Part shown: positions 1 through 47,205 of the stretch, one piece after another
Layout of the letters: the number at the start of each line of letters is the position of its first letter
Numbering within the stretch: position 1 is the first letter of the stretch
Assembly: GCA_945885475.1 (NCBI GenBank)
Contig: CAMCYR010000024.1
Span: 1 to 47,205 of the forward strand
DNA length: 47,205 nucleotides
Direction of reading: 5' to 3'
Source of the DNA: Chitinophaga pinensis
GTDB taxonomy: Bacteria > Bacteroidota > Bacteroidia > 2-12-FULL-35-15
Notes under the pieces: model-generated
What the model was told of the DNA's origin: nothing
The model's database searches: none
Seen by the model: the letters and a program-made list of their open reading frames with translations, nothing else
Position numbers and translations under genes: made by a program

Positions 1-1120
1 TAGCGGTATTAATAATTTGGTTCTTGGTGATACGTTTTCCGGAATCCTCATCGAATTATTTGCCCTTCCCTGCCTTGCTGTTTTTATTTTAAACAAGAAT
101 GGGATTCATAAACGTACAACATCTTGTCTTTTAATAACATGCACTATTGCTATTTTTTATTTTGATTCTTATTCTGGTATAATCTCGGGTGCTTACTTAT
201 ATCATTTCCCTTTGATTCTCGCTATCGCGTTTGTATTCGACTCTAGGGAAAAATTTCTGATGTTGTTCCATTTTTTATTGCCTTTGTCTCTCCTTTTGCT
301 TAATACTTTTACAAAACATTCCTTGTTTGCCAGCGAATACTTAACAGACGACGACAAAAAGATCATGTTCGTTTTTAACCTCACATTCAGTGTTACTTCA
401 ATTGGTTTTTTTATGTACCTGACCATCTCCAATAATATTAAAGAGAGTAAAATTTTTGAGCAGCGTATTAATGAGAGGAAGGCCACTGAACTTGTTATCA
501 AAGCGGCACTAACTGAAAAGGATATTTTATTGGCAGAGATCCATCATCGTGTAAAAAACAACCTTGCCATTATTGCAAGTTTGTTTAACTTGCAGTTAGG
601 GTCAATTGAAAATGAAGAAGCCAAAGCTATTTTAACAGACAGTAAAAACAGAGTAAAATCAATGGCTTTAATACATGATCGTTTATATAAAAGTGAAAAC
701 TTATCTGAGATCGATTTTTCTAAATATACAAAAGAATTGATCGATGAAATACAATATTCCTATCCGACTCTAGCAAACACGATTACAGTAAATACCTCCA
801 TAACAAATGTTACCTTGAATGTGAATACTGCAATTCCATGCGGTCTGATTCTAAATGAATTGCTGACAAACTGCTATAAACATGCATTTGAAGGCCGGGG
901 TAATGGTATAATTGATGTTCTTTTTTATACGAAAAATGAAAAGGTAATACTAAAAGTAAAAGATAATGGTGTTGGCTTAAAGGAGGGATATGAACAAAGC
1001 GATTCACTAGGTATGGTTGTAATTCATTCACTTTGCGATCAATTGAGTGGAAAATGTTCCTTCTCCATTGATAATGGAACCTCTTTTGAAATGGCGTTTG
1101 AGCAAGTGACACGATTATAA
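1..1120 (+). CDS. Membrane sensor histidine kinase (HisKA_2 type), 5'-truncated
   Basis: The frame is open from the first base of the window, so the start lies upstream and this is a partial gene. The TTG at 17 is only the first possible start codon visible. The first ~130 residues are hydrophobic, with about five membrane segments, followed by a linker. The dimerisation/phosphoacceptor segment reads [10 protein letters not shown], with the likely phosphorylated His at about residue 177 counted from position 17. This is the HisKA_2 signature. The ATP-binding domain follows: N box [12 protein letters not shown] (~279), G1 box DNGVGL (~315) and a G2-like SLGM segment. It should autophosphorylate and pass phosphate to a response regulator. 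No regulator gene is visible downstream, so it is probably an orphan or paired upstream. The signal it senses cannot be told. Confidence 0.88.
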
Positions 1121-1142
1121 AAATCGCCTGTAAATGTAATCT

Positions 1143-1161
1143 AAAAGCGCCTGATGCTTTT
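1143..1161. terminator. Weak hairpin between convergent genes
   Basis: AAAAGC and GCTTTT flank a 7-nt loop in the 54-bp gap between the histidine kinase and the cysteine desulfurase. Both arms carry A/T tails, so it could act in either direction. The stem is only six pairs. Confidence 0.35.
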
Positions 1162-1174
1162 ATAATTAAATGAT

Positions 1175-2320
1175 CTAATTTGTTCTAGGAACGTTTATAC
1201 CAAAAATTTCTTTCAAAGCATTCACTGCAACATCCACTTCTGCTTTTGTATTGTACTTGCAAAATGAAAATCGCACCGATGGCCTAGTTACGTCTACTCC
1301 TATTCCTCTTAAAACATGCGAGCCAACATCACTTCCTGATGTGCAAGCACTTCCTCCTGAAGCAGCAATTCCTTTAATGTCAAGATCAAACAATAGCATT
1401 TCTGCTTTGTCGGTATGCGGCAAAAGAACATTTAAGACAGTATACAAACAATCATTCTGGCAGGATCCATTGAACTCAACACCAGGAATGGAAGCCTTTA
1501 ATTGTTCTACCATATAATCTTTAACTGCAGTAATGTGATTCTGATGTTCTGTAAGATCACGCATCGCAATTTCTATCGCCTTTCCCAAACCAATTATCCC
1601 AAATAGGTTTTCGGTTCCGCCACGCATGTTTCTTTCTTGAGAACCGCCATAAATTAAAGGCGTAATTTTTATTTTACTGTTAATATATAAAAAACCTACG
1701 CCTTTGGGGCCATGGAATTTATGGGCAGCACAGGTGATAAAATGAACATTTATCTTTTGCAGATCCATTGCATAGTGACCCATTGTCTGAACAGTATCTG
1801 AATGAAAAATGGCATTGTATTTAGAACAGATCTCTCCAACATTTTCAAGTGAAATCAAATTACCAATTTCATTATTCGCATGCATCAACGATACGAATGT
1901 TCTTTCATTTTCACTTAGCAATTGGTCAAGGTGATTGAGATCAATATGGCCTTCTGCTGACGTCTGTACAAAACTCAGTTTAATCAGTCCTTCGCATTCC
2001 AAAGCTTCAAGCGTGTGTAACACGGCATGATGCTCAATCTTACTCGTAATTGCGTGTTTTATTCCTAAATCATGAATGCAGCAGCGAATTGCCATATTAT
2101 CGGCTTCAGTTCCACCGGAAGTAAAAAGTATTTCGGAAGGTGAAACATTGAGTGATTTTGCAATAATTTTCCTCGACCCTTCAATTGCTGCACGGGTTTT
2201 TCTACCGAAAGAATGAATTGAAGAAGGATTTCCGTAATGTTCTGTCATAAATGGCAGCATTGCATCCAATACCTCTTTATCTAAGGCTGTTGTGGCTGCA
2301 TTATCAAAATATATTTTCAT
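1175..2320 (-). CDS. Cysteine desulfurase (NifS/IscS family)
   Basis: A PLP enzyme that takes sulfur from L-cysteine as an enzyme persulfide, giving alanine, for Fe-S clusters, tRNA thiolation or other sulfur uses. The 381-residue length is normal. Near the N-terminus is the class V aminotransferase opening YFDNAATT. The PLP lysine is Lys201 in the AHKFHGPKG motif, and the substrate-binding His lies in KIEHHAVL. The catalytic cysteine is Cys326 in SACTSGS, on the long flexible loop typical of the IscS/NifS group rather than SufS. It lies 66 bp downstream of glmM on the same strand and is probably cotranscribed with it. No iscU or scaffold gene is adjacent, so the sulfur acceptor cannot be named. 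Confidence 0.93.
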   Translation of the reverse strand: MKIYFDNAATTALDKEVLDAMLPFMTEHYGNPSSIHSFGRKTRAAIEGSRKIIAKSLNVSPSEILFTSGGTEADNMAIRCCIHDLGIKHAITSKIEHHAVLHTLEALECEGLIKLSFVQTSAEGHIDLNHLDQLLSENERTFVSLMHANNEIGNLISLENVGEICSKYNAIFHSDTVQTMGHYAMDLQKINVHFITCAAHKFHGPKGVGFLYINSKIKITPLIYGGSQERNMRGGTENLFGIIGLGKAIEIAMRDLTEHQNHITAVKDYMVEQLKASIPGVEFNGSCQNDCLYTVLNVLLPHTDKAEMLLFDLDIKGIAASGGSACTSGSDVGSHVLRGIGVDVTRPSVRFSFCKYNTKAEVDVAVNALKEIFGINVPRTN

Positions 2321-2386
2321 TGACTACGTTTTAAAATTCATTGATTAATTCAGTATCTACAATATTACCAATTTATTGTTGAACCA

Positions 2387-3820
2387 TTAGGCTGAAATTT
2401 GCTGCATTTTTATGAATTCACGGATATCTGCCATTATTTTTTTTGCAAGATTGTCTGCAGTTGTTTCACTTTCACTTTCCGAATAAATACGGATTATTGC
2501 TTCCGTATTCGATCTTCTTAAATGCACCCATTCTTTATCGAATTCAATTTTAACACCATCTATCAAATTGATTGGCTGTTTCTTGTATTTTTCACGGATA
2601 TTTTCAAGAATAGCATCCACATTTATTTCGGGCGTGAGTTCAATTTTATTCTTTGAAATATGATAATCAGGATAGGTAGAACGAAGCATCGAACATGTTT
2701 TTCCGTACTTAGCTAAATGTGATAAAAATAATGCAATACCAACTAAAGCGTCCCTTCCATAATGCAATTCTGGAAGTATAATACCCCCGTTACCTTCACC
2801 TCCGATGATTGCATCAGTCTCTTTCATCATGTTTACAACATTCACTTCACCAACAGCAGAAGCGCTATGCGTTCCATTATGTTTTTCGGTCACATCGCGT
2901 AACGCACGAGTAGAAGACAAATTAGAAACGGTATTTCCTTTTTTACCTGCAGCTTTTTCCGATGGACTTCTTTTATTTAATACATATTCAGCGCATGCAA
3001 CCAATGTGTATTCTTCCCCAAACATTTCACCATCTTCACATACTAAAGCCAGGCGGTCAACGTCAGGATCAACAACTATTCCAAGGTCAGCGCCCTCTTT
3101 TTTTACAGCCTTTGCAATATCTCTTAAGTTCTCAGGTAAAGGTTCCGGATTGTGAGGAAATTCCCCGGTCGGATCGCAGTAAAGCTCAACTATCTTATCT
3201 ACACCCAAGGCATTTAACAATTGAGGAAGTACAATTCCGCCTGTTGAATTGACACAATCGATCACTACTTTAAAGTCAGCCTTTTTTATTGCATCAACAT
3301 CAACTAATGAAAGTGCGAGAATTTTATCGATGTGTTTTCTGAAGTAAGAATCATTCTTGGTTACTTTCCCGAGTAAATTAACATCAACAAACGTATACTT
3401 TTCCCCATCAGCTATTTCAAGCACTTCTGCTCCATCTTTCTCATTTATAAACTCACCTTTGGCATTTAACAGTTTAAGAGCATTCCATTGTTTTGGATTG
3501 TGGCTTGCTGTTAATATGATTCCACCGTCCGCGTTTTCTTCAGGTACAGCAATTTCAACAGTCGGTGTTGTAGATAAACCAATATCAACAACATCCACGC
3601 CCATACCTTGTAAAGTTCCCAAAACCAGATTGTTGACCATTTCTCCAGAAATACGCGCATCACGCCCAACTACAATTTTAATACGGGTATTTGTGGAGCT
3701 TTTTGCAATAAACGTGGCAAAAGCAGCCGTAAATTTCACAACATCAACAGGACTTAATCCTTCACCTGGTTTTCCCCCGATTGTCCCCCTGATTCCCGAA
3801 ATCGATTTAATTAGCGTCAT
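2387..3820 (-). CDS. glmM: Phosphoglucosamine mutase
   Basis: Interconverts glucosamine-6-phosphate and glucosamine-1-phosphate on the route to UDP-GlcNAc for peptidoglycan and other cell-surface glycans. It is a four-domain alpha-D-phosphohexomutase. The N-terminus SISGIRGTIGG is typical of GlmM in this phylum. The phosphoserine loop TASHNP has Ser106, the metal-binding loop is DPDVDR (~254), the sugar loop is GEGNGG (~340) and the phosphate loop RRSNTE lies near the C-terminus. At 477 residues it is somewhat longer than the ~445 residues of the proteobacterial enzyme. A clear -7 box lies 40 bp upstream. The cysteine desulfurase follows on the same strand. A second, different phosphohexomutase is encoded at 17048-18454, so the GlmM assignment rests mainly on the N-terminal motif and loop sequences. 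Confidence 0.9.
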   Translation of the reverse strand: MTLIKSISGIRGTIGGKPGEGLSPVDVVKFTAAFATFIAKSSTNTRIKIVVGRDARISGEMVNNLVLGTLQGMGVDVVDIGLSTTPTVEIAVPEENADGGIILTASHNPKQWNALKLLNAKGEFINEKDGAEVLEIADGEKYTFVDVNLLGKVTKNDSYFRKHIDKILALSLVDVDAIKKADFKVVIDCVNSTGGIVLPQLLNALGVDKIVELYCDPTGEFPHNPEPLPENLRDIAKAVKKEGADLGIVVDPDVDRLALVCEDGEMFGEEYTLVACAEYVLNKRSPSEKAAGKKGNTVSNLSSTRALRDVTEKHNGTHSASAVGEVNVVNMMKETDAIIGGEGNGGIILPELHYGRDALVGIALFLSHLAKYGKTCSMLRSTYPDYHISKNKIELTPEINVDAILENIREKYKKQPINLIDGVKIEFDKEWVHLRRSNTEAIIRIYSESESETTADNLAKKIMADIREFIKMQQISA

Positions 3821-3860
3821 ATTAATTGTTTGTCTTACTTTGTTTTAAGAATTTAGCTTA

Positions 3861-3868
3861 CAAATATA
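3861..3868 (-). promoter_or_regulatory. -7 box for glmM
   Basis: On the minus strand this reads TATATTTG, a perfect match to the Bacteroidota -7 consensus TAnnTTTG. It lies 40 bp before the glmM ATG, which implies a leader of roughly 33 nt. I see no good -33 TTTG at the usual spacing. Confidence 0.65.
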
Positions 3869-4033
3869 AGGTTTTGCCTTCTTATTTTTGTATTAATATT
3901 CGAAACAATCAACCATTATCTGTTCAAAACTATAGTTCATTTTTGAGCATTTTTCACTACATTCGCTTAAATTTTGAGAACAACAGACCTGTTCGACTTG
4001 ATTGTTAGAATAAAAAATCTAAATTTCAGAAAG

Positions 4034-5449
4034 ATGAGTAGCGAAGAATTTGGCGGTAACGAAAATAAAGGTGCACAATATGTCTTAATATTGGTAGATC
4101 GTTTTGAGGAGATGATTTCCAATAACAAACAATATTTTTTTGATGCGGAAGAGTTGGAAGAAATAATTGATTATTATTTCGAAAAAAATAATTCCAAAAG
4201 GGCTTTGTCTGCAATTGAATTTGCAATCGGACAATATCCTTTTTCGAGTGTATTTCTTCTTAGAAAAGCGCAGATCTATGCAGCTACCAACCAAAGTCAA
4301 AAAGCCTTGGAAATACTTTCATATGTAGAAAGTATGGAGCCATCCAACACGGAGTTATACATGACAAAAGGGTCAATCTATAGTCAGATGGGACTAACGG
4401 ATCAGGCGATAGAAAACTTTAAAAAGGCTGCTGAAAATGCTGAAGAAATTGATGAGATATATTTAGCGATGGCATTTGAATTTGAGAATACAGCAAAGTT
4501 TGATGATGCAATCTTTTATCTAAAAAAAGCGTTGGTAGCAAATCCTGAAAACGAAGTTGCACTATACGAATTGGCCTTTTGCTATGAACTGAATGGTCAA
4601 TCAGAAGAGAGTATTAAATACTATTCTGATTTTGTTGATATGCATCCCTATACTTCTACAGCCTGGTTTAATTTAGGAGTCTCTTACAATAAGGTTGGTA
4701 TGTATGAAAAGGCGATAGATGCATATGATTTTTCAATTGCAATCCAAGACGATTTCGCTTCCGCTTATTTTAATAAAGCTAATTCCCTTGCAAATCTGAA
4801 TCGCTTGGATGAAGCAATTGAAGTATATAAAGAAAACTTAAAAGTTGAAGATCCAGATGCAATCACCTTTTATTACATTGGTGAATGTTATGAAAAGAAA
4901 GAGGATTTTGATCATGCCTTGGTTTATTATAATAAAGCAATTAAATTAAATCCTCAGCTGGCAGATGCGTGGCTCGGCATTGGTATTGTCCTTGATTCAC
5001 AGAACAAAACAGGTGAGGGACTTCACTACGCAAAAAAAGCATTGAGTATTGAAACTACCAATGCTGAATACTGGTATATTTATGGTGAGATGCAGCAAAA
5101 GATGCAGTTCTATGAAGATGCTGAAATTTCATTCAAAAAAGTAATTGAACTGGATCCTGAAAACGCTGAAATATGGTTGGATTATGCAAATTTACTTTTT
5201 GAACAAGAAAATAAAAACGGTTCTTTAGAAATACTTGCTGAAGGGATTAAACATCATCCTCAGAATGCAGAGTTACACTACCGTATTTCTGCTTGCTTAA
5301 TGAGCATCGGTCAAAAGCAGGAAGCATTGAGTTTTTTGCAAAATGCATTAAAATTAAACTATGAAAAGCATAATGAATTATTTGAGTATTTACCTCAATT
5401 AAAAGAAAATAGCAGTATCACGGAATTAATTGAATCATATAAAAAATAA
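4034..5449 (+). CDS. Tetratricopeptide repeat protein
   Basis: A 471-residue protein built almost entirely of about twelve TPR helical hairpins (recurrent patterns such as AxxxxxKAixlxP, e.g. ALVYYNKAIKLNPQLADAW). It has no signal peptide or membrane segment, so it is a cytoplasmic scaffold or adaptor with unknown partners. I chose the ATG at 4034 (MSSEEFGG) over an in-frame TTG at 3974. A candidate promoter, TTG at 3998-4000, 19 nt, then TAAATTTC at 4020-4027, lies between the two and would exclude the upstream start. comA begins 10 bp after its stop and a rhodanese gene follows, so it leads a three-gene operon. TPR genes with this repeat arrangement are common in the phylum and their roles are mostly unknown. 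Confidence 0.85.
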   Translation: MSSEEFGGNENKGAQYVLILVDRFEEMISNNKQYFFDAEELEEIIDYYFEKNNSKRALSAIEFAIGQYPFSSVFLLRKAQIYAATNQSQKALEILSYVESMEPSNTELYMTKGSIYSQMGLTDQAIENFKKAAENAEEIDEIYLAMAFEFENTAKFDDAIFYLKKALVANPENEVALYELAFCYELNGQSEESIKYYSDFVDMHPYTSTAWFNLGVSYNKVGMYEKAIDAYDFSIAIQDDFASAYFNKANSLANLNRLDEAIEVYKENLKVEDPDAITFYYIGECYEKKEDFDHALVYYNKAIKLNPQLADAWLGIGIVLDSQNKTGEGLHYAKKALSIETTNAEYWYIYGEMQQKMQFYEDAEISFKKVIELDPENAEIWLDYANLLFEQENKNGSLEILAEGIKHHPQNAELHYRISACLMSIGQKQEALSFLQNALKLNYEKHNELFEYLPQLKENSSITELIESYKK

Positions 5450-5459
5450 GATATAGCTT

Positions 5460-6242
5460 ATGAATTTCACACTCCCGCATATTCCTGTTCGCGAAGAAAA
5501 GCCACGAAGTAAAGGCTTAACAATGATGATGGATAAAGGATTAAGTATTCGTCAAGCCGAAGACTTTTTAAGTGTAAGCGGATACTTAACTGATATCATT
5601 AAACTTGGATTCGGAACATCTTTTGTAACTCCTAACCTGGAAGAAAAAATAAAATTGTACAAAAGTGCGGGCATGAAAGTCTATGTTGGTGGAACACTTT
5701 TTGAAGCCTTCATTGTTAGAAACATGTTTGATCAATATCAAAAATTGATTGATAAATTAAAGTTGGATTGCGCAGAGGTTTCTGATGGATCGATTGTTAT
5801 GCCGCACGATAAAAAATGCGAGTACATCAATAAACTTTCAAAAAATTTCACCGTATTTTCTGAAGTAGGTTCCAAAGAAGCAGGTATTATTATTCATCCT
5901 GCTATGTGGATTTCTATGATGAACAAAGAATTACAAGCGGGCTCTTGGAAAGTAATTGCAGAAGCTCGTGAAAGTGGAAATGTAGGAATTTACCGTGCAA
6001 ATGGAACTGCCCACACCCTTTTAATAAATAAAATATTAGCAAAAGTTGATAGAGATAGTATTTTATGGGAAGCACCCATCAAAACACAGCAAGTTTGGTT
6101 CTTGAAACTTTTGGGTTCTGATGTAAATCTTGGAAACATTTCCTATGATGATGTGATCCCTTTGGAAACTTTACGATTAGGTTTACGTGGCGATACATTT
6201 TTTAGCCATTTGCCTGCAGAATTAAAACAACCGAACGAATAA
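5460..6242 (+). CDS. comA: Phosphosulfolactate synthase family protein (ComA-like)
   Basis: The family (PF02679) is a TIM-barrel enzyme that adds sulfite to phosphoenolpyruvate to give (R)-2-phospho-3-sulfolactate. It was first defined in coenzyme M synthesis in methanogens. The 260 residues show the family signatures in order: KPRSKGLTMMMDKGL near residue 15, a DIIKLGFGTS segment (~46), a GGTLFE segment (~76), AEVSDGSI (~105) and FSEVGSKEAG (~130). A homologous plant branch (HSA32) has a different, unsettled role, so the exact activity here is inferred. It sits 10 bp after the TPR gene and 13 bp before a rhodanese gene, which suggests sulfur-related work. No other coenzyme M genes are present. 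A role in making sulfonates, perhaps for sulfonolipids, is possible but unproven. Confidence 0.85.
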   Translation: MNFTLPHIPVREEKPRSKGLTMMMDKGLSIRQAEDFLSVSGYLTDIIKLGFGTSFVTPNLEEKIKLYKSAGMKVYVGGTLFEAFIVRNMFDQYQKLIDKLKLDCAEVSDGSIVMPHDKKCEYINKLSKNFTVFSEVGSKEAGIIIHPAMWISMMNKELQAGSWKVIAEARESGNVGIYRANGTAHTLLINKILAKVDRDSILWEAPIKTQQVWFLKLLGSDVNLGNISYDDVIPLETLRLGLRGDTFFSHLPAELKQPNE

Positions 6243-6255
6243 ATAAAAATAAAAA

Positions 6256-6570
6256 ATGAAAGAAATATCTGTATCCGAATTTAAAAAACTAAAAGACAGC
6301 AATGCTGATTTTCAATTGATAGATGTCCGCGAAGAACATGAATTAGAGATTTGTGAAATTGGCGGTGTACATATTGCCATGGGTGAAGTAATGGATAATT
6401 TAGATAAAATATCTAAAGACAAACAAGTAGTTATTCATTGTAGAAGTGGTGCCCGTTCTGGTGCAATTTGTCAAGCATTGGAAGCGAATGGATTCACAAA
6501 TGTGTATAATTTGAAAGGCGGTATCATTGCTTGGTCAACTGAAATCGACCCTTCAATCACAAAGTATTAA
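6256..6570 (+). CDS. Single-domain rhodanese-like protein
   Basis: A 104-residue, one-domain rhodanese. The active-site loop HCRSGARS carries Cys62, which would hold a persulfide, and the six-residue CRSGAR loop matches sulfurtransferases rather than the longer Cdc25 type. The N-terminal segment FQLIDVREEHE and the C-terminal NLKGGIIAW are also typical. There is no signal peptide, so it is cytoplasmic. It would move sulfane sulfur to an acceptor, and thiosulfate sulfurtransfer releases sulfite. It is the last gene of the TPR-comA-rhodanese operon and is followed by a strong terminator. Because ComA consumes sulfite, a supply role for this enzyme is an attractive inference. Such rhodaneses are also common as free-standing genes. 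Confidence 0.88.
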   Translation: MKEISVSEFKKLKDSNADFQLIDVREEHELEICEIGGVHIAMGEVMDNLDKISKDKQVVIHCRSGARSGAICQALEANGFTNVYNLKGGIIAWSTEIDPSITKY

Positions 6571-6600
6571 TTTTATTGACACCTTCATTTTTTCTAATAA

Positions 6601-6625
6601 GCCGGATCTGATCCGGCATTTTTTT
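6601..6625 (+). terminator. Rho-independent terminator after the rhodanese gene
   Basis: A perfect 7-bp GC-rich stem (GCCGGAT, loop CTG, ATCCGGC) at 6601-6617 is followed by a T7 run. It lies 31 bp past the rhodanese stop and only 19 bp before the DedA start. Confidence 0.9.
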
Positions 6626-6644
6626 AACATAAAACGAACTGATT

Positions 6645-7283
6645 ATGATTGAACTATTTAAACATATTCTACATCTTGACTTTGATTGGCTGTTTCAAAA
6701 TTACAGCGACATCGTTTATATTATATTGTTTCTTGTTATTTTTATTGAAACAGGATTGGTGATCATGCCATTTCTTCCTGGTGATTCGCTGCTGTTTACT
6801 GCCGGATTATTTGCCCGCCTTGGTTATTTAAATATGACATACCTGCTAATTCTGCTATTTATAGCAGCTGTTTTGGGTGATAATGTTAATTATTGGATTG
6901 GTAGGAAAATCGGACTCAAAATATTGCAGGTTAAGTTCAAAGGAAAGAAGATCATTAAGGAAGAGTACCTGTCAAAGACACATACTTTCTTTGAAAAATA
7001 TGGCCCTAAAACAATTATTATGGCTCGTTTCGTTCCGATCGTTAGGACCTTTGCGCCTTTTGTAGCTGGTGTTGCAGAAATGAATTATAAGAAGTTTTTG
7101 TCATTCGATATTCTTGGGGGAGCAATCTGGATAGGCAGTCTAATTTTTGCAGGTTATTTTCTGGGTGAAATTCCTTGGATCAGAGAGAATATTGAAAAGG
7201 TAGCTTTGGGTATTGTTTGCTTGTCGGTTCTCCCAATCGGTATAGAGATCATCAAGGCAAAAATTAGCAAAACAAAGCAATAA
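6645..7283 (+). CDS. DedA family membrane protein (VTT domain)
   Basis: A 212-residue integral membrane protein of the DedA/VTT family. Members act in membrane homeostasis, and several flip or carry polyprenyl phosphates or phospholipids across the cytoplasmic membrane. Visible features: an N-terminal hydrophobic helix, the acidic ETGLVIMPFLPGDSLL segment with its conserved Glu, Pro and Asp (~35), GDNVNYWIGRKIG (~80), and the arginine-rich MARFVPIVRTFAPFVAG motif (~128), all diagnostic. Two more membrane segments close the protein. It starts 19 bp beyond the previous terminator, which leaves little room for its own promoter, so low-level readthrough may drive it. The specific substrate cannot be told from sequence. 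Confidence 0.9.
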   Translation: MIELFKHILHLDFDWLFQNYSDIVYIILFLVIFIETGLVIMPFLPGDSLLFTAGLFARLGYLNMTYLLILLFIAAVLGDNVNYWIGRKIGLKILQVKFKGKKIIKEEYLSKTHTFFEKYGPKTIIMARFVPIVRTFAPFVAGVAEMNYKKFLSFDILGGAIWIGSLIFAGYFLGEIPWIRENIEKVALGIVCLSVLPIGIEIIKAKISKTKQ

Positions 7284-7462
7284 AAATTTGTTTTATCTAA
7301 ATATTTTATCCTTTAAGGTATAATACTATTTAGTATAAAAATAAAAGACACACGATTTATCTAAGGAACTACTGTTCGCGTTAATTCCTTTACGAATAGG
7401 GAAAAAGAGGCGGAAAAACTGGGAAGTTATCTTGTCTATGGATCTTATTTAAAATAAATATA

Positions 7463-8194
7463 ATGAATACATACGGTTTGATTGGATATCCTCTCTCCCA
7501 CTCCTTTTCTAAAAAATACTTTTCTGAAAAATTTGAAAGAGAAAATATTTCAGATGCTGAATACCATGCATTTCCTATTGAACAGATTGAGTTATTGCCA
7601 CAATTGATAAAAGATAATCCGTCGCTAAGAGGACTAAGCGTTACCATACCGTACAAAGAAACGGTAATTCCTTTTTTGGACGAACTAAATGAAACAGCAA
7701 AGAAAATTGGAGCTGTTAATTGTATTAAAATTTCAAACGGCAAAATGATTGGATACAATACGGATGCTTTTGGGTTTAAACAATCTATTAAACCGTTTCT
7801 AGCATCTCAGCATGAAAGAGCTTTGATACTAGGAACTGGTGGAGCTTCTAAAGCAGTTGAATATATTTTAAAAGAAATTGGCATCAATTGTTTTTTCGTC
7901 ACAAGAAATAAAACGGCAGAAAATCAATTTATATACGAGGAAGTAAATGAAAACATGCTGAATGCCTTTAAACTCATCGTAAATGCAACACCATTGGGAA
8001 TGTTTCCTAATATTAATGCTTGCCCCGCAATTCCATATCAGTTTATTACTTCATCTCATCTTTTGTATGACTTGATATACAATCCTACAGAAACAGAATT
8101 TTTAAAAAAAGGAAAATTAAAAGGAGCTGCTGCTGTCAATGGGTTTTCGATGCTTCAACATCAAGCAGAAGAAGCTTGGAGAATTTGGAACTAA
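7463..8194 (+). CDS. aroE: Shikimate dehydrogenase
   Basis: Reduces 3-dehydroshikimate to shikimate with NADPH, the fourth step of the pathway to aromatic amino acids. The N-terminal substrate domain has YGLIGYPLSHSFSKKYF, with the shikimate-binding serines, and TIPYKE with the catalytic Lys65. The paired Asp is in NTDAFG (Asp101). The nucleotide-binding loop is GTGGASKA at ~125-131, followed by TRNKT, which favours NADP. The C-terminal NGFSMLQHQAEEAW helix is typical. At 243 residues it is shorter than the ~270 of E. coli AroE, which is usual in this phylum. The ATG follows an A/T-rich stretch without a Shine-Dalgarno. No aromatic-pathway gene is adjacent. Confidence 0.93.
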   Translation: MNTYGLIGYPLSHSFSKKYFSEKFERENISDAEYHAFPIEQIELLPQLIKDNPSLRGLSVTIPYKETVIPFLDELNETAKKIGAVNCIKISNGKMIGYNTDAFGFKQSIKPFLASQHERALILGTGGASKAVEYILKEIGINCFFVTRNKTAENQFIYEEVNENMLNAFKLIVNATPLGMFPNINACPAIPYQFITSSHLLYDLIYNPTETEFLKKGKLKGAAAVNGFSMLQHQAEEAWRIWN

Positions 8195-8315
8195 TAATTT
8201 TTGCATATACCGAATACGTTTCCATTTTAAATCCTAAAGAAATCTCTCTCAATAAAAAGTCATTTTAAATCATAACAATCATAACAAATCTTCGTTCTTA
8301 TTGCATGCTATTCAG

Positions 8316-8323
8316 TAACTTTA
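8316..8323 (+). promoter_or_regulatory. Candidate -7 box for uvrB
   Basis: TAACTTTA matches TAnnTTTG at all but the last base. It ends 6 bp before the uvrB ATG, so the transcript would have almost no leader. No convincing -33 element is seen, so this is tentative. Confidence 0.4.
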
Positions 8324-8329
8324 CAACTC

Positions 8330-10354
8330 ATGGAATTTAAAATCACTTCCGATTTTCAGCCAACTGGTGATCAACCAATCGCTATCAAACAATTGGTGGA
8401 TGGTGTAAACCAAAAAGTGCCTGCTCAAACATTATTGGGAGTTACAGGTTCTGGAAAAACATTTTCAATTGCAAATGTGATTCAACAAACCGGAAAGCCA
8501 ACATTAATTCTAAGTCATAATAAAACACTTGCTGCTCAATTATACGGAGAATTTAAACAATTCTTTCCTAACAATGCAGTAGAATATTTTGTAAGCTATT
8601 ACGATTACTATCAGCCCGAAGCATTTATTCCAAGCACAAACACATATATCGAAAAGGATCTTGCAATTAACGATGAAATTGAAAAATTAAGATTAAGTAC
8701 AACTTCCTCACTGCTCTCCGGCAGACGTGACGTGATTGTTGTTTCTTCTGTATCCTGCATTTATGGAATAGGAAATCCAGTTGAGTTCAGAAGTAATGTT
8801 ATTACAATAAAAAAAGCTGAAGTCATTTCGAGAAATAAATTCCTTCATCGCTTAGTAGAAAGTCTATATTCTCGTACAACAGAAGATTTTCTTAGAGGTA
8901 ATTTTCGTGTTAAAGGCGATACTGTCGATATCAATTTAGCATATGCCGATTTTTCTGTCCGTGTTTCCTTTTGGGGAGACGAGATTGAAGAAATAGAATA
9001 TTTTGAGACAAGCACAGGGAAAAGTATTGAGAAACTTGACAATGTTACCATTTATCCTGCAAACATCTTTGTAACCAGTCCGGATACCCTAAAAAGTGCC
9101 ATTCATCAGATACAGGACGACATGGTGAAGCAGGTAGATTATTTTAAAGAAATAGGAAAACAGTTAGAAGCTAAGAGGTTGGAAGATCGTGTGACTTATG
9201 ACCTTGAAATGATGCGTGAATTGGGATACTGCTCCGGCATAGAAAACTATTCCCGCTATTTTGACAATCGTTCTCCCGGATCTCGTCCCTTCTGTTTATT
9301 GGATTATTTCCCCGATGATTTTTTAATGGTCATCGATGAAAGTCATGTTACACTTCCTCAGATACGAGCGATGTATGGCGGTGACCGCTCCCGAAAAGTG
9401 AATCTGGTTGATTTTGGTTTCCGACTGCCTGCAGCTATGGATAATCGTCCTCTTAAATTTGATGAATTTGAATCACTCCTGAATCAGATCATATATGTGA
9501 GTGCAACTCCTGCAGAATACGAATTAGAAAAATCTGAAGGTATTGTTGCTGAGCAGGTTATCAGACCTACAGGCTTACTTGATCCAATCATTGAAGTCCG
9601 CCCAAGTATCAATCAGATTGATGATCTGCTTGAAGAAATTGATAAAGTTGCAAAAAGAGATGAGCGTATTCTTGTTACAACTTTAACAAAACGGATGTCT
9701 GAGGAGCTTCAGAAGTACATGCTGAATATCGGGATTCGATGCCGTTATATTCACTCCGAAGTGGATACGCTGGAGCGCGTTGAAATATTAAGAGACCTGC
9801 GCCTTGGGAAATTTGATGTGTTGATCGGTATCAATCTGCTTCGCGAAGGATTAGATCTTCCTGAAGTTTCGCTGGTTGCAATATTAGATGCCGATAAGGA
9901 AGGATTTCTTCGCTCCGACAGAGCACTCACTCAAACAGCAGGAAGAGCAGCAAGAAATATCAATGGACGCGTGATCATGTATGCCGACAAAATTACGGGA
10001 TCGATGCAGCGGACAATTGATGAAACAGAAAGAAGAAGACAAAAACAGATCGCCTATAATCTTGCACATAACCTCGTACCTACCGCTTTAAATAAATCAA
10101 AAGCATCTATCATGGGACAAACAACTGTGATTGTAGATTCAAAAGGACAATTGGCAAGACCATATGTTGAGAATGAGCAAATCAATTATGCAGCCGATCC
10201 TGTTGTTCAATATATGAGCAAAGAAGAACTGCAGAAAGCGATCAATCGCACACGCAAAGCCATGGATGTAGCGGCCAAAGAATTTGATTTTGCTGAGGCT
10301 GCAAGATTAAGAGATGAAATGTTTGCCCTAGAGAAACTATTTGCAAACAAATAA
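8330..10354 (+). CDS. uvrB: Excinuclease ABC subunit B
   Basis: The damage-verifying helicase-like subunit of nucleotide excision repair. It is loaded by UvrA and then recruits UvrC. The 674 residues are full length. The order is: Walker A GVTGSGKT (Lys43); the beta-hairpin region with YYDYYQPEAFIP (~92) that clamps one DNA strand; Walker B-type DESHVTLPQ (~338); SATPAEYE (~392); helicase motifs V and VI with LREGLDLPEVS and QTAGRAARN (~545); and a C-terminal UVR coiled-coil motif (~635-674) that binds UvrC or UvrA. It is monocistronic as far as can be seen, and no uvrA or uvrC lies nearby. SOS control cannot be judged, since no LexA-like operator was recognised. Confidence 0.97.
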   Translation: MEFKITSDFQPTGDQPIAIKQLVDGVNQKVPAQTLLGVTGSGKTFSIANVIQQTGKPTLILSHNKTLAAQLYGEFKQFFPNNAVEYFVSYYDYYQPEAFIPSTNTYIEKDLAINDEIEKLRLSTTSSLLSGRRDVIVVSSVSCIYGIGNPVEFRSNVITIKKAEVISRNKFLHRLVESLYSRTTEDFLRGNFRVKGDTVDINLAYADFSVRVSFWGDEIEEIEYFETSTGKSIEKLDNVTIYPANIFVTSPDTLKSAIHQIQDDMVKQVDYFKEIGKQLEAKRLEDRVTYDLEMMRELGYCSGIENYSRYFDNRSPGSRPFCLLDYFPDDFLMVIDESHVTLPQIRAMYGGDRSRKVNLVDFGFRLPAAMDNRPLKFDEFESLLNQIIYVSATPAEYELEKSEGIVAEQVIRPTGLLDPIIEVRPSINQIDDLLEEIDKVAKRDERILVTTLTKRMSEELQKYMLNIGIRCRYIHSEVDTLERVEILRDLRLGKFDVLIGINLLREGLDLPEVSLVAILDADKEGFLRSDRALTQTAGRAARNINGRVIMYADKITGSMQRTIDETERRRQKQIAYNLAHNLVPTALNKSKASIMGQTTVIVDSKGQLARPYVENEQINYAADPVVQYMSKEELQKAINRTRKAMDVAAKEFDFAEAARLRDEMFALEKLFANK

Positions 10355-10754
10355 TTAGGATTAATTTTTTGGCTCAAAATCGTTTTTTTTGAAAAAAAAC
10401 ATTGATTTTCTTAAAGAATAAAAGAATAACAAAATAATCATATTTATTAGAATGGCTTAAAAGAATGGTGATCTTGTGCAAACAATTTCCCTTCCAGTGT
10501 GCTATTGCATATTGATACTCATGAAGTCCGAGTCTAAAATAGTTGAGTGGCCTATTTGATAAAGAAAAACCCTCCTCCTCCGAAACCAAAATACAAAGCC
10601 AAAATTTTCCCTCTGGAATTTATAAAAGTTTTTTCAGTTTTTTTCTTTTTTCACCAAACGATGGTCACGACTTTACAAAGGCTAAAACCTTATGGCGATT
10701 CATTAGATGAGTAATTGACGCAAAAGCCTAATATTTTCGTAAATTCGTATTTTA
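10355..10754. other. 400-bp gap between uvrB and recQ
   Basis: Holds no gene I can support. It contains an A/T-only palindrome at 10382-10400 (GTTTTTTTT, G, AAAAAAAAC), which is not a normal GC-stem terminator. On the minus strand there is a 71-codon reading frame (10589 to 10374) with only a TTG start and no promoter. Part of it looks protein-like (NRPLNYFRLGLHEYQYAIAH) and may be a remnant. A candidate recQ promoter closes the gap: TTG at 10715-10717, 22 nt, TAAATTCG at 10740-10747. Confidence 0.4.
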
Positions 10755-12662
10755 ATGCCAGTTATTCACGAAATATTAGAAAAGTATTGGGGCTATCGCT
10801 CCTTTCGCCCATCACAGGAAGAAATTATTAATTCTGTTTTGAACGGAACAGACGCTCTTGCATTATTGCCAACAGGTGGTGGTAAATCGATTTGCTTCCA
10901 GGTTCCCGGATTGGCGATGGATGGAATCTGTGTCGTTGTCTCACCATTAATTGCCCTGATGAAAGATCAGGTGGAAAATCTTACAAAAAAAGGAATAAAG
11001 GCTATTGCAATTACTTCAGCAATGCATAAGAGAGAAATAGATATTGCACTCGACAATTGTGTGCATGGCAATGTTAAATTTCTTTATTTATCTCCGGAAC
11101 GATTAGAAACAGAGATTGTTAAAGTCCGTTTACAAAAAATGAATGTAAACCTGATTGCTATTGATGAGTCTCATTGTATTTCTCAATGGGGATATGACTT
11201 CCGACCTAGTTATTTGAAAATTGAATTGCTCCGCGAAATCCTTCCTAAAGTACCATTTTTAGCGCTTACAGCAACAGCAACAAAAGAGGTTGTTGTCGAT
11301 ATTCAGGAGAAATTACGGTTTAAAAAAAAGAATGTTATCCAGCAAAGTTTTGAGCGAAAAAATATCGCATATATTTTGTTGAATGAAGAAGATAAATTGG
11401 CCCGTTTGCTGAAGATAGCCCAAAAAGTATCAGGTTCCGGAATTGTTTATGTCCGCAATCGTAAGAAAACACAAGACATTGCTAATTATTTAAGAAGCAA
11501 TAAGATCTCCGCAGATTTTTATCATGCTGGCTTGGATTCGAAAACAAGAGATATTAAACAGAGCGAATGGGTCAATAACAAAACACGCGTTATTGTTTGT
11601 ACCAATGCATTCGGAATGGGCATTGATAAACCGGATGTACGTTTTGTTGTTCATATTGATCTACCTGATTCATTGGAAGCCTACTTTCAGGAAGCCGGTC
11701 GTGCCGGAAGGGATGAGCAAAAAGCATTTGCCATTTTGCTTTACAACAATGGCGATAAAATCGAATTGAACAGAAATGTGGAAAATAGTTTTCCGGAAAT
11801 GGATGCGATACGCCAAACTTATCAGGCATTGGCTAATTATTATCAGATACCTTCAGGTTCAGGATTAGGAACCACCTTTAGCTTTGACATATCAGCATTT
11901 TGTGATAATTATAAGTTGCAAGCGATTACCGTATTCAATAGCTTAAAATTCATTGAACGTGAGGGATATATTCTTCTTTCAGATGCTTTTTTTCAAGCAG
12001 CTCGACTCAAGCTGGAGGTAAGCAGGGATGATCTCTATAAGTTTCAGATCTCTAATCCAGCTTTTGATGTTTTTATTAAATTACTTCTGAGAAATTATGC
12101 TGGACTATTTGACAATTTTGAAAAAATAAATGAATATGATCTTGCTAAAAAACTGAAGTTAAAACAAACTGAAGTTATTAAAAAGCTCAACTTACTTCAT
12201 CAGCAAAAGGTCATTACATATTCTCCTCAAACTGAATTGCCGCAACTAACTTTTACAATGCCCAGGGTAGATACAAAAGACTTATCGCTTTCTAAAGAAA
12301 ATTTTTCCTCTTTAAAAAAAAGAGCGATCGAACGAATGGATGCTGTATTAAATTACACCGCAAGTTCGCATAAATGTAGAAGTCAACTCCTCCTCGCTTA
12401 CTTTGGGGAAATTGAAACAAGCTCTTGCGGTCAATGTGATATTTGTTTGGAGCAAAAAAGAAAAGTATTGTATTCTGATGAATTTGACACGATTAGCATT
12501 CAAATAAAACAATTACTGTCGCTACACCCAATGGAATTAAAAATGCTAGTAAATTCAATTACCAATATGCATGAAGACAAGATCATTCATACAATCCAAT
12601 GGATGATAGACAACGACCAATTACTATATAATGAGCAGAATTTACTTTGCCTTCCAAGTTAG
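10755..12662 (+). CDS. recQ: ATP-dependent DNA helicase RecQ
   Basis: A 3'-5' superfamily 2 helicase acting in recombination and stalled-fork repair. The 635 residues contain motif 0 (WGYRSFRPSQEEII), Walker A PTGGGKS (Lys44), the DEAH-box variant DESHCISQWGYDFRPSY with the RecQ aromatic loop (~137), SAT-equivalent LTATAT (~170), motif V NAFGMGIDKPDVRFV (~286) and motif VI QEAGRAGRD (~314). The zinc-binding subdomain has CRSQLLLAYFGE followed by CGQCDIC (~538-560), and a winged helix follows. The C-terminus ends soon after it with no HRDC domain that I can recognise, so substrate preference may differ from E. coli RecQ. A candidate -7 box ends 7 bp before the ATG. Confidence 0.95.
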   Translation: MPVIHEILEKYWGYRSFRPSQEEIINSVLNGTDALALLPTGGGKSICFQVPGLAMDGICVVVSPLIALMKDQVENLTKKGIKAIAITSAMHKREIDIALDNCVHGNVKFLYLSPERLETEIVKVRLQKMNVNLIAIDESHCISQWGYDFRPSYLKIELLREILPKVPFLALTATATKEVVVDIQEKLRFKKKNVIQQSFERKNIAYILLNEEDKLARLLKIAQKVSGSGIVYVRNRKKTQDIANYLRSNKISADFYHAGLDSKTRDIKQSEWVNNKTRVIVCTNAFGMGIDKPDVRFVVHIDLPDSLEAYFQEAGRAGRDEQKAFAILLYNNGDKIELNRNVENSFPEMDAIRQTYQALANYYQIPSGSGLGTTFSFDISAFCDNYKLQAITVFNSLKFIEREGYILLSDAFFQAARLKLEVSRDDLYKFQISNPAFDVFIKLLLRNYAGLFDNFEKINEYDLAKKLKLKQTEVIKKLNLLHQQKVITYSPQTELPQLTFTMPRVDTKDLSLSKENFSSLKKRAIERMDAVLNYTASSHKCRSQLLLAYFGEIETSSCGQCDICLEQKRKVLYSDEFDTISIQIKQLLSLHPMELKMLVNSITNMHEDKIIHTIQWMIDNDQLLYNEQNLLCLPS

Positions 12663-12744
12663 TTTTCTTTTAGCATAAATCTGCTTCTTAATTGCCTTAT
12701 CGGGACTGTAAAGAAAGTCTGGAGGATTCCACAATAAAACTTAG

Positions 12745-12752
12745 TACTTTTG
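12745..12752 (+). promoter_or_regulatory. -7 box for the RlmI-like methyltransferase
   Basis: TACTTTTG is a perfect TAnnTTTG match, followed by CACC. It lies 17 bp before the ATG at 12770. This decides the start, because an in-frame ATG at 12692 would lie upstream of the promoter. Confidence 0.7.
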
Positions 12753-12769
12753 CACCAAATACACTATTT

Positions 12770-13984
12770 ATGAGCGATCAATTTATTAAAGTAATATTAG
12801 CAAACGGTAAAGATCATAGTGTCAAACGCTTTCATCCATGGGTATTTTCCGGCGCAATCAAAAAAATAAGTCTGCCACCCGATTATGAGGGTGACGATGT
12901 TAAAGAAGGTGATGTTGTTGTCGTCTATTCTGTTCAGGATGAATTTCTAGGTATGGGTCACTATCAAATAGGGTCGATTGCAGTAAGGATGTTTTCTTTT
13001 ACTGAAGTGATCCCAAATTATGATTTCTGGAAAAGTAAGATTCAAAAAGCCTACGATTTTCGGACACAATTAAATTTGACACAGAATTCTTCGACCAATT
13101 GTTACCGCTTATGCTTTGGTGAGGGCGATGGGTTGCCGGGATTTATTATTGATTATTATAACGGTACAGCTGTTTTTCAGTCGCATTCCATCGGTTTACA
13201 TTTAATAAAACATGAATTTGTAAAAGCACTTCAGGAAATTTACGGAGACGAGCTGCAAGCAGTTTATGACAAAAGTGAAGAAACAATGCCCAAAAATGCT
13301 CCGATAAAAGCACCAAATGGTTATTTGTGGAAACGTACTGACTCACCTTTAGAAACAGTTGCAGTGGAAAATAATCACAAATTTTCGGTAGATTGGGAAG
13401 GTGGACAAAAAACAGGATTCTTTTTAGATCAGAGAGAAAACAGGGAATTACTCGCTCATTATTCCAAAGATAAAGTTGTGTTAAATACCTTTTGTTACAC
13501 AGGAGGCTTTTCTGTATATGCTGCGCTAGCAGGTGCTAAAGAAGTTCACTCGACTGATATTTCCAAAAAAGCAATCGAGCTAACAGACAAAAATATTGAA
13601 CTCAACAACATTAAAAACCATACATCATTCGTTGCTGATACGTTTGATTTTTTGAAAAACAGAGAGAATACATACGATATCATTGTATTGGACCCTCCTG
13701 CTTTTGCAAAGCATCAAAATGTAAAACACAACGCAATCATGGGATATAAGCGGTTAAATTACGAAGCGATTAAACAAATTAAACCTGGCGGCTTATTGTT
13801 TACATTCTCCTGCTCTCAGGTGGTTGATAAAAACACATTTAATAGTACAGTTATGGCTGCGGCAATTGAAGCCGGAAGAAACGTTCGCGTTTTACATCAC
13901 TTGTCGCAACCTCCCGATCATTGTGTAAATATTTTTCATCCAGAGGGAGAATATTTAAAGGGATTGGTCGTTCATGTTGAATAG
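12770..13984 (+). CDS. Class I SAM-dependent rRNA methyltransferase (RlmI/RlmK-like)
   Basis: A 404-residue protein with an N-terminal PUA RNA-binding domain (residues ~1-75, including FHPWVFSGAIKKI) and a C-terminal Rossmann methyltransferase domain. The SAM site reads LNTFCYTGGFSVYAAL (~237), followed by the acidic TDIS at the end of strand two. The catalytic cytosine-C5/adenine-type motif is LDPPAFAK (~300), and FSCSQVV carries a cysteine as in RlmI. RlmI makes m5C1962 in 23S rRNA, so the same role is likely but not shown. The start at 12770 is chosen because a perfect -7 box lies just upstream and the PUA domain begins here. It ends 3 bp before a bidirectional terminator. Confidence 0.88.
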   Translation: MSDQFIKVILANGKDHSVKRFHPWVFSGAIKKISLPPDYEGDDVKEGDVVVVYSVQDEFLGMGHYQIGSIAVRMFSFTEVIPNYDFWKSKIQKAYDFRTQLNLTQNSSTNCYRLCFGEGDGLPGFIIDYYNGTAVFQSHSIGLHLIKHEFVKALQEIYGDELQAVYDKSEETMPKNAPIKAPNGYLWKRTDSPLETVAVENNHKFSVDWEGGQKTGFFLDQRENRELLAHYSKDKVVLNTFCYTGGFSVYAALAGAKEVHSTDISKKAIELTDKNIELNNIKNHTSFVADTFDFLKNRENTYDIIVLDPPAFAKHQNVKHNAIMGYKRLNYEAIKQIKPGGLLFTFSCSQVVDKNTFNSTVMAAAIEAGRNVRVLHHLSQPPDHCVNIFHPEGEYLKGLVVHVE

Positions 13985-13987
13985 CAT

Positions 13988-14019
13988 AAAAAAACCACCT
14001 TTTAGGTGGTTTTTTTTTG
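13988..14019. terminator. Bidirectional terminator between convergent genes
   Basis: ACCACCT (13994-14000), loop TTT, AGGTGGT (14004-14010), flanked by an A-run on the left and a T-run on the right. It can end both the methyltransferase transcript (+) and the TonB-dependent receptor transcript (-). Confidence 0.93.
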
Positions 14020-14020
14020 A

Positions 14021-16402
14021 TTAGAATTCAATAATGATTCCCAAGGTCGATAATGAAGTACTTGATGAATTATCAATCAGCTTCGTTTTATATGCTGCAG
14101 GATTGCTAGGGTCAGTTTGCGCGTTTCCATCGGCATCTCTATCGAGAATTAAAATTGAAGGCTGATCCGATTTTGCACGATAAACATTTTGAAGATCATA
14201 ATAGATATCCAGCGACCATTTTTTAAAGAAAAACTTTTTATCGATTCGCAGATCTAATTGATGAAATGCACGCAATCTCTTTTCATTCAACTGACTGTAA
14301 TCATTCAAACCTCTACTGTTAATATCCCAAACCGTTTTCTGAGATGATGTTTGTACATCTATGGGTGTGTAGGGTGTTCCTCCCTGGTAGCGCCATTTTA
14401 ACCCTATCTCCCAGTTCCGTTTGATTTTTTTTCCGAATGTAGCAGATACAATATTTCCATTGTCCCAGGCGGATGGCTTATTGTTGCCTCTTTTATCCTC
14501 AAACTGGCTTTTTACCCATGTGTAAGCGATGATTCCATAAAAGCCTTTAAATAGTTTTTGTTGTATTAAAAACTCTATACCATATGCTTTCCCATCTGAG
14601 GTTGAAACAACCGGCTCATTACCAATCACGCCATAATCTCCGCCAAGATTTGCCAAGCTTAAAGAGTCTCGGAGCGCAAAGGGATAATTGGAATATACTT
14701 TATAAAATCCTTCTATAGATATTTTTGTATTTATTTTTGTCGTGTATTCAAAGCCTGCCACGAGGTGATCGTTCGTTATATACGTAACCTTGTTTTCTTT
14801 ATTTGCAAGTACATTCAATGAGTCGCGATAGCCCAAAACAGTATATGTTGGTAATTGATAATACCTGCCGGTATTAAAATTAAAACTGAAGGCATCTGTT
14901 ATGTTAAAAGCAAATGAGAATCGAGGTGAAAACTGATTCAACGGGTTGCTCATCTTGGAGGAATAGTCAGAGAAATCTGTTCTTGCTCCTACAGAAAGTG
15001 AAAGACGTTGATCTAAAAACACTTTACTAATTTGTCCGAAAGCAGCGTATTTATTGAAATTTAATTTTGAATCAAAGTCAATAACAGTCGTCCCAAACGG
15101 TGTTGTGATCTTATTAAACGTTGAATTGGTATACGTTACATTTTCAAATCCAAGTCCGACATTTATTTTAAATCCTTTCGAACGATACGTATTTTCTAGA
15201 CGAACTTTATTTTCAATTTCCTGAGAAACATAATCCAATATCTTGTTACTCTCGAGACCTTCATCATTATTCAGATATTTATATGAACGGTTATTTAAAT
15301 GATTCCGACTTACGACAAAAGTCAAATAACTTTTTTCGAAATAATGCTTATAGTTTGCACCCAAAGCGTAATTCCATTGTTTGTTGACAGGGAGATATCC
15401 AAGTATATATTTTTGTTGTTCTGTTTCATTTGCATCTAAATTCAACTTGAAATCATCGAGTGCACCTAAACCGATGAGAGACAGTTCGTTTTTTTCATTC
15501 AGCCGAATTTTCGCTTTGAATTGCGCATCATTATAAACAGGTAAAAAAGGAAGTTCCAAGAGCTTGAACAGCCATCCCAAATAAGATCTTCGAGCTGAAA
15601 TAATAAATGTTGTTCTTTTACCGATTGGTCCATCAAGTGTTAAACCAATGTCTGATGATCCCAAGGTGGCAGTTGTTACCAGTTTTTCTGAATTTCCATC
15701 TTTCATCTTGAAATCAAAAACTGAACTTAATGCATTGCCTCTGTTCACTGGGAATGCTCCGGAATAAAAATCTACTTCCCTTATAAAATTTACATTAATC
15801 ATTCCTACCGGTCCACCCGAACCACCTTGTGTTGCAAAGTGATTGATATTGGGCACTTCAATTCCATCCAAATAAAAACGGTTTTCGTTGGGTGCACCAC
15901 CACGAATGATGATATCATTCCGGAAGGAAACTGTTGAAGCTACACCGGGTAAAGATTGTATTACTTTTGAAATATCTCTATTACCACCCGGATTTCTATC
16001 AATTTCAGAAGAACCAATTGTGCGAAGAGAAACTGGACTCTCATCGGTTTTATTAAATGGTGACGCGGTAACTTCAACAACATTCAAACTGTCAGTTTTT
16101 TCATCTAGTCCAATATTTAAAACCGTTGGTGTGAAGTTATTTACCTGTATCTCAAAAATTGTTTTTTTACTAAATCCAACAAAAGAAGCAGTGATATTGT
16201 ATAAGCCCGGACTTAGATTCTTTAATTCATATCTTCCCTCAATATCAGTTGCAGCAGATGTTGTGCTGTTAATACCAACGAAGGCGAATGGAATAGGCTC
16301 GTTATTAATGGAGTTGTATACTCTCCCTTTGATAATACCATTTTGAGCAATAATTGCTATCGTAAATAGTTGTAAGGTGAAAAATAATATTCTTTTTTTC
16401 AT
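14021..16402 (-). CDS. TonB-dependent outer-membrane receptor with carboxypeptidase-regulatory-like domain
   Basis: A 793-residue outer-membrane transporter. A Sec signal peptide (MKKRILFFTLQLFTIAIIAQ) is followed by a CarboxypepD_reg-like beta-sandwich (GIIKGRVYN to ~95). The plug domain (~110-230) has VIQSLPGVAS, IIIRGGAPNENRFYLDGIEVP and MINVNFIREVDFYSGAFP. The rest is a beta-barrel ending in the aromatic residue Phe (LGIIIEF), as expected for outer-membrane insertion. There is no SusD partner gene next to it, so it does not belong to a standard polysaccharide utilisation locus. The ligand is unknown. It is transcribed alone from a clear -7 box 25 bp upstream and ends at the shared bidirectional terminator. 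Confidence 0.92.
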   Translation of the reverse strand: MKKRILFFTLQLFTIAIIAQNGIIKGRVYNSINNEPIPFAFVGINSTTSAATDIEGRYELKNLSPGLYNITASFVGFSKKTIFEIQVNNFTPTVLNIGLDEKTDSLNVVEVTASPFNKTDESPVSLRTIGSSEIDRNPGGNRDISKVIQSLPGVASTVSFRNDIIIRGGAPNENRFYLDGIEVPNINHFATQGGSGGPVGMINVNFIREVDFYSGAFPVNRGNALSSVFDFKMKDGNSEKLVTTATLGSSDIGLTLDGPIGKRTTFIISARRSYLGWLFKLLELPFLPVYNDAQFKAKIRLNEKNELSLIGLGALDDFKLNLDANETEQQKYILGYLPVNKQWNYALGANYKHYFEKSYLTFVVSRNHLNNRSYKYLNNDEGLESNKILDYVSQEIENKVRLENTYRSKGFKINVGLGFENVTYTNSTFNKITTPFGTTVIDFDSKLNFNKYAAFGQISKVFLDQRLSLSVGARTDFSDYSSKMSNPLNQFSPRFSFAFNITDAFSFNFNTGRYYQLPTYTVLGYRDSLNVLANKENKVTYITNDHLVAGFEYTTKINTKISIEGFYKVYSNYPFALRDSLSLANLGGDYGVIGNEPVVSTSDGKAYGIEFLIQQKLFKGFYGIIAYTWVKSQFEDKRGNNKPSAWDNGNIVSATFGKKIKRNWEIGLKWRYQGGTPYTPIDVQTSSQKTVWDINSRGLNDYSQLNEKRLRAFHQLDLRIDKKFFFKKWSLDIYYDLQNVYRAKSDQPSILILDRDADGNAQTDPSNPAAYKTKLIDNSSSTSLSTLGIIIEF

Positions 16403-16427
16403 ACGTGAAGTGCTTTATTGTATAGTA

Positions 16428-16435
16428 CAAAAGTA
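16428..16435 (-). promoter_or_regulatory. -7 box for the TonB-dependent receptor
   Basis: On the minus strand this reads TACTTTTG, a perfect TAnnTTTG match, 25 bp before the receptor ATG. The expected leader is about 18 nt. No clear -33 element is seen at the usual spacing. Confidence 0.65.
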
Positions 16436-16496
16436 AACGCTTTTTGTTTACTGATGATGATTTAAAGAGAAATTGAATTCTAAAATTGGAATGAAA

Positions 16497-16995
16497 TTAT
16501 GGTACCTGCCTTCTTTTTCTAAAAAAGCTAGAGTGCTTAGATAGTAATAAATCATATATAAGGGCAACTGTAAGAAGCAAAGATGCAAGCACAAGAATGC
16601 GAAGAAATAATGAAGAATAAATAAACCCGCTTAAAACACATCCAAGAAAAAAAAGAATGATTACTAAACGTAATTTTATATTTTTCTTTAGTCTTTCTTT
16701 TTGTTTTCTTTCTGTAAAAAAAACGATTGGGATAGTTCGATGCCCATGTCGGTAAATAAACCTGTAAGATTCGTTATTCGTAAAGTTGAACTTTAAATTT
16801 AAGTAACGAGCGAGTTTTGAACACCAATTGAAAACAAGAGAATACAAGCCATTACTGTTTGTGACATACCATTCGCACCAAAAGCGTTGCCGCCTACACC
16901 AACGATAAAAAGGATAGTCATTTCAAGAAACAGAAGCCTGCTGCTAATCGCAAATTGTGCTTAAATGTTCTTGTTTTTCCTTGGTGACGAAACAT
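16497..16995 (-). pseudogene. Decayed DUF1275 (YoaK-like) membrane protein gene
   Basis: Pieces of one protein can be read in successive minus-strand frames. (1) ATG at 16995 gives MFRHQGKTRTFKHNLRLAAG, a DUF1275-type N-terminus, then a stop at 16918-16920. (2) From about 16940 another frame gives membrane segments including LLFLEMTILFIVGVGG, then LLFSIGVQNSLVT. It hits two in-frame TAA codons (16799-16801 and 16793-16795), but the same frame continues with TNLTGLFTDMGIELSQSFF before a stop at 16688-16690. (3) A third frame resumes with IKLRLVIILFFLGCVLSGF and a last membrane helix to 16497. Intact members are about 220-240 residues. Here roughly 90-100 codons are missing after the N-terminus, and there are two nonsense codons and a later frameshift. 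The 116-codon frame from TTG at 16847 is only the tail read out of frame at its start. Family recognition is from memory of the motif order. Confidence 0.75.
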
Positions 16996-17007
16996 GGGGT
17001 ATGGTAC

Positions 17008-17035
17008 AAAAAAAGCCACTTGTAAAGTGGCTTTT
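17008..17035 (-). terminator. Rho-independent terminator after the phosphohexomutase
   Basis: GCCACTT (17015-17021), loop GTA, AAGTGGC (17025-17031). On the minus strand the stem is followed by a run of seven T. It lies 13 bp past the stop of the gene at 17048. Confidence 0.9.
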
Positions 17036-17047
17036 GATTCTTTAAAA

Positions 17048-18454
17048 TTATCCTAGCAGTGTTTTTTCTACTGCTTTTAATATTGCGAAAGCTTTTTCTG
17101 TTGTGGCTGCTTCTGCATAATTACGCAATACGGGCTCGGTTCCCGATGCACGGATCATCATCCACTCATCGTTATCGAAGAAATATTTCCAACCATCAAC
17201 AGTTTCAATACGTCTAACTTTGTAAGGACCAAATTCCGAATACTTATTGTTCTTGCAGTTTTCAACGATCGCCACTTTAACTTCCTCTTTCAAATGCATG
17301 TCGCTACGTTCAAATTTGAACGGTCCAACAATCTTATAAATCTCATCGATCAACTGATCCAATGTTTTCCCTGATTTAACCATGTATTCCCAGATTGTTA
17401 AACCCATCCATATTCCATCCCGCTCAGGAATATGTCCTTTGATAGCAATGCCTCCACTCTCTTCTCCACCCAACAATACGTCCTCATTTATCATAATGGA
17501 TGCAATGTACTTGAATCCTATTTTTGTTACTTTGTATTCCAAGCCATAGTGCTCACACATTTTTTTTACCCGTGGAGTCACAGAAAATGCATTTACAACT
17601 TTTCCGGTCATTTTTTTCTGAGTCACTAAATAATTGATCAGCAACAAAATGATATGGTGAGAATCAATAAACGCTCCTTTGCTGTTGTATAAGCCAATTC
17701 TATCTGCGTCACCATCAGTGGCTAATCCACAATCAAGATCTCCGCTTTCGGTGATAAGAGTCGAAAATGGAATCAGATTTTTATGAATCGGCTCTGGAGC
17801 TTGCCCTTCAAATCCAGGATTATAATCGCAATGCAAAAAAGTTATTTCAGGAAGTAATCTGCGCATCACATTTTGCCCGGCTCCATACATTGCATCGTAA
17901 GCGAAATTCATTTTTGTGTTCCGAATCGCATCCATGTCAAAATTCTTCTCCACATGATTAACATACATGGTCTCTAAGTCAACATATTCAATCAATCCCG
18001 ACTTCACAAAATCAGCAATCGAGAGATTTTCAACATCAACAGAATTCGACTCAGGAATAATATCTTCGATCTTTTGAATATCGTCTGGCAATAAAGGACC
18101 ACCAAAGCCACCTTTTAATTTATATCCATTATACGATGGCGGATTGTGAGATGCAGTGATAATGATACCCAACGATGTTCCTAATGTTTTTGCACCTAGA
18201 GAAATCATTGGTGTTGAAACGAAATCTTTCGCCAGATATACTTTCACTCCCGCATTTGCCAATATCTTTGCAGTTGTTTCAGCAAACAATTCACCTGCGA
18301 AACGGCAATCATGCCCTACCACTGCACTTGGTTTGTCAAAATTCTTTTTAACCCATTCTGTTGAAGCGATAGTAACTCGTGCTACATTATCAACTGTGAA
18401 ATCTTTTGCGATAATCGCTCTCCATCCATCAGTTCCAAACTTAATTTTTGTCAT
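17048..18454 (-). CDS. Phosphoglucomutase/phosphomannomutase family protein
   Basis: An alpha-D-phosphohexomutase of 468 residues that interconverts hexose 1- and 6-phosphates, feeding sugar nucleotide or glycogen metabolism. The opening KFGTDGWRAIIAKDFT is typical. The phosphoserine loop ITASHNPPSYNGYKLKGG has Ser102, DGDADR (~253) binds Mg2+, GGEESGG (~340) is the sugar-specificity loop and RASGTEP (~435) the phosphate loop. The GEESGG loop fits a glucose- or mannose-type mutase. It is a paralogue of glmM at 2387-3820, but the two diverge strongly. I chose the ATG at 18454 (MTKIKFG) over an ATG at 18496, because the extra 14 residues are not part of the domain. It follows mltG by 78 bp and may be cotranscribed with it. 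Confidence 0.88.
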   Translation of the reverse strand: MTKIKFGTDGWRAIIAKDFTVDNVARVTIASTEWVKKNFDKPSAVVGHDCRFAGELFAETTAKILANAGVKVYLAKDFVSTPMISLGAKTLGTSLGIIITASHNPPSYNGYKLKGGFGGPLLPDDIQKIEDIIPESNSVDVENLSIADFVKSGLIEYVDLETMYVNHVEKNFDMDAIRNTKMNFAYDAMYGAGQNVMRRLLPEITFLHCDYNPGFEGQAPEPIHKNLIPFSTLITESGDLDCGLATDGDADRIGLYNSKGAFIDSHHIILLLINYLVTQKKMTGKVVNAFSVTPRVKKMCEHYGLEYKVTKIGFKYIASIMINEDVLLGGEESGGIAIKGHIPERDGIWMGLTIWEYMVKSGKTLDQLIDEIYKIVGPFKFERSDMHLKEEVKVAIVENCKNNKYSEFGPYKVRRIETVDGWKYFFDNDEWMMIRASGTEPVLRNYAEAATTEKAFAILKAVEKTLLG

Positions 18455-18532
18455 AAAAAGTGTTTTTTTAAAATTAATAATTTTATTTAAAAGCAAAATG
18501 ATTCTCTTTATTCAGATATTGCCGTGTATTTT

Positions 18533-19588
18533 TTAGTGAATATTTCTAGCATTTAAAGCATCTCTGTATCTTTTCGCGTATATACAATGCTGATCATAAC
18601 TTTTTGAAAAATAGTGTTTTCCAGAAAGATCCTCCTTCGCACACATGTAAATGTAATCGTTTTGATCAAAATTGAGCACAGCATCAATCGATGATTGTTG
18701 AGCAAAACCAATTGGTCCGGGAGGCAATCCTTTATTCATATAAGTATTATAAGGAGAATTGATTCTTGTTTGTTCGAAGGAAACGCGCTGGATTTTAAAA
18801 TCACCAACGGCATATATAACAGTTGGGTCAGATTGTAAAGGCATTCTATCCTTTAAACGATTGATATACAAGCCGGCAATAACCTTTTTTTCTTCATTGT
18901 CGCAGCATTGCTCTGCCTGAACAATTGATGCCAAGGTTGAAATTTCAGTCTGTCTGAATCCAATTGAATTTGCTTTGCTCTTCCGTTCTTGATTCCAGAA
19001 TTTTTTATACTCAACTGCCATGCGCTCAAAAACCTGATCTACTGACGTGTTCCAGTAGAATTCGTAATTGCCCGGGATAAATAAAGCCTGAACATTTCCT
19101 GAATTAAAACCAAATTTATTTAAATAACCATTATCCCTTACGGCTTGATGAAGTGAAAGTGAGTCAGCTTCTATCCTCCTGCCAAGACGACTCATGAACT
19201 CATCAACGGTATGCAATCCCTTAAAATTAAATTTTATCGGTTCTTGAATTCCTGCTTTTAATAAGTTAACAAGTGCATTGTTATTCATATTGGCAAGAAT
19301 TCTGTATTTGCCGGGCTTAATAGCATTTTTATATTTTTTTCTTTCTGATAAAAGCTCGAATGTTGATCGATTTTTCAAAATATTATTTTCACCTAATATG
19401 CGAATGACATCATCAAAGGTGGAGCCAGAAGGAATATATATAATTTCCGATTTTTTGTCACCTAAATTTACATTCGATTGGTAAATGGTCTTATATCCAT
19501 AATAACCTCCTACTCCACCCAAAATAAGTGTAATAAATATTACCGCGACAACTATTTTCTTAAAAAATGAAGACTTTCCTTTGGACAT
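18533..19588 (-). CDS. mltG: Endolytic murein transglycosylase MltG (YceG family)
   Basis: Cleaves nascent glycan strands near the inner membrane and so sets peptidoglycan strand length. The 351 residues start with a short basic stretch and one membrane anchor (residues ~9-35), then a LysM-like subdomain (~45-115) with IPSGSTFDDVIRIL. The catalytic domain (~120-345) carries STLASIVQAEQ with the conserved Glu226, then INRLKDRMPLQSDPTVIYA and the C-terminal GLPPGPIG motif. The usual ASIVEKE is replaced by ASIVQAE, but the second Glu is kept. The ATG at 19588 is chosen because the -7 box covers an in-frame TTG at 19615. Downstream lies the phosphohexomutase gene. Confidence 0.92.
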   Translation of the reverse strand: MSKGKSSFFKKIVVAVIFITLILGGVGGYYGYKTIYQSNVNLGDKKSEIIYIPSGSTFDDVIRILGENNILKNRSTFELLSERKKYKNAIKPGKYRILANMNNNALVNLLKAGIQEPIKFNFKGLHTVDEFMSRLGRRIEADSLSLHQAVRDNGYLNKFGFNSGNVQALFIPGNYEFYWNTSVDQVFERMAVEYKKFWNQERKSKANSIGFRQTEISTLASIVQAEQCCDNEEKKVIAGLYINRLKDRMPLQSDPTVIYAVGDFKIQRVSFEQTRINSPYNTYMNKGLPPGPIGFAQQSSIDAVLNFDQNDYIYMCAKEDLSGKHYFSKSYDQHCIYAKRYRDALNARNIH

Positions 19589-19612
19589 TATTTTCTGTAA
19601 AATCGAGCTTAA

Positions 19613-19642
19613 CAAAGATATTAATTAAATAGTATATCGCAA
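19613..19642 (-). promoter_or_regulatory. Promoter of mltG
   Basis: On the minus strand: TTG (19642-19640), 19-nt spacer, TATCTTTG (19620-19613). Both elements and the spacing match the Bacteroidota consensus. The -7 box ends 24 bp before the mltG ATG at 19588. Confidence 0.8.
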
Positions 19643-19850
19643 TCTAATAAGTACAAATAGGATATAGATTTATAGGTTTTAAATAATAGATAGGATGGAA
19701 AACAAATTATTAATAATTGGAAATATAATCATGGAGATCTTTAAGCTATATGTCAATACTTTGCCAGAAGTGAAAAACGCCTTATCCAAAGTTTTTATTT
19801 GTATTTATTAAGATTGGCATTGAAAATATCATTCTAAATAGAATTTTAGG

Positions 19851-19858
19851 TAAATTTG
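19851..19858 (+). promoter_or_regulatory. -7 box for the DUF5916 gene
   Basis: TAAATTTG is a perfect TAnnTTTG match. It ends only 8 bp before the ATG at 19867, so the transcript would begin within a few bases of the start codon. No -33 TTG is found at 19-21 nt. Confidence 0.6.
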
Positions 19859-19866
19859 CCACCCGA

Positions 19867-22071
19867 ATGCGGCACTGCTTTTTTATAATATTCTCAGTCT
19901 TTTCAATATGCTCACTTGCGCAAAGCAAGAAAGAGCTAAAAAGCATCTGTATATATAAATCAATAGATAAAATTATTATCGATGGTGAATTAAATGAAAG
20001 CTCCTGGGATTCAGCAGAAGTAGCAGGTAATTTCAGACAAATATTTCCATTTGATACTTCCGATGCAAAATCGCAAACGATGGTACGTGTTACTTTTGAT
20101 GACAATAATCTATTTATTTCTGCAGTTTGTTTTGACTCTATCGCTGGTAAGCACATCGTGCAATCCTTGAAAAGGGATTTCTCTTATCCTATTAACGATG
20201 CTTTTGCTGTTTATTTAGATTGTTTAAACGATCAGACAAACGGTTTTTGCTTTGGTGTTAATCCATTGGGTGTGCAGCGTGAAGGATTGTTGTCAAACGG
20301 CGGCGGTCAGGGTGTTACAACAATTTGGGACAATAAATGGACGTCAGAAGTTAAGATTTCTGAGAATAAATGGGTAGTCGAAATGGCTATTCCATTTAAA
20401 AGCTTGAGGTATAAAACAGGTGTTGAAACATGGAGGATTAACTTTTCAAGAAACGATCTAAAAAGAAATGAAAATTCTGTATGGGCTCCGGTTCCGAGGA
20501 ATTTTAACGTGGCGTCTTTAGCCTTTACAGGGAAAATGGAATTTAATGATGCTAAGAAAAAAAGTTCTTCCAATATTTCAATTATTCCTTATCTCACCGG
20601 TGGCGTTTCAAGGGATTATATAAGTCAGAAAAAGGAACAATTCACCTACAATGGCGGATTGGATGCTAAAATTGCGATTACCTCTTCATTGAATCTTGAT
20701 GTGACCATCAATCCTGATTTTTCTCAGGTTGAAGTAGATCGTCAGGTGACAAACTTATCCCGTTTTAGCATTTTTTTTCCGGAAAGAAGAACGTTCTTTA
20801 TTGAAAACAGCGATCTATTTGAACGTTTTGGTTTTCGTCAAATCAGACCATTTTTCTCAAGAAATATCGGATTATATAAAGGGCAAGTTATTCCTATTCT
20901 TGGTGGATTCAGATTAAGCGGAAACATAAATAAGAACTGGAGAATCGGTTTGATGAGCATGCAAACGGAGCACAAACGTGAACTCGGACTTGAAAGCCAG
21001 AATTATTCTGTAGCCGCCGTTTCAAGGAATATTTTTAAACGGTCAAATCTATCCTTCATCTTCGTCAATAAGCAGGAAGTGACAACAAAAGGTATTTCTG
21101 ATAACCGCTTTAACCGCATTGCCGGAGTTGATTTTAATTTACAATCAGCAAATAACAAATGGTTCGGTAAAATCTTTTATCATTATTCCTTTACTGCTCA
21201 AAACCTGGCAAATGCTTCTGCAAATGCTTCATTTCTTAGTTATTCAACACCTAAATTCTCATGGGAATGGAATCATGAATACGTTGAAAAAAACTTTTTA
21301 GCAGATGTGGGATTTGTTCCCCGGATTTATTTCTATGATCCACAAACCCGTTTAACCTCAAGAGAAACCTATTTAAGAATTGAACCGAGTCTGCGCTATA
21401 AATTTTATCCGAAATCCAAAATCGTCAACAATCACTTTCCGGAAGTTTATGTCAGTCATTATTTAGATTCTGCAAAGCGCTCTACCGAATATCTATATCA
21501 ATTATCTTATAATTTTAGCTTTCAAAACTCCAGCACTTTTTCGGTGAAGTATAGAAAAAACTACATTAAATTAAGGATTCCAGTGGATATTTCATTTACT
21601 GGTAAAACACCAATTCCCAATGATGATTATTATTTTGAAAATGTACTTGCAACATTCACTTCCAGTTCGATAAGACCGCTTTTCGGAAACGCTACAATCG
21701 ATTACGGTACTTTTTATAGCGGAACTAAACTTACGTATTCAGGAGAGTTAAATTATAGAAAACAACCCTGGGGTGTTTTTGGAATCAGCTTTTCTCAGGA
21801 TGAAATAATTTTACCAAATCCATATTCGAACGCATACATCACCTTGATTGGACCCAAAATTGAATTAAGTTTTACGAAAAATATTTTCTTTACAACCTTT
21901 GCTCAATACAATACCCAGCTGAATAATACAAACATCAATTGTAGATTGCAATGGCGATTTAAGCCGATGTCGGATCTGTATATTGTCTACACCGACAACT
22001 ACTACTCTATTGACATGACCAAAAAGAACAAGGCACTGGTCATTAAATTAATTTATTGGATCAGCGTATAA
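19867..22071 (+). CDS. CBM9-like / DUF5916 outer-membrane protein
   Basis: A 734-residue exported protein. A Sec signal peptide (first ~18 residues, ending SLAQ) is followed by a carbohydrate-binding family 9-like beta-sandwich (~30-190) with IDGELNESSWDSA, then by the DUF5916 region to the C-terminus. That region is rich in alternating aromatic strands and the motif LDVTINPDFSQVEVDRQVTNLSRFSIFFPERRTFF, which is characteristic of the family (positions ~270-315; segments given in short: NPDFSQVE, FPERRTFFIEN). The strand pattern predicts a beta-barrel in the outer membrane. Its biochemical role is not known in general. Its stop codon directly abuts the stop of the convergent multiheme cytochrome gene. 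A -7 box lies 8 bp before the ATG. A second DUF5916 locus, collapsed, lies at 32533-32912. Confidence 0.85.
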   Translation: MRHCFFIIFSVFSICSLAQSKKELKSICIYKSIDKIIIDGELNESSWDSAEVAGNFRQIFPFDTSDAKSQTMVRVTFDDNNLFISAVCFDSIAGKHIVQSLKRDFSYPINDAFAVYLDCLNDQTNGFCFGVNPLGVQREGLLSNGGGQGVTTIWDNKWTSEVKISENKWVVEMAIPFKSLRYKTGVETWRINFSRNDLKRNENSVWAPVPRNFNVASLAFTGKMEFNDAKKKSSSNISIIPYLTGGVSRDYISQKKEQFTYNGGLDAKIAITSSLNLDVTINPDFSQVEVDRQVTNLSRFSIFFPERRTFFIENSDLFERFGFRQIRPFFSRNIGLYKGQVIPILGGFRLSGNINKNWRIGLMSMQTEHKRELGLESQNYSVAAVSRNIFKRSNLSFIFVNKQEVTTKGISDNRFNRIAGVDFNLQSANNKWFGKIFYHYSFTAQNLANASANASFLSYSTPKFSWEWNHEYVEKNFLADVGFVPRIYFYDPQTRLTSRETYLRIEPSLRYKFYPKSKIVNNHFPEVYVSHYLDSAKRSTEYLYQLSYNFSFQNSSTFSVKYRKNYIKLRIPVDISFTGKTPIPNDDYYFENVLATFTSSSIRPLFGNATIDYGTFYSGTKLTYSGELNYRKQPWGVFGISFSQDEIILPNPYSNAYITLIGPKIELSFTKNIFFTTFAQYNTQLNNTNINCRLQWRFKPMSDLYIVYTDNYYSIDMTKKNKALVIKLIYWISV

Positions 22072-24099
22072 TTAGTTCAATTTTTTTAATTGTATTAAAA
22101 TGATCTTCGCTTGTTCGTTCTCCGGGTTCTTTTTTAATACACTTTTTAATACAACTTCTGCTTCTTTGTATTTTTTCTGATAGATCTTTAAACCTGCTAC
22201 ATTCATCAAAAGCGATTCGTAATCAGGATCCAATGCCAACGCTTTGTTGTATAGCTCTTCTGCTTTTAGCACATTCCCCGAAACAAGATTCGCATAGCCT
22301 AAATTATTTATTGCCTGTACAAATTTCGGACTTTCATTCACCACATCGTTCAAAACTGTAATTGCTTCAGGAACCCTTTTCATTGCTAATAATGAAGCAC
22401 CCAACTTGTTCCTAAATTCAGGATTATATGCAGAAAGATCGCATGCCTTTTTATAAAACGTATAGGCGGAAGGTATGTCTCCCAAAATATAGTATGCCTC
22501 TCCTATCCGATATGTAGTCCATGCGTTTGCATTGTCCCACGACTTTTTATTCAATGGTTTTTTAAGCTTGTCGATATCTCCTATCTGATTTAAGTAGAAT
22601 ACAATTTTCTTGTAATCCATTTTTATGAAATTCAAATGAACCAGTAATTCGAAATTACGGATCACATCTTCCTTTGTTTTATCAGAAAGATAAAATTGTG
22701 CTGAATCTAAATATTCTACCTTATACTCAAACTTATCATATTGCTGGATATAGGCTTTTGCCTTGATATAATTGTCTGGATTTTTTTCGTTGATTGCACA
22801 CAAACCGATAAATTCTTTTACTTTTTGTATCTCCTCCTTTTTCATTGGTTTGCGAATATAATGATCGTGAACGCTCACATGTGGAATGTCGATCGACCCT
22901 GAATTGGGCATATGACAACTCACACAATTATCATTCACTTTTACCCGTACTTCTTCTTTTTCGGAGCACAAATTGTTTTTTGTTGATGAACTATGGCAGT
23001 TTTTACAAGCAGTATTAAATATCTCTTTTCCTGTTACTTTAACGCTTAAATGCGGATTGTGACATGTCACGCAAGTAAGGGAATTCTTGTATGGCTTCAA
23101 GGACTTCTTATCCGTCTCTGGATTGAAACTTTTGATGAAACATTTGCTTTGTTTCAATCTGTCGGCATGTGAGGCCATTATGAATTCATTATCGGCATTC
23201 TTGTATCGTGGTAAAAAAGTGGTCATGTAATCAGATAACTTCATTCCCGGTTTAAAATCGAAAAATGATTTCCCCTCTTTTAAGACTGTATTCCCTTGCA
23301 GATGGCAACGCTGACAAACATCAAATTGTCTATCGATCGGTAATTTAGCCGGGTTCACAATAGAATAATCAATATACTTTGATGTATCAATTTTAGTTCC
23401 TGTTGATCGCTGCTGAACATGAATACTGCCAGGACCATGACAGCGCTCGCAGTTTACACCTTCAGGCAAGGCATTGAACTTGTTTTCTGAGCCCTCCACA
23501 AAGTCGGGCAAAGAGTTATGGCAACTCATACACTCCAATCCAATCTTTCTTGAAAATCGGGTATTAAAGCCATTTTCAAATCCTGGAGGGAAATCCCATT
23601 TTTGTTTTTGAGTATAAAAGGTCATGGGCATTTGGTGTAAATAACCATTCGAACTTGTGATGTGTGAATTGGTATGATGCCCCGAACCAACTATGTAATC
23701 TACTTTCTCAATTCGTTTGTAAACAGTATCTTTCCCCTGCAAACGAAACTCCATTATAAACAAGCTGTCCTTTTTCCAGAATGGATGATAATAAAAGTCT
23801 TTAAATTTATCATAGATAACGGTGTGCTCGGAATATTTAGCGGCACTTTTTTGTTTGCTCGCATGGTCGAAACTTTTTCCCATTCCTGTTTCGATATAGG
23901 AATTGTAAATATCCTGATGACAAAGTTTACACTGACTCATACCGACATATCGTGCCGTGTCACTGTGATTTAGGTATACCTGCTCGCTTTCAGATTTAGT
24001 ATCGGCTGACTTTTGTGCTGTATCTCCACAGTACGTCAAAAACAGTATAAGTGTTAATAGCGAAATAAAAGCAACTATTTTTTGAGAAAGGATTTTCAT
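22072..24099 (-). CDS. Seven-heme c-type cytochrome lipoprotein with TPR tail
   Basis: A 675-residue exported electron-transfer candidate. The N-terminus is a lipoprotein signal (LTYCGD), so it should be anchored to a membrane on the periplasmic side. Seven CxxCH heme-attachment motifs are seen, in order: CKLCH, CMSCH, CERCH, CQRCH, CVTCH, CKNCH and CVSCH. They are spread over residues ~57 to ~397, in the style of cytochrome c554-like domains. The C-terminal ~200 residues hold TPR repeats (AITVLNDVV, KAEELYNKALALDPDYE). The redox partner is unknown. It follows the GNAT gene by 21 bp on the same strand and ends exactly where the convergent DUF5916 gene ends, with no terminator visible between them. 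Cytochrome maturation genes are not in the window. Confidence 0.88.
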   Translation of the reverse strand: MKILSQKIVAFISLLTLILFLTYCGDTAQKSADTKSESEQVYLNHSDTARYVGMSQCKLCHQDIYNSYIETGMGKSFDHASKQKSAAKYSEHTVIYDKFKDFYYHPFWKKDSLFIMEFRLQGKDTVYKRIEKVDYIVGSGHHTNSHITSSNGYLHQMPMTFYTQKQKWDFPPGFENGFNTRFSRKIGLECMSCHNSLPDFVEGSENKFNALPEGVNCERCHGPGSIHVQQRSTGTKIDTSKYIDYSIVNPAKLPIDRQFDVCQRCHLQGNTVLKEGKSFFDFKPGMKLSDYMTTFLPRYKNADNEFIMASHADRLKQSKCFIKSFNPETDKKSLKPYKNSLTCVTCHNPHLSVKVTGKEIFNTACKNCHSSSTKNNLCSEKEEVRVKVNDNCVSCHMPNSGSIDIPHVSVHDHYIRKPMKKEEIQKVKEFIGLCAINEKNPDNYIKAKAYIQQYDKFEYKVEYLDSAQFYLSDKTKEDVIRNFELLVHLNFIKMDYKKIVFYLNQIGDIDKLKKPLNKKSWDNANAWTTYRIGEAYYILGDIPSAYTFYKKACDLSAYNPEFRNKLGASLLAMKRVPEAITVLNDVVNESPKFVQAINNLGYANLVSGNVLKAEELYNKALALDPDYESLLMNVAGLKIYQKKYKEAEVVLKSVLKKNPENEQAKIILIQLKKLN

Positions 24100-24120
24100 T
24101 CAAATTTTAATTAAAAAAAT

Positions 24121-24639
24121 CTAGCAGATTCGTTGAAGAAGAAGTTCATCTTTGAAAGATTCGCCATCACGAACCCATTGTTTTTTCATTCCTGTAATTT
24201 GAAATCCGTGTTTTTGAAAAAGTAAAATACTTGGCTCATTATCGATTGTTATATTGCAGTATAACTGATGAAGATTCAATACAGAAAAGCAATAGTCCAT
24301 CAATAAACTGAGTGATTCAGAAGCATATCCTTTTTTTCGATCTGCTTTTTCTGCGATAAGAATACCAACACCTGCACGGAGATGGTTTGGGTCAAAATCG
24401 AAAAGATCGATGCTACCAATAGCTTTATTCTCTTCATTGCAAATGATCAGTCGCAGTTGCTTAACCGAATAAATATCCTGATGTGAACTTGTGATGTATT
24501 GCTCCAGCACAAAACGGGAAAAAGGTGATTGTGTATTGCTTACCATCCATGTTTCTGTATCATTTTCCCATTGATATAAAACATCAATATCTGATGGTTC
24601 AATAGCGCGGAGTTGAATGTGTTGTCCTTTTAATTTCAT
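24121..24639 (-). CDS. GNAT family N-acetyltransferase
   Basis: A 172-residue single-domain acetyl-CoA-dependent acetyltransferase, closest in style to the RimJ/RimL/SpeG group. It has the N-terminal IQLRAIEPSDIDVLYQWEND typical of that group. The central GVGILIAEKADRKKGYASESL (motif A, positions ~91-111) has the R/Q-x-x-G-x-G/A-like pyrophosphate-binding loop (RKKGYA). A C-terminal IDNEPSILLFQKHGF matches motif B. The acceptor could be a ribosomal protein, a polyamine or another small amine; the sequence does not decide. It lies 67 bp downstream of the unknown 186-residue gene and 21 bp upstream of the multiheme cytochrome gene, so it is part of a minus-strand gene run. Confidence 0.85.
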   Translation of the reverse strand: MKLKGQHIQLRAIEPSDIDVLYQWENDTETWMVSNTQSPFSRFVLEQYITSSHQDIYSVKQLRLIICNEENKAIGSIDLFDFDPNHLRAGVGILIAEKADRKKGYASESLSLLMDYCFSVLNLHQLYCNITIDNEPSILLFQKHGFQITGMKKQWVRDGESFKDELLLQRIC

Positions 24640-24706
24640 TGTTGATTATTGTTTCACAGCTTATATTAGAGAGGTTTTCCAAAGCATCTATTTTCAAAAA
24701 TATTGT

Positions 24707-25267
24707 TTAGCGCGCCCTGTCTTTGTATTCATTCCTTACAGAAGCAATTCCCTCGTTTATCTCTTTGTTTGTATATATCGGCAAGTTGTAGCTGTTTTGA
24801 TCTACATTCAAAGATGAAACGGAATCGATTAATCCTTCTGCATCCAGCAGAGGCAACAATTCATACAAATAGTTTATCTCTTTCAGCTGCAAATTATATA
24901 CTTCTTCGAAAAATAATTTAATAGGACTGAGGCAGGTTGCCACTCCGATATCCACACGTTCAAATTGCTCAACATTGGTAATAAAATATTCCCTAAGATA
25001 GGTTTCGCTGAAAGTTGGATGAGATTTTATTTTAATGAACAGTGTAGGGATTTTCCGTAGAGAAGAATTTTTTATCAATGCCGGAACAGGTTTGTTAATA
25101 TCTCGACCCTTAATAGATAAAGAGTGGTATTTTTTATCCATGATCATTCCGATATGAGGAGGAATTCGGGTGGCATGAATAAGGGCAATATAGATCCCTT
25201 TTAGCAATTCCGATTCGTTAAATTGCCTATCGATCTTTAGCTTATATGTTATTGCTTCCTGTAACAT
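24707..25267 (-). CDS. Unknown conserved-looking protein downstream of dapF
   Basis: I do not recognise a family. The 186 residues have no signal peptide or membrane helix and read as a compact alpha/beta protein. Segments include IYIALIHATRIPPHIGMIMDKKYHS near residue 26 (short form: HATRIPPHIGM), the lysine-rich LFIKIKSHPTF and a C-terminal helix-rich half (FFEEVYNLQLKEINYLYELLPLLDAEGL, ~115-145). Its ATG overlaps the dapF stop by one base (TAATG), so it is translationally coupled to dapF. Codon use matches its neighbours, which argues for a real resident gene. A link to cell-wall precursor synthesis is suggested only by position. Confidence 0.7.
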   Translation of the reverse strand: MLQEAITYKLKIDRQFNESELLKGIYIALIHATRIPPHIGMIMDKKYHSLSIKGRDINKPVPALIKNSSLRKIPTLFIKIKSHPTFSETYLREYFITNVEQFERVDIGVATCLSPIKLFFEEVYNLQLKEINYLYELLPLLDAEGLIDSVSSLNVDQNSYNLPIYTNKEINEGIASVRNEYKDRAR

Positions 25268-26049
25268 TAAATTGTTATTTCGCCTTTAAAAACGAATGTA
25301 GCAGAGCCTTCTAGCCAAATATCCGTAAATGAATTATCATCATGCTTAACGAATTTTACTTTTAAATCACCGCCCAATGTCTTGATATCACAATAATCCT
25401 GTCCGGTTGAAACACTTTTTATTGCTGCTACCAATGCAGCTGCAGTAACACCTGTTCCGCAAGAATATGTTTCGTCCTCTACTCCACGCTCGTAAGTGCG
25501 GACAAATAGGTCGTTCAATTGCTTTTCAACAAAGTTGACATTTGTACCTTCCACTTTAAATCGCTCATTCGTGCGGATGGATCGGCCTTCCTCAAAAACA
25601 TTGAAATTCCTGACATCATTCACAAAAGCAACATAATGTGGTGAACCGGTATTTAAATAACAATGGTCTACATTCAATTCGACTTTGCTTACATCATTCA
25701 TTTTTAAACTAATAAAAGCAGGACGCACTGATGCTTCGTGCTCACCATCGGAAGCAAGAAAATATGCTGTTGTTTTTACAAGGCCCAATGTTCTTGCAAA
25801 TTCAACGATACAGCGACCTCCATTTCCACACATACTACTTTCTTTCCCATCCGAATTATAATAAATCATTTCGAAGTCATAACCAACTTTGGACTGAAGG
25901 AGCATTAATCCGTCAGCACCAATCCCGAATCTTCTGTGACAAAGCTTCGCTACTAATGCAGAATCTTCAGGATTGAATTTCAGCTCCCTGTTATCGATAA
26001 TGATAAAGTCGTTTCCTGTCCCATGATATTTATAAAAGGTAAGTTGCAT
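25267..26049 (-). CDS. dapF: Diaminopimelate epimerase
   Basis: Converts LL- to meso-diaminopimelate by a cofactor-free two-base mechanism, giving the precursor of peptidoglycan and lysine. The 260 residues form two similar domains. The two catalytic cysteines are Cys74 in MCGNGGRC and Cys197 in SCGTGVTAAA. The opening FYKYHGTGNDFIIID and the substrate-binding NTGSPHYV (~133) are also family hallmarks. It begins 5 bp after the preceding membrane-protein gene and overlaps the next gene by one base, so it sits in the middle of an operon. dapA lies elsewhere in the window (31422-32312). Confidence 0.96.
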   Translation of the reverse strand: MQLTFYKYHGTGNDFIIIDNRELKFNPEDSALVAKLCHRRFGIGADGLMLLQSKVGYDFEMIYYNSDGKESSMCGNGGRCIVEFARTLGLVKTTAYFLASDGEHEASVRPAFISLKMNDVSKVELNVDHCYLNTGSPHYVAFVNDVRNFNVFEEGRSIRTNERFKVEGTNVNFVEKQLNDLFVRTYERGVEDETYSCGTGVTAAALVAAIKSVSTGQDYCDIKTLGGDLKVKFVKHDDNSFTDIWLEGSATFVFKGEITI

Positions 26050-26054
26050 CTGGA

Positions 26055-26762
26055 CTATTTTAGCTTATTGATTACAGCTTCATCAGTGATACGCTCGTAG
26101 GGTTTGAAATCTCCAGACGAATCTAAACGATATACGAAAGATGCACTTTTTAGGTAAATAACTTCGTCCAGATTATACAATTTAATTCCTTCAGCTGAAG
26201 CAATACCATATACTACTAACTTATATTTACTCATTTTGTAGCCTTTGTAGTTTAATGGGGAAGACCAGAACTCAATGTTTAAAAATTGCTTGTAATAGCT
26301 TTTGTCTTCTTTAATTCCGCTCACTTTCTGAAGTAAGGAGTCTTTTGCTGTAAGTTTTGTAACAGGATTCAGATTGATCACGTCAACGGTTTTTGTGGAA
26401 AGCAATTCGTCTTTACGAACTATAAGATTTTCAGAATTCGGATTCTCTAATATCAGGGAATCTTTTGAAACAGAGGAAGAATCAGATAAAAATACTGTTC
26501 TGTTTTCCTCGCTAATAGTGTTCTCATCCGTCTGCAGCTGTTTCGTTTTCCCTTTTTTTACAGCTGCTACCGTTTTTGTACTATCAACTTCTATTGGCTC
26601 GGCTTCTTTGTTGTTTATTGAAAATGTATTTGAGACAGATTTATAAAAATTCAATTCTTTAAAATAGTCGTCGAGCTTTAAAATAAAAAAGCCACCGGCA
26701 ACAATCAGTCCGACCATTATTCCGATAATAAAACCTTGTGACTTTTCTTTAAAACTGCTCAT
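26055..26762 (-). CDS. Single-pass membrane protein of unknown function
   Basis: I do not recognise a family. The 235 residues begin with a short basic cytoplasmic end and one membrane helix (~residues 10-28, GFIIGIMVGLIVAGGFFIL), so the rest is probably periplasmic. A polar, Ser/Thr/Lys-rich linker of low complexity spans ~45-140. The C-terminal ~75 residues form a compact domain with the conserved-looking segments NIEFWSSPLNYKGYKMS, KLVVYGIA and VIYLKSASFVYRL. It is the first gene of the minus-strand run leading to dapF (5 bp gap), so it may share its transcription. A structural or envelope role is a guess from topology only. Confidence 0.72.
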   Translation of the reverse strand: MSSFKEKSQGFIIGIMVGLIVAGGFFILKLDDYFKELNFYKSVSNTFSINNKEAEPIEVDSTKTVAAVKKGKTKQLQTDENTISEENRTVFLSDSSSVSKDSLILENPNSENLIVRKDELLSTKTVDVINLNPVTKLTAKDSLLQKVSGIKEDKSYYKQFLNIEFWSSPLNYKGYKMSKYKLVVYGIASAEGIKLYNLDEVIYLKSASFVYRLDSSGDFKPYERITDEAVINKLK

Positions 26763-26935
26763 TGAATTTTATACGATTATAAATACTTTTTGTAAATCCT
26801 GTGTAAAGTTAAACAACCTTTGCAAACCGCTGTTAAAGTATGTTAAAAATAAATGACAAAAATAATATCGGAATAAAATTTGTGTTGATAGGTACATCTA
26901 ATTTCGATTTTTAACAAACAATAAAAACAGATCAT

Positions 26936-28402
26936 ATGAAAAATGCATTAGGAGTATTCGCAATTGCAAGCATCGGTGGATTAACCGCACTTGGCCTGAA
27001 TCACCTTTTGAACGATGATTCGAAGGCTCAAACTTCTCAAATAAACTATCAGGCACCCATTAATTATGTAAAACTTCCAAGTTCGGGTTCAGCCGAGATG
27101 GCCCTTGATTTCACAACCGCAGCGGCCAGTTCTGTTCATTCTGTAGTAAACGTTAAAACGACATATCCCCTCGAAACTCAAAATCAATATATGTACGACC
27201 CTTTCCGCGATTTTTTTGGATACCGCGGCCAACGACAGCAACAACAAGCACCCGTTTCAACAGGTTCTGGTGTGATTATTTCTCAAGATGGATACATTGT
27301 AACAAATAACCATGTAGTTGACGGAGCTGATAAAATCGAGATAACCTTAAATGATAAACGCAGTTATACTGCTGAGGTAATCGGGAAGGATCCTGCAACC
27401 GACCTGGCTTTACTGAAAATTAAGGAAGAAGATCTTCCATTTGTATCCTATGGCAATTCGGATGATGTAAAAGTAGGCGAATGGGTTTTGGCAGTGGGCA
27501 ATCCTTTTAACTTAAATTCAACAGTCACTGCAGGAATAATCAGTGCAAAGGGCCGCAACATAAATATTCTCGAAAATGATGCATCAAAAGGGCAATTTCC
27601 GATTGAATCATTTCTTCAAACGGACGCAGCAGTTAATCCAGGAAATAGCGGAGGCGCTTTGGTTAACACGAGAGGTGAATTAGTTGGGATCAACTCAGCA
27701 ATCGCTTCAAATACGGGATCGTATACTGGTTATTCTTTTGCAATTCCTGTTAATATTGCAAGAAAAGTAGTCGCGGATTTGTTAGAATTCGGTGAAGTAC
27801 AACGTGCTTTTATTGGTTTAAGTATTGAGGATTTGGACGGAAAATTAGCAAAGGAAAAAAGCATTACTGAGATCAAAGGTGTTTATGTAAAAGGTGTTGT
27901 CGAAGGTGGTTCTGCTGATGAAGGCGGAATCAAAGAAGGCGACGTAATTAGGAAGATAGGCGAAACAATCGTTAATAATGTGCCCGAACTTCAAGAACAG
28001 ATAAGCAGATACCGTCCCGGAAATAAACTAAATGTAACGCTGAAGAGAAATAATCAGGAAAAAGTATTAACCGTGATACTAAAAAATAAGAATGGAAACA
28101 CGGAAGTTGTTGCTAAACCAAAAGTTGAAGTAGTTTCCACCTTGGGTGCTTCTTTTGAGCCAGTAAGCAAAGAAGAGATGATGAAACTGAACATCGAAAA
28201 CGGTATCCGCGTTTCAAAATTAGGGGCAGGAAAATTATTAAGCGCTGGAATTAAAGAAGGGTTTATCATTACAAATGTTGATAAAAAGAGAATCACCACT
28301 TTTGAAGATCTTAAAAGCTTGCTTGAAAATAAAAAAGGTGGTGTTTTAATCGAAGGGGTTTATCCGAACGGAATGCGTGCTTATTATGGATTTGGAATGT
28401 AA
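26936..28402 (+). CDS. DegP/HtrA-type serine protease (Do family)
   Basis: A periplasmic quality-control protease and chaperone, 488 residues. An N-terminal hydrophobic segment (~5-25) serves as signal peptide or anchor. A Q-rich loop (YRGQRQQQQ, ~97) precedes the trypsin-like domain. The catalytic triad is visible: His126 in TNNHVVDGA, Asp156 in DPATDLALLKI and Ser238 in NPGNSGGAL. Two PDZ domains follow, the first at ~285-375 (AFIGLSIEDLDG) and the second at ~395-485 (LGASFEPVSKEE, GFIITNVDKKRI), so the layout matches DegP/DegQ rather than the one-PDZ DegS. It stands divergent from the unknown membrane-protein gene and upstream of rpoD. No envelope-stress regulator is encoded nearby. Confidence 0.93.
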   Translation: MKNALGVFAIASIGGLTALGLNHLLNDDSKAQTSQINYQAPINYVKLPSSGSAEMALDFTTAAASSVHSVVNVKTTYPLETQNQYMYDPFRDFFGYRGQRQQQQAPVSTGSGVIISQDGYIVTNNHVVDGADKIEITLNDKRSYTAEVIGKDPATDLALLKIKEEDLPFVSYGNSDDVKVGEWVLAVGNPFNLNSTVTAGIISAKGRNINILENDASKGQFPIESFLQTDAAVNPGNSGGALVNTRGELVGINSAIASNTGSYTGYSFAIPVNIARKVVADLLEFGEVQRAFIGLSIEDLDGKLAKEKSITEIKGVYVKGVVEGGSADEGGIKEGDVIRKIGETIVNNVPELQEQISRYRPGNKLNVTLKRNNQEKVLTVILKNKNGNTEVVAKPKVEVVSTLGASFEPVSKEEMMKLNIENGIRVSKLGAGKLLSAGIKEGFIITNVDKKRITTFEDLKSLLENKKGGVLIEGVYPNGMRAYYGFGM

Positions 28403-28644
28403 TAAACGACTTAATTAATGGATAAAAATGAAAAAAAAGGTGATACAATTGAATAGTGTTTTTATTAATGCTAATTTCTCTTTTATAACAGCTTCATTTT
28501 AACAATTTTGTAGTTTTTATACACAGAACTTTTTTTCTTTATCGATGATATCAGCCTTTTTATAGCATTTTTTAGGCCCTCAGTCTAATATATTGTAAGT
28601 TTCTAACAATCAACTAGTTCCTAAAGTTATTTTAACATGAAATA
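28403..28644. other. Upstream part of the 312-bp degP-rpoD gap
   Basis: A/T-rich sequence with no gene, no GC-stem terminator for degP and no recognisable RNA motif. A 12-codon ATG frame at about 28420 ends quickly and is not credible as a gene. The downstream part of the gap holds the rpoD promoter. Confidence 0.4.
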
Positions 28645-28677
28645 TTTGTAAAAAGAAACCGTTTTAAGCTAACTTTG
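28645..28677 (+). promoter_or_regulatory. Promoter of rpoD
   Basis: TTTG (28645-28648), 21-nt spacer, TAACTTTG (28670-28677). This is a full match to the -33/-7 pattern recognised by the sigma factor it drives. The -7 box is 37 bp before the ATG, giving a leader of about 30 nt. Confidence 0.8.
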
Positions 28678-28714
28678 TACTTGAAATAAACTCCTAAAAA
28701 CTCCAATAAAGTCC

Positions 28715-29578
28715 ATGAGACAACTCAAAATAACCAAATCGATCACCAACCGCGAAAGTGCTTCTTTAGATAAATATCTTCAGGAAATTGGTCGCGAAGA
28801 GTTGATTACTGCTGATGAAGAAGTAATTTTAGCAAAAAAGATCAGAGATGGTGATCAGGCTGCTTTAGAGAAATTAACGAAGTCGAATTTACGCTTCGTA
28901 GTTTCTGTAGCAAAGCAATACCAAAATCAAGGTTTAAGTCTGCCAGATCTAATCAATGAAGGGAATTTAGGATTAATCAAGGCAGCAAAACGTTTTGATG
29001 AAACCCGTGGATTTAAGTTTATTTCCTATGCGGTTTGGTGGATTCGTCAGTCTATTCTTCAGGCATTAGCTGAACAATCTCGTATAGTTCGTTTACCATT
29101 GAATCAGGTTGGTTCGTTGAATAAGATCAATAAAGCTTATTCCCGTTTGGAGCAACAGTTTGAACGTGAGCCAAGTGCTGAAGAATTATCGGAGATATTG
29201 GAACTTCCTCAGGATAAAGTTGCTGACACGATGCGGGTTTCAGGTCGTCACGTATCTATGGATGCTCCGTTTGTGAACGGTGAGGAAAACAGTTTATTAG
29301 ATGTACTGGTAAATCATGATTCTCCGCGCGCTGATAATGAATTAATGAATGAGTCACTGCAACGCGAAATTGAACGTTCACTTTCAACATTAACTGAAAG
29401 AGAACGTGATGTTGTTAGATTATTTTTTGGCATTGGCATCAACCATGGTTTAACACTTGAAGAGATTGGTGCAAAGTTTGACCTTACACGTGAGCGCGTT
29501 CGTCAGATAAAAGAAAAAGCGATCCGTAGATTGCGTCATAACTCAAGAAGTAAATTACTGAAAACATACTTAGGATAA
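28715..29578 (+). CDS. rpoD: Primary RNA polymerase sigma factor (Bacteroidota type)
   Basis: The housekeeping sigma factor that directs RNA polymerase to the TTTG/TAnnTTTG promoters seen here. At 287 residues it is short because region 1.1 and the non-conserved domain of proteobacterial sigma70 are absent, as is normal in this phylum. Region 1.2 ([16 protein letters not shown], ~18) leads into 2.1-2.4, with [17 protein letters not shown] and [20 protein letters not shown] (~100). Region 3 covers ~125-205. Region 4 has [15 protein letters not shown] and the helix-turn-helix [20 protein letters not shown] (~245-264). It is transcribed alone and ends at a long-stem terminator. Confidence 0.95.
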
Positions 29579-29598
29579 TCTTTCCGAAAAGGTAATAA

Positions 29599-29663
29599 AA
29601 CCGCACAAAAATCAGTTGAAAACTAAAAATAAGTTTAACTGATGTTTGTGCGGTTATTTTTTT
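29599..29663 (+). terminator. Long-stem terminator after rpoD
   Basis: AACCGCACAAA (29599-29609) pairs with TTTGTGCGGTT (29645-29655). An inner stem ATCAGTT/AACTGAT (29611-29617/29637-29643) is separated from it by small mismatches. A T-run follows. The stem of about 18 pairs is unusually long for a simple terminator. Confidence 0.88.
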
Positions 29664-29806
29664 ATTTTTAGCATGATTTTTACATTGTCATTCCAATCTG
29701 AACGAAGGAATTAACCCACAAGATTGACGTTTCCTCATGATTTCGAAAGGGCAATCCAATTAATCAATAAACATAATAACACCTAAAACATAATCCGTTA
29801 AAACTT

Positions 29807-31285
29807 ATGACAAACGAAACAATGGAGCCAACTGAAGGAAAATCAAAAAGTAACTACGAATCTGAATTGAACGATTGGATCAATCACGAAAAAGCAGCGA
29901 TCGATTTGATCGGAGTAATCGGGAAGTTATGGTTTGAAAAATCGATTGAATTAATTCTTTTCAGAAATCAACTGGTCGACAGAAGTGCCAGTGAGATCAT
30001 GAATCTTCACCATTACGCTAAAAACATTGTTAAAAAAGTTATAACAGTGGAAGATACGTTATCCATCGCTTCCGAAATTTCCAAAATGGATATTTGTCCC
30101 TCTCGTATTGATATCGGAAAACTTGCTTTTGAATTGCAACAGGAAGGTTCGAAATTTAAAGATGTAAATGAGTTCTTAAAAAACAAACTAATTGATTTCG
30201 TTGGTAAAAAGCATACTATCACTCCAAAGGATGTTGTATTGTTTGGTTTCGGTCGTATCGGGCGTTTGGCAGCACGTGAATTGATTGCTCAAGCTGGTAA
30301 AGGGGAACAATTAAGGTTGAAAGCAATTGTTACCCGTGGTAGCAGCGATGAAGAAATTATTAAACGTGCCGATTTATTGCGAACCGACTCTGTTCACGGA
30401 GTTTTTCCGGGTACGATTATAGAAGATCTAGAGAAAAAAGCTTTGATCATCAACGGACATACTGTTTTTATGATTGATGCGAAAAATCCGGAAGATGTGG
30501 ATTATACGCACTATGGAATCAACAATGCATTACTAATCGACAATACCGGCGTTTATAGAGATAAGGCTGAACTTAGTAGACATTTAAAAGCAAAAGGAAT
30601 TACGAAAGTATTATTGACTGCTCCCGCAAAAGACATCCCGAATGTTGTTCATGGTGTGAATCACCAAACGATTGATTTAAAAACGGATGATATTCTTTCT
30701 GCCGCATCATGTACAACGAATGCAATTATGCCTGTTTTACAGGTTGTTCATACTAAATTAGGAATTGTACGCGGTCACATTGAAACGGTTCACTCCTACA
30801 CCAACGACCAGAATTTACTGGATAATTACCATAAAAAATACCGTAGAGGTCGCTCTGCCGCTTTGAATATGGTTATTACTGAAACAGGTGCAGAAAGCGC
30901 TTTGAAAAAAGTATTACCGCAGCTGTCTGGCAAGTTCACTGCAAATTCTGTCCGTGTCCCCACTCCAAATGTTTCGCTAGCGATTCTGAGTATGACCATC
31001 GACAAAGAAATTACAAAAGATGAATTGAATGATATTTTAAAAGATGCCGCCTTGAACGGAGCCTTGGTAGAACAAATTCAATATATGAACTCCAATGAAT
31101 TGGTTTCCACAGATGTAATCGGAAACCCTTGTCCTTCTGTGTTTGATAGCCAGGCAACCATCGTTGGGCCGGATAAAAAGAATATCGTATTATATGTTTG
31201 GTATGATAACGAGTACGGTTATACCCGTCAAGTGATTCGCTTCTCTAAGTTTATTGCTGAAGTGCGAAGAATGGTATACTACTAA
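29807..31285 (+). CDS. gap: Glyceraldehyde-3-phosphate dehydrogenase with N-terminal extension
   Basis: Oxidises glyceraldehyde-3-phosphate to 1,3-bisphosphoglycerate, or runs the reverse reaction in gluconeogenesis. The catalytic part (from about residue 140) has the NAD-binding GFGRIGRLAAREL, catalytic Cys302 in SAASCTTNAIMP, the His of VHSYTNDQNLLD (~329), TGAESALKKVLPQLSGKF, and a C-terminal WYDNEYGYTRQVI. The protein is 492 residues, about 150 longer than canonical GAPDH (~335). The extra N-terminal ~135 residues are helical, polar and without signal peptide, and I recognise no domain in them. Extended GAPDHs of this length occur in Bacteroidota and some gammaproteobacteria. Whether this form works in glycolysis or gluconeogenesis cannot be told here. 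It stands alone between two terminators. Confidence 0.92.
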   Translation: MTNETMEPTEGKSKSNYESELNDWINHEKAAIDLIGVIGKLWFEKSIELILFRNQLVDRSASEIMNLHHYAKNIVKKVITVEDTLSIASEISKMDICPSRIDIGKLAFELQQEGSKFKDVNEFLKNKLIDFVGKKHTITPKDVVLFGFGRIGRLAARELIAQAGKGEQLRLKAIVTRGSSDEEIIKRADLLRTDSVHGVFPGTIIEDLEKKALIINGHTVFMIDAKNPEDVDYTHYGINNALLIDNTGVYRDKAELSRHLKAKGITKVLLTAPAKDIPNVVHGVNHQTIDLKTDDILSAASCTTNAIMPVLQVVHTKLGIVRGHIETVHSYTNDQNLLDNYHKKYRRGRSAALNMVITETGAESALKKVLPQLSGKFTANSVRVPTPNVSLAILSMTIDKEITKDELNDILKDAALNGALVEQIQYMNSNELVSTDVIGNPCPSVFDSQATIVGPDKKNIVLYVWYDNEYGYTRQVIRFSKFIAEVRRMVYY

Positions 31286-31312
31286 AAGGTATCAGGCATT
31301 TAGTATCAAGAC

Positions 31313-31346
31313 AAAAAAAGCCTTTCCGGAATGGAAAGGCTTTTTT
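31313..31346. terminator. Bidirectional terminator between GAPDH and dapA
   Basis: GCCTTTCC (31320-31327), loop GGAAT, GGAAAGGC (31333-31340), flanked by seven A on the left and six T on the right. It can serve both convergent genes. Confidence 0.92.
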
Positions 31347-31421
31347 GTAGATATCTTTTGCAAACTATTTTTGCAGTCAGCTCTTCTTTTGACTTTTGAC
31401 TTATATATTTTTGACTTCCCT

Positions 31422-32312
31422 TTACTTATACATTTCAACCATTTCGGTCAATGCATTTTGTGTTGCCTTGTTAACTTTTACTAAAGGCAAACGAACATTT
31501 GCTGTACAGATTTTCATCATTTCCAACACCGCTTTTATTCCGGCAGGATTTCCATCTGCGAACAACTGCTCAATGATGTCTGTTAATTTGTAATGTAATT
31601 TTTGAGCTTCTTTAACATTTCCTGCTAATATTTGTCGTGTCATTTCTGAAAAATCTTTAGGGAATGCATTCGCAACAACAGAGATGACACCATCCGCTCC
31701 AGCAGCAATCATTGGCAATGTTAACATGTCGTCACCCGAAATAACTGAAAAATCTTTTGGTTTATATTTAATAATCTTCATGCATTGTTCAAGGTTTCCT
31801 GATGCTTCCTTTATAGCGATGATATTCTTAAAGTCGTTTGCCAGTTTTAATGTTGTATCTGCGGATAAATTAGAAGCCGTTCTCCCGGGTACATTATACA
31901 AAATGATTGGCAAAGGACTTACTTCAGAAATGGCTTTATAATGCTGATAAATACCTCTTTGGTTGGGTTTATTGTAATAAGGAGAAACGGAAAGTAGTGC
32001 ATCAATATGATTAAAATCTGCCGTCTTTTTTAAACTATTAACGATCTCTTGTGTATTGTTTCCTCCCAATCCCAACACGATAGGTACACGCTTATTTACA
32101 TTTTCTATTACATGTGTAATAATAGATTGTTTTTCTTCTTTACTTAATGTTACAGATTCACCTGTTGTTCCAAGAACGACAATATATTCCACTCCACCTT
32201 TTATAATAAAGTCAACAAGCTTACCCAGAGACTTGTAATCAATACTGTTGTCTTTGCTGAATGGCGTAACAATTGCCACACCGGTGCCTTTGAATTTAGT
32301 ATTTTTACTCAT
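31422..32312 (-). CDS. dapA: 4-hydroxy-tetrahydrodipicolinate synthase
   Basis: Condenses pyruvate with aspartate semialdehyde, the first committed step toward diaminopimelate and lysine. It is a TIM-barrel class I aldolase of 296 residues. The pyruvate Schiff-base lysine is Lys168 in IAIKEASG, and the catalytic tyrosine is Tyr139 in LYNVPGRT. GTTGES (~48-53) is the threonine pair of the proton relay, and GDD (~190) is the usual SGDD motif. The ATG at 32312 (MSKNTKFKGTG) is preferred over an ATG at 32372 because a -7 box lies between them at 32340-32347. It pairs functionally with dapF in this window but lies in a different operon. Confidence 0.95.
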   Translation of the reverse strand: MSKNTKFKGTGVAIVTPFSKDNSIDYKSLGKLVDFIIKGGVEYIVVLGTTGESVTLSKEEKQSIITHVIENVNKRVPIVLGLGGNNTQEIVNSLKKTADFNHIDALLSVSPYYNKPNQRGIYQHYKAISEVSPLPIILYNVPGRTASNLSADTTLKLANDFKNIIAIKEASGNLEQCMKIIKYKPKDFSVISGDDMLTLPMIAAGADGVISVVANAFPKDFSEMTRQILAGNVKEAQKLHYKLTDIIEQLFADGNPAGIKAVLEMMKICTANVRLPLVKVNKATQNALTEMVEMYK

Positions 32313-32339
32313 GATCGGTTTTTTGTTTTTTATTTTTTG

Positions 32340-32347
32340 TAAAGATA
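32340..32347 (-). promoter_or_regulatory. Candidate -7 box for dapA
   Basis: On the minus strand this reads TATCTTTA, one base off TAnnTTTG, 27 bp before the ATG at 32312. A TTG lies 22 nt further upstream. It supports the shorter start. Confidence 0.5.
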
Positions 32348-32491
32348 GCTTGATTTTCAAACGGGTATCCAAAAACGATATTTATTTTTTTGAATAAAAG
32401 AGGTAAGTCATTTATAATGTTTCGTCAAATTTAATGCTGATCGTGAACGTTAAAAACCGTTAAAACAGAAGATTTACCGTTTAATTAAATT

Positions 32492-32499
32492 TATATTTG
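32492..32499 (+). promoter_or_regulatory. -7 box in front of the DUF5916 remnant
   Basis: TATATTTG is a perfect TAnnTTTG match, 33 bp before the remnant's signal-peptide ATG at 32533. It appears to have survived the gene's collapse and could now drive the ABC ATPase gene at 32914. No consensus -33 is seen. Confidence 0.6.
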
Positions 32500-32532
32500 A
32501 ATAATTATAGATGGGAATGCCTATACTAGCAT

Positions 32533-32912
32533 ATGAAAAAAATCCATTTTTCTCTTCATTTTTTTCTTCTATTGCTTATTCAGCAAATTATTGGACAGGA
32601 GGATACTATAAAAGTTTTTACAACCTCTATGAAGAGGGTTATCTAATTGACAATATCAGTTACAGTTACAGTCAAAATCATGATTTTAATTTTAATGCAT
32701 TCAATGTGGACATGGTTTTTCAATGGCAATTTGCACCGGGAAGTTCATTGAATTTAGTTTGGAAAAATTCGATCTACAACGAAAGTGGAGAAGTAATAAA
32801 AAGCTATAGCCAGAATTTCAACAACACGTTGGATGCAAATCAACTGAATGTTGTTTCTTTAAAAGTTTTGTATTATTTCGATTATCTTTACCTTAGAAAA
32901 AAAAGAGGATAA
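32533..32912 (+). pseudogene. Collapsed DUF5916 gene: signal peptide joined out of frame to C-terminus
   Basis: ATG at 32533 opens a clear Sec signal peptide (MKKIHFSLHFFLLLLIQQ, then IIGQED), but this frame stops at 32644-32646 after 37 residues. In the next frame, from about 32600 to 32912, lies an ending typical of DUF5916 proteins: FNAFNVDMVFQWQFAPGSS, LNLVWKNSIYNESGE and [12 protein letters not shown]. An intact member has 700-850 residues, so about 650 codons have been lost and the two ends are out of frame. The junction is around 32605-32635. A frame opening at 32511 (MGMPILAYE) covers the same stretch, but its first 30 residues are the signal peptide read in the wrong frame, so it is not a real start. 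The intact DUF5916 gene at 19867 has a different C-terminus and is not the direct source. Confidence 0.8.
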
Positions 32913-32913
32913 C

Positions 32914-33564
32914 ATGATAAAGGCATCGGGTATATTAAAATCATATGGATCACTTGAGGTATTAAAGGACGTTAGTCTTGAAATAAAAAAAGGGGAAATT
33001 ATTTCGATAGTTGGTGCATCCGGTGCTGGCAAAACAACCTTGCTTCATATTATTGGCACCCTTGATCGTCCAAACAAAGGACTTTTAATGATCAATAATG
33101 AAAATATTTCAAACTTAAGTGATAAAAAGCTAGCCGCTTTTAGAAATAAAAATATCGGTTTTGTTTTTCAGTTCCATCATCTTCTTCCTGAATTCACAGC
33201 TATTGAAAATGTATGTATTCCTGCATTTATTGCTGGTACTGATAAATCTCTAGCTGAAGAACGTGCAATGGAGTTATTGACATTTTTGGGATTAACAGAT
33301 AGAATAAATCATAAGCCAAGCGAACTTTCTGGTGGTGAGCAGCAACGTGTAGCTGTTGCGAGAGCTTTAATCAACAATCCTGCTGTTGTTTTAGCAGATG
33401 AGCCATCAGGAAACTTAGATTCAAATACAGCGAAGGATTTGCATCAACTATTTTTTACGTTACGAGAAAAATTCAACCAAACGTTTGTGATTGTAACACA
33501 CAACGAAGAACTGGCAAATATGGCCGATCGGAAATTGGTAATGAAAGATGGAAATATTCTTTAA
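32914..33564 (+). CDS. ABC transporter ATP-binding protein (LolD-like)
   Basis: A 216-residue ATPase of the LolD/MacB/FtsE-type group. Walker A is GASGAGKT (Lys40), the Q-loop is [12 protein letters not shown] (~86), the signature is [15 protein letters not shown] (~137), Walker B is [12 protein letters not shown] (~158) and the switch His is VIVTHNEE (~193). The [10 protein letters not shown] stretch and GNLDS are those of LolD, which powers release of lipoproteins from the inner membrane. No permease (LolC/E) is adjacent, so the partner is unlinked, as is common in Bacteroidota. The ATG starts one base after the stop of the DUF5916 remnant, and no promoter lies between, so its expression probably depends on the remnant's promoter. 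Confidence 0.88.
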
Positions 33565-33587
33565 TTAAAAATTGAATTCGAACGAAT

Positions 33588-33974
33588 TTACAATTTATTA
33601 ATTAAGTCCTTTACTCTTCTTTCTATTTCATCTCTCACCTTATTAAATTCAACTGGCTCCATATGTTTGGGATCATCTAACTTCCAGTCGTCACGGTGGA
33701 ATGCCTTTACAAAAGGACATTCATCACCACAGCCCATTGTTATGGCGTAATCATACTGAATCTCAGGGATTTCATCCAATGATTTAGAATCATGCGTTGT
33801 AAGATCGTAACCTAACTCTTTCATAGCTGCAATTGCTTTCGGATTAATTAATCCGGAAGGGCGCGAACCTGAGCTGTATGCTTCCACTTTACCTTTTCCG
33901 TGAATGTTAGCAAACGCTTCAGCCATTTGACTACGGTTCGAATTTTCTACACAAACAAATAGTATTTTTTTCAT
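33588..33974 (-). CDS. arsC: Arsenate reductase, thioredoxin-coupled LMW-phosphatase type
   Basis: Reduces arsenate to arsenite in the cytoplasm so that it can be exported. The 128 residues show the LMW-phosphatase P-loop CVENSNRS (Cys8 to Arg14), the cysteine pair CGDEC (Cys82 and Cys86) that relays the disulfide to thioredoxin, and the general-acid loop LDDPKHM (~98). The spacing of the two later cysteines is shorter than the C82/C89 of the Staphylococcus enzyme, but the MGCG.ECPF context is conserved. It starts 3 bp after acr3 and is the last gene of the arsenic operon. It converges on the LolD-like gene with a 23-bp gap and no visible terminator. Confidence 0.93.
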   Translation of the reverse strand: MKKILFVCVENSNRSQMAEAFANIHGKGKVEAYSSGSRPSGLINPKAIAAMKELGYDLTTHDSKSLDEIPEIQYDYAITMGCGDECPFVKAFHRDDWKLDDPKHMEPVEFNKVRDEIERRVKDLINKL

Positions 33975-33977
33975 TTA

Positions 33978-35057
33978 TTAAATTTTGATAGATTGGCTGC
34001 CATAATATTTTTTTCTAAACCAAAATGCTAATCTTACAAGTGCAATTAACGCAGGGACTTCAACAAGTGGTCCAATCACTCCGGCAAATGCTTGTCCTGA
34101 ATTTATGCCAAATACACCTATAGCAACAGCAATGGCTAGTTCGAAGTTATTTCCTGTAGCAGTGAATGACAATGCAACATTTGTAGGATAATCAGCACCT
34201 AATTTCTTGGACATTAAAAAAGTCACAATAAACATTACAGCAAAATAGATAACCAAAGGAATAGCAATTCGAAAAACATCAATAGGAATCTTAACAATCA
34301 GTTCTCCTTTTAAACTGAACATAACAATAATTGTGAACAATAATGCGATAAGTGTGATTGGAGAAATAAAAGGAATGAATTTTTGCTGAAACCACTCCTC
34401 CCCTTTTATTTTTATTAAAACGTAACGACTAATGATCCCTGCAAGAAATGGGATTCCTAAGTAAATAAAAACACTTTGGGCAATTTGAGAGATCGTGATT
34501 GAGATATCTAATCCTTTCATACCAAAAAACTCAGGGACAGCTGTAAGGTAAAAATAGGAATAGAAAGAAAACAGCAAAACCTGAAGGATACTATTTAAAC
34601 CAACAAGTCCTGCAATGTATTCACGGTTCCCTCCTGCTAATTCATTCCAGACAATGACCATGGCAATGCAGGGAGCAATACCTATTAAGATTAAGCCGGT
34701 CATATACTCAGGATGATCTTTCAGGAAAAGATAGGATAATACAAACATAAAGAAAGGTGCAATCACCCAGGTAATAAAAAAAGACATAAATAATAGCTTC
34801 ACGTTTTTAAAAACTTGAGGGATTTTCTCATACCTTACTTTCGCTAAAGGAGGATACATCATAAGTATTAATCCGATTGCCAAAGGAATGTTAGTTGTTC
34901 CTGAAGACATCGAATCAATAAATACAGCTGTTGACGGAATGAAATATCCAATAGCGATTCCGATGGCCATAGCTGAAAAGATCCAAACCGTTAAATAGCT
35001 GTCGAGAAAACCTAATCGTTTGTTTTCAAGGTTAGGAGAAATTATATTTTCTGACAT
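33978..35057 (-). CDS. acr3: ACR3-family arsenite efflux permease
   Basis: A 359-residue, ten-helix inner-membrane transporter that expels As(OH)3 using the proton gradient. Diagnostic parts are the N-terminal [19 protein letters not shown] (~15), the [14 protein letters not shown] segment (~66) and the substrate-binding cysteine Cys130 in [20 protein letters not shown] second conserved motif, [19 protein letters not shown] with its Glu, lies near ~295. It belongs to the ACR3 family and not to ArsB. It is followed 3 bp later by arsC and preceded, across an 86-bp gap, by the DUF6428 gene, all under the arsR promoter. Confidence 0.95.
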
Positions 35058-35143
35058 ATTTTAATATTTTATAAAACATCAACTAATTTGCAATTCGCTG
35101 TATTTTAAATCTAAATACGCGCATTGCTTCTTTATAAATGAAA

Positions 35144-35620
35144 TTAATTACAGCACCCGCTATCAGGTGTGCAGCAGGCGGCTGCTGAATTTTGCAATTC
35201 AGATAAATTGATCTTAACTTTTTCTGCAGGAATTCCACATTTATCTTGAGCAAGACAGTTGGTTGTTTTGTTGGTAAGCATGAAATTGGAACCATCCGCC
35301 ACTAAGCCGTATCTTCCGATTGTGTTGGTTTGGTATTCTACTTCAATTTCCAAATCACCGAGATCTAGCGCTTTTTCTGAAAGCTCAATAATGCTGATCA
35401 GCTTTTCTGCAGAGAGGCGATGATCAAAATCATTCGCTTCCCACAATTGAAAATTAACGACTTTCTCCTCGCGTAAAGTTCCGCCACAATCAATAAATTT
35501 TTTAGTTGTTAATCCTGTTTCAGTTATGTGAAAATGCAGAGGAACGATCATTCCGTTTGGCTGAATAAAGGTTAAGGTATTTAATTCTGTTAACTTGTTT
35601 TTAAATTCCGATAGTTTCAT
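35144..35620 (-). CDS. DUF6428 family protein of the arsenic operon
   Basis: A 158-residue cytoplasmic protein matching the DUF6428 family as I know it from Bacteroidota ars loci. Features are the opening KLSEFKNKL, PLHFHITETGLTTKKFIDCGG (~27-47; short form: HFHITE) and QLWEANDFDHRL (~58), and the cysteine-rich end TNCLAQDKCGIP plus ACCTPDSGCCN. There are seven cysteines in all, five of them in the last ~40 residues, with two CC pairs. This suggests thiol binding of arsenite or another soft metal, but no function is established. The ATG at 35620 is chosen because the ten residues before it (from 35650) would overlap the arsR stop region. It lies 20 bp after arsR. Confidence 0.82.
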   Translation of the reverse strand: MKLSEFKNKLTELNTLTFIQPNGMIVPLHFHITETGLTTKKFIDCGGTLREEKVVNFQLWEANDFDHRLSAEKLISIIELSEKALDLGDLEIEVEYQTNTIGRYGLVADGSNFMLTNKTTNCLAQDKCGIPAEKVKINLSELQNSAAACCTPDSGCCN

Positions 35621-35640
35621 GATATTGTTTTTTATAAATA

Positions 35641-35976
35641 TTAGCAACACTTATTTTTCATTGATTCGAAATTCATACCGAACAATTCAGTAAAAATAAC
35701 TTTAGCCTTTTTCCAGTTTTCTTTATCAATACAATAACAAACGCGAGGGCCATCAATTTCACCTTTTATCAAACCTGCATTTTTCAACTCTTTTAAATGC
35801 TGCGATACGGTTGATTGCGACAAGGGGAGATGCTCTACAATATCATTGCAAATACAAGATTTTTGGACAGAAAGAAATTTAATAATGGCTATTCGAGCAG
35901 GATGAGATAAGGCTTTGGCAATTTCACTCGCCATTATCTCATCGTTCTCAAATTCTTTTTTTTTGCTATAAGCCAT
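35641..35976 (-). CDS. arsR: ArsR-family metalloregulatory repressor
   Basis: A 111-residue winged-helix repressor that should release DNA when arsenite binds. The N-terminal helix [19 protein letters not shown] (~18) leads to the recognition helix-turn-helix [19 protein letters not shown] (~43-61) and the wing GPRVCYCID (~77). Candidate arsenite ligands are Cys41 and Cys43 (CIC, just before the HTH), Cys80 and Cys82 in the wing and the terminal Cys110-Cys111 pair. The classical ELCVCDL motif appears here as SCICND. It is the first gene of arsR-DUF6428-acr3-arsC, and its promoter carries an inverted repeat that is very likely its own operator. Confidence 0.93.
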
Positions 35977-35988
35977 AATTCTTAATTA

Positions 35989-36028
35989 TATATCGCAAAT
36001 ATACGATATAATAAAAGATAAAAGCAAA
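35989..36028 (-). promoter_or_regulatory. ars promoter with interlocked ArsR operator
   Basis: Minus strand: TTTG (36028-36025), 21 nt, TATATTTG (36003-35996), both perfect consensus. The inverted repeat TATATCG (35989-35995) / CGATATA (36004-36010) flanks the -7 box exactly, so the eight-base gap of the palindrome is the -7 element itself. ArsR bound here would block sigma contact. The arsR ATG lies 19 bp beyond the -7 box. Confidence 0.85.
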
Positions 36029-36051
36029 TTTAAAGCAACTATTTTAAAATA

Positions 36052-36456
36052 TCAAAAGAAGATTTTGATCTTATCCAAAAAAGATTGAGGTGCAGAACAT
36101 GGTTTATTTGTTTTAATATTTATAAATACAAGAGTAGTATTTCCAATATTTAGCAATTCATTATTTTGATTGTATATTTCGTAGTCGAATGTAATGCGGG
36201 CAGTTGGCAATTCTTTTATAGTAGTCTTAATAACCAAAAGGTCATCGTATAATGCAGGTTTTAAATATTTTAAATTGCAGGTATATACAGGCAACATGAT
36301 ACCACTATCTTCCATCTCTTTATAGCTTGTACCTAATTGACGCAATGCCTCTACCCTACCCACTTCATAGTAATGTGTATAATTCCCATAATATACATAA
36401 CTCATTTTGTCGGTTTCGGCATACCTTACTCGAACAATTGTTTCAGAAATATACAT
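36052..36456 (-). CDS. Acyl-CoA thioesterase (YbgC/4HBT hotdog family)
   Basis: A 134-residue single-hotdog thioesterase. The opening VRVRYAETDKMSYVYYGNYTHYYEVGR (~7-33; core motif YAETDKM, then YYGNY) carries the conserved Asp16 of the 4-hydroxybenzoyl-CoA thioesterase class, which activates water to hydrolyse the thioester. The common G-V-V-Y-H form is S-Y-V-Y-Y here. The rest has the usual LKYLKPALYDDLLVI and RITFDYEIY strands. The substrate could be short-chain or aromatic acyl-CoA. It has no signal peptide. It is divergent from the 5'-nucleotidase pair and lies upstream of the arsR promoter without sharing it. In proteobacteria ybgC sits with tol-pal; here it does not. Confidence 0.86.
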   Translation of the reverse strand: MYISETIVRVRYAETDKMSYVYYGNYTHYYEVGRVEALRQLGTSYKEMEDSGIMLPVYTCNLKYLKPALYDDLLVIKTTIKELPTARITFDYEIYNQNNELLNIGNTTLVFINIKTNKPCSAPQSFLDKIKIFF

Positions 36457-36611
36457 AGACTTATTTAGTAAATTAATCCGAATGAAAATACATTTTTTAT
36501 CGATATAAAAAACAAAAATATATTTTATTTTTTATTTTTTGGCTGTGGTTTATTCTCGCAAAATTCTTAACATTGTAATGCTTTTAATTGAAACACAAAA
36601 GCACTCCCAAA

Positions 36612-37379
36612 ATGAAATCATCCCTACTCAGCATTTTATATGCAATTATTTTATTGTCTTTAATTTCGGCATGCTCTTCGGCTCCGAAATTAAGAAAGTT
36701 AGAAACGTCAATGCTGGAATTGAATTCCCAAACAATTGTTTCTGATGATTCCAGTTTTATAAAAACAGTACAACCTTATAAATTAAAAATGGACTCGGTC
36801 ATGAATGATGTTTTGGGGAGTTCGGATCAGCCTCTTTTAAAAGGATTACCTGAAGGAACACTGGGTGACTTTGTTTCTGATGCGGTTCTAAAAAAAACGA
36901 ATGATGTTTATAAACCAATAGATAAAATTCCTGTAGATATTTGTCTTTTAAATAATGGTGGACTAAGAAGTCAACTGCCAAAAGGGAAGATAATATTAGG
37001 GAATGTCTATGAATTAATGCCTTTCGAAAATGCGATCGTAATTCTGACAATCAGTGGTGAAAAAATGATGCAACTTTTTGAATCATTGGTCGGAAATAAC
37101 GGCGCACCTTTTTCAGGTGCCAGAGTAACAGCAAAAGGTAAAAAAATAACAACACTTTTGATAGGAGGAAAAGAAATTGATCTTGCGAAAAATTACAAAG
37201 TAGTTACCTCCGATTATTTAGCAGGTGGTGGCGACAAGTATTCTTTTTTTTCTTCCCCTTTAAAAGTGGATACCTTAAATTATAAACTCCGCGATGCAAT
37301 CGTTGATTATATTAAAGATGAAACACAAAAGGGAAACACCATAAAAGTAGAAATCGATGGAAGGATCAAGTATGAATAG
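36612..37379 (+). CDS. 5'-nucleotidase C-terminal (substrate-binding) domain lipoprotein
   Basis: A 255-residue exported protein consisting only of the 5'-nucleotidase C-terminal domain (5_nucleotid_C). The N-terminus MKSSLLSILYAIILLSLISACSS is a lipoprotein signal with Cys22 (short form: LISAC). Domain motifs are LPEGTLGDFVSDAVL (~82), NNGGLRSQLPKG (~112; Arg for the nucleotide phosphate), ELMPFENAIVILTISG (~128), and YKVVTSDYLAGGGDKYSFF (~192), which supplies the aromatic residues that stack on the base. It lacks the metal centre, which is encoded by the next gene. An ATG at 36588 would add eight residues ahead of the signal, so 36612 is preferred. It overlaps the next gene by 8 bp, so the two are translationally coupled. 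Confidence 0.88.
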   Translation: MKSSLLSILYAIILLSLISACSSAPKLRKLETSMLELNSQTIVSDDSSFIKTVQPYKLKMDSVMNDVLGSSDQPLLKGLPEGTLGDFVSDAVLKKTNDVYKPIDKIPVDICLLNNGGLRSQLPKGKIILGNVYELMPFENAIVILTISGEKMMQLFESLVGNNGAPFSGARVTAKGKKITTLLIGGKEIDLAKNYKVVTSDYLAGGGDKYSFFSSPLKVDTLNYKLRDAIVDYIKDETQKGNTIKVEIDGRIKYE

Positions 37380-38310
37380 CCGAAGAGAATTCTTAAAAAA
37401 GACAACTTTTGCTGGAGCCGGATTAATTGCATTTAACGCAATACCTAATGATGCTCTCGCGAAAACAGAAATGGTTAAAATTACTATTTTGCATACAAAT
37501 GACGTGCATAGTCACGTAGATCCTTTCCCTGATAACGATCCGAAATATGCAGGATTAGGAGGTGCTGTAAGACGAGCTGCTGTGATAAAAAAAATAAGAA
37601 GCGAAGAAAAAAATGTATTACTATTTGATGTCGGAGATATCTTCCAAGGAACTCCTTACTTTAATATGTATGGTGGAGAATTGGAATTTAAGTTAATGAG
37701 CATGATGCAATACGATGCTTCTACTATCGGGAATCACGACTTTGATAATGGTCTAGATGGATTGGTAAAACAACTACCTCATGCAAACTTTCCATTCATA
37801 AATTGCAACTATGATTTTTCTGATACACCACTTTCTGGAAAAACAATTCCACATAAAATATATTTTAAAGATGGTATTAAGATTGGCGTTTTCGGATTAG
37901 GTATAGAGCTAGATGGGCTCGTGGATAAACGAATGTCAGGAAATACAAAATATCTCAATCCTATTGAAAAGGCTGCAGAATCAGCACATTTTCTTAAAAA
38001 TGAACAGAAATGTGATCTGGTTATTTGTTTGTCGCACTTGGGATATAAGTATGAAAATAAAAAAGTAAGTGATGTTGTTTTAGCAAAACAGTCAAAAAAT
38101 ATTGATATTATTTTAGGTGCACATACGCATACATTCCTTGATACACCAGTGTCTTACAAAAACAGTGATGATAAAGAAGTATTGGTTGCGCAAGTAGGTT
38201 GGGCAGGGATCAGACTGGGCAGGATCGATTATTTATTCGAGAAGAAAAGTAAAAAAAAGGTTTCTGAAGGGTACTCTATAAAAATTTCCAATAAGTCAAT
38301 AGGTATATGA
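37372..38310 (+). CDS. 5'-nucleotidase metallophosphatase domain protein (Tat-type signal)
   Basis: A 312-residue calcineurin-like phosphoesterase, the catalytic half of a UshA-type 5'-nucleotidase. The N-terminus MNSRREFLKKTTFAGAGLIA has a twin-arginine signal (SRREFLK). Metal ligands appear in order: HTNDVHSH (~39), DVGDIFQGTPYF (~77), GNHDFDNG (~113), CLSHLG (~220) and GAHTHTF (~248). Ca2+/Zn-type dimetal phosphohydrolysis of nucleotides or other phosphate esters is expected. The ATG at 37372 is chosen because the Tat motif starts there, although an ATG five codons upstream exists. It overlaps the preceding C-terminal-domain gene by 8 bp. Together they would rebuild the two-domain enzyme. 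Confidence 0.9.
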   Translation: MNSRREFLKKTTFAGAGLIAFNAIPNDALAKTEMVKITILHTNDVHSHVDPFPDNDPKYAGLGGAVRRAAVIKKIRSEEKNVLLFDVGDIFQGTPYFNMYGGELEFKLMSMMQYDASTIGNHDFDNGLDGLVKQLPHANFPFINCNYDFSDTPLSGKTIPHKIYFKDGIKIGVFGLGIELDGLVDKRMSGNTKYLNPIEKAAESAHFLKNEQKCDLVICLSHLGYKYENKKVSDVVLAKQSKNIDIILGAHTHTFLDTPVSYKNSDDKEVLVAQVGWAGIRLGRIDYLFEKKSKKKVSEGYSIKISNKSIGI

Positions 38311-38397
38311 AAATATTTTTAACTTTTTTTTCATTATAAATGATGTAACTAAGGTAAAGTTCTATATATTTACAGCGCAATACCCGCAAATAGGGGT

Positions 38398-38413
38398 TTT
38401 AGTCAAGACTAAA
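38398..38413. promoter_or_regulatory. Inverted repeat in the dnaA leader
   Basis: TTTAGTC (38398-38404), AA, GACTAAA (38407-38413), 35 bp before the dnaA ATG. It could be an operator or a small RNA hairpin; it has no T-run. A less perfect hairpin (ACCC/GGGGT) lies just upstream. No DnaA boxes were recognised in the 137-bp gap. Confidence 0.4.
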
Positions 38414-38447
38414 CAAAAAGTTCAACATATATAATTACGGATTTAGA

Positions 38448-39881
38448 ATGGAGAAAGCATTTACAAAAGTATGGGAGAGTTGTCTGGGGATAATTAAAGA
38501 CAATGTAAGTTCACAAAGTTTTAAAACATGGTTCGAGCCAATTAAACCTATCAAGTTAAGCGCTAACGTTTTAACAATACAAGTACCTAGTCAGTTTTTC
38601 TACGAATGGTTAGAAGAACACTATATTACATTATTAAAGAAAACAATAAAAAAAGAATTAGGTACTGAAGGACGATTGGAGTACAGTATTATTATGGAGA
38701 ATAACTATAATAACAGCTCTAAACCTTACACAGTAAAAATACCAACAAACAATAAAAAGGAATTAAAAAATCCTTCTGTCTCGATGCCGATTGATTTAAA
38801 TCAAAACAGCATTCGTAACCCATTCATTATCCCAGGATTAAAAAAAGTAAATGTAGAATCTCAATTAAATTCTAATTATTCTTTTGAAAATTTGGTTGAA
38901 GGAGATTGTAACCGTTTGGCTCGCTCTGCTGGATTTGCTGTAGCAAACAAACCTGGTGGAACTGCATTTAACCCTTTATTAATCTATGGTGGTGTTGGTC
39001 TAGGAAAAACACACTTAGCGCATGCGATTGGTATTCAGATAAAAAATGAATTTCCTAACAAAACGGTGTTATACGTTTCCTCAGAAAAGTTTACGCAACA
39101 ATACATCGATTCAGTTAGAAATAACAACCAGAATGATTTCGTTCATTTTTATCAAATGATTGATGTTCTGATTATAGATGATGTTCAATATTTCGCAGGT
39201 AAAGAAAAAACACAAGATGTATTCTTCCACATTTTCAACCACTTACACCAAACAGGTAAACAATTAGTTCTAACTGCTGATAAAGCACCTGTTGAATTGC
39301 AAGGATTTGAACAACGACTATTATCGCGTTTCAAGTGGGGCTTGGCGGCTGATCTTCAAACGCCAGGACTAGAGACACGTATTGCAATTCTTGAGAAAAA
39401 GGTTTATGCAGATGGACTAGATCTTCCCAAAGAAGTCATTGAGTATTTAGCATACAGTATAACGACCAACGTTCGCGAATTAGAAGGCGCACTTATTTCA
39501 TTGTTAGCACAATCCTCAATGAATAAAAAAGCGATTACACTAGAACTTGCAAAACAGATGATTGACAAATTTGTGAAAAATACTGCTCGCGAAGTGTCTA
39601 TCGATTATATCCAAAAAGTAGTTTGCGATTATTTTGACCTTCCAATAGAATTATTGAAATCAAAAACCCGTAAACGCGAAGTTGTTCAAGCTCGTCAAAT
39701 TGCAATGTATTTTGCAAAAAGTATGACAAAATCATCACTTGCAACTATCGGACTTCATTGTGGCGGTAAAGATCACGCAACCGTTTTACATGCATGCCGT
39801 ACAGTTAATAACTTAATGGATACTGATAAGCGTTTCAAAAACTACATTGAAGAACTAAACAAAAAAATAAGCATACAATAA
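38448..39881 (+). CDS. dnaA: Chromosomal replication initiator DnaA
   Basis: The AAA+ initiator that binds DnaA boxes and opens the origin. The 477 residues give the four classical domains: domain I (1-80, VWESCLGIIKDNVSSQSFKTWFEPI; short core FKTWFEP), a variable linker (~85-140), the AAA+ domain III (~145-360) with Walker A GGVGLGKT (Lys187), Walker B LIIDDVQYF (~243) and arginine finger region LLSRFKWG, and domain IV with the DnaA signature CGGKDHATVLHACRTV (~440). dnaN and recF are not adjacent. The neighbours are an LMW phosphatase and rsmI, so the usual dnaA-dnaN origin arrangement is absent. It ends at a strong terminator. Confidence 0.97.
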   Translation: MEKAFTKVWESCLGIIKDNVSSQSFKTWFEPIKPIKLSANVLTIQVPSQFFYEWLEEHYITLLKKTIKKELGTEGRLEYSIIMENNYNNSSKPYTVKIPTNNKKELKNPSVSMPIDLNQNSIRNPFIIPGLKKVNVESQLNSNYSFENLVEGDCNRLARSAGFAVANKPGGTAFNPLLIYGGVGLGKTHLAHAIGIQIKNEFPNKTVLYVSSEKFTQQYIDSVRNNNQNDFVHFYQMIDVLIIDDVQYFAGKEKTQDVFFHIFNHLHQTGKQLVLTADKAPVELQGFEQRLLSRFKWGLAADLQTPGLETRIAILEKKVYADGLDLPKEVIEYLAYSITTNVRELEGALISLLAQSSMNKKAITLELAKQMIDKFVKNTAREVSIDYIQKVVCDYFDLPIELLKSKTRKREVVQARQIAMYFAKSMTKSSLATIGLHCGGKDHATVLHACRTVNNLMDTDKRFKNYIEELNKKISIQ

Positions 39882-39902
39882 AAAGTTCAAAACTCTCTAA
39901 TT

Positions 39903-39938
39903 AAAAAATAGGAATCAGTTCATCTGATTCCTATTTTT
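39903..39938 (+). terminator. Rho-independent terminator after dnaA
   Basis: ATAGGAATCAG (39908-39918), loop TTCAT, CTGATTCCTAT (39924-39934), extended by A/T pairs and ending in a T5 run. The stem is perfect and lies 22 bp past the dnaA stop. Confidence 0.93.
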
Positions 39939-40004
39939 GTTTTAAACCAAACCCGCAATAAATCAACAGATTATGGTAATATCAATGTCAAGGAATATTT
40001 AAAT

Positions 40005-40133
40005 ATGACGTTTGAAAATTTAATTGAGACTGACAGCATCAACAAAGATGTAGATCTTAAATTAGAACTTGAAATACAGCTTGAAAAACCGGGAACATTC
40101 TATATTTTGAAATTCAAACAATTAAAAAATTAA
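40005..40133 (+). CDS. Small 42-residue ORF or C-terminal remnant
   Basis: ATG at 40005 opens a 42-codon frame ending 6 bp before the LMW phosphatase ATG. It is acidic at the start (MTFENLIETDSINKD) and then reads like two beta-strands (VDLKLELEIQLEK, TFYILKFKQ). I do not recognise it. The same frame stays open upstream through the dnaA terminator, with no stop until after 39930, and gives NINVKEYLN just before the ATG. It may therefore be the tail of an older, larger gene. It could also act as a coupled leader for the phosphatase gene. Confidence 0.35.
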   Translation: MTFENLIETDSINKDVDLKLELEIQLEKPGTFYILKFKQLKN

Positions 40134-40139
40134 GCACTG

Positions 40140-40616
40140 ATGTCAAAAATTTTAATGGTCTGCTTGGGTAATATTTGTCGTTCTCCCCTTGCTGAAGGAA
40201 TTTTAAGAGAAAAAACAAAAGAGTACAGTAAAGATATTATTATTGACTCCGCAGGAACGTCAAACTATCATATCGGTTCGCAGCCTGACAACCGTACAAT
40301 TGCCAACGCATTGACACATGGTGTTGATGTATCACAACTAAAAGCACGGCAGTTTACAGTCCCAGATTTTGATGATTTTGACCATATATATGTGATGGAC
40401 AGCTCTAATTATTCTGATGTGATTTCACTTGCAAGAAACGAAGGCGACAAAAAAAAGGTTGCACTACTTTTAAACAGTATATATCCAAATTCAAATATGT
40501 CGGTTCCCGACCCTTATTTCGGCGGTGAACAGGGATTTGAAAATGTATTTATACTTCTCGATAACGCCTGTGAAATAATTGCGGGATCATTAATAAATCA
40601 GATAGCTTCCAAATAA
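40140..40616 (+). CDS. Low molecular weight protein-tyrosine phosphatase
   Basis: A 158-residue cysteine-based phosphatase. The P-loop CLGNICRS (Cys8 to Arg14) sits at the N-terminus, and the general-acid aspartate is in VPDPYFGG (~120-127). SAGTSNYHIG (~38) and the RARQF-equivalent LKARQF (~70) are also typical. It lacks the CxxxC pair seen in arsC at 33588, so it is a phosphatase and not an arsenate reductase. Bacterial members act on tyrosine kinases of polysaccharide export or on small phospho-molecules; no such kinase is nearby. It follows the dnaA terminator and is 7 bp ahead of rsmI, forming a two-gene unit. The dnaA-phosphatase-rsmI order is familiar in this phylum. Confidence 0.92.
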   Translation: MSKILMVCLGNICRSPLAEGILREKTKEYSKDIIIDSAGTSNYHIGSQPDNRTIANALTHGVDVSQLKARQFTVPDFDDFDHIYVMDSSNYSDVISLARNEGDKKKVALLLNSIYPNSNMSVPDPYFGGEQGFENVFILLDNACEIIAGSLINQIASK

Positions 40617-40623
40617 CTAATTT

Positions 40624-41343
40624 ATGACAATAACAGAAAAAGGAATTTTATATCTTATTCCAACCACTCTTGGAGATGCTTCGGAAACAGTTGATGTAAT
40701 TCCTGCTAAAATAAATCAAATCATTAATACAATTGATGAATATATTGTTGAGAATGAGAAAACGGCAAGGCATTATCTTAAAAAGATTGGTATAAAAAAA
40801 CCGTTACAAGAGATCATTCTGCATCCACTAAATCAGCATACAGGTGCGGTTGATGTTTCTAGTTACCTGAAATCGATTTCAATCGGAAAAAACATTGGCG
40901 TTATCTCCGAAGCGGGATGCCCCGGTGTTGCAGATCCCGGATCAGAAGTTGTACGATTAGCACATGCGAACAATATCAAGGTTGTTCCTTTGGTTGGCCC
41001 ATCTTCTATTCTTTTGGCACTAATGGCTTCTGGCTTTAATGGCCAATCATTTACATTTAATGGATATCTTCCTAAGGAAAGAAGTGAACGAATTAAAAAA
41101 ATAAAAGAACTCGAAAAAATTGCTGTTCAAAAAAGTCAGACTCAGTTATTCATTGAAACACCTTATAGGAATATGCACATTTTGGATGACGTGCTTAGCA
41201 GTTGCGAAGGGAAAACGCGTTTGTGTATCGCATGCGACATAACGCTGCCTACAGAATTCATTAAGACAAAAAGTATTGGCGAATGGAAAAAGCAGATTCC
41301 GGATATCGCAAAACGTCCAACAATCTTTCTGATTTATAAATAA
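40624..41343 (+). CDS. rsmI: SAM-dependent methyltransferase, RsmI-like (tetrapyrrole methylase fold)
   Basis: RsmI 2'-O-methylates C1402 in the 16S rRNA decoding centre. The 239 residues carry GILYLIPTTLGD at the start (LYL-P-T-LG form), IVENEKTARHYLKKIG (~41), VISEAGCPGVADPGSEVVR (~102-120; the SAM-binding loop), VVPLVGPSSILLALMASGF (~126) and FNGYLPKERSER (~148). The EAGCP-G-ADPG motif and the GPSS motif fit the RsmI clade. It is about 45 residues shorter than E. coli RsmI, since the C-terminal extension is missing. This short form is common in Bacteroidota, and its exact target is less certain. It lies 7 bp after the phosphatase gene and is followed by the tandem repeat array. Confidence 0.84.
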   Translation: MTITEKGILYLIPTTLGDASETVDVIPAKINQIINTIDEYIVENEKTARHYLKKIGIKKPLQEIILHPLNQHTGAVDVSSYLKSISIGKNIGVISEAGCPGVADPGSEVVRLAHANNIKVVPLVGPSSILLALMASGFNGQSFTFNGYLPKERSERIKKIKELEKIAVQKSQTQLFIETPYRNMHILDDVLSSCEGKTRLCIACDITLPTEFIKTKSIGEWKKQIPDIAKRPTIFLIYK

Positions 41344-41390
41344 TACAAATTACTATTTTAATGCTTTCGCATGTCGGGATGATTTTCCTC

Positions 41391-41800
41391 AAACACTTCT
41401 CGATACGCTCCCTTCGGTCGCACTCGAAGCGACATTTGAGTAAGAGTATTTCGCTAAACGATATCTCAGTTCGAGTATTCTGCTAAACGTCCTGTCAGTT
41501 CGAGTGTTCCGCTGGAACGTATCGAGAACAGTTATAACCACAAACACTTCTCGATACGCTCCCTTCGGTCGCAGTCGAAGCGACATTTGAGTAAGAGTGT
41601 TTCGCTAAACACTAAGTCAGTTCGAGTGTTCTGCTAAACGTCATGTCAGTTCGAGTGTTCCGCAAGAACGTATCGAGAACGCTTATAACCACAAACACTT
41701 CTCGATACGCTCCCTTCGGTCGCAGTCGAAGCGACATTTGAGTAAGAGTCTTTCGCTAAACACGAAGTCAGTTCGAGTGTTCCGCAGGAACGTATCGGGA
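41391..41800. repeat. 151-bp tandem repeat array (2.7 copies)
   Basis: Unit 1 is 41391-41541, unit 2 is 41542-41692 and unit 3 is 41693-41800. Units 1 and 2 are both exactly 151 bp. Unit 3 lacks one 29-bp internal sub-repeat (the GTCAGTTCGAGTGTTC type) and the last 14 bp. Each full unit begins with TTCTCGATACG and ends near CGTATCGAGAA, an 11-bp perfect inverted repeat (41397-41407 with 41518-41528; 41548-41558 with 41669-41679), so each can fold on itself. The inner CGCTCCCTTCGGTCG and TCGAAGCG also form inverted partners. GC content is clearly higher than the surroundings. It lies between the convergent rsmI and GT2 genes. Single copies of similar sequence occur between genes in other Bacteroidota, as I recall. 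Confidence 0.9.
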
Positions 41801-42021
41801 TTAGAGCTTTCGTTATTAAGATACCTGAAGAAAAGATGCATTGAAATATGCGTCTGCTCTTAACGCTTTAAGGAAATATCTTAAATAAAATAAGAACATG
41901 CGCATTATCAAAGTGATCGTTTTAATTTTCGGAAAGCGCAATTAGTGATCGTTAGCCAGTGAGTATAAAAATTCGACTATTAAGTAGGAGTACTAAGCTA
42001 AAACTTTTTAGATAGTTAAAA
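41801..42021. other. Gap between the repeat array and the GT2 gene
   Basis: Low-GC sequence with no gene, terminator or repeat that I can support. Confidence 0.4.
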
Positions 42022-42972
42022 CTAAACTCGCTTTTCAATCTGATATTTATTCCTGTCCGAGGAACTGCGGGATATCAATTCTCCAAGAAAACCAGCCAGA
42101 AACAGCTGTGTACCAATTATCATTGCTACTAAGGCCAAGTAAAATAAGGGTTTGTCGGTCACATCTCTCGTTGGAATAGCATATGCTGATTTGTATACTT
42201 TTTCAGCTATTAAATAAAGGGAAAGTCCGCCTCCAAGTAAAAATGACAAGGTTCCCCAAAAGCCAAAAATATGCATTGGACGTTTTCCGAACTTTGATAC
42301 GAAAGTAATAGACATCAGATCCAAAAATCCGTTGATAAAGCGCTCCAAGCCAAATTTGGTAACACCATATTTACGCTCTCTGTGCTGAACAACCTTCTCT
42401 TCTATCTTGGTAAATCCTGCCCATTTAGCAATAACAGGAATATAACGGTGCATTTCTCCATAGACTTCAATGTTTTTTACAACGTCTTTACTGTATGCTT
42501 TCAGACCACAGTTAAAATCGTGTAAGTTGTTGATTCCGCTGGCTTTACGCGTAGCCCAATTAAATAATTTTGTCGGGATTGTTTTAGAGATCGGATCGTA
42601 TCTTTTTTGTTTCCATCCGGACACCAAGTCGAGTCCGTCAACAGCGATCAATTTGTACAATTCAGGGATTTCGTCAGGTGAATCTTGCAGATCGGCATCC
42701 ATTGTAATGACAACATCTCCCTGAACAGCTTCAAAACCAACGTTCAGAGCTGCCGATTTGCCATAATTCCTGCGGAATTTTATTCCTCTGATATGACTAT
42801 TTTTAGCTGAGAGTTCTTCAATTACCCTCCAGGACTTATCTCGGGAACCATCATCTATTAAAATTACCTCGTAAGAATAGGAAAAAGTATTCATGACTCT
42901 TTCGATCCATTCACACAGTTCGGGTAAAGACTCCTCTTCGTTAAATAAAGGTATTACAACTGAAATATTCAT
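42022..42972 (-). CDS. Family 2 glycosyltransferase with membrane tail (DPM1/GtrB-like)
   Basis: A 316-residue enzyme that probably transfers a sugar from a nucleotide donor to polyprenyl phosphate on the inner face of the cytoplasmic membrane. The GT-A domain has SVVIPLFNEEESLPEL (~4), LIDDGSRDKSW (~39), RRNYGKSAALNVGFE (~67) and the metal-binding TMDADLQDSPDEIPEL (~90). QHRERKYGVTKFGLERF (~195) is the usual motif before the membrane part. Two C-terminal membrane helices (~230-255 and ~268-295) match the GtrB/DPM1 layout. The donor sugar is unknown and no flippase or glycan cluster is adjacent. A perfect -7 box ends 7 bp before the ATG. Confidence 0.9.
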   Translation of the reverse strand: MNISVVIPLFNEEESLPELCEWIERVMNTFSYSYEVILIDDGSRDKSWRVIEELSAKNSHIRGIKFRRNYGKSAALNVGFEAVQGDVVITMDADLQDSPDEIPELYKLIAVDGLDLVSGWKQKRYDPISKTIPTKLFNWATRKASGINNLHDFNCGLKAYSKDVVKNIEVYGEMHRYIPVIAKWAGFTKIEEKVVQHRERKYGVTKFGLERFINGFLDLMSITFVSKFGKRPMHIFGFWGTLSFLLGGGLSLYLIAEKVYKSAYAIPTRDVTDKPLFYLALVAMIIGTQLFLAGFLGELISRSSSDRNKYQIEKRV

Positions 42973-42979
42973 AGCTAGG

Positions 42980-42987
42980 CAAATATA
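42980..42987 (-). promoter_or_regulatory. -7 box for the GT2 gene
   Basis: On the minus strand this reads TATATTTG, a perfect match, with only 7 bp between its end and the ATG at 42972. No -33 TTTG at the normal distance. Confidence 0.6.
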
Positions 42988-43174
42988 TATACAAAATGCG
43001 AATTCACGTGATTCTCTTAAGTTTTTTTAACAAGCCCCCTGATACTCTATTATTTCCACAACCTGAAAAATATAAAAAGAACAAACGTTTTTAAATTGAA
43101 TAATCGCCAATATCTTTTTTTTACGATAAAGTTAAAGTTTCCTTGATTATACTTTAAACTTCAGAAAAAAATCA

Positions 43175-43182
43175 TACTTTTG
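43175..43182 (+). promoter_or_regulatory. -7 box for the SRP RNA gene
   Basis: TACTTTTG is a perfect TAnnTTTG match, ending 4 bp before the first paired base of the RNA. Confidence 0.75.
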
Positions 43183-43186
43183 TGTC

Positions 43187-43284
43187 GGGGTAAGTCTCAT
43201 ACAACCAGCTCCCTTCAACCCTCCAGGTGCGGAAGCAAGCAAAGGTACTAGGTTGAGCGGTGTGCTATGAGTAGCTTACCCCTT
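43187..43284 (+). ncRNA. ffs: Signal recognition particle RNA (4.5S, small bacterial type)
   Basis: A ~96-nt RNA gene. The ends pair perfectly: GGGGTAAG (43187-43194) with CTTACCCC (43275-43282). The apical domain contains CAGGTGCGGAAGCAAGCA (43232-43249) with the GGAA tetraloop and the asymmetric-loop sequence AGCA that binds Ffh, followed by AAGGTACTAGG. This is the conserved SRP domain IV pattern. There is no Alu domain, so it is the short form. A -7 box sits just upstream and a T-run (43286-43291) follows the closing stem as terminator. It works with Ffh and FtsY in co-translational membrane targeting. Confidence 0.93.
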
Positions 43285-43424
43285 CTTTTTTGACTTACAA
43301 TATAAAATTTTATACGCTCTCTCGAGTAATAACAGAAGTTCTCTCTTCTTGTTTTCTGTAAAATTAAATCATATAACACCTCTTTAATTTTTTTATCTAC
43401 TTATCAAGACTTTTCCACATTCAA

Positions 43425-43454
43425 TTTGTGGCGCTTAGTTTTAGAATATATTTG
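43425..43454 (+). promoter_or_regulatory. Promoter of the transaldolase gene
   Basis: TTTG (43425-43428), 18 nt, TATATTTG (43447-43454). An inverted repeat CCACA/TGTGG (43415-43419/43427-43431) overlaps the -33 element. The leader to the ATG at 43556 would be about 95 nt. Because the -7 box reaches 43454, a TTG start there cannot be used. Confidence 0.75.
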
Positions 43455-43555
43455 TGAAGAATATAACCCTGCTATCTCAGAAAATGCAGAGAACTCTTTT
43501 TGGCAATCAAACAAGATTTCTTCACAATAACCGGAATGGCATAAAACTAAATACT

Positions 43556-44203
43556 ATGAAATTTTTTATCGACACGGCAAACCTTGCACAAATCAAAGAA
43601 GCTCAAGACTTAGGCGTATTGGATGGCGTAACAACAAACCCTTCATTGATGGCTAAAGAAGGAATTAAAGGACAAAAAAACATCCTTAAACATTATGTTG
43701 ACATTTGTAAAATTGTTACTGGCGATGTTAGTGCGGAAGTAATTGCTACAGATTTTGCCGGAATGGTAAAGGAAGGTGAAGCATTAGCGAAACTTCACAA
43801 GCGCATTGTTGTTAAAATACCGATGATCAAAGATGGTATTAAAGCTATCAAATATTTTTCTAAAAAAGGAATTAGAACAAATTGTACTTTGGTGTTTTCA
43901 GCCGGACAAGCATTGTTAGCGGCGAAAGCAGGTGCATCTTATGTTTCTCCTTTCATTGGAAGATTAGATGATGTTTCTACCGATGGCTTACGTTTAATAG
44001 AAGATATCCGTCTGATTTATGATAATTATGCTTATGAAACAGAGATTTTAGCGGCATCCGTTCGTCATCCGATGCATATTATCAACTGCGCTCAAATTGG
44101 TGCAGATGTAGTAACGTGTCCCTTAAGTGCAATTACGGCATTATTAAAACACCCTTTAACCGATAGTGGTTTAGCTCAGTTTTTGGCTGACGCAAAGAAA
44201 TAG
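43556..44203 (+). CDS. tal: Transaldolase, short form (TalC/fructose-6-phosphate aldolase-like)
   Basis: Transfers dihydroxyacetone units between sugar phosphates in the pentose phosphate pathway. It belongs to the small decameric group (subfamily 4) that also includes fructose-6-phosphate aldolase. The 215 residues match that group's length. The N-terminus [20 protein letters not shown] and [12 protein letters not shown] (~25-36) are diagnostic. The Schiff-base lysine is Lys87 in [36 protein letters not shown] (~120-150; core SPFIGRLDD) is the phosphate-binding part. Sequence alone does not separate transaldolase from aldolase activity. The ATG at 43556 is used; the 34 codons upstream are non-coding leader behind a good promoter. 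Confidence 0.92.
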
Positions 44204-44210
44204 ATGTTAT

Positions 44211-44257
44211 AAAAAATTTTAGATATTGACTTCTGGTTAAATATCTAAAATTTTTTT
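44211..44257 (+). terminator. Terminator after the transaldolase gene
   Basis: AAAAAATTTTAGATATT (44211-44227) pairs with AATATCTAAAATTTTTT (44240-44256) across a 12-nt loop, and a T follows. The 17-bp stem is long but A/T-rich. Confidence 0.78.
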
Positions 44258-44292
44258 CTACAAACATCCAACTTCCTAAATCATATATTCTA

Positions 44293-44913
44293 TTGCTGTT
44301 AAGAATCAACCCCGAAAAACCAAATTACGATGAGATCGCAAAAGTGGTTGAATGCCTTCGAAATGGCGGTGTTGTTATTTACCCCACCGATACTGTTTAT
44401 GGAATAGGCTGCGATATTAATAAGCAAAGAGCGGTTGAGCGTGTCTGCAAAATCAAAGGTATAGACCCTGAAAAAGCCAATTTTTCTTTTATCTGTTCTG
44501 ATTTAAGTCACCTTTCCGACTTTACAAAGCCCATCAGTACTTCCGTTTATAAAGTGATGAAAAAAGCATTGCCCGGACCATTCACTTTTATTCTGGAAGC
44601 AAATAACAACGTTCCAAAGTTATTCAGAAGTAAAAAGAAGACGGTAGGAATCCGTATTCCGAAAAATAATATTTGTCTTGAAATCGTAAAACAATTAGGT
44701 AATCCAATCATGAGCACTTCCGTGCACGATGATGATGAACTAATTGAGTATACTACTGATCCAGAGTTGATTCACGATAAATACAAAGATCTAGTTGACA
44801 TTGTAATTGCCGGAGGGTATGGAAACAACCAGGCTTCAACTGTTGTTGACTGCAGCGAAGGTGAATTTGATATTTTACGTCAAGGCTTGGGCGCATTGGA
44901 GGAATATCTTTAA
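44293..44913 (+). CDS. L-threonylcarbamoyladenylate synthase (Sua5/YrdC/YciO family)
   Basis: Makes threonylcarbamoyl-AMP from threonine, bicarbonate and ATP, the first step of the t6A37 modification of ANN-decoding tRNAs. The 206-residue length fits a YrdC/YciO domain without the Sua5 C-terminal domain. Motifs are VVIYPTDTVYGIGCD (~27), KGIDPEKANFSFICSD (~54), LPGPFTFILEA (~93), TVGIRIPKN (~115) and PIMSTSVH (~134). The YciO branch has an uncertain role, so the activity is likely but not certain. The start is a TTG at 44293 (MLLRINPEKPN); no in-frame ATG exists upstream or near, and this N-terminus matches the family in this phylum. It follows the transaldolase terminator. Confidence 0.85.
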   Translation: MLLRINPEKPNYDEIAKVVECLRNGGVVIYPTDTVYGIGCDINKQRAVERVCKIKGIDPEKANFSFICSDLSHLSDFTKPISTSVYKVMKKALPGPFTFILEANNNVPKLFRSKKKTVGIRIPKNNICLEIVKQLGNPIMSTSVHDDDELIEYTTDPELIHDKYKDLVDIVIAGGYGNNQASTVVDCSEGEFDILRQGLGALEEYL

Positions 44914-44948
44914 ATTCTATGATTTTTACTAGGTGAATAAAAAAATAG

Positions 44949-46901
44949 TTATTTTCCTAATACTATAAATTCCGTTCTTCTGTTCATATAGCGATGCGCA
45001 TCAGAATCATTTGGCACCTTTGGCTTTGTATCGCCATAACCTTTGAATGTAAGGCGTTTTGCGTCAACACCATTGCTTACCAAGTAATCCAAAACGGCTT
45101 TTGCACGGTTTTGGGAAAGTACCTGATTCATTTTTTTATCACCCACATTATCAGTATGTCCACTCAATTCACCGCTGATCGTTTTATTTGCATTTAAAAA
45201 TGAAACCAACTTATTTAATTCTGCTTTTGATTCAGGTTTAAGATCAAATTTAGCCGTTTCAAAAAATACGTTTTTCAACTGCATCACACCTTGTAAATCA
45301 ATAGGGTCCATTGGAACATCGAGAAGGTATGGCTTCGTTTGGTCAGCCAATTCTTTCAATGAAAAGTTTTCAGAAAAAAATAAATAACCAGAATGAGAAG
45401 CGTTCAACATGTAATTCTTTTCTATCGGTAGACACATTAAAAATTCTCCGTTACCACTATTTGCATCCGATTCCATCACGAGATTGCCCGTCTCTAAATC
45501 AATCAATTCGAAATGCGCACCTAGTGGTTTCTTTGTTTTTATATCATACACTTTTCCTTTTGCATAGGTTACTTTTCCGGGGCGGGCTCCTTCATACAAA
45601 TCAAATTGATATAAATCTAAGCCTCCTAATCCGCCAACTCTTGTTGATGCTAAATAGGCTAAGTTACCTGATGCGGCAACCAATATACTATTTTCGTCTC
45701 CATAAGTATTAATAGGATATCCTAAGTTTACAGGAGTTCCCCAGATCCCCTTTTCGTTTAGGCGAGAAACGAATAAATCCAATTTCCCCATGCCAACATG
45801 GCCATTCGAACCAAAGTAAAGCGTCTTGCCATCAGGATGTATAAATACGGATTCTTCCTTACCCGGAGTGTTGATCTGCGGACCGAGGTTTTTGGGAAGT
45901 CCCCAGCTTCCATCGGGTTTTAATGTTGATACATAAATATCTGTCTCACCTATCCCACCTGCACGTGCACTAACAAAATAAAGGGATTTGCCATCAGCTG
46001 AAAAAGAAGGTTGTGATTCAAACTGATTCGTGTTCACCATATTTCCCATGTTATAAGGTTTGCTCCAGTTCTCTCCTACTTTGCCGGAATAAAAAATATC
46101 ACAGCTTCCAAAACCTTTTCTTCCTCCGGCATATGCTCCGACAGCATTATCCTGGCAAGCAACAAAAAACAAAAGTTGTCCATCAGCCGACAAGCAGGGT
46201 GCGCCTTCATTTCCTTCTGTATTAATGCCGTTTCCAATAAGCGAAGCACTTTCCCAAATAGTATCTTTCTTTTTGCTAATTAAGAAATCTTCCTGTAGAT
46301 GAACTTTGTCTGTCCTGTTATTCCGAGTGAAAAGGAATGTTTGTTCATCCGCTGTAACTGCAGGGAAATAATCATCAAAAACTGAATTGATAGCTGGTCC
46401 CATGTTTTTAAGGTCAAAAGGCACTGGATTCTTCATTGCATTTATTGCGAAGTTGCAATTTGCTAGATTTCTTTCTGCATCTTCTTTTGTATCCGGATTA
46501 ATATGTAATTTTTTCAGATAACGTTCATAATCTTTTTTTGCATCTTCATACTTACCTATACTGACTTCAAGAGTGGCCAAGTTATAGAAGTTGCCCAAAT
46601 TAAATCCCGGGTTGATGGAAATGGCTTTTACATATTCATCGATTGCTTTTTCCGTTTGATTTCTATATTGAAGAATATCTGCATACAATAAATGAGGTTC
46701 AATAAAATTAGCATCTTTCTCGATGGCTTTTAATACCTCTTTTTCTGCATCAACATCCTTTCCAGCCTGATACAGCTTAACCGCACTTTCAAAAGCCGAA
46801 ATTGCTTTTTTATTCGTAGAGGTATATTCACCAGGAGGCAATTGTGCTTTGCAAGAGGAAATTGCGATTGTCACTGCGAATAGGATCAAAATTTTTTTCA
46901 T
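44949..46901 (-). CDS. OmpA-family lipoprotein with TPR and PD40 repeats
   Basis: A 650-residue outer-membrane lipoprotein that should tie the outer membrane to peptidoglycan. The signal peptide ends at a lipobox cysteine (ISSCKAQ, Cys17). TPR repeats fill ~30-150 (KAISAFESAVKLYQAG, AIDEYVKAISINPGF). WD40-like PD40 beta-propeller repeats fill ~175-430, with recurring SADGQLLFF, SADGKSLYFVSARAGG and HPDGKTLYFGSNG. A carboxypeptidase-regulatory-like segment lies at ~445-525. The C-terminal OmpA domain (~530-648) has FFETAKFDLKPES, LSGHTDNVGD with the diaminopimelate-binding Asp, and MNRRTEF. This architecture is typical of Bacteroidota, where relatives occur near gliding or type IX secretion genes; none of those are here. 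Confidence 0.92.
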   Translation of the reverse strand: MKKILILFAVTIAISSCKAQLPPGEYTSTNKKAISAFESAVKLYQAGKDVDAEKEVLKAIEKDANFIEPHLLYADILQYRNQTEKAIDEYVKAISINPGFNLGNFYNLATLEVSIGKYEDAKKDYERYLKKLHINPDTKEDAERNLANCNFAINAMKNPVPFDLKNMGPAINSVFDDYFPAVTADEQTFLFTRNNRTDKVHLQEDFLISKKKDTIWESASLIGNGINTEGNEGAPCLSADGQLLFFVACQDNAVGAYAGGRKGFGSCDIFYSGKVGENWSKPYNMGNMVNTNQFESQPSFSADGKSLYFVSARAGGIGETDIYVSTLKPDGSWGLPKNLGPQINTPGKEESVFIHPDGKTLYFGSNGHVGMGKLDLFVSRLNEKGIWGTPVNLGYPINTYGDENSILVAASGNLAYLASTRVGGLGGLDLYQFDLYEGARPGKVTYAKGKVYDIKTKKPLGAHFELIDLETGNLVMESDANSGNGEFLMCLPIEKNYMLNASHSGYLFFSENFSLKELADQTKPYLLDVPMDPIDLQGVMQLKNVFFETAKFDLKPESKAELNKLVSFLNANKTISGELSGHTDNVGDKKMNQVLSQNRAKAVLDYLVSNGVDAKRLTFKGYGDTKPKVPNDSDAHRYMNRRTEFIVLGK

Positions 46902-47012
46902 AAGTTGAATGTTCTAAATAAAAGGGGAAAATGCTCTTTATTTCAATATTTTTTAAAAGATTTTTTAAAACAGATCCGAAAGATGAACAATCAAATTCAA
47001 TTATCATTCCAA

Positions 47013-47205
47013 TTAGGGAATATTCATGTATTTGTGTGTTTGCAAAGAAACATTCCATTTGGGATGAGCCATAACATAATCAACAATCAGCGGCATCATT
47101 TCCTTACTCTTACTCCATTCAGGCTGCAAAAATAATTTACATTCCGGGGAAACAAATGCAGCATTTTTTTCGGCCCATTCAAAATCATTTCTATTGTGGA
47201 TGATA
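47013..47205 (-). CDS. queE: 7-carboxy-7-deazaguanine synthase, C-terminal end only
   Basis: The minus-strand frame from the window end to TAA at 47013-47015 gives 63 residues, with the start beyond the window. The end reads FLQPEWSKSKEMM, then MPLIVDYVMAHPKWNVSL, QTHKYMNIP. The LQTHKY..IP ending and the preceding LQPEW are typical of QueE, the radical SAM enzyme that makes 7-carboxy-7-deazaguanine for queuosine tRNA modification. The cysteine cluster would be in the missing N-terminal part, so catalysis cannot be judged. It is upstream of the OmpA-family gene on the same strand, with a 111-bp gap. Confidence 0.82.
   Translation of the reverse strand, partial: IIHNRNDFEWAEKNAAFVSPECKLFLQPEWSKSKEMMPLIVDYVMAHPKWNVSLQTHKYMNIP

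Follow-up and report, generated by a model that had tools for sequence, protein, structure and literature searches.

A Bacteroidota-wide, REP-like hairpin repeat with a GTCA tag, in a tandem array between convergent genes

Results

A tandem array of paired hairpins

The window analysed here is a whole stretch of 47,205 nucleotides, contig C24 of a Bacteroidota genome of 3.06 Mb in 84 contigs (G000, hereafter the own genome; G, C and L numbers denote genomes, contigs and loci). It carries a tandem array of three units that lies, as an earlier note on this DNA had stated, between convergent genes, namely a PF00590-like methylase gene upstream (26.2 bits, just below the 27.8 cut-off) and a gene for a Glycos_transf_2 protein downstream (Table 1). 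The borders, drawn by the extent of shared unit sequence, differ slightly from those given before. Named relatives of the neighbouring gene come from MAGs labelled 'Bacteroidetes bacterium'.

Table 1. Positions of the array, its component repeats and the flanking features in the window
Feature	Position	Strand	Remarks
Methylase gene, PF00590-like	40624-41343	+	
Remnant, 3' end of 437-aa glycosyltransferase gene	41348-41385	-	38 bp with 87% identity to the copy in G035; ends at the array
Tandem array	41389-41797		unit 1, 41389-41539; unit 2, 41540-41690; unit 3, 41691-41797
Hairpin monomer 1	41396-41433	-	GTCG tag (41433), N5=C; N'=G closes the hairpin (41396)
29-bp sub-repeat, degenerate (CTCAGTTCGAG...)	41465-41493	+	hairpin 5' half plus linker
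Hairpin monomer 2	41494-41529	+	tag GTCA, N5=G, N'=C
Hairpin monomer 3	41547-41584	-	variant TTCGACTGC
29-bp sub-repeat GTCAGTTCGAGTGTTCTGCTAAACGTCAT	41616-41644	+	absent from unit 3
Hairpin monomer 4	41645-41680	+	tag GTCA, N5=G, N'=C
Hairpin monomer 5	41698-41735	-	variant TTCGACTGC
Hairpin monomer 6	41767-41797	+	tail lost, TATCGGGA replaces TATCGAGAA; right border of the array
Orphan right flank	41798-42021 (~220 bp)		no counterpart in the nearest relative, G031
Glycos_transf_2 protein gene	42022-42972	-	
Small signal recognition particle RNA	43181-43285	+	

Period analysis of the array gave a unit spacing of exactly 151 bp, seen twice. The two exact periods claimed earlier are thus exact in spacing, not in letters, since units 1 and 2 are identical at 138/151 positions. 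Unit 3 does lack one 29-bp sub-repeat and its end (~15 terminal bases, where 14 had been counted), but these are not its only differences, as it matches unit 2 at 104/107 positions besides. Likewise, units 1 and 2 carry the 11-bp inverted ends that had been assigned to every unit, TTCTCGATACG/CGTATCGAGAA, but the right end of unit 3 is shortened to CGTATCGGGAT. The array is indeed richer in GC than its surroundings, at 0.471 against 0.354 for the window, and equally GC-rich 410-bp windows make up 0.1%. The proposed ability of a unit to fold as a large hairpin, in DNA or RNA, is borne out by prediction: single-stranded DNA of one unit (-26.4 kcal/mol, z -3.9) and its plus-strand RNA (-52.1, z -5.5) both beat all 200 shuffles, and for the minus-strand RNA (z -3.4) 2/200 shuffles were equally good.

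Each 151-bp unit consists of two copies of a smaller hairpin that face in opposite directions, tags inward, with the 29-mers in between, and a spacer of ~20 bp separates one unit from the next. The 29-mer is itself composed of the 5' half of the hairpin plus a linker, a make-up that fits slippage between GTCA direct repeats. Stepwise slippage, the origin proposed earlier, is therefore plausible for the 29-bp steps, but it fails as an explanation of the whole. The array is not an isolated slippage product and is best read as a tandemly amplified BIME/REPIN-like pair.

Constant foot, variable tip

The element consists of an unpaired tag, GTCA, followed directly by a hairpin of the form N-TTC-GA-G...C-GA-GAA-N'. 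When the monomers were read side by side, N (the base after GTCA, position N5) and N' (the base after ...GAGAA) were recognised as partners. This pairing was quantified in 177 copies from G000, G001, G002, G031 and other Bacteroidota, taken from stretches that had been fetched for holding repeats; identical contexts were left out, as were copies lying 25 bp or less from the end of a stretch. The foot pair is Watson-Crick in 164/177 copies, as against 74.2 expected by shuffling (reached in 0/10000 shuffles), and in 93/104 distinct sequences; all four pair types occur, and 13/177 copies have a broken pair. The covariation indicates that the hairpin starts exactly after the tag, with N-T-T-C pairing with G-A-A-N'. 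Beyond N-TTC, 5'-GA-3' would face 5'-GA-3' as tandem G.A, followed by a G-C pair. No pairing partner was found for the final A of the tag. The tag reads GTCA in 171/175 copies and GTCG in 4/175, the search pattern having allowed only A or G at that place. Outside the tag and N', the 104 isolated copies show little conservation, save for the T that precedes the tag (T in 100 of 175 copies, C in 29, A in 28 and G in 18).

The tip, by comparison of each variant's own halves with swapped halves, also keeps its pairing as its sequence changes. Twenty distinct variants from the own genome form 4.5 bp on average, as against 2.84 for swapped halves (reached in 0/20000 cases). The values were 5.68 and 3.07 bp (0/10000) for 59 variants chosen by hand for distinct tips from the own genome, the family and the phylum scans, and 4.29 and 2.64 bp, counting Watson-Crick pairs only (0/5000), for 28 distinct long monomers of G014, hand-typed from ~100 of its 273 copies with some one-base variants omitted. 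Certain tip classes, among them the one carried by minus-strand monomers in the window array (GCGACCGAAGGGAGCG), pair poorly by Watson-Crick alone and need tandem G.A. Tandem sheared G.A pairs are known for their stability. Allowing them raised six such tips from 2.17 to 5.17, with 3.33 for swapped halves, and improved 12/28 G014 tips as against 5/28 with the order reversed; these figures are suggestive of tandem G.A in the tips.

Dispersal across genome, family and phylum

BLAST with one unit returned 17 matches in the own genome, so that the dispersed family suspected earlier does have further copies; one complete unit, followed by a partial one, lies at C6:91831-92017 and again at C50:5669-5850. 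At the level of the single hairpin, the short pattern GTCRNTTCGAGYGY, with one mismatch, has 88 own-genome sites versus 6 for the reversed control, and the long form TTCGAG-N8..38-TATCGAGAA has 32 versus 1. The pattern GTCANTTCGAGY-N4..32-TCGAGAA occurs in 30/36 family genomes with 0 control hits, at 0 to 273 copies per genome, the other 6/36 being free of repeats. Over the phylum, the same pattern was found in 52/392 genomes and 24/179 genera, with one control hit across all rows.

Neighbouring copies are arranged in several ways. Within 150 bp, tag-inward neighbours number 5, 9, 9 and 1, tag-outward neighbours 3, 13, 0 and 6, and direct neighbours 18, 1, 0 and 13 in G000, G001, G002 and the other genomes, respectively. 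Some dimers have conserved linkers. One direct pair in G000, with a conserved linker of 36-37 bp, occurs nine times among the neighbour pairs listed, which indicates that composites are copied together. We also note, at many own-genome loci (L057, L059, L061, L063-L067), two short-form monomers in direct orientation joined by the conserved 36-bp linker CGAGATTAATATAAGTAAGAAAAATGCTTGTCGCCA; this pair is a composite that has its own spread.

Copies of one monomer are often set in unrelated flanks. Where two G000 monomers are at least 90% identical, both 20-bp flanks are below 50% identity in 390/574 copy pairs. For same-monomer pairs in G001 and G002, both flanks are unrelated in 13/56 and 33/69, the low G001 figure arising because composites move or duplicate together. 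Inverted pairs that move as a unit, some of them in tandem, are the mark of REPINs and BIMEs, and they are seen here in the window array and in the same 151-bp unit at C6 and C50.

Other arrays came to light as well. At L276 (G000:C20:3247-3764), five hairpins on one strand recur every 120 bp, joined by conserved linkers of 77 bp. In another species, at L315 (G001:C6:8342-8753), two tip types alternate in opposite orientation with a period of ~125 bp, which is the architecture of the window array with other tips. The genome G014 (273 copies) has many tip classes, and its pairs are often heterodimers of two unlike tips.

History of the site

The methylase is present in 30/36 family genomes, own included. 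Of the 29 others, one had no sequence downstream, hence 28 were examined, and none of these contains an exact repeat in the 1.5 kb after the methylase (231 bp only in one genome). In the closest by methylase protein, G031 (93%), the methylase gene stops ~60 bp short of the end of the same downstream glycosyltransferase gene, as against ~680 bp in the window, and the site is free of repeats; the empty site could also reflect a loss in G031.

In G003, G009, G035, G032, G034, G012 and G025, the next gene after the methylase encodes a 437-aa glycosyltransferase. The 38-bp remnant in the window derives from the 3' end of this gene, which was not found whole elsewhere in the own genome (E 1e-60). 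As the remnant stops at the array and has no strong match elsewhere, the array appears to border a deletion or rearrangement joint. Comparison of the right flank of the array with the glycosyltransferase region of G035 gave just 10-13 bp chance matches. The site after the methylase varies among relatives (L249, L251, L268, L269), being occupied by a glycosyltransferase cluster, by other genes or by a direct junction with the downstream glycosyltransferase gene.

A 21-kb stretch of C6 can be aligned with G031 at 88%, and the copies there are common in position, part of them having decayed in G031. Judged in this one syntenic stretch, the family is old, vertically inherited and not visibly active.

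Search for a mobilising enzyme

A single Y1 gene is present in the own genome (G000:C6:41001-41354, minus strand), a RAYT by NF047646 (85.5 bits, cut-off 80). A repeat pair lies 1.1 kb off, with one gene in between, and the pair is also found at the syntenic G031 locus. The RAYT (L048:4368-5140, G000:C6) is itself bordered by palindromes of its own, ACAGATTTTTAACCTGT and CGCAGGTTGAAAACCTGCG, which resemble the borders of those tyrosine transposases that PMC3733652 describes as flanked by TIRs. When 30 Y1 and 30 RAYT loci from the family scans were examined with ~1.5 kb of flank, a full repeat was found only at this gene and its G031 ortholog.

Across the 36 family genomes, copy number is related neither to the number of RAYTs (rho -0.20, p 0.24) nor to that of Y1 genes (rho 0.02). 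Repeats are present in 6/7 family genomes without a RAYT, and a RAYT in 5/6 without repeats (five with several). In G035, which is 99% complete and holds 43 copies, neither a Y1 nor a RAYT was detected. At the level of the phylum, a RAYT (E 1e-10; repeat-bearing genomes absent from the matched rows being counted as without one, and weak relatives perhaps being missed by the first-look scan) is found in 37/52 repeat-bearing and 212/340 other genomes (p 0.28), and none was detected in the single-contig genomes G064 and G130, which hold 42 and 34 copies.

Gene context

Genes were approximated by the longest ORFs, with a minimum length of 80 aa, and not by a gene finder. The fetched own-genome stretches hold 38 repeat clusters; once 5 edge clusters and 2 that lie within ORFs are set aside, the 31 placed fall into 13 convergent, 17 codirectional and 1 divergent gaps, against 17, 83 and 19 among the remaining gaps of the same stretches. 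Convergent enrichment is significant (p 0.0017), and weighting by length gave p 0.0004 for it and p 0.0017 for the scarcity in divergent gaps. Copies in the own genome thus mostly favour gene 3' ends.

Discussion

The GTCA repeats have the anatomy of REPs in general: they are dispersed, in high copy, and form a hairpin with a conserved unpaired tetranucleotide at the 5' foot. The nearest known class is that of the CGTC REPs, compared here by description. As described by Di Nocera et al. (2013, PMC3733652), these carry a short unpaired GTC-containing tag at one hairpin end (CGTC, also TGTC and CCTC), are dispersed, form dimers and clusters, lie where the neighbouring genes are convergent or unidirectional, occur in Bacteroidetes including Gramella forsetii, and are not flanked by transposase genes; the stem of 8-9 bp begins almost always with A-T pairs, the loop is 4-5 long and the tail is CCA. 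Set against this textual description, the repeats share GTC in the tag, the dispersal, the dimers and clusters, the gene context and, on the strength of our Y1 and RAYT scans, having no associated transposase. They are set apart by the tag GTCA, by a first pair of any Watson-Crick type, by the fixed GA/GA foot, by a widely varying tip length and by having no fixed tail. It is possible that the G. forsetii set belongs to the same family.

With the GTAG REPs of TnpA-REP/RAYT systems (REPtrons), the repeats share a tetranucleotide at the 5' foot, stem mismatches, inverted pairs, tandem arrays of pairs and a position at gene 3' ends. However, the tag is GTCA and not GT[AG]G, and the repeats are neither tracked nor flanked by a RAYT, so that membership in this class was rejected on both tag and RAYT link. 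As a further difference, the foot is conserved over 24 genera. According to PMC6006769, transposases of Bacteroidetes subclass 2.6 / group 5 are flanked by atypical, non-GTAG REPs with copies elsewhere in the genome. By description, not sequence, these resemble the GTCA repeats in phylum, in the non-GTAG tag and in the further genomic copies, and differ in flanking their own transposase, which the repeats do not at the loci examined; the two could be related. The exact motif strings led to no on-point paper in the open-access text searched, only to unrelated matches. We therefore regard the GTCA repeats as a Bacteroidota REP variant whose anatomy is known and whose combination of tag and foot differs from the classes compared.

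The account that we consider probable is that of a Bacteroidota-wide REP-like hairpin that is mobilised in trans through its foot and has been amplified in tandem at the window. By analogy with TnpA-REP, a trans-acting protein would recognise the hairpin as single-stranded DNA, reading tag and foot and not the tip, and would then copy or join the element elsewhere, as is thought for TnpA-REP with GTAG REPs. On single-stranded REPs, TnpA-REP proteins recognise the tag and features of the stem and cleave close by, the tag guiding the cut site in one studied case (PMC8266576). By the same analogy, a fixed foot with a free tip is most simply explained by a protein that reads GTCA and the foot. The array may then have grown by recombination between 151-bp units and by slippage between the 29-bp GTCA...GTCA direct repeats, and may represent the joint of the deletion or rearrangement that removed the glycosyltransferase gene. 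Mobilisation in trans draws on the dispersed copies, the covariation of foot and tip, the unrelated flanks, the dimers, the empty G031 site and the remnant at the array. Against it stand the failure of our scans to find a mobilising enzyme and the lack of relation between copy and RAYT numbers in the 36 family genomes, as well as the copies shared with or decayed in G031, the flanks in G001, the broken feet, the poorly pairing tips and the possible loss in G031.

More tentatively, the repeats may form a separate Bacteroidota GTCA superfamily, in which the conserved foot would be the sole recognised part and the tip a replaceable paired stem, often with tandem G.A; the enzyme would be an undescribed one other than a Y1 RAYT, and several tip lineages would multiply side by side and combine into pairs with unlike arms. 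The constant foot with its covarying first pair indicates which part a recognising protein would have to read, and the free tip which part it would ignore. Copy-rich genomes without a detected RAYT, such as G064 and G130, narrow the search for the enzyme through comparison of gene content. How REPs without a transposase neighbour spread is posed as an open question for the CGTC class in PMC3733652, and the present family offers a testable handle on it in another phylum; annotators would gain a name for a common, unlabelled repeat of Bacteroidota.

That the element is REP-like and copied in trans by an undescribed enzyme had been one suggestion of the earlier note, and the dispersed, tagged and covarying hairpins agree with it, and no Y1 or RAYT gene tracks them that would point to the enzyme, if one exists. 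A rival reading is an ordinary REPtron, in which the own genome's RAYT would be the cognate transposase; the NF047646 match and the repeat pair 1.1 kb away, likewise in G031, speak for this. However, a gene intervenes, the RAYT has flanking palindromes of its own, full repeats near the scanned Y1 or RAYT loci are confined to the own genome and G031, and neither the family genomes nor the phylum show co-occurrence. We rejected this gene as the cognate enzyme on these grounds and regard a REPtron as decidedly improbable. The enzyme probably differs from this one RAYT; possibly a past enzyme has since been lost, a divergent one was missed by the models, or one of a different class is involved. 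Local replication slippage without any wider family, to which the nested 151/29-bp structure might point, has next to no probability, as it is refuted by the dispersed copies in the own genome and over the phylum, though slippage may account for growth of the array.

The main rival to mobilisation in trans places the role of the repeats at RNA 3' ends: selection would keep the copies for the hairpins that they form at mRNA 3' ends, as Rho-type ends or exonuclease blocks, or as bidirectional termination blocks, with mobility a minor matter. We consider this unlikely, although the preference for gene 3' ends, the strong plus-strand fold of a unit and the pairing kept in foot and tip as sequence changes all argue for it. 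On the other side, avoidance of divergent gaps is equally expected from tolerated insertion, copies have decayed in G031, six family genomes do without any, and the conserved unpaired GTCA tag would be superfluous for a plain terminator. The array also holds no T tract or canonical intrinsic terminator; the sole terminator-like site in 41200-42200 (0.8 expected) falls outside it, which leaves a canonical form of the terminator block envisaged before unsupported. Less probable still, and very unlikely in our view, is a binding site for a nucleoid or topology protein spread by gene conversion. Gyrase and IHF have been proposed as binding proteins of E. coli BIMEs, and the location between convergent genes and the paired arrangement would suit such a role, but a double-stranded site leaves the covariation of the tips unaccounted for.

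Conserved hairpins are also what Rfam families have in common with the repeats, yet Rfam gave no match to the array at E 1, nor to 8 repeat-bearing loci at E 0.1; this counts against the RNA-level reading, and any Rfam family was rejected as the identity of the repeats. Elsewhere in the window, without overlapping the array, the same database identifies the small signal recognition particle RNA (RF04183, 84 bits).
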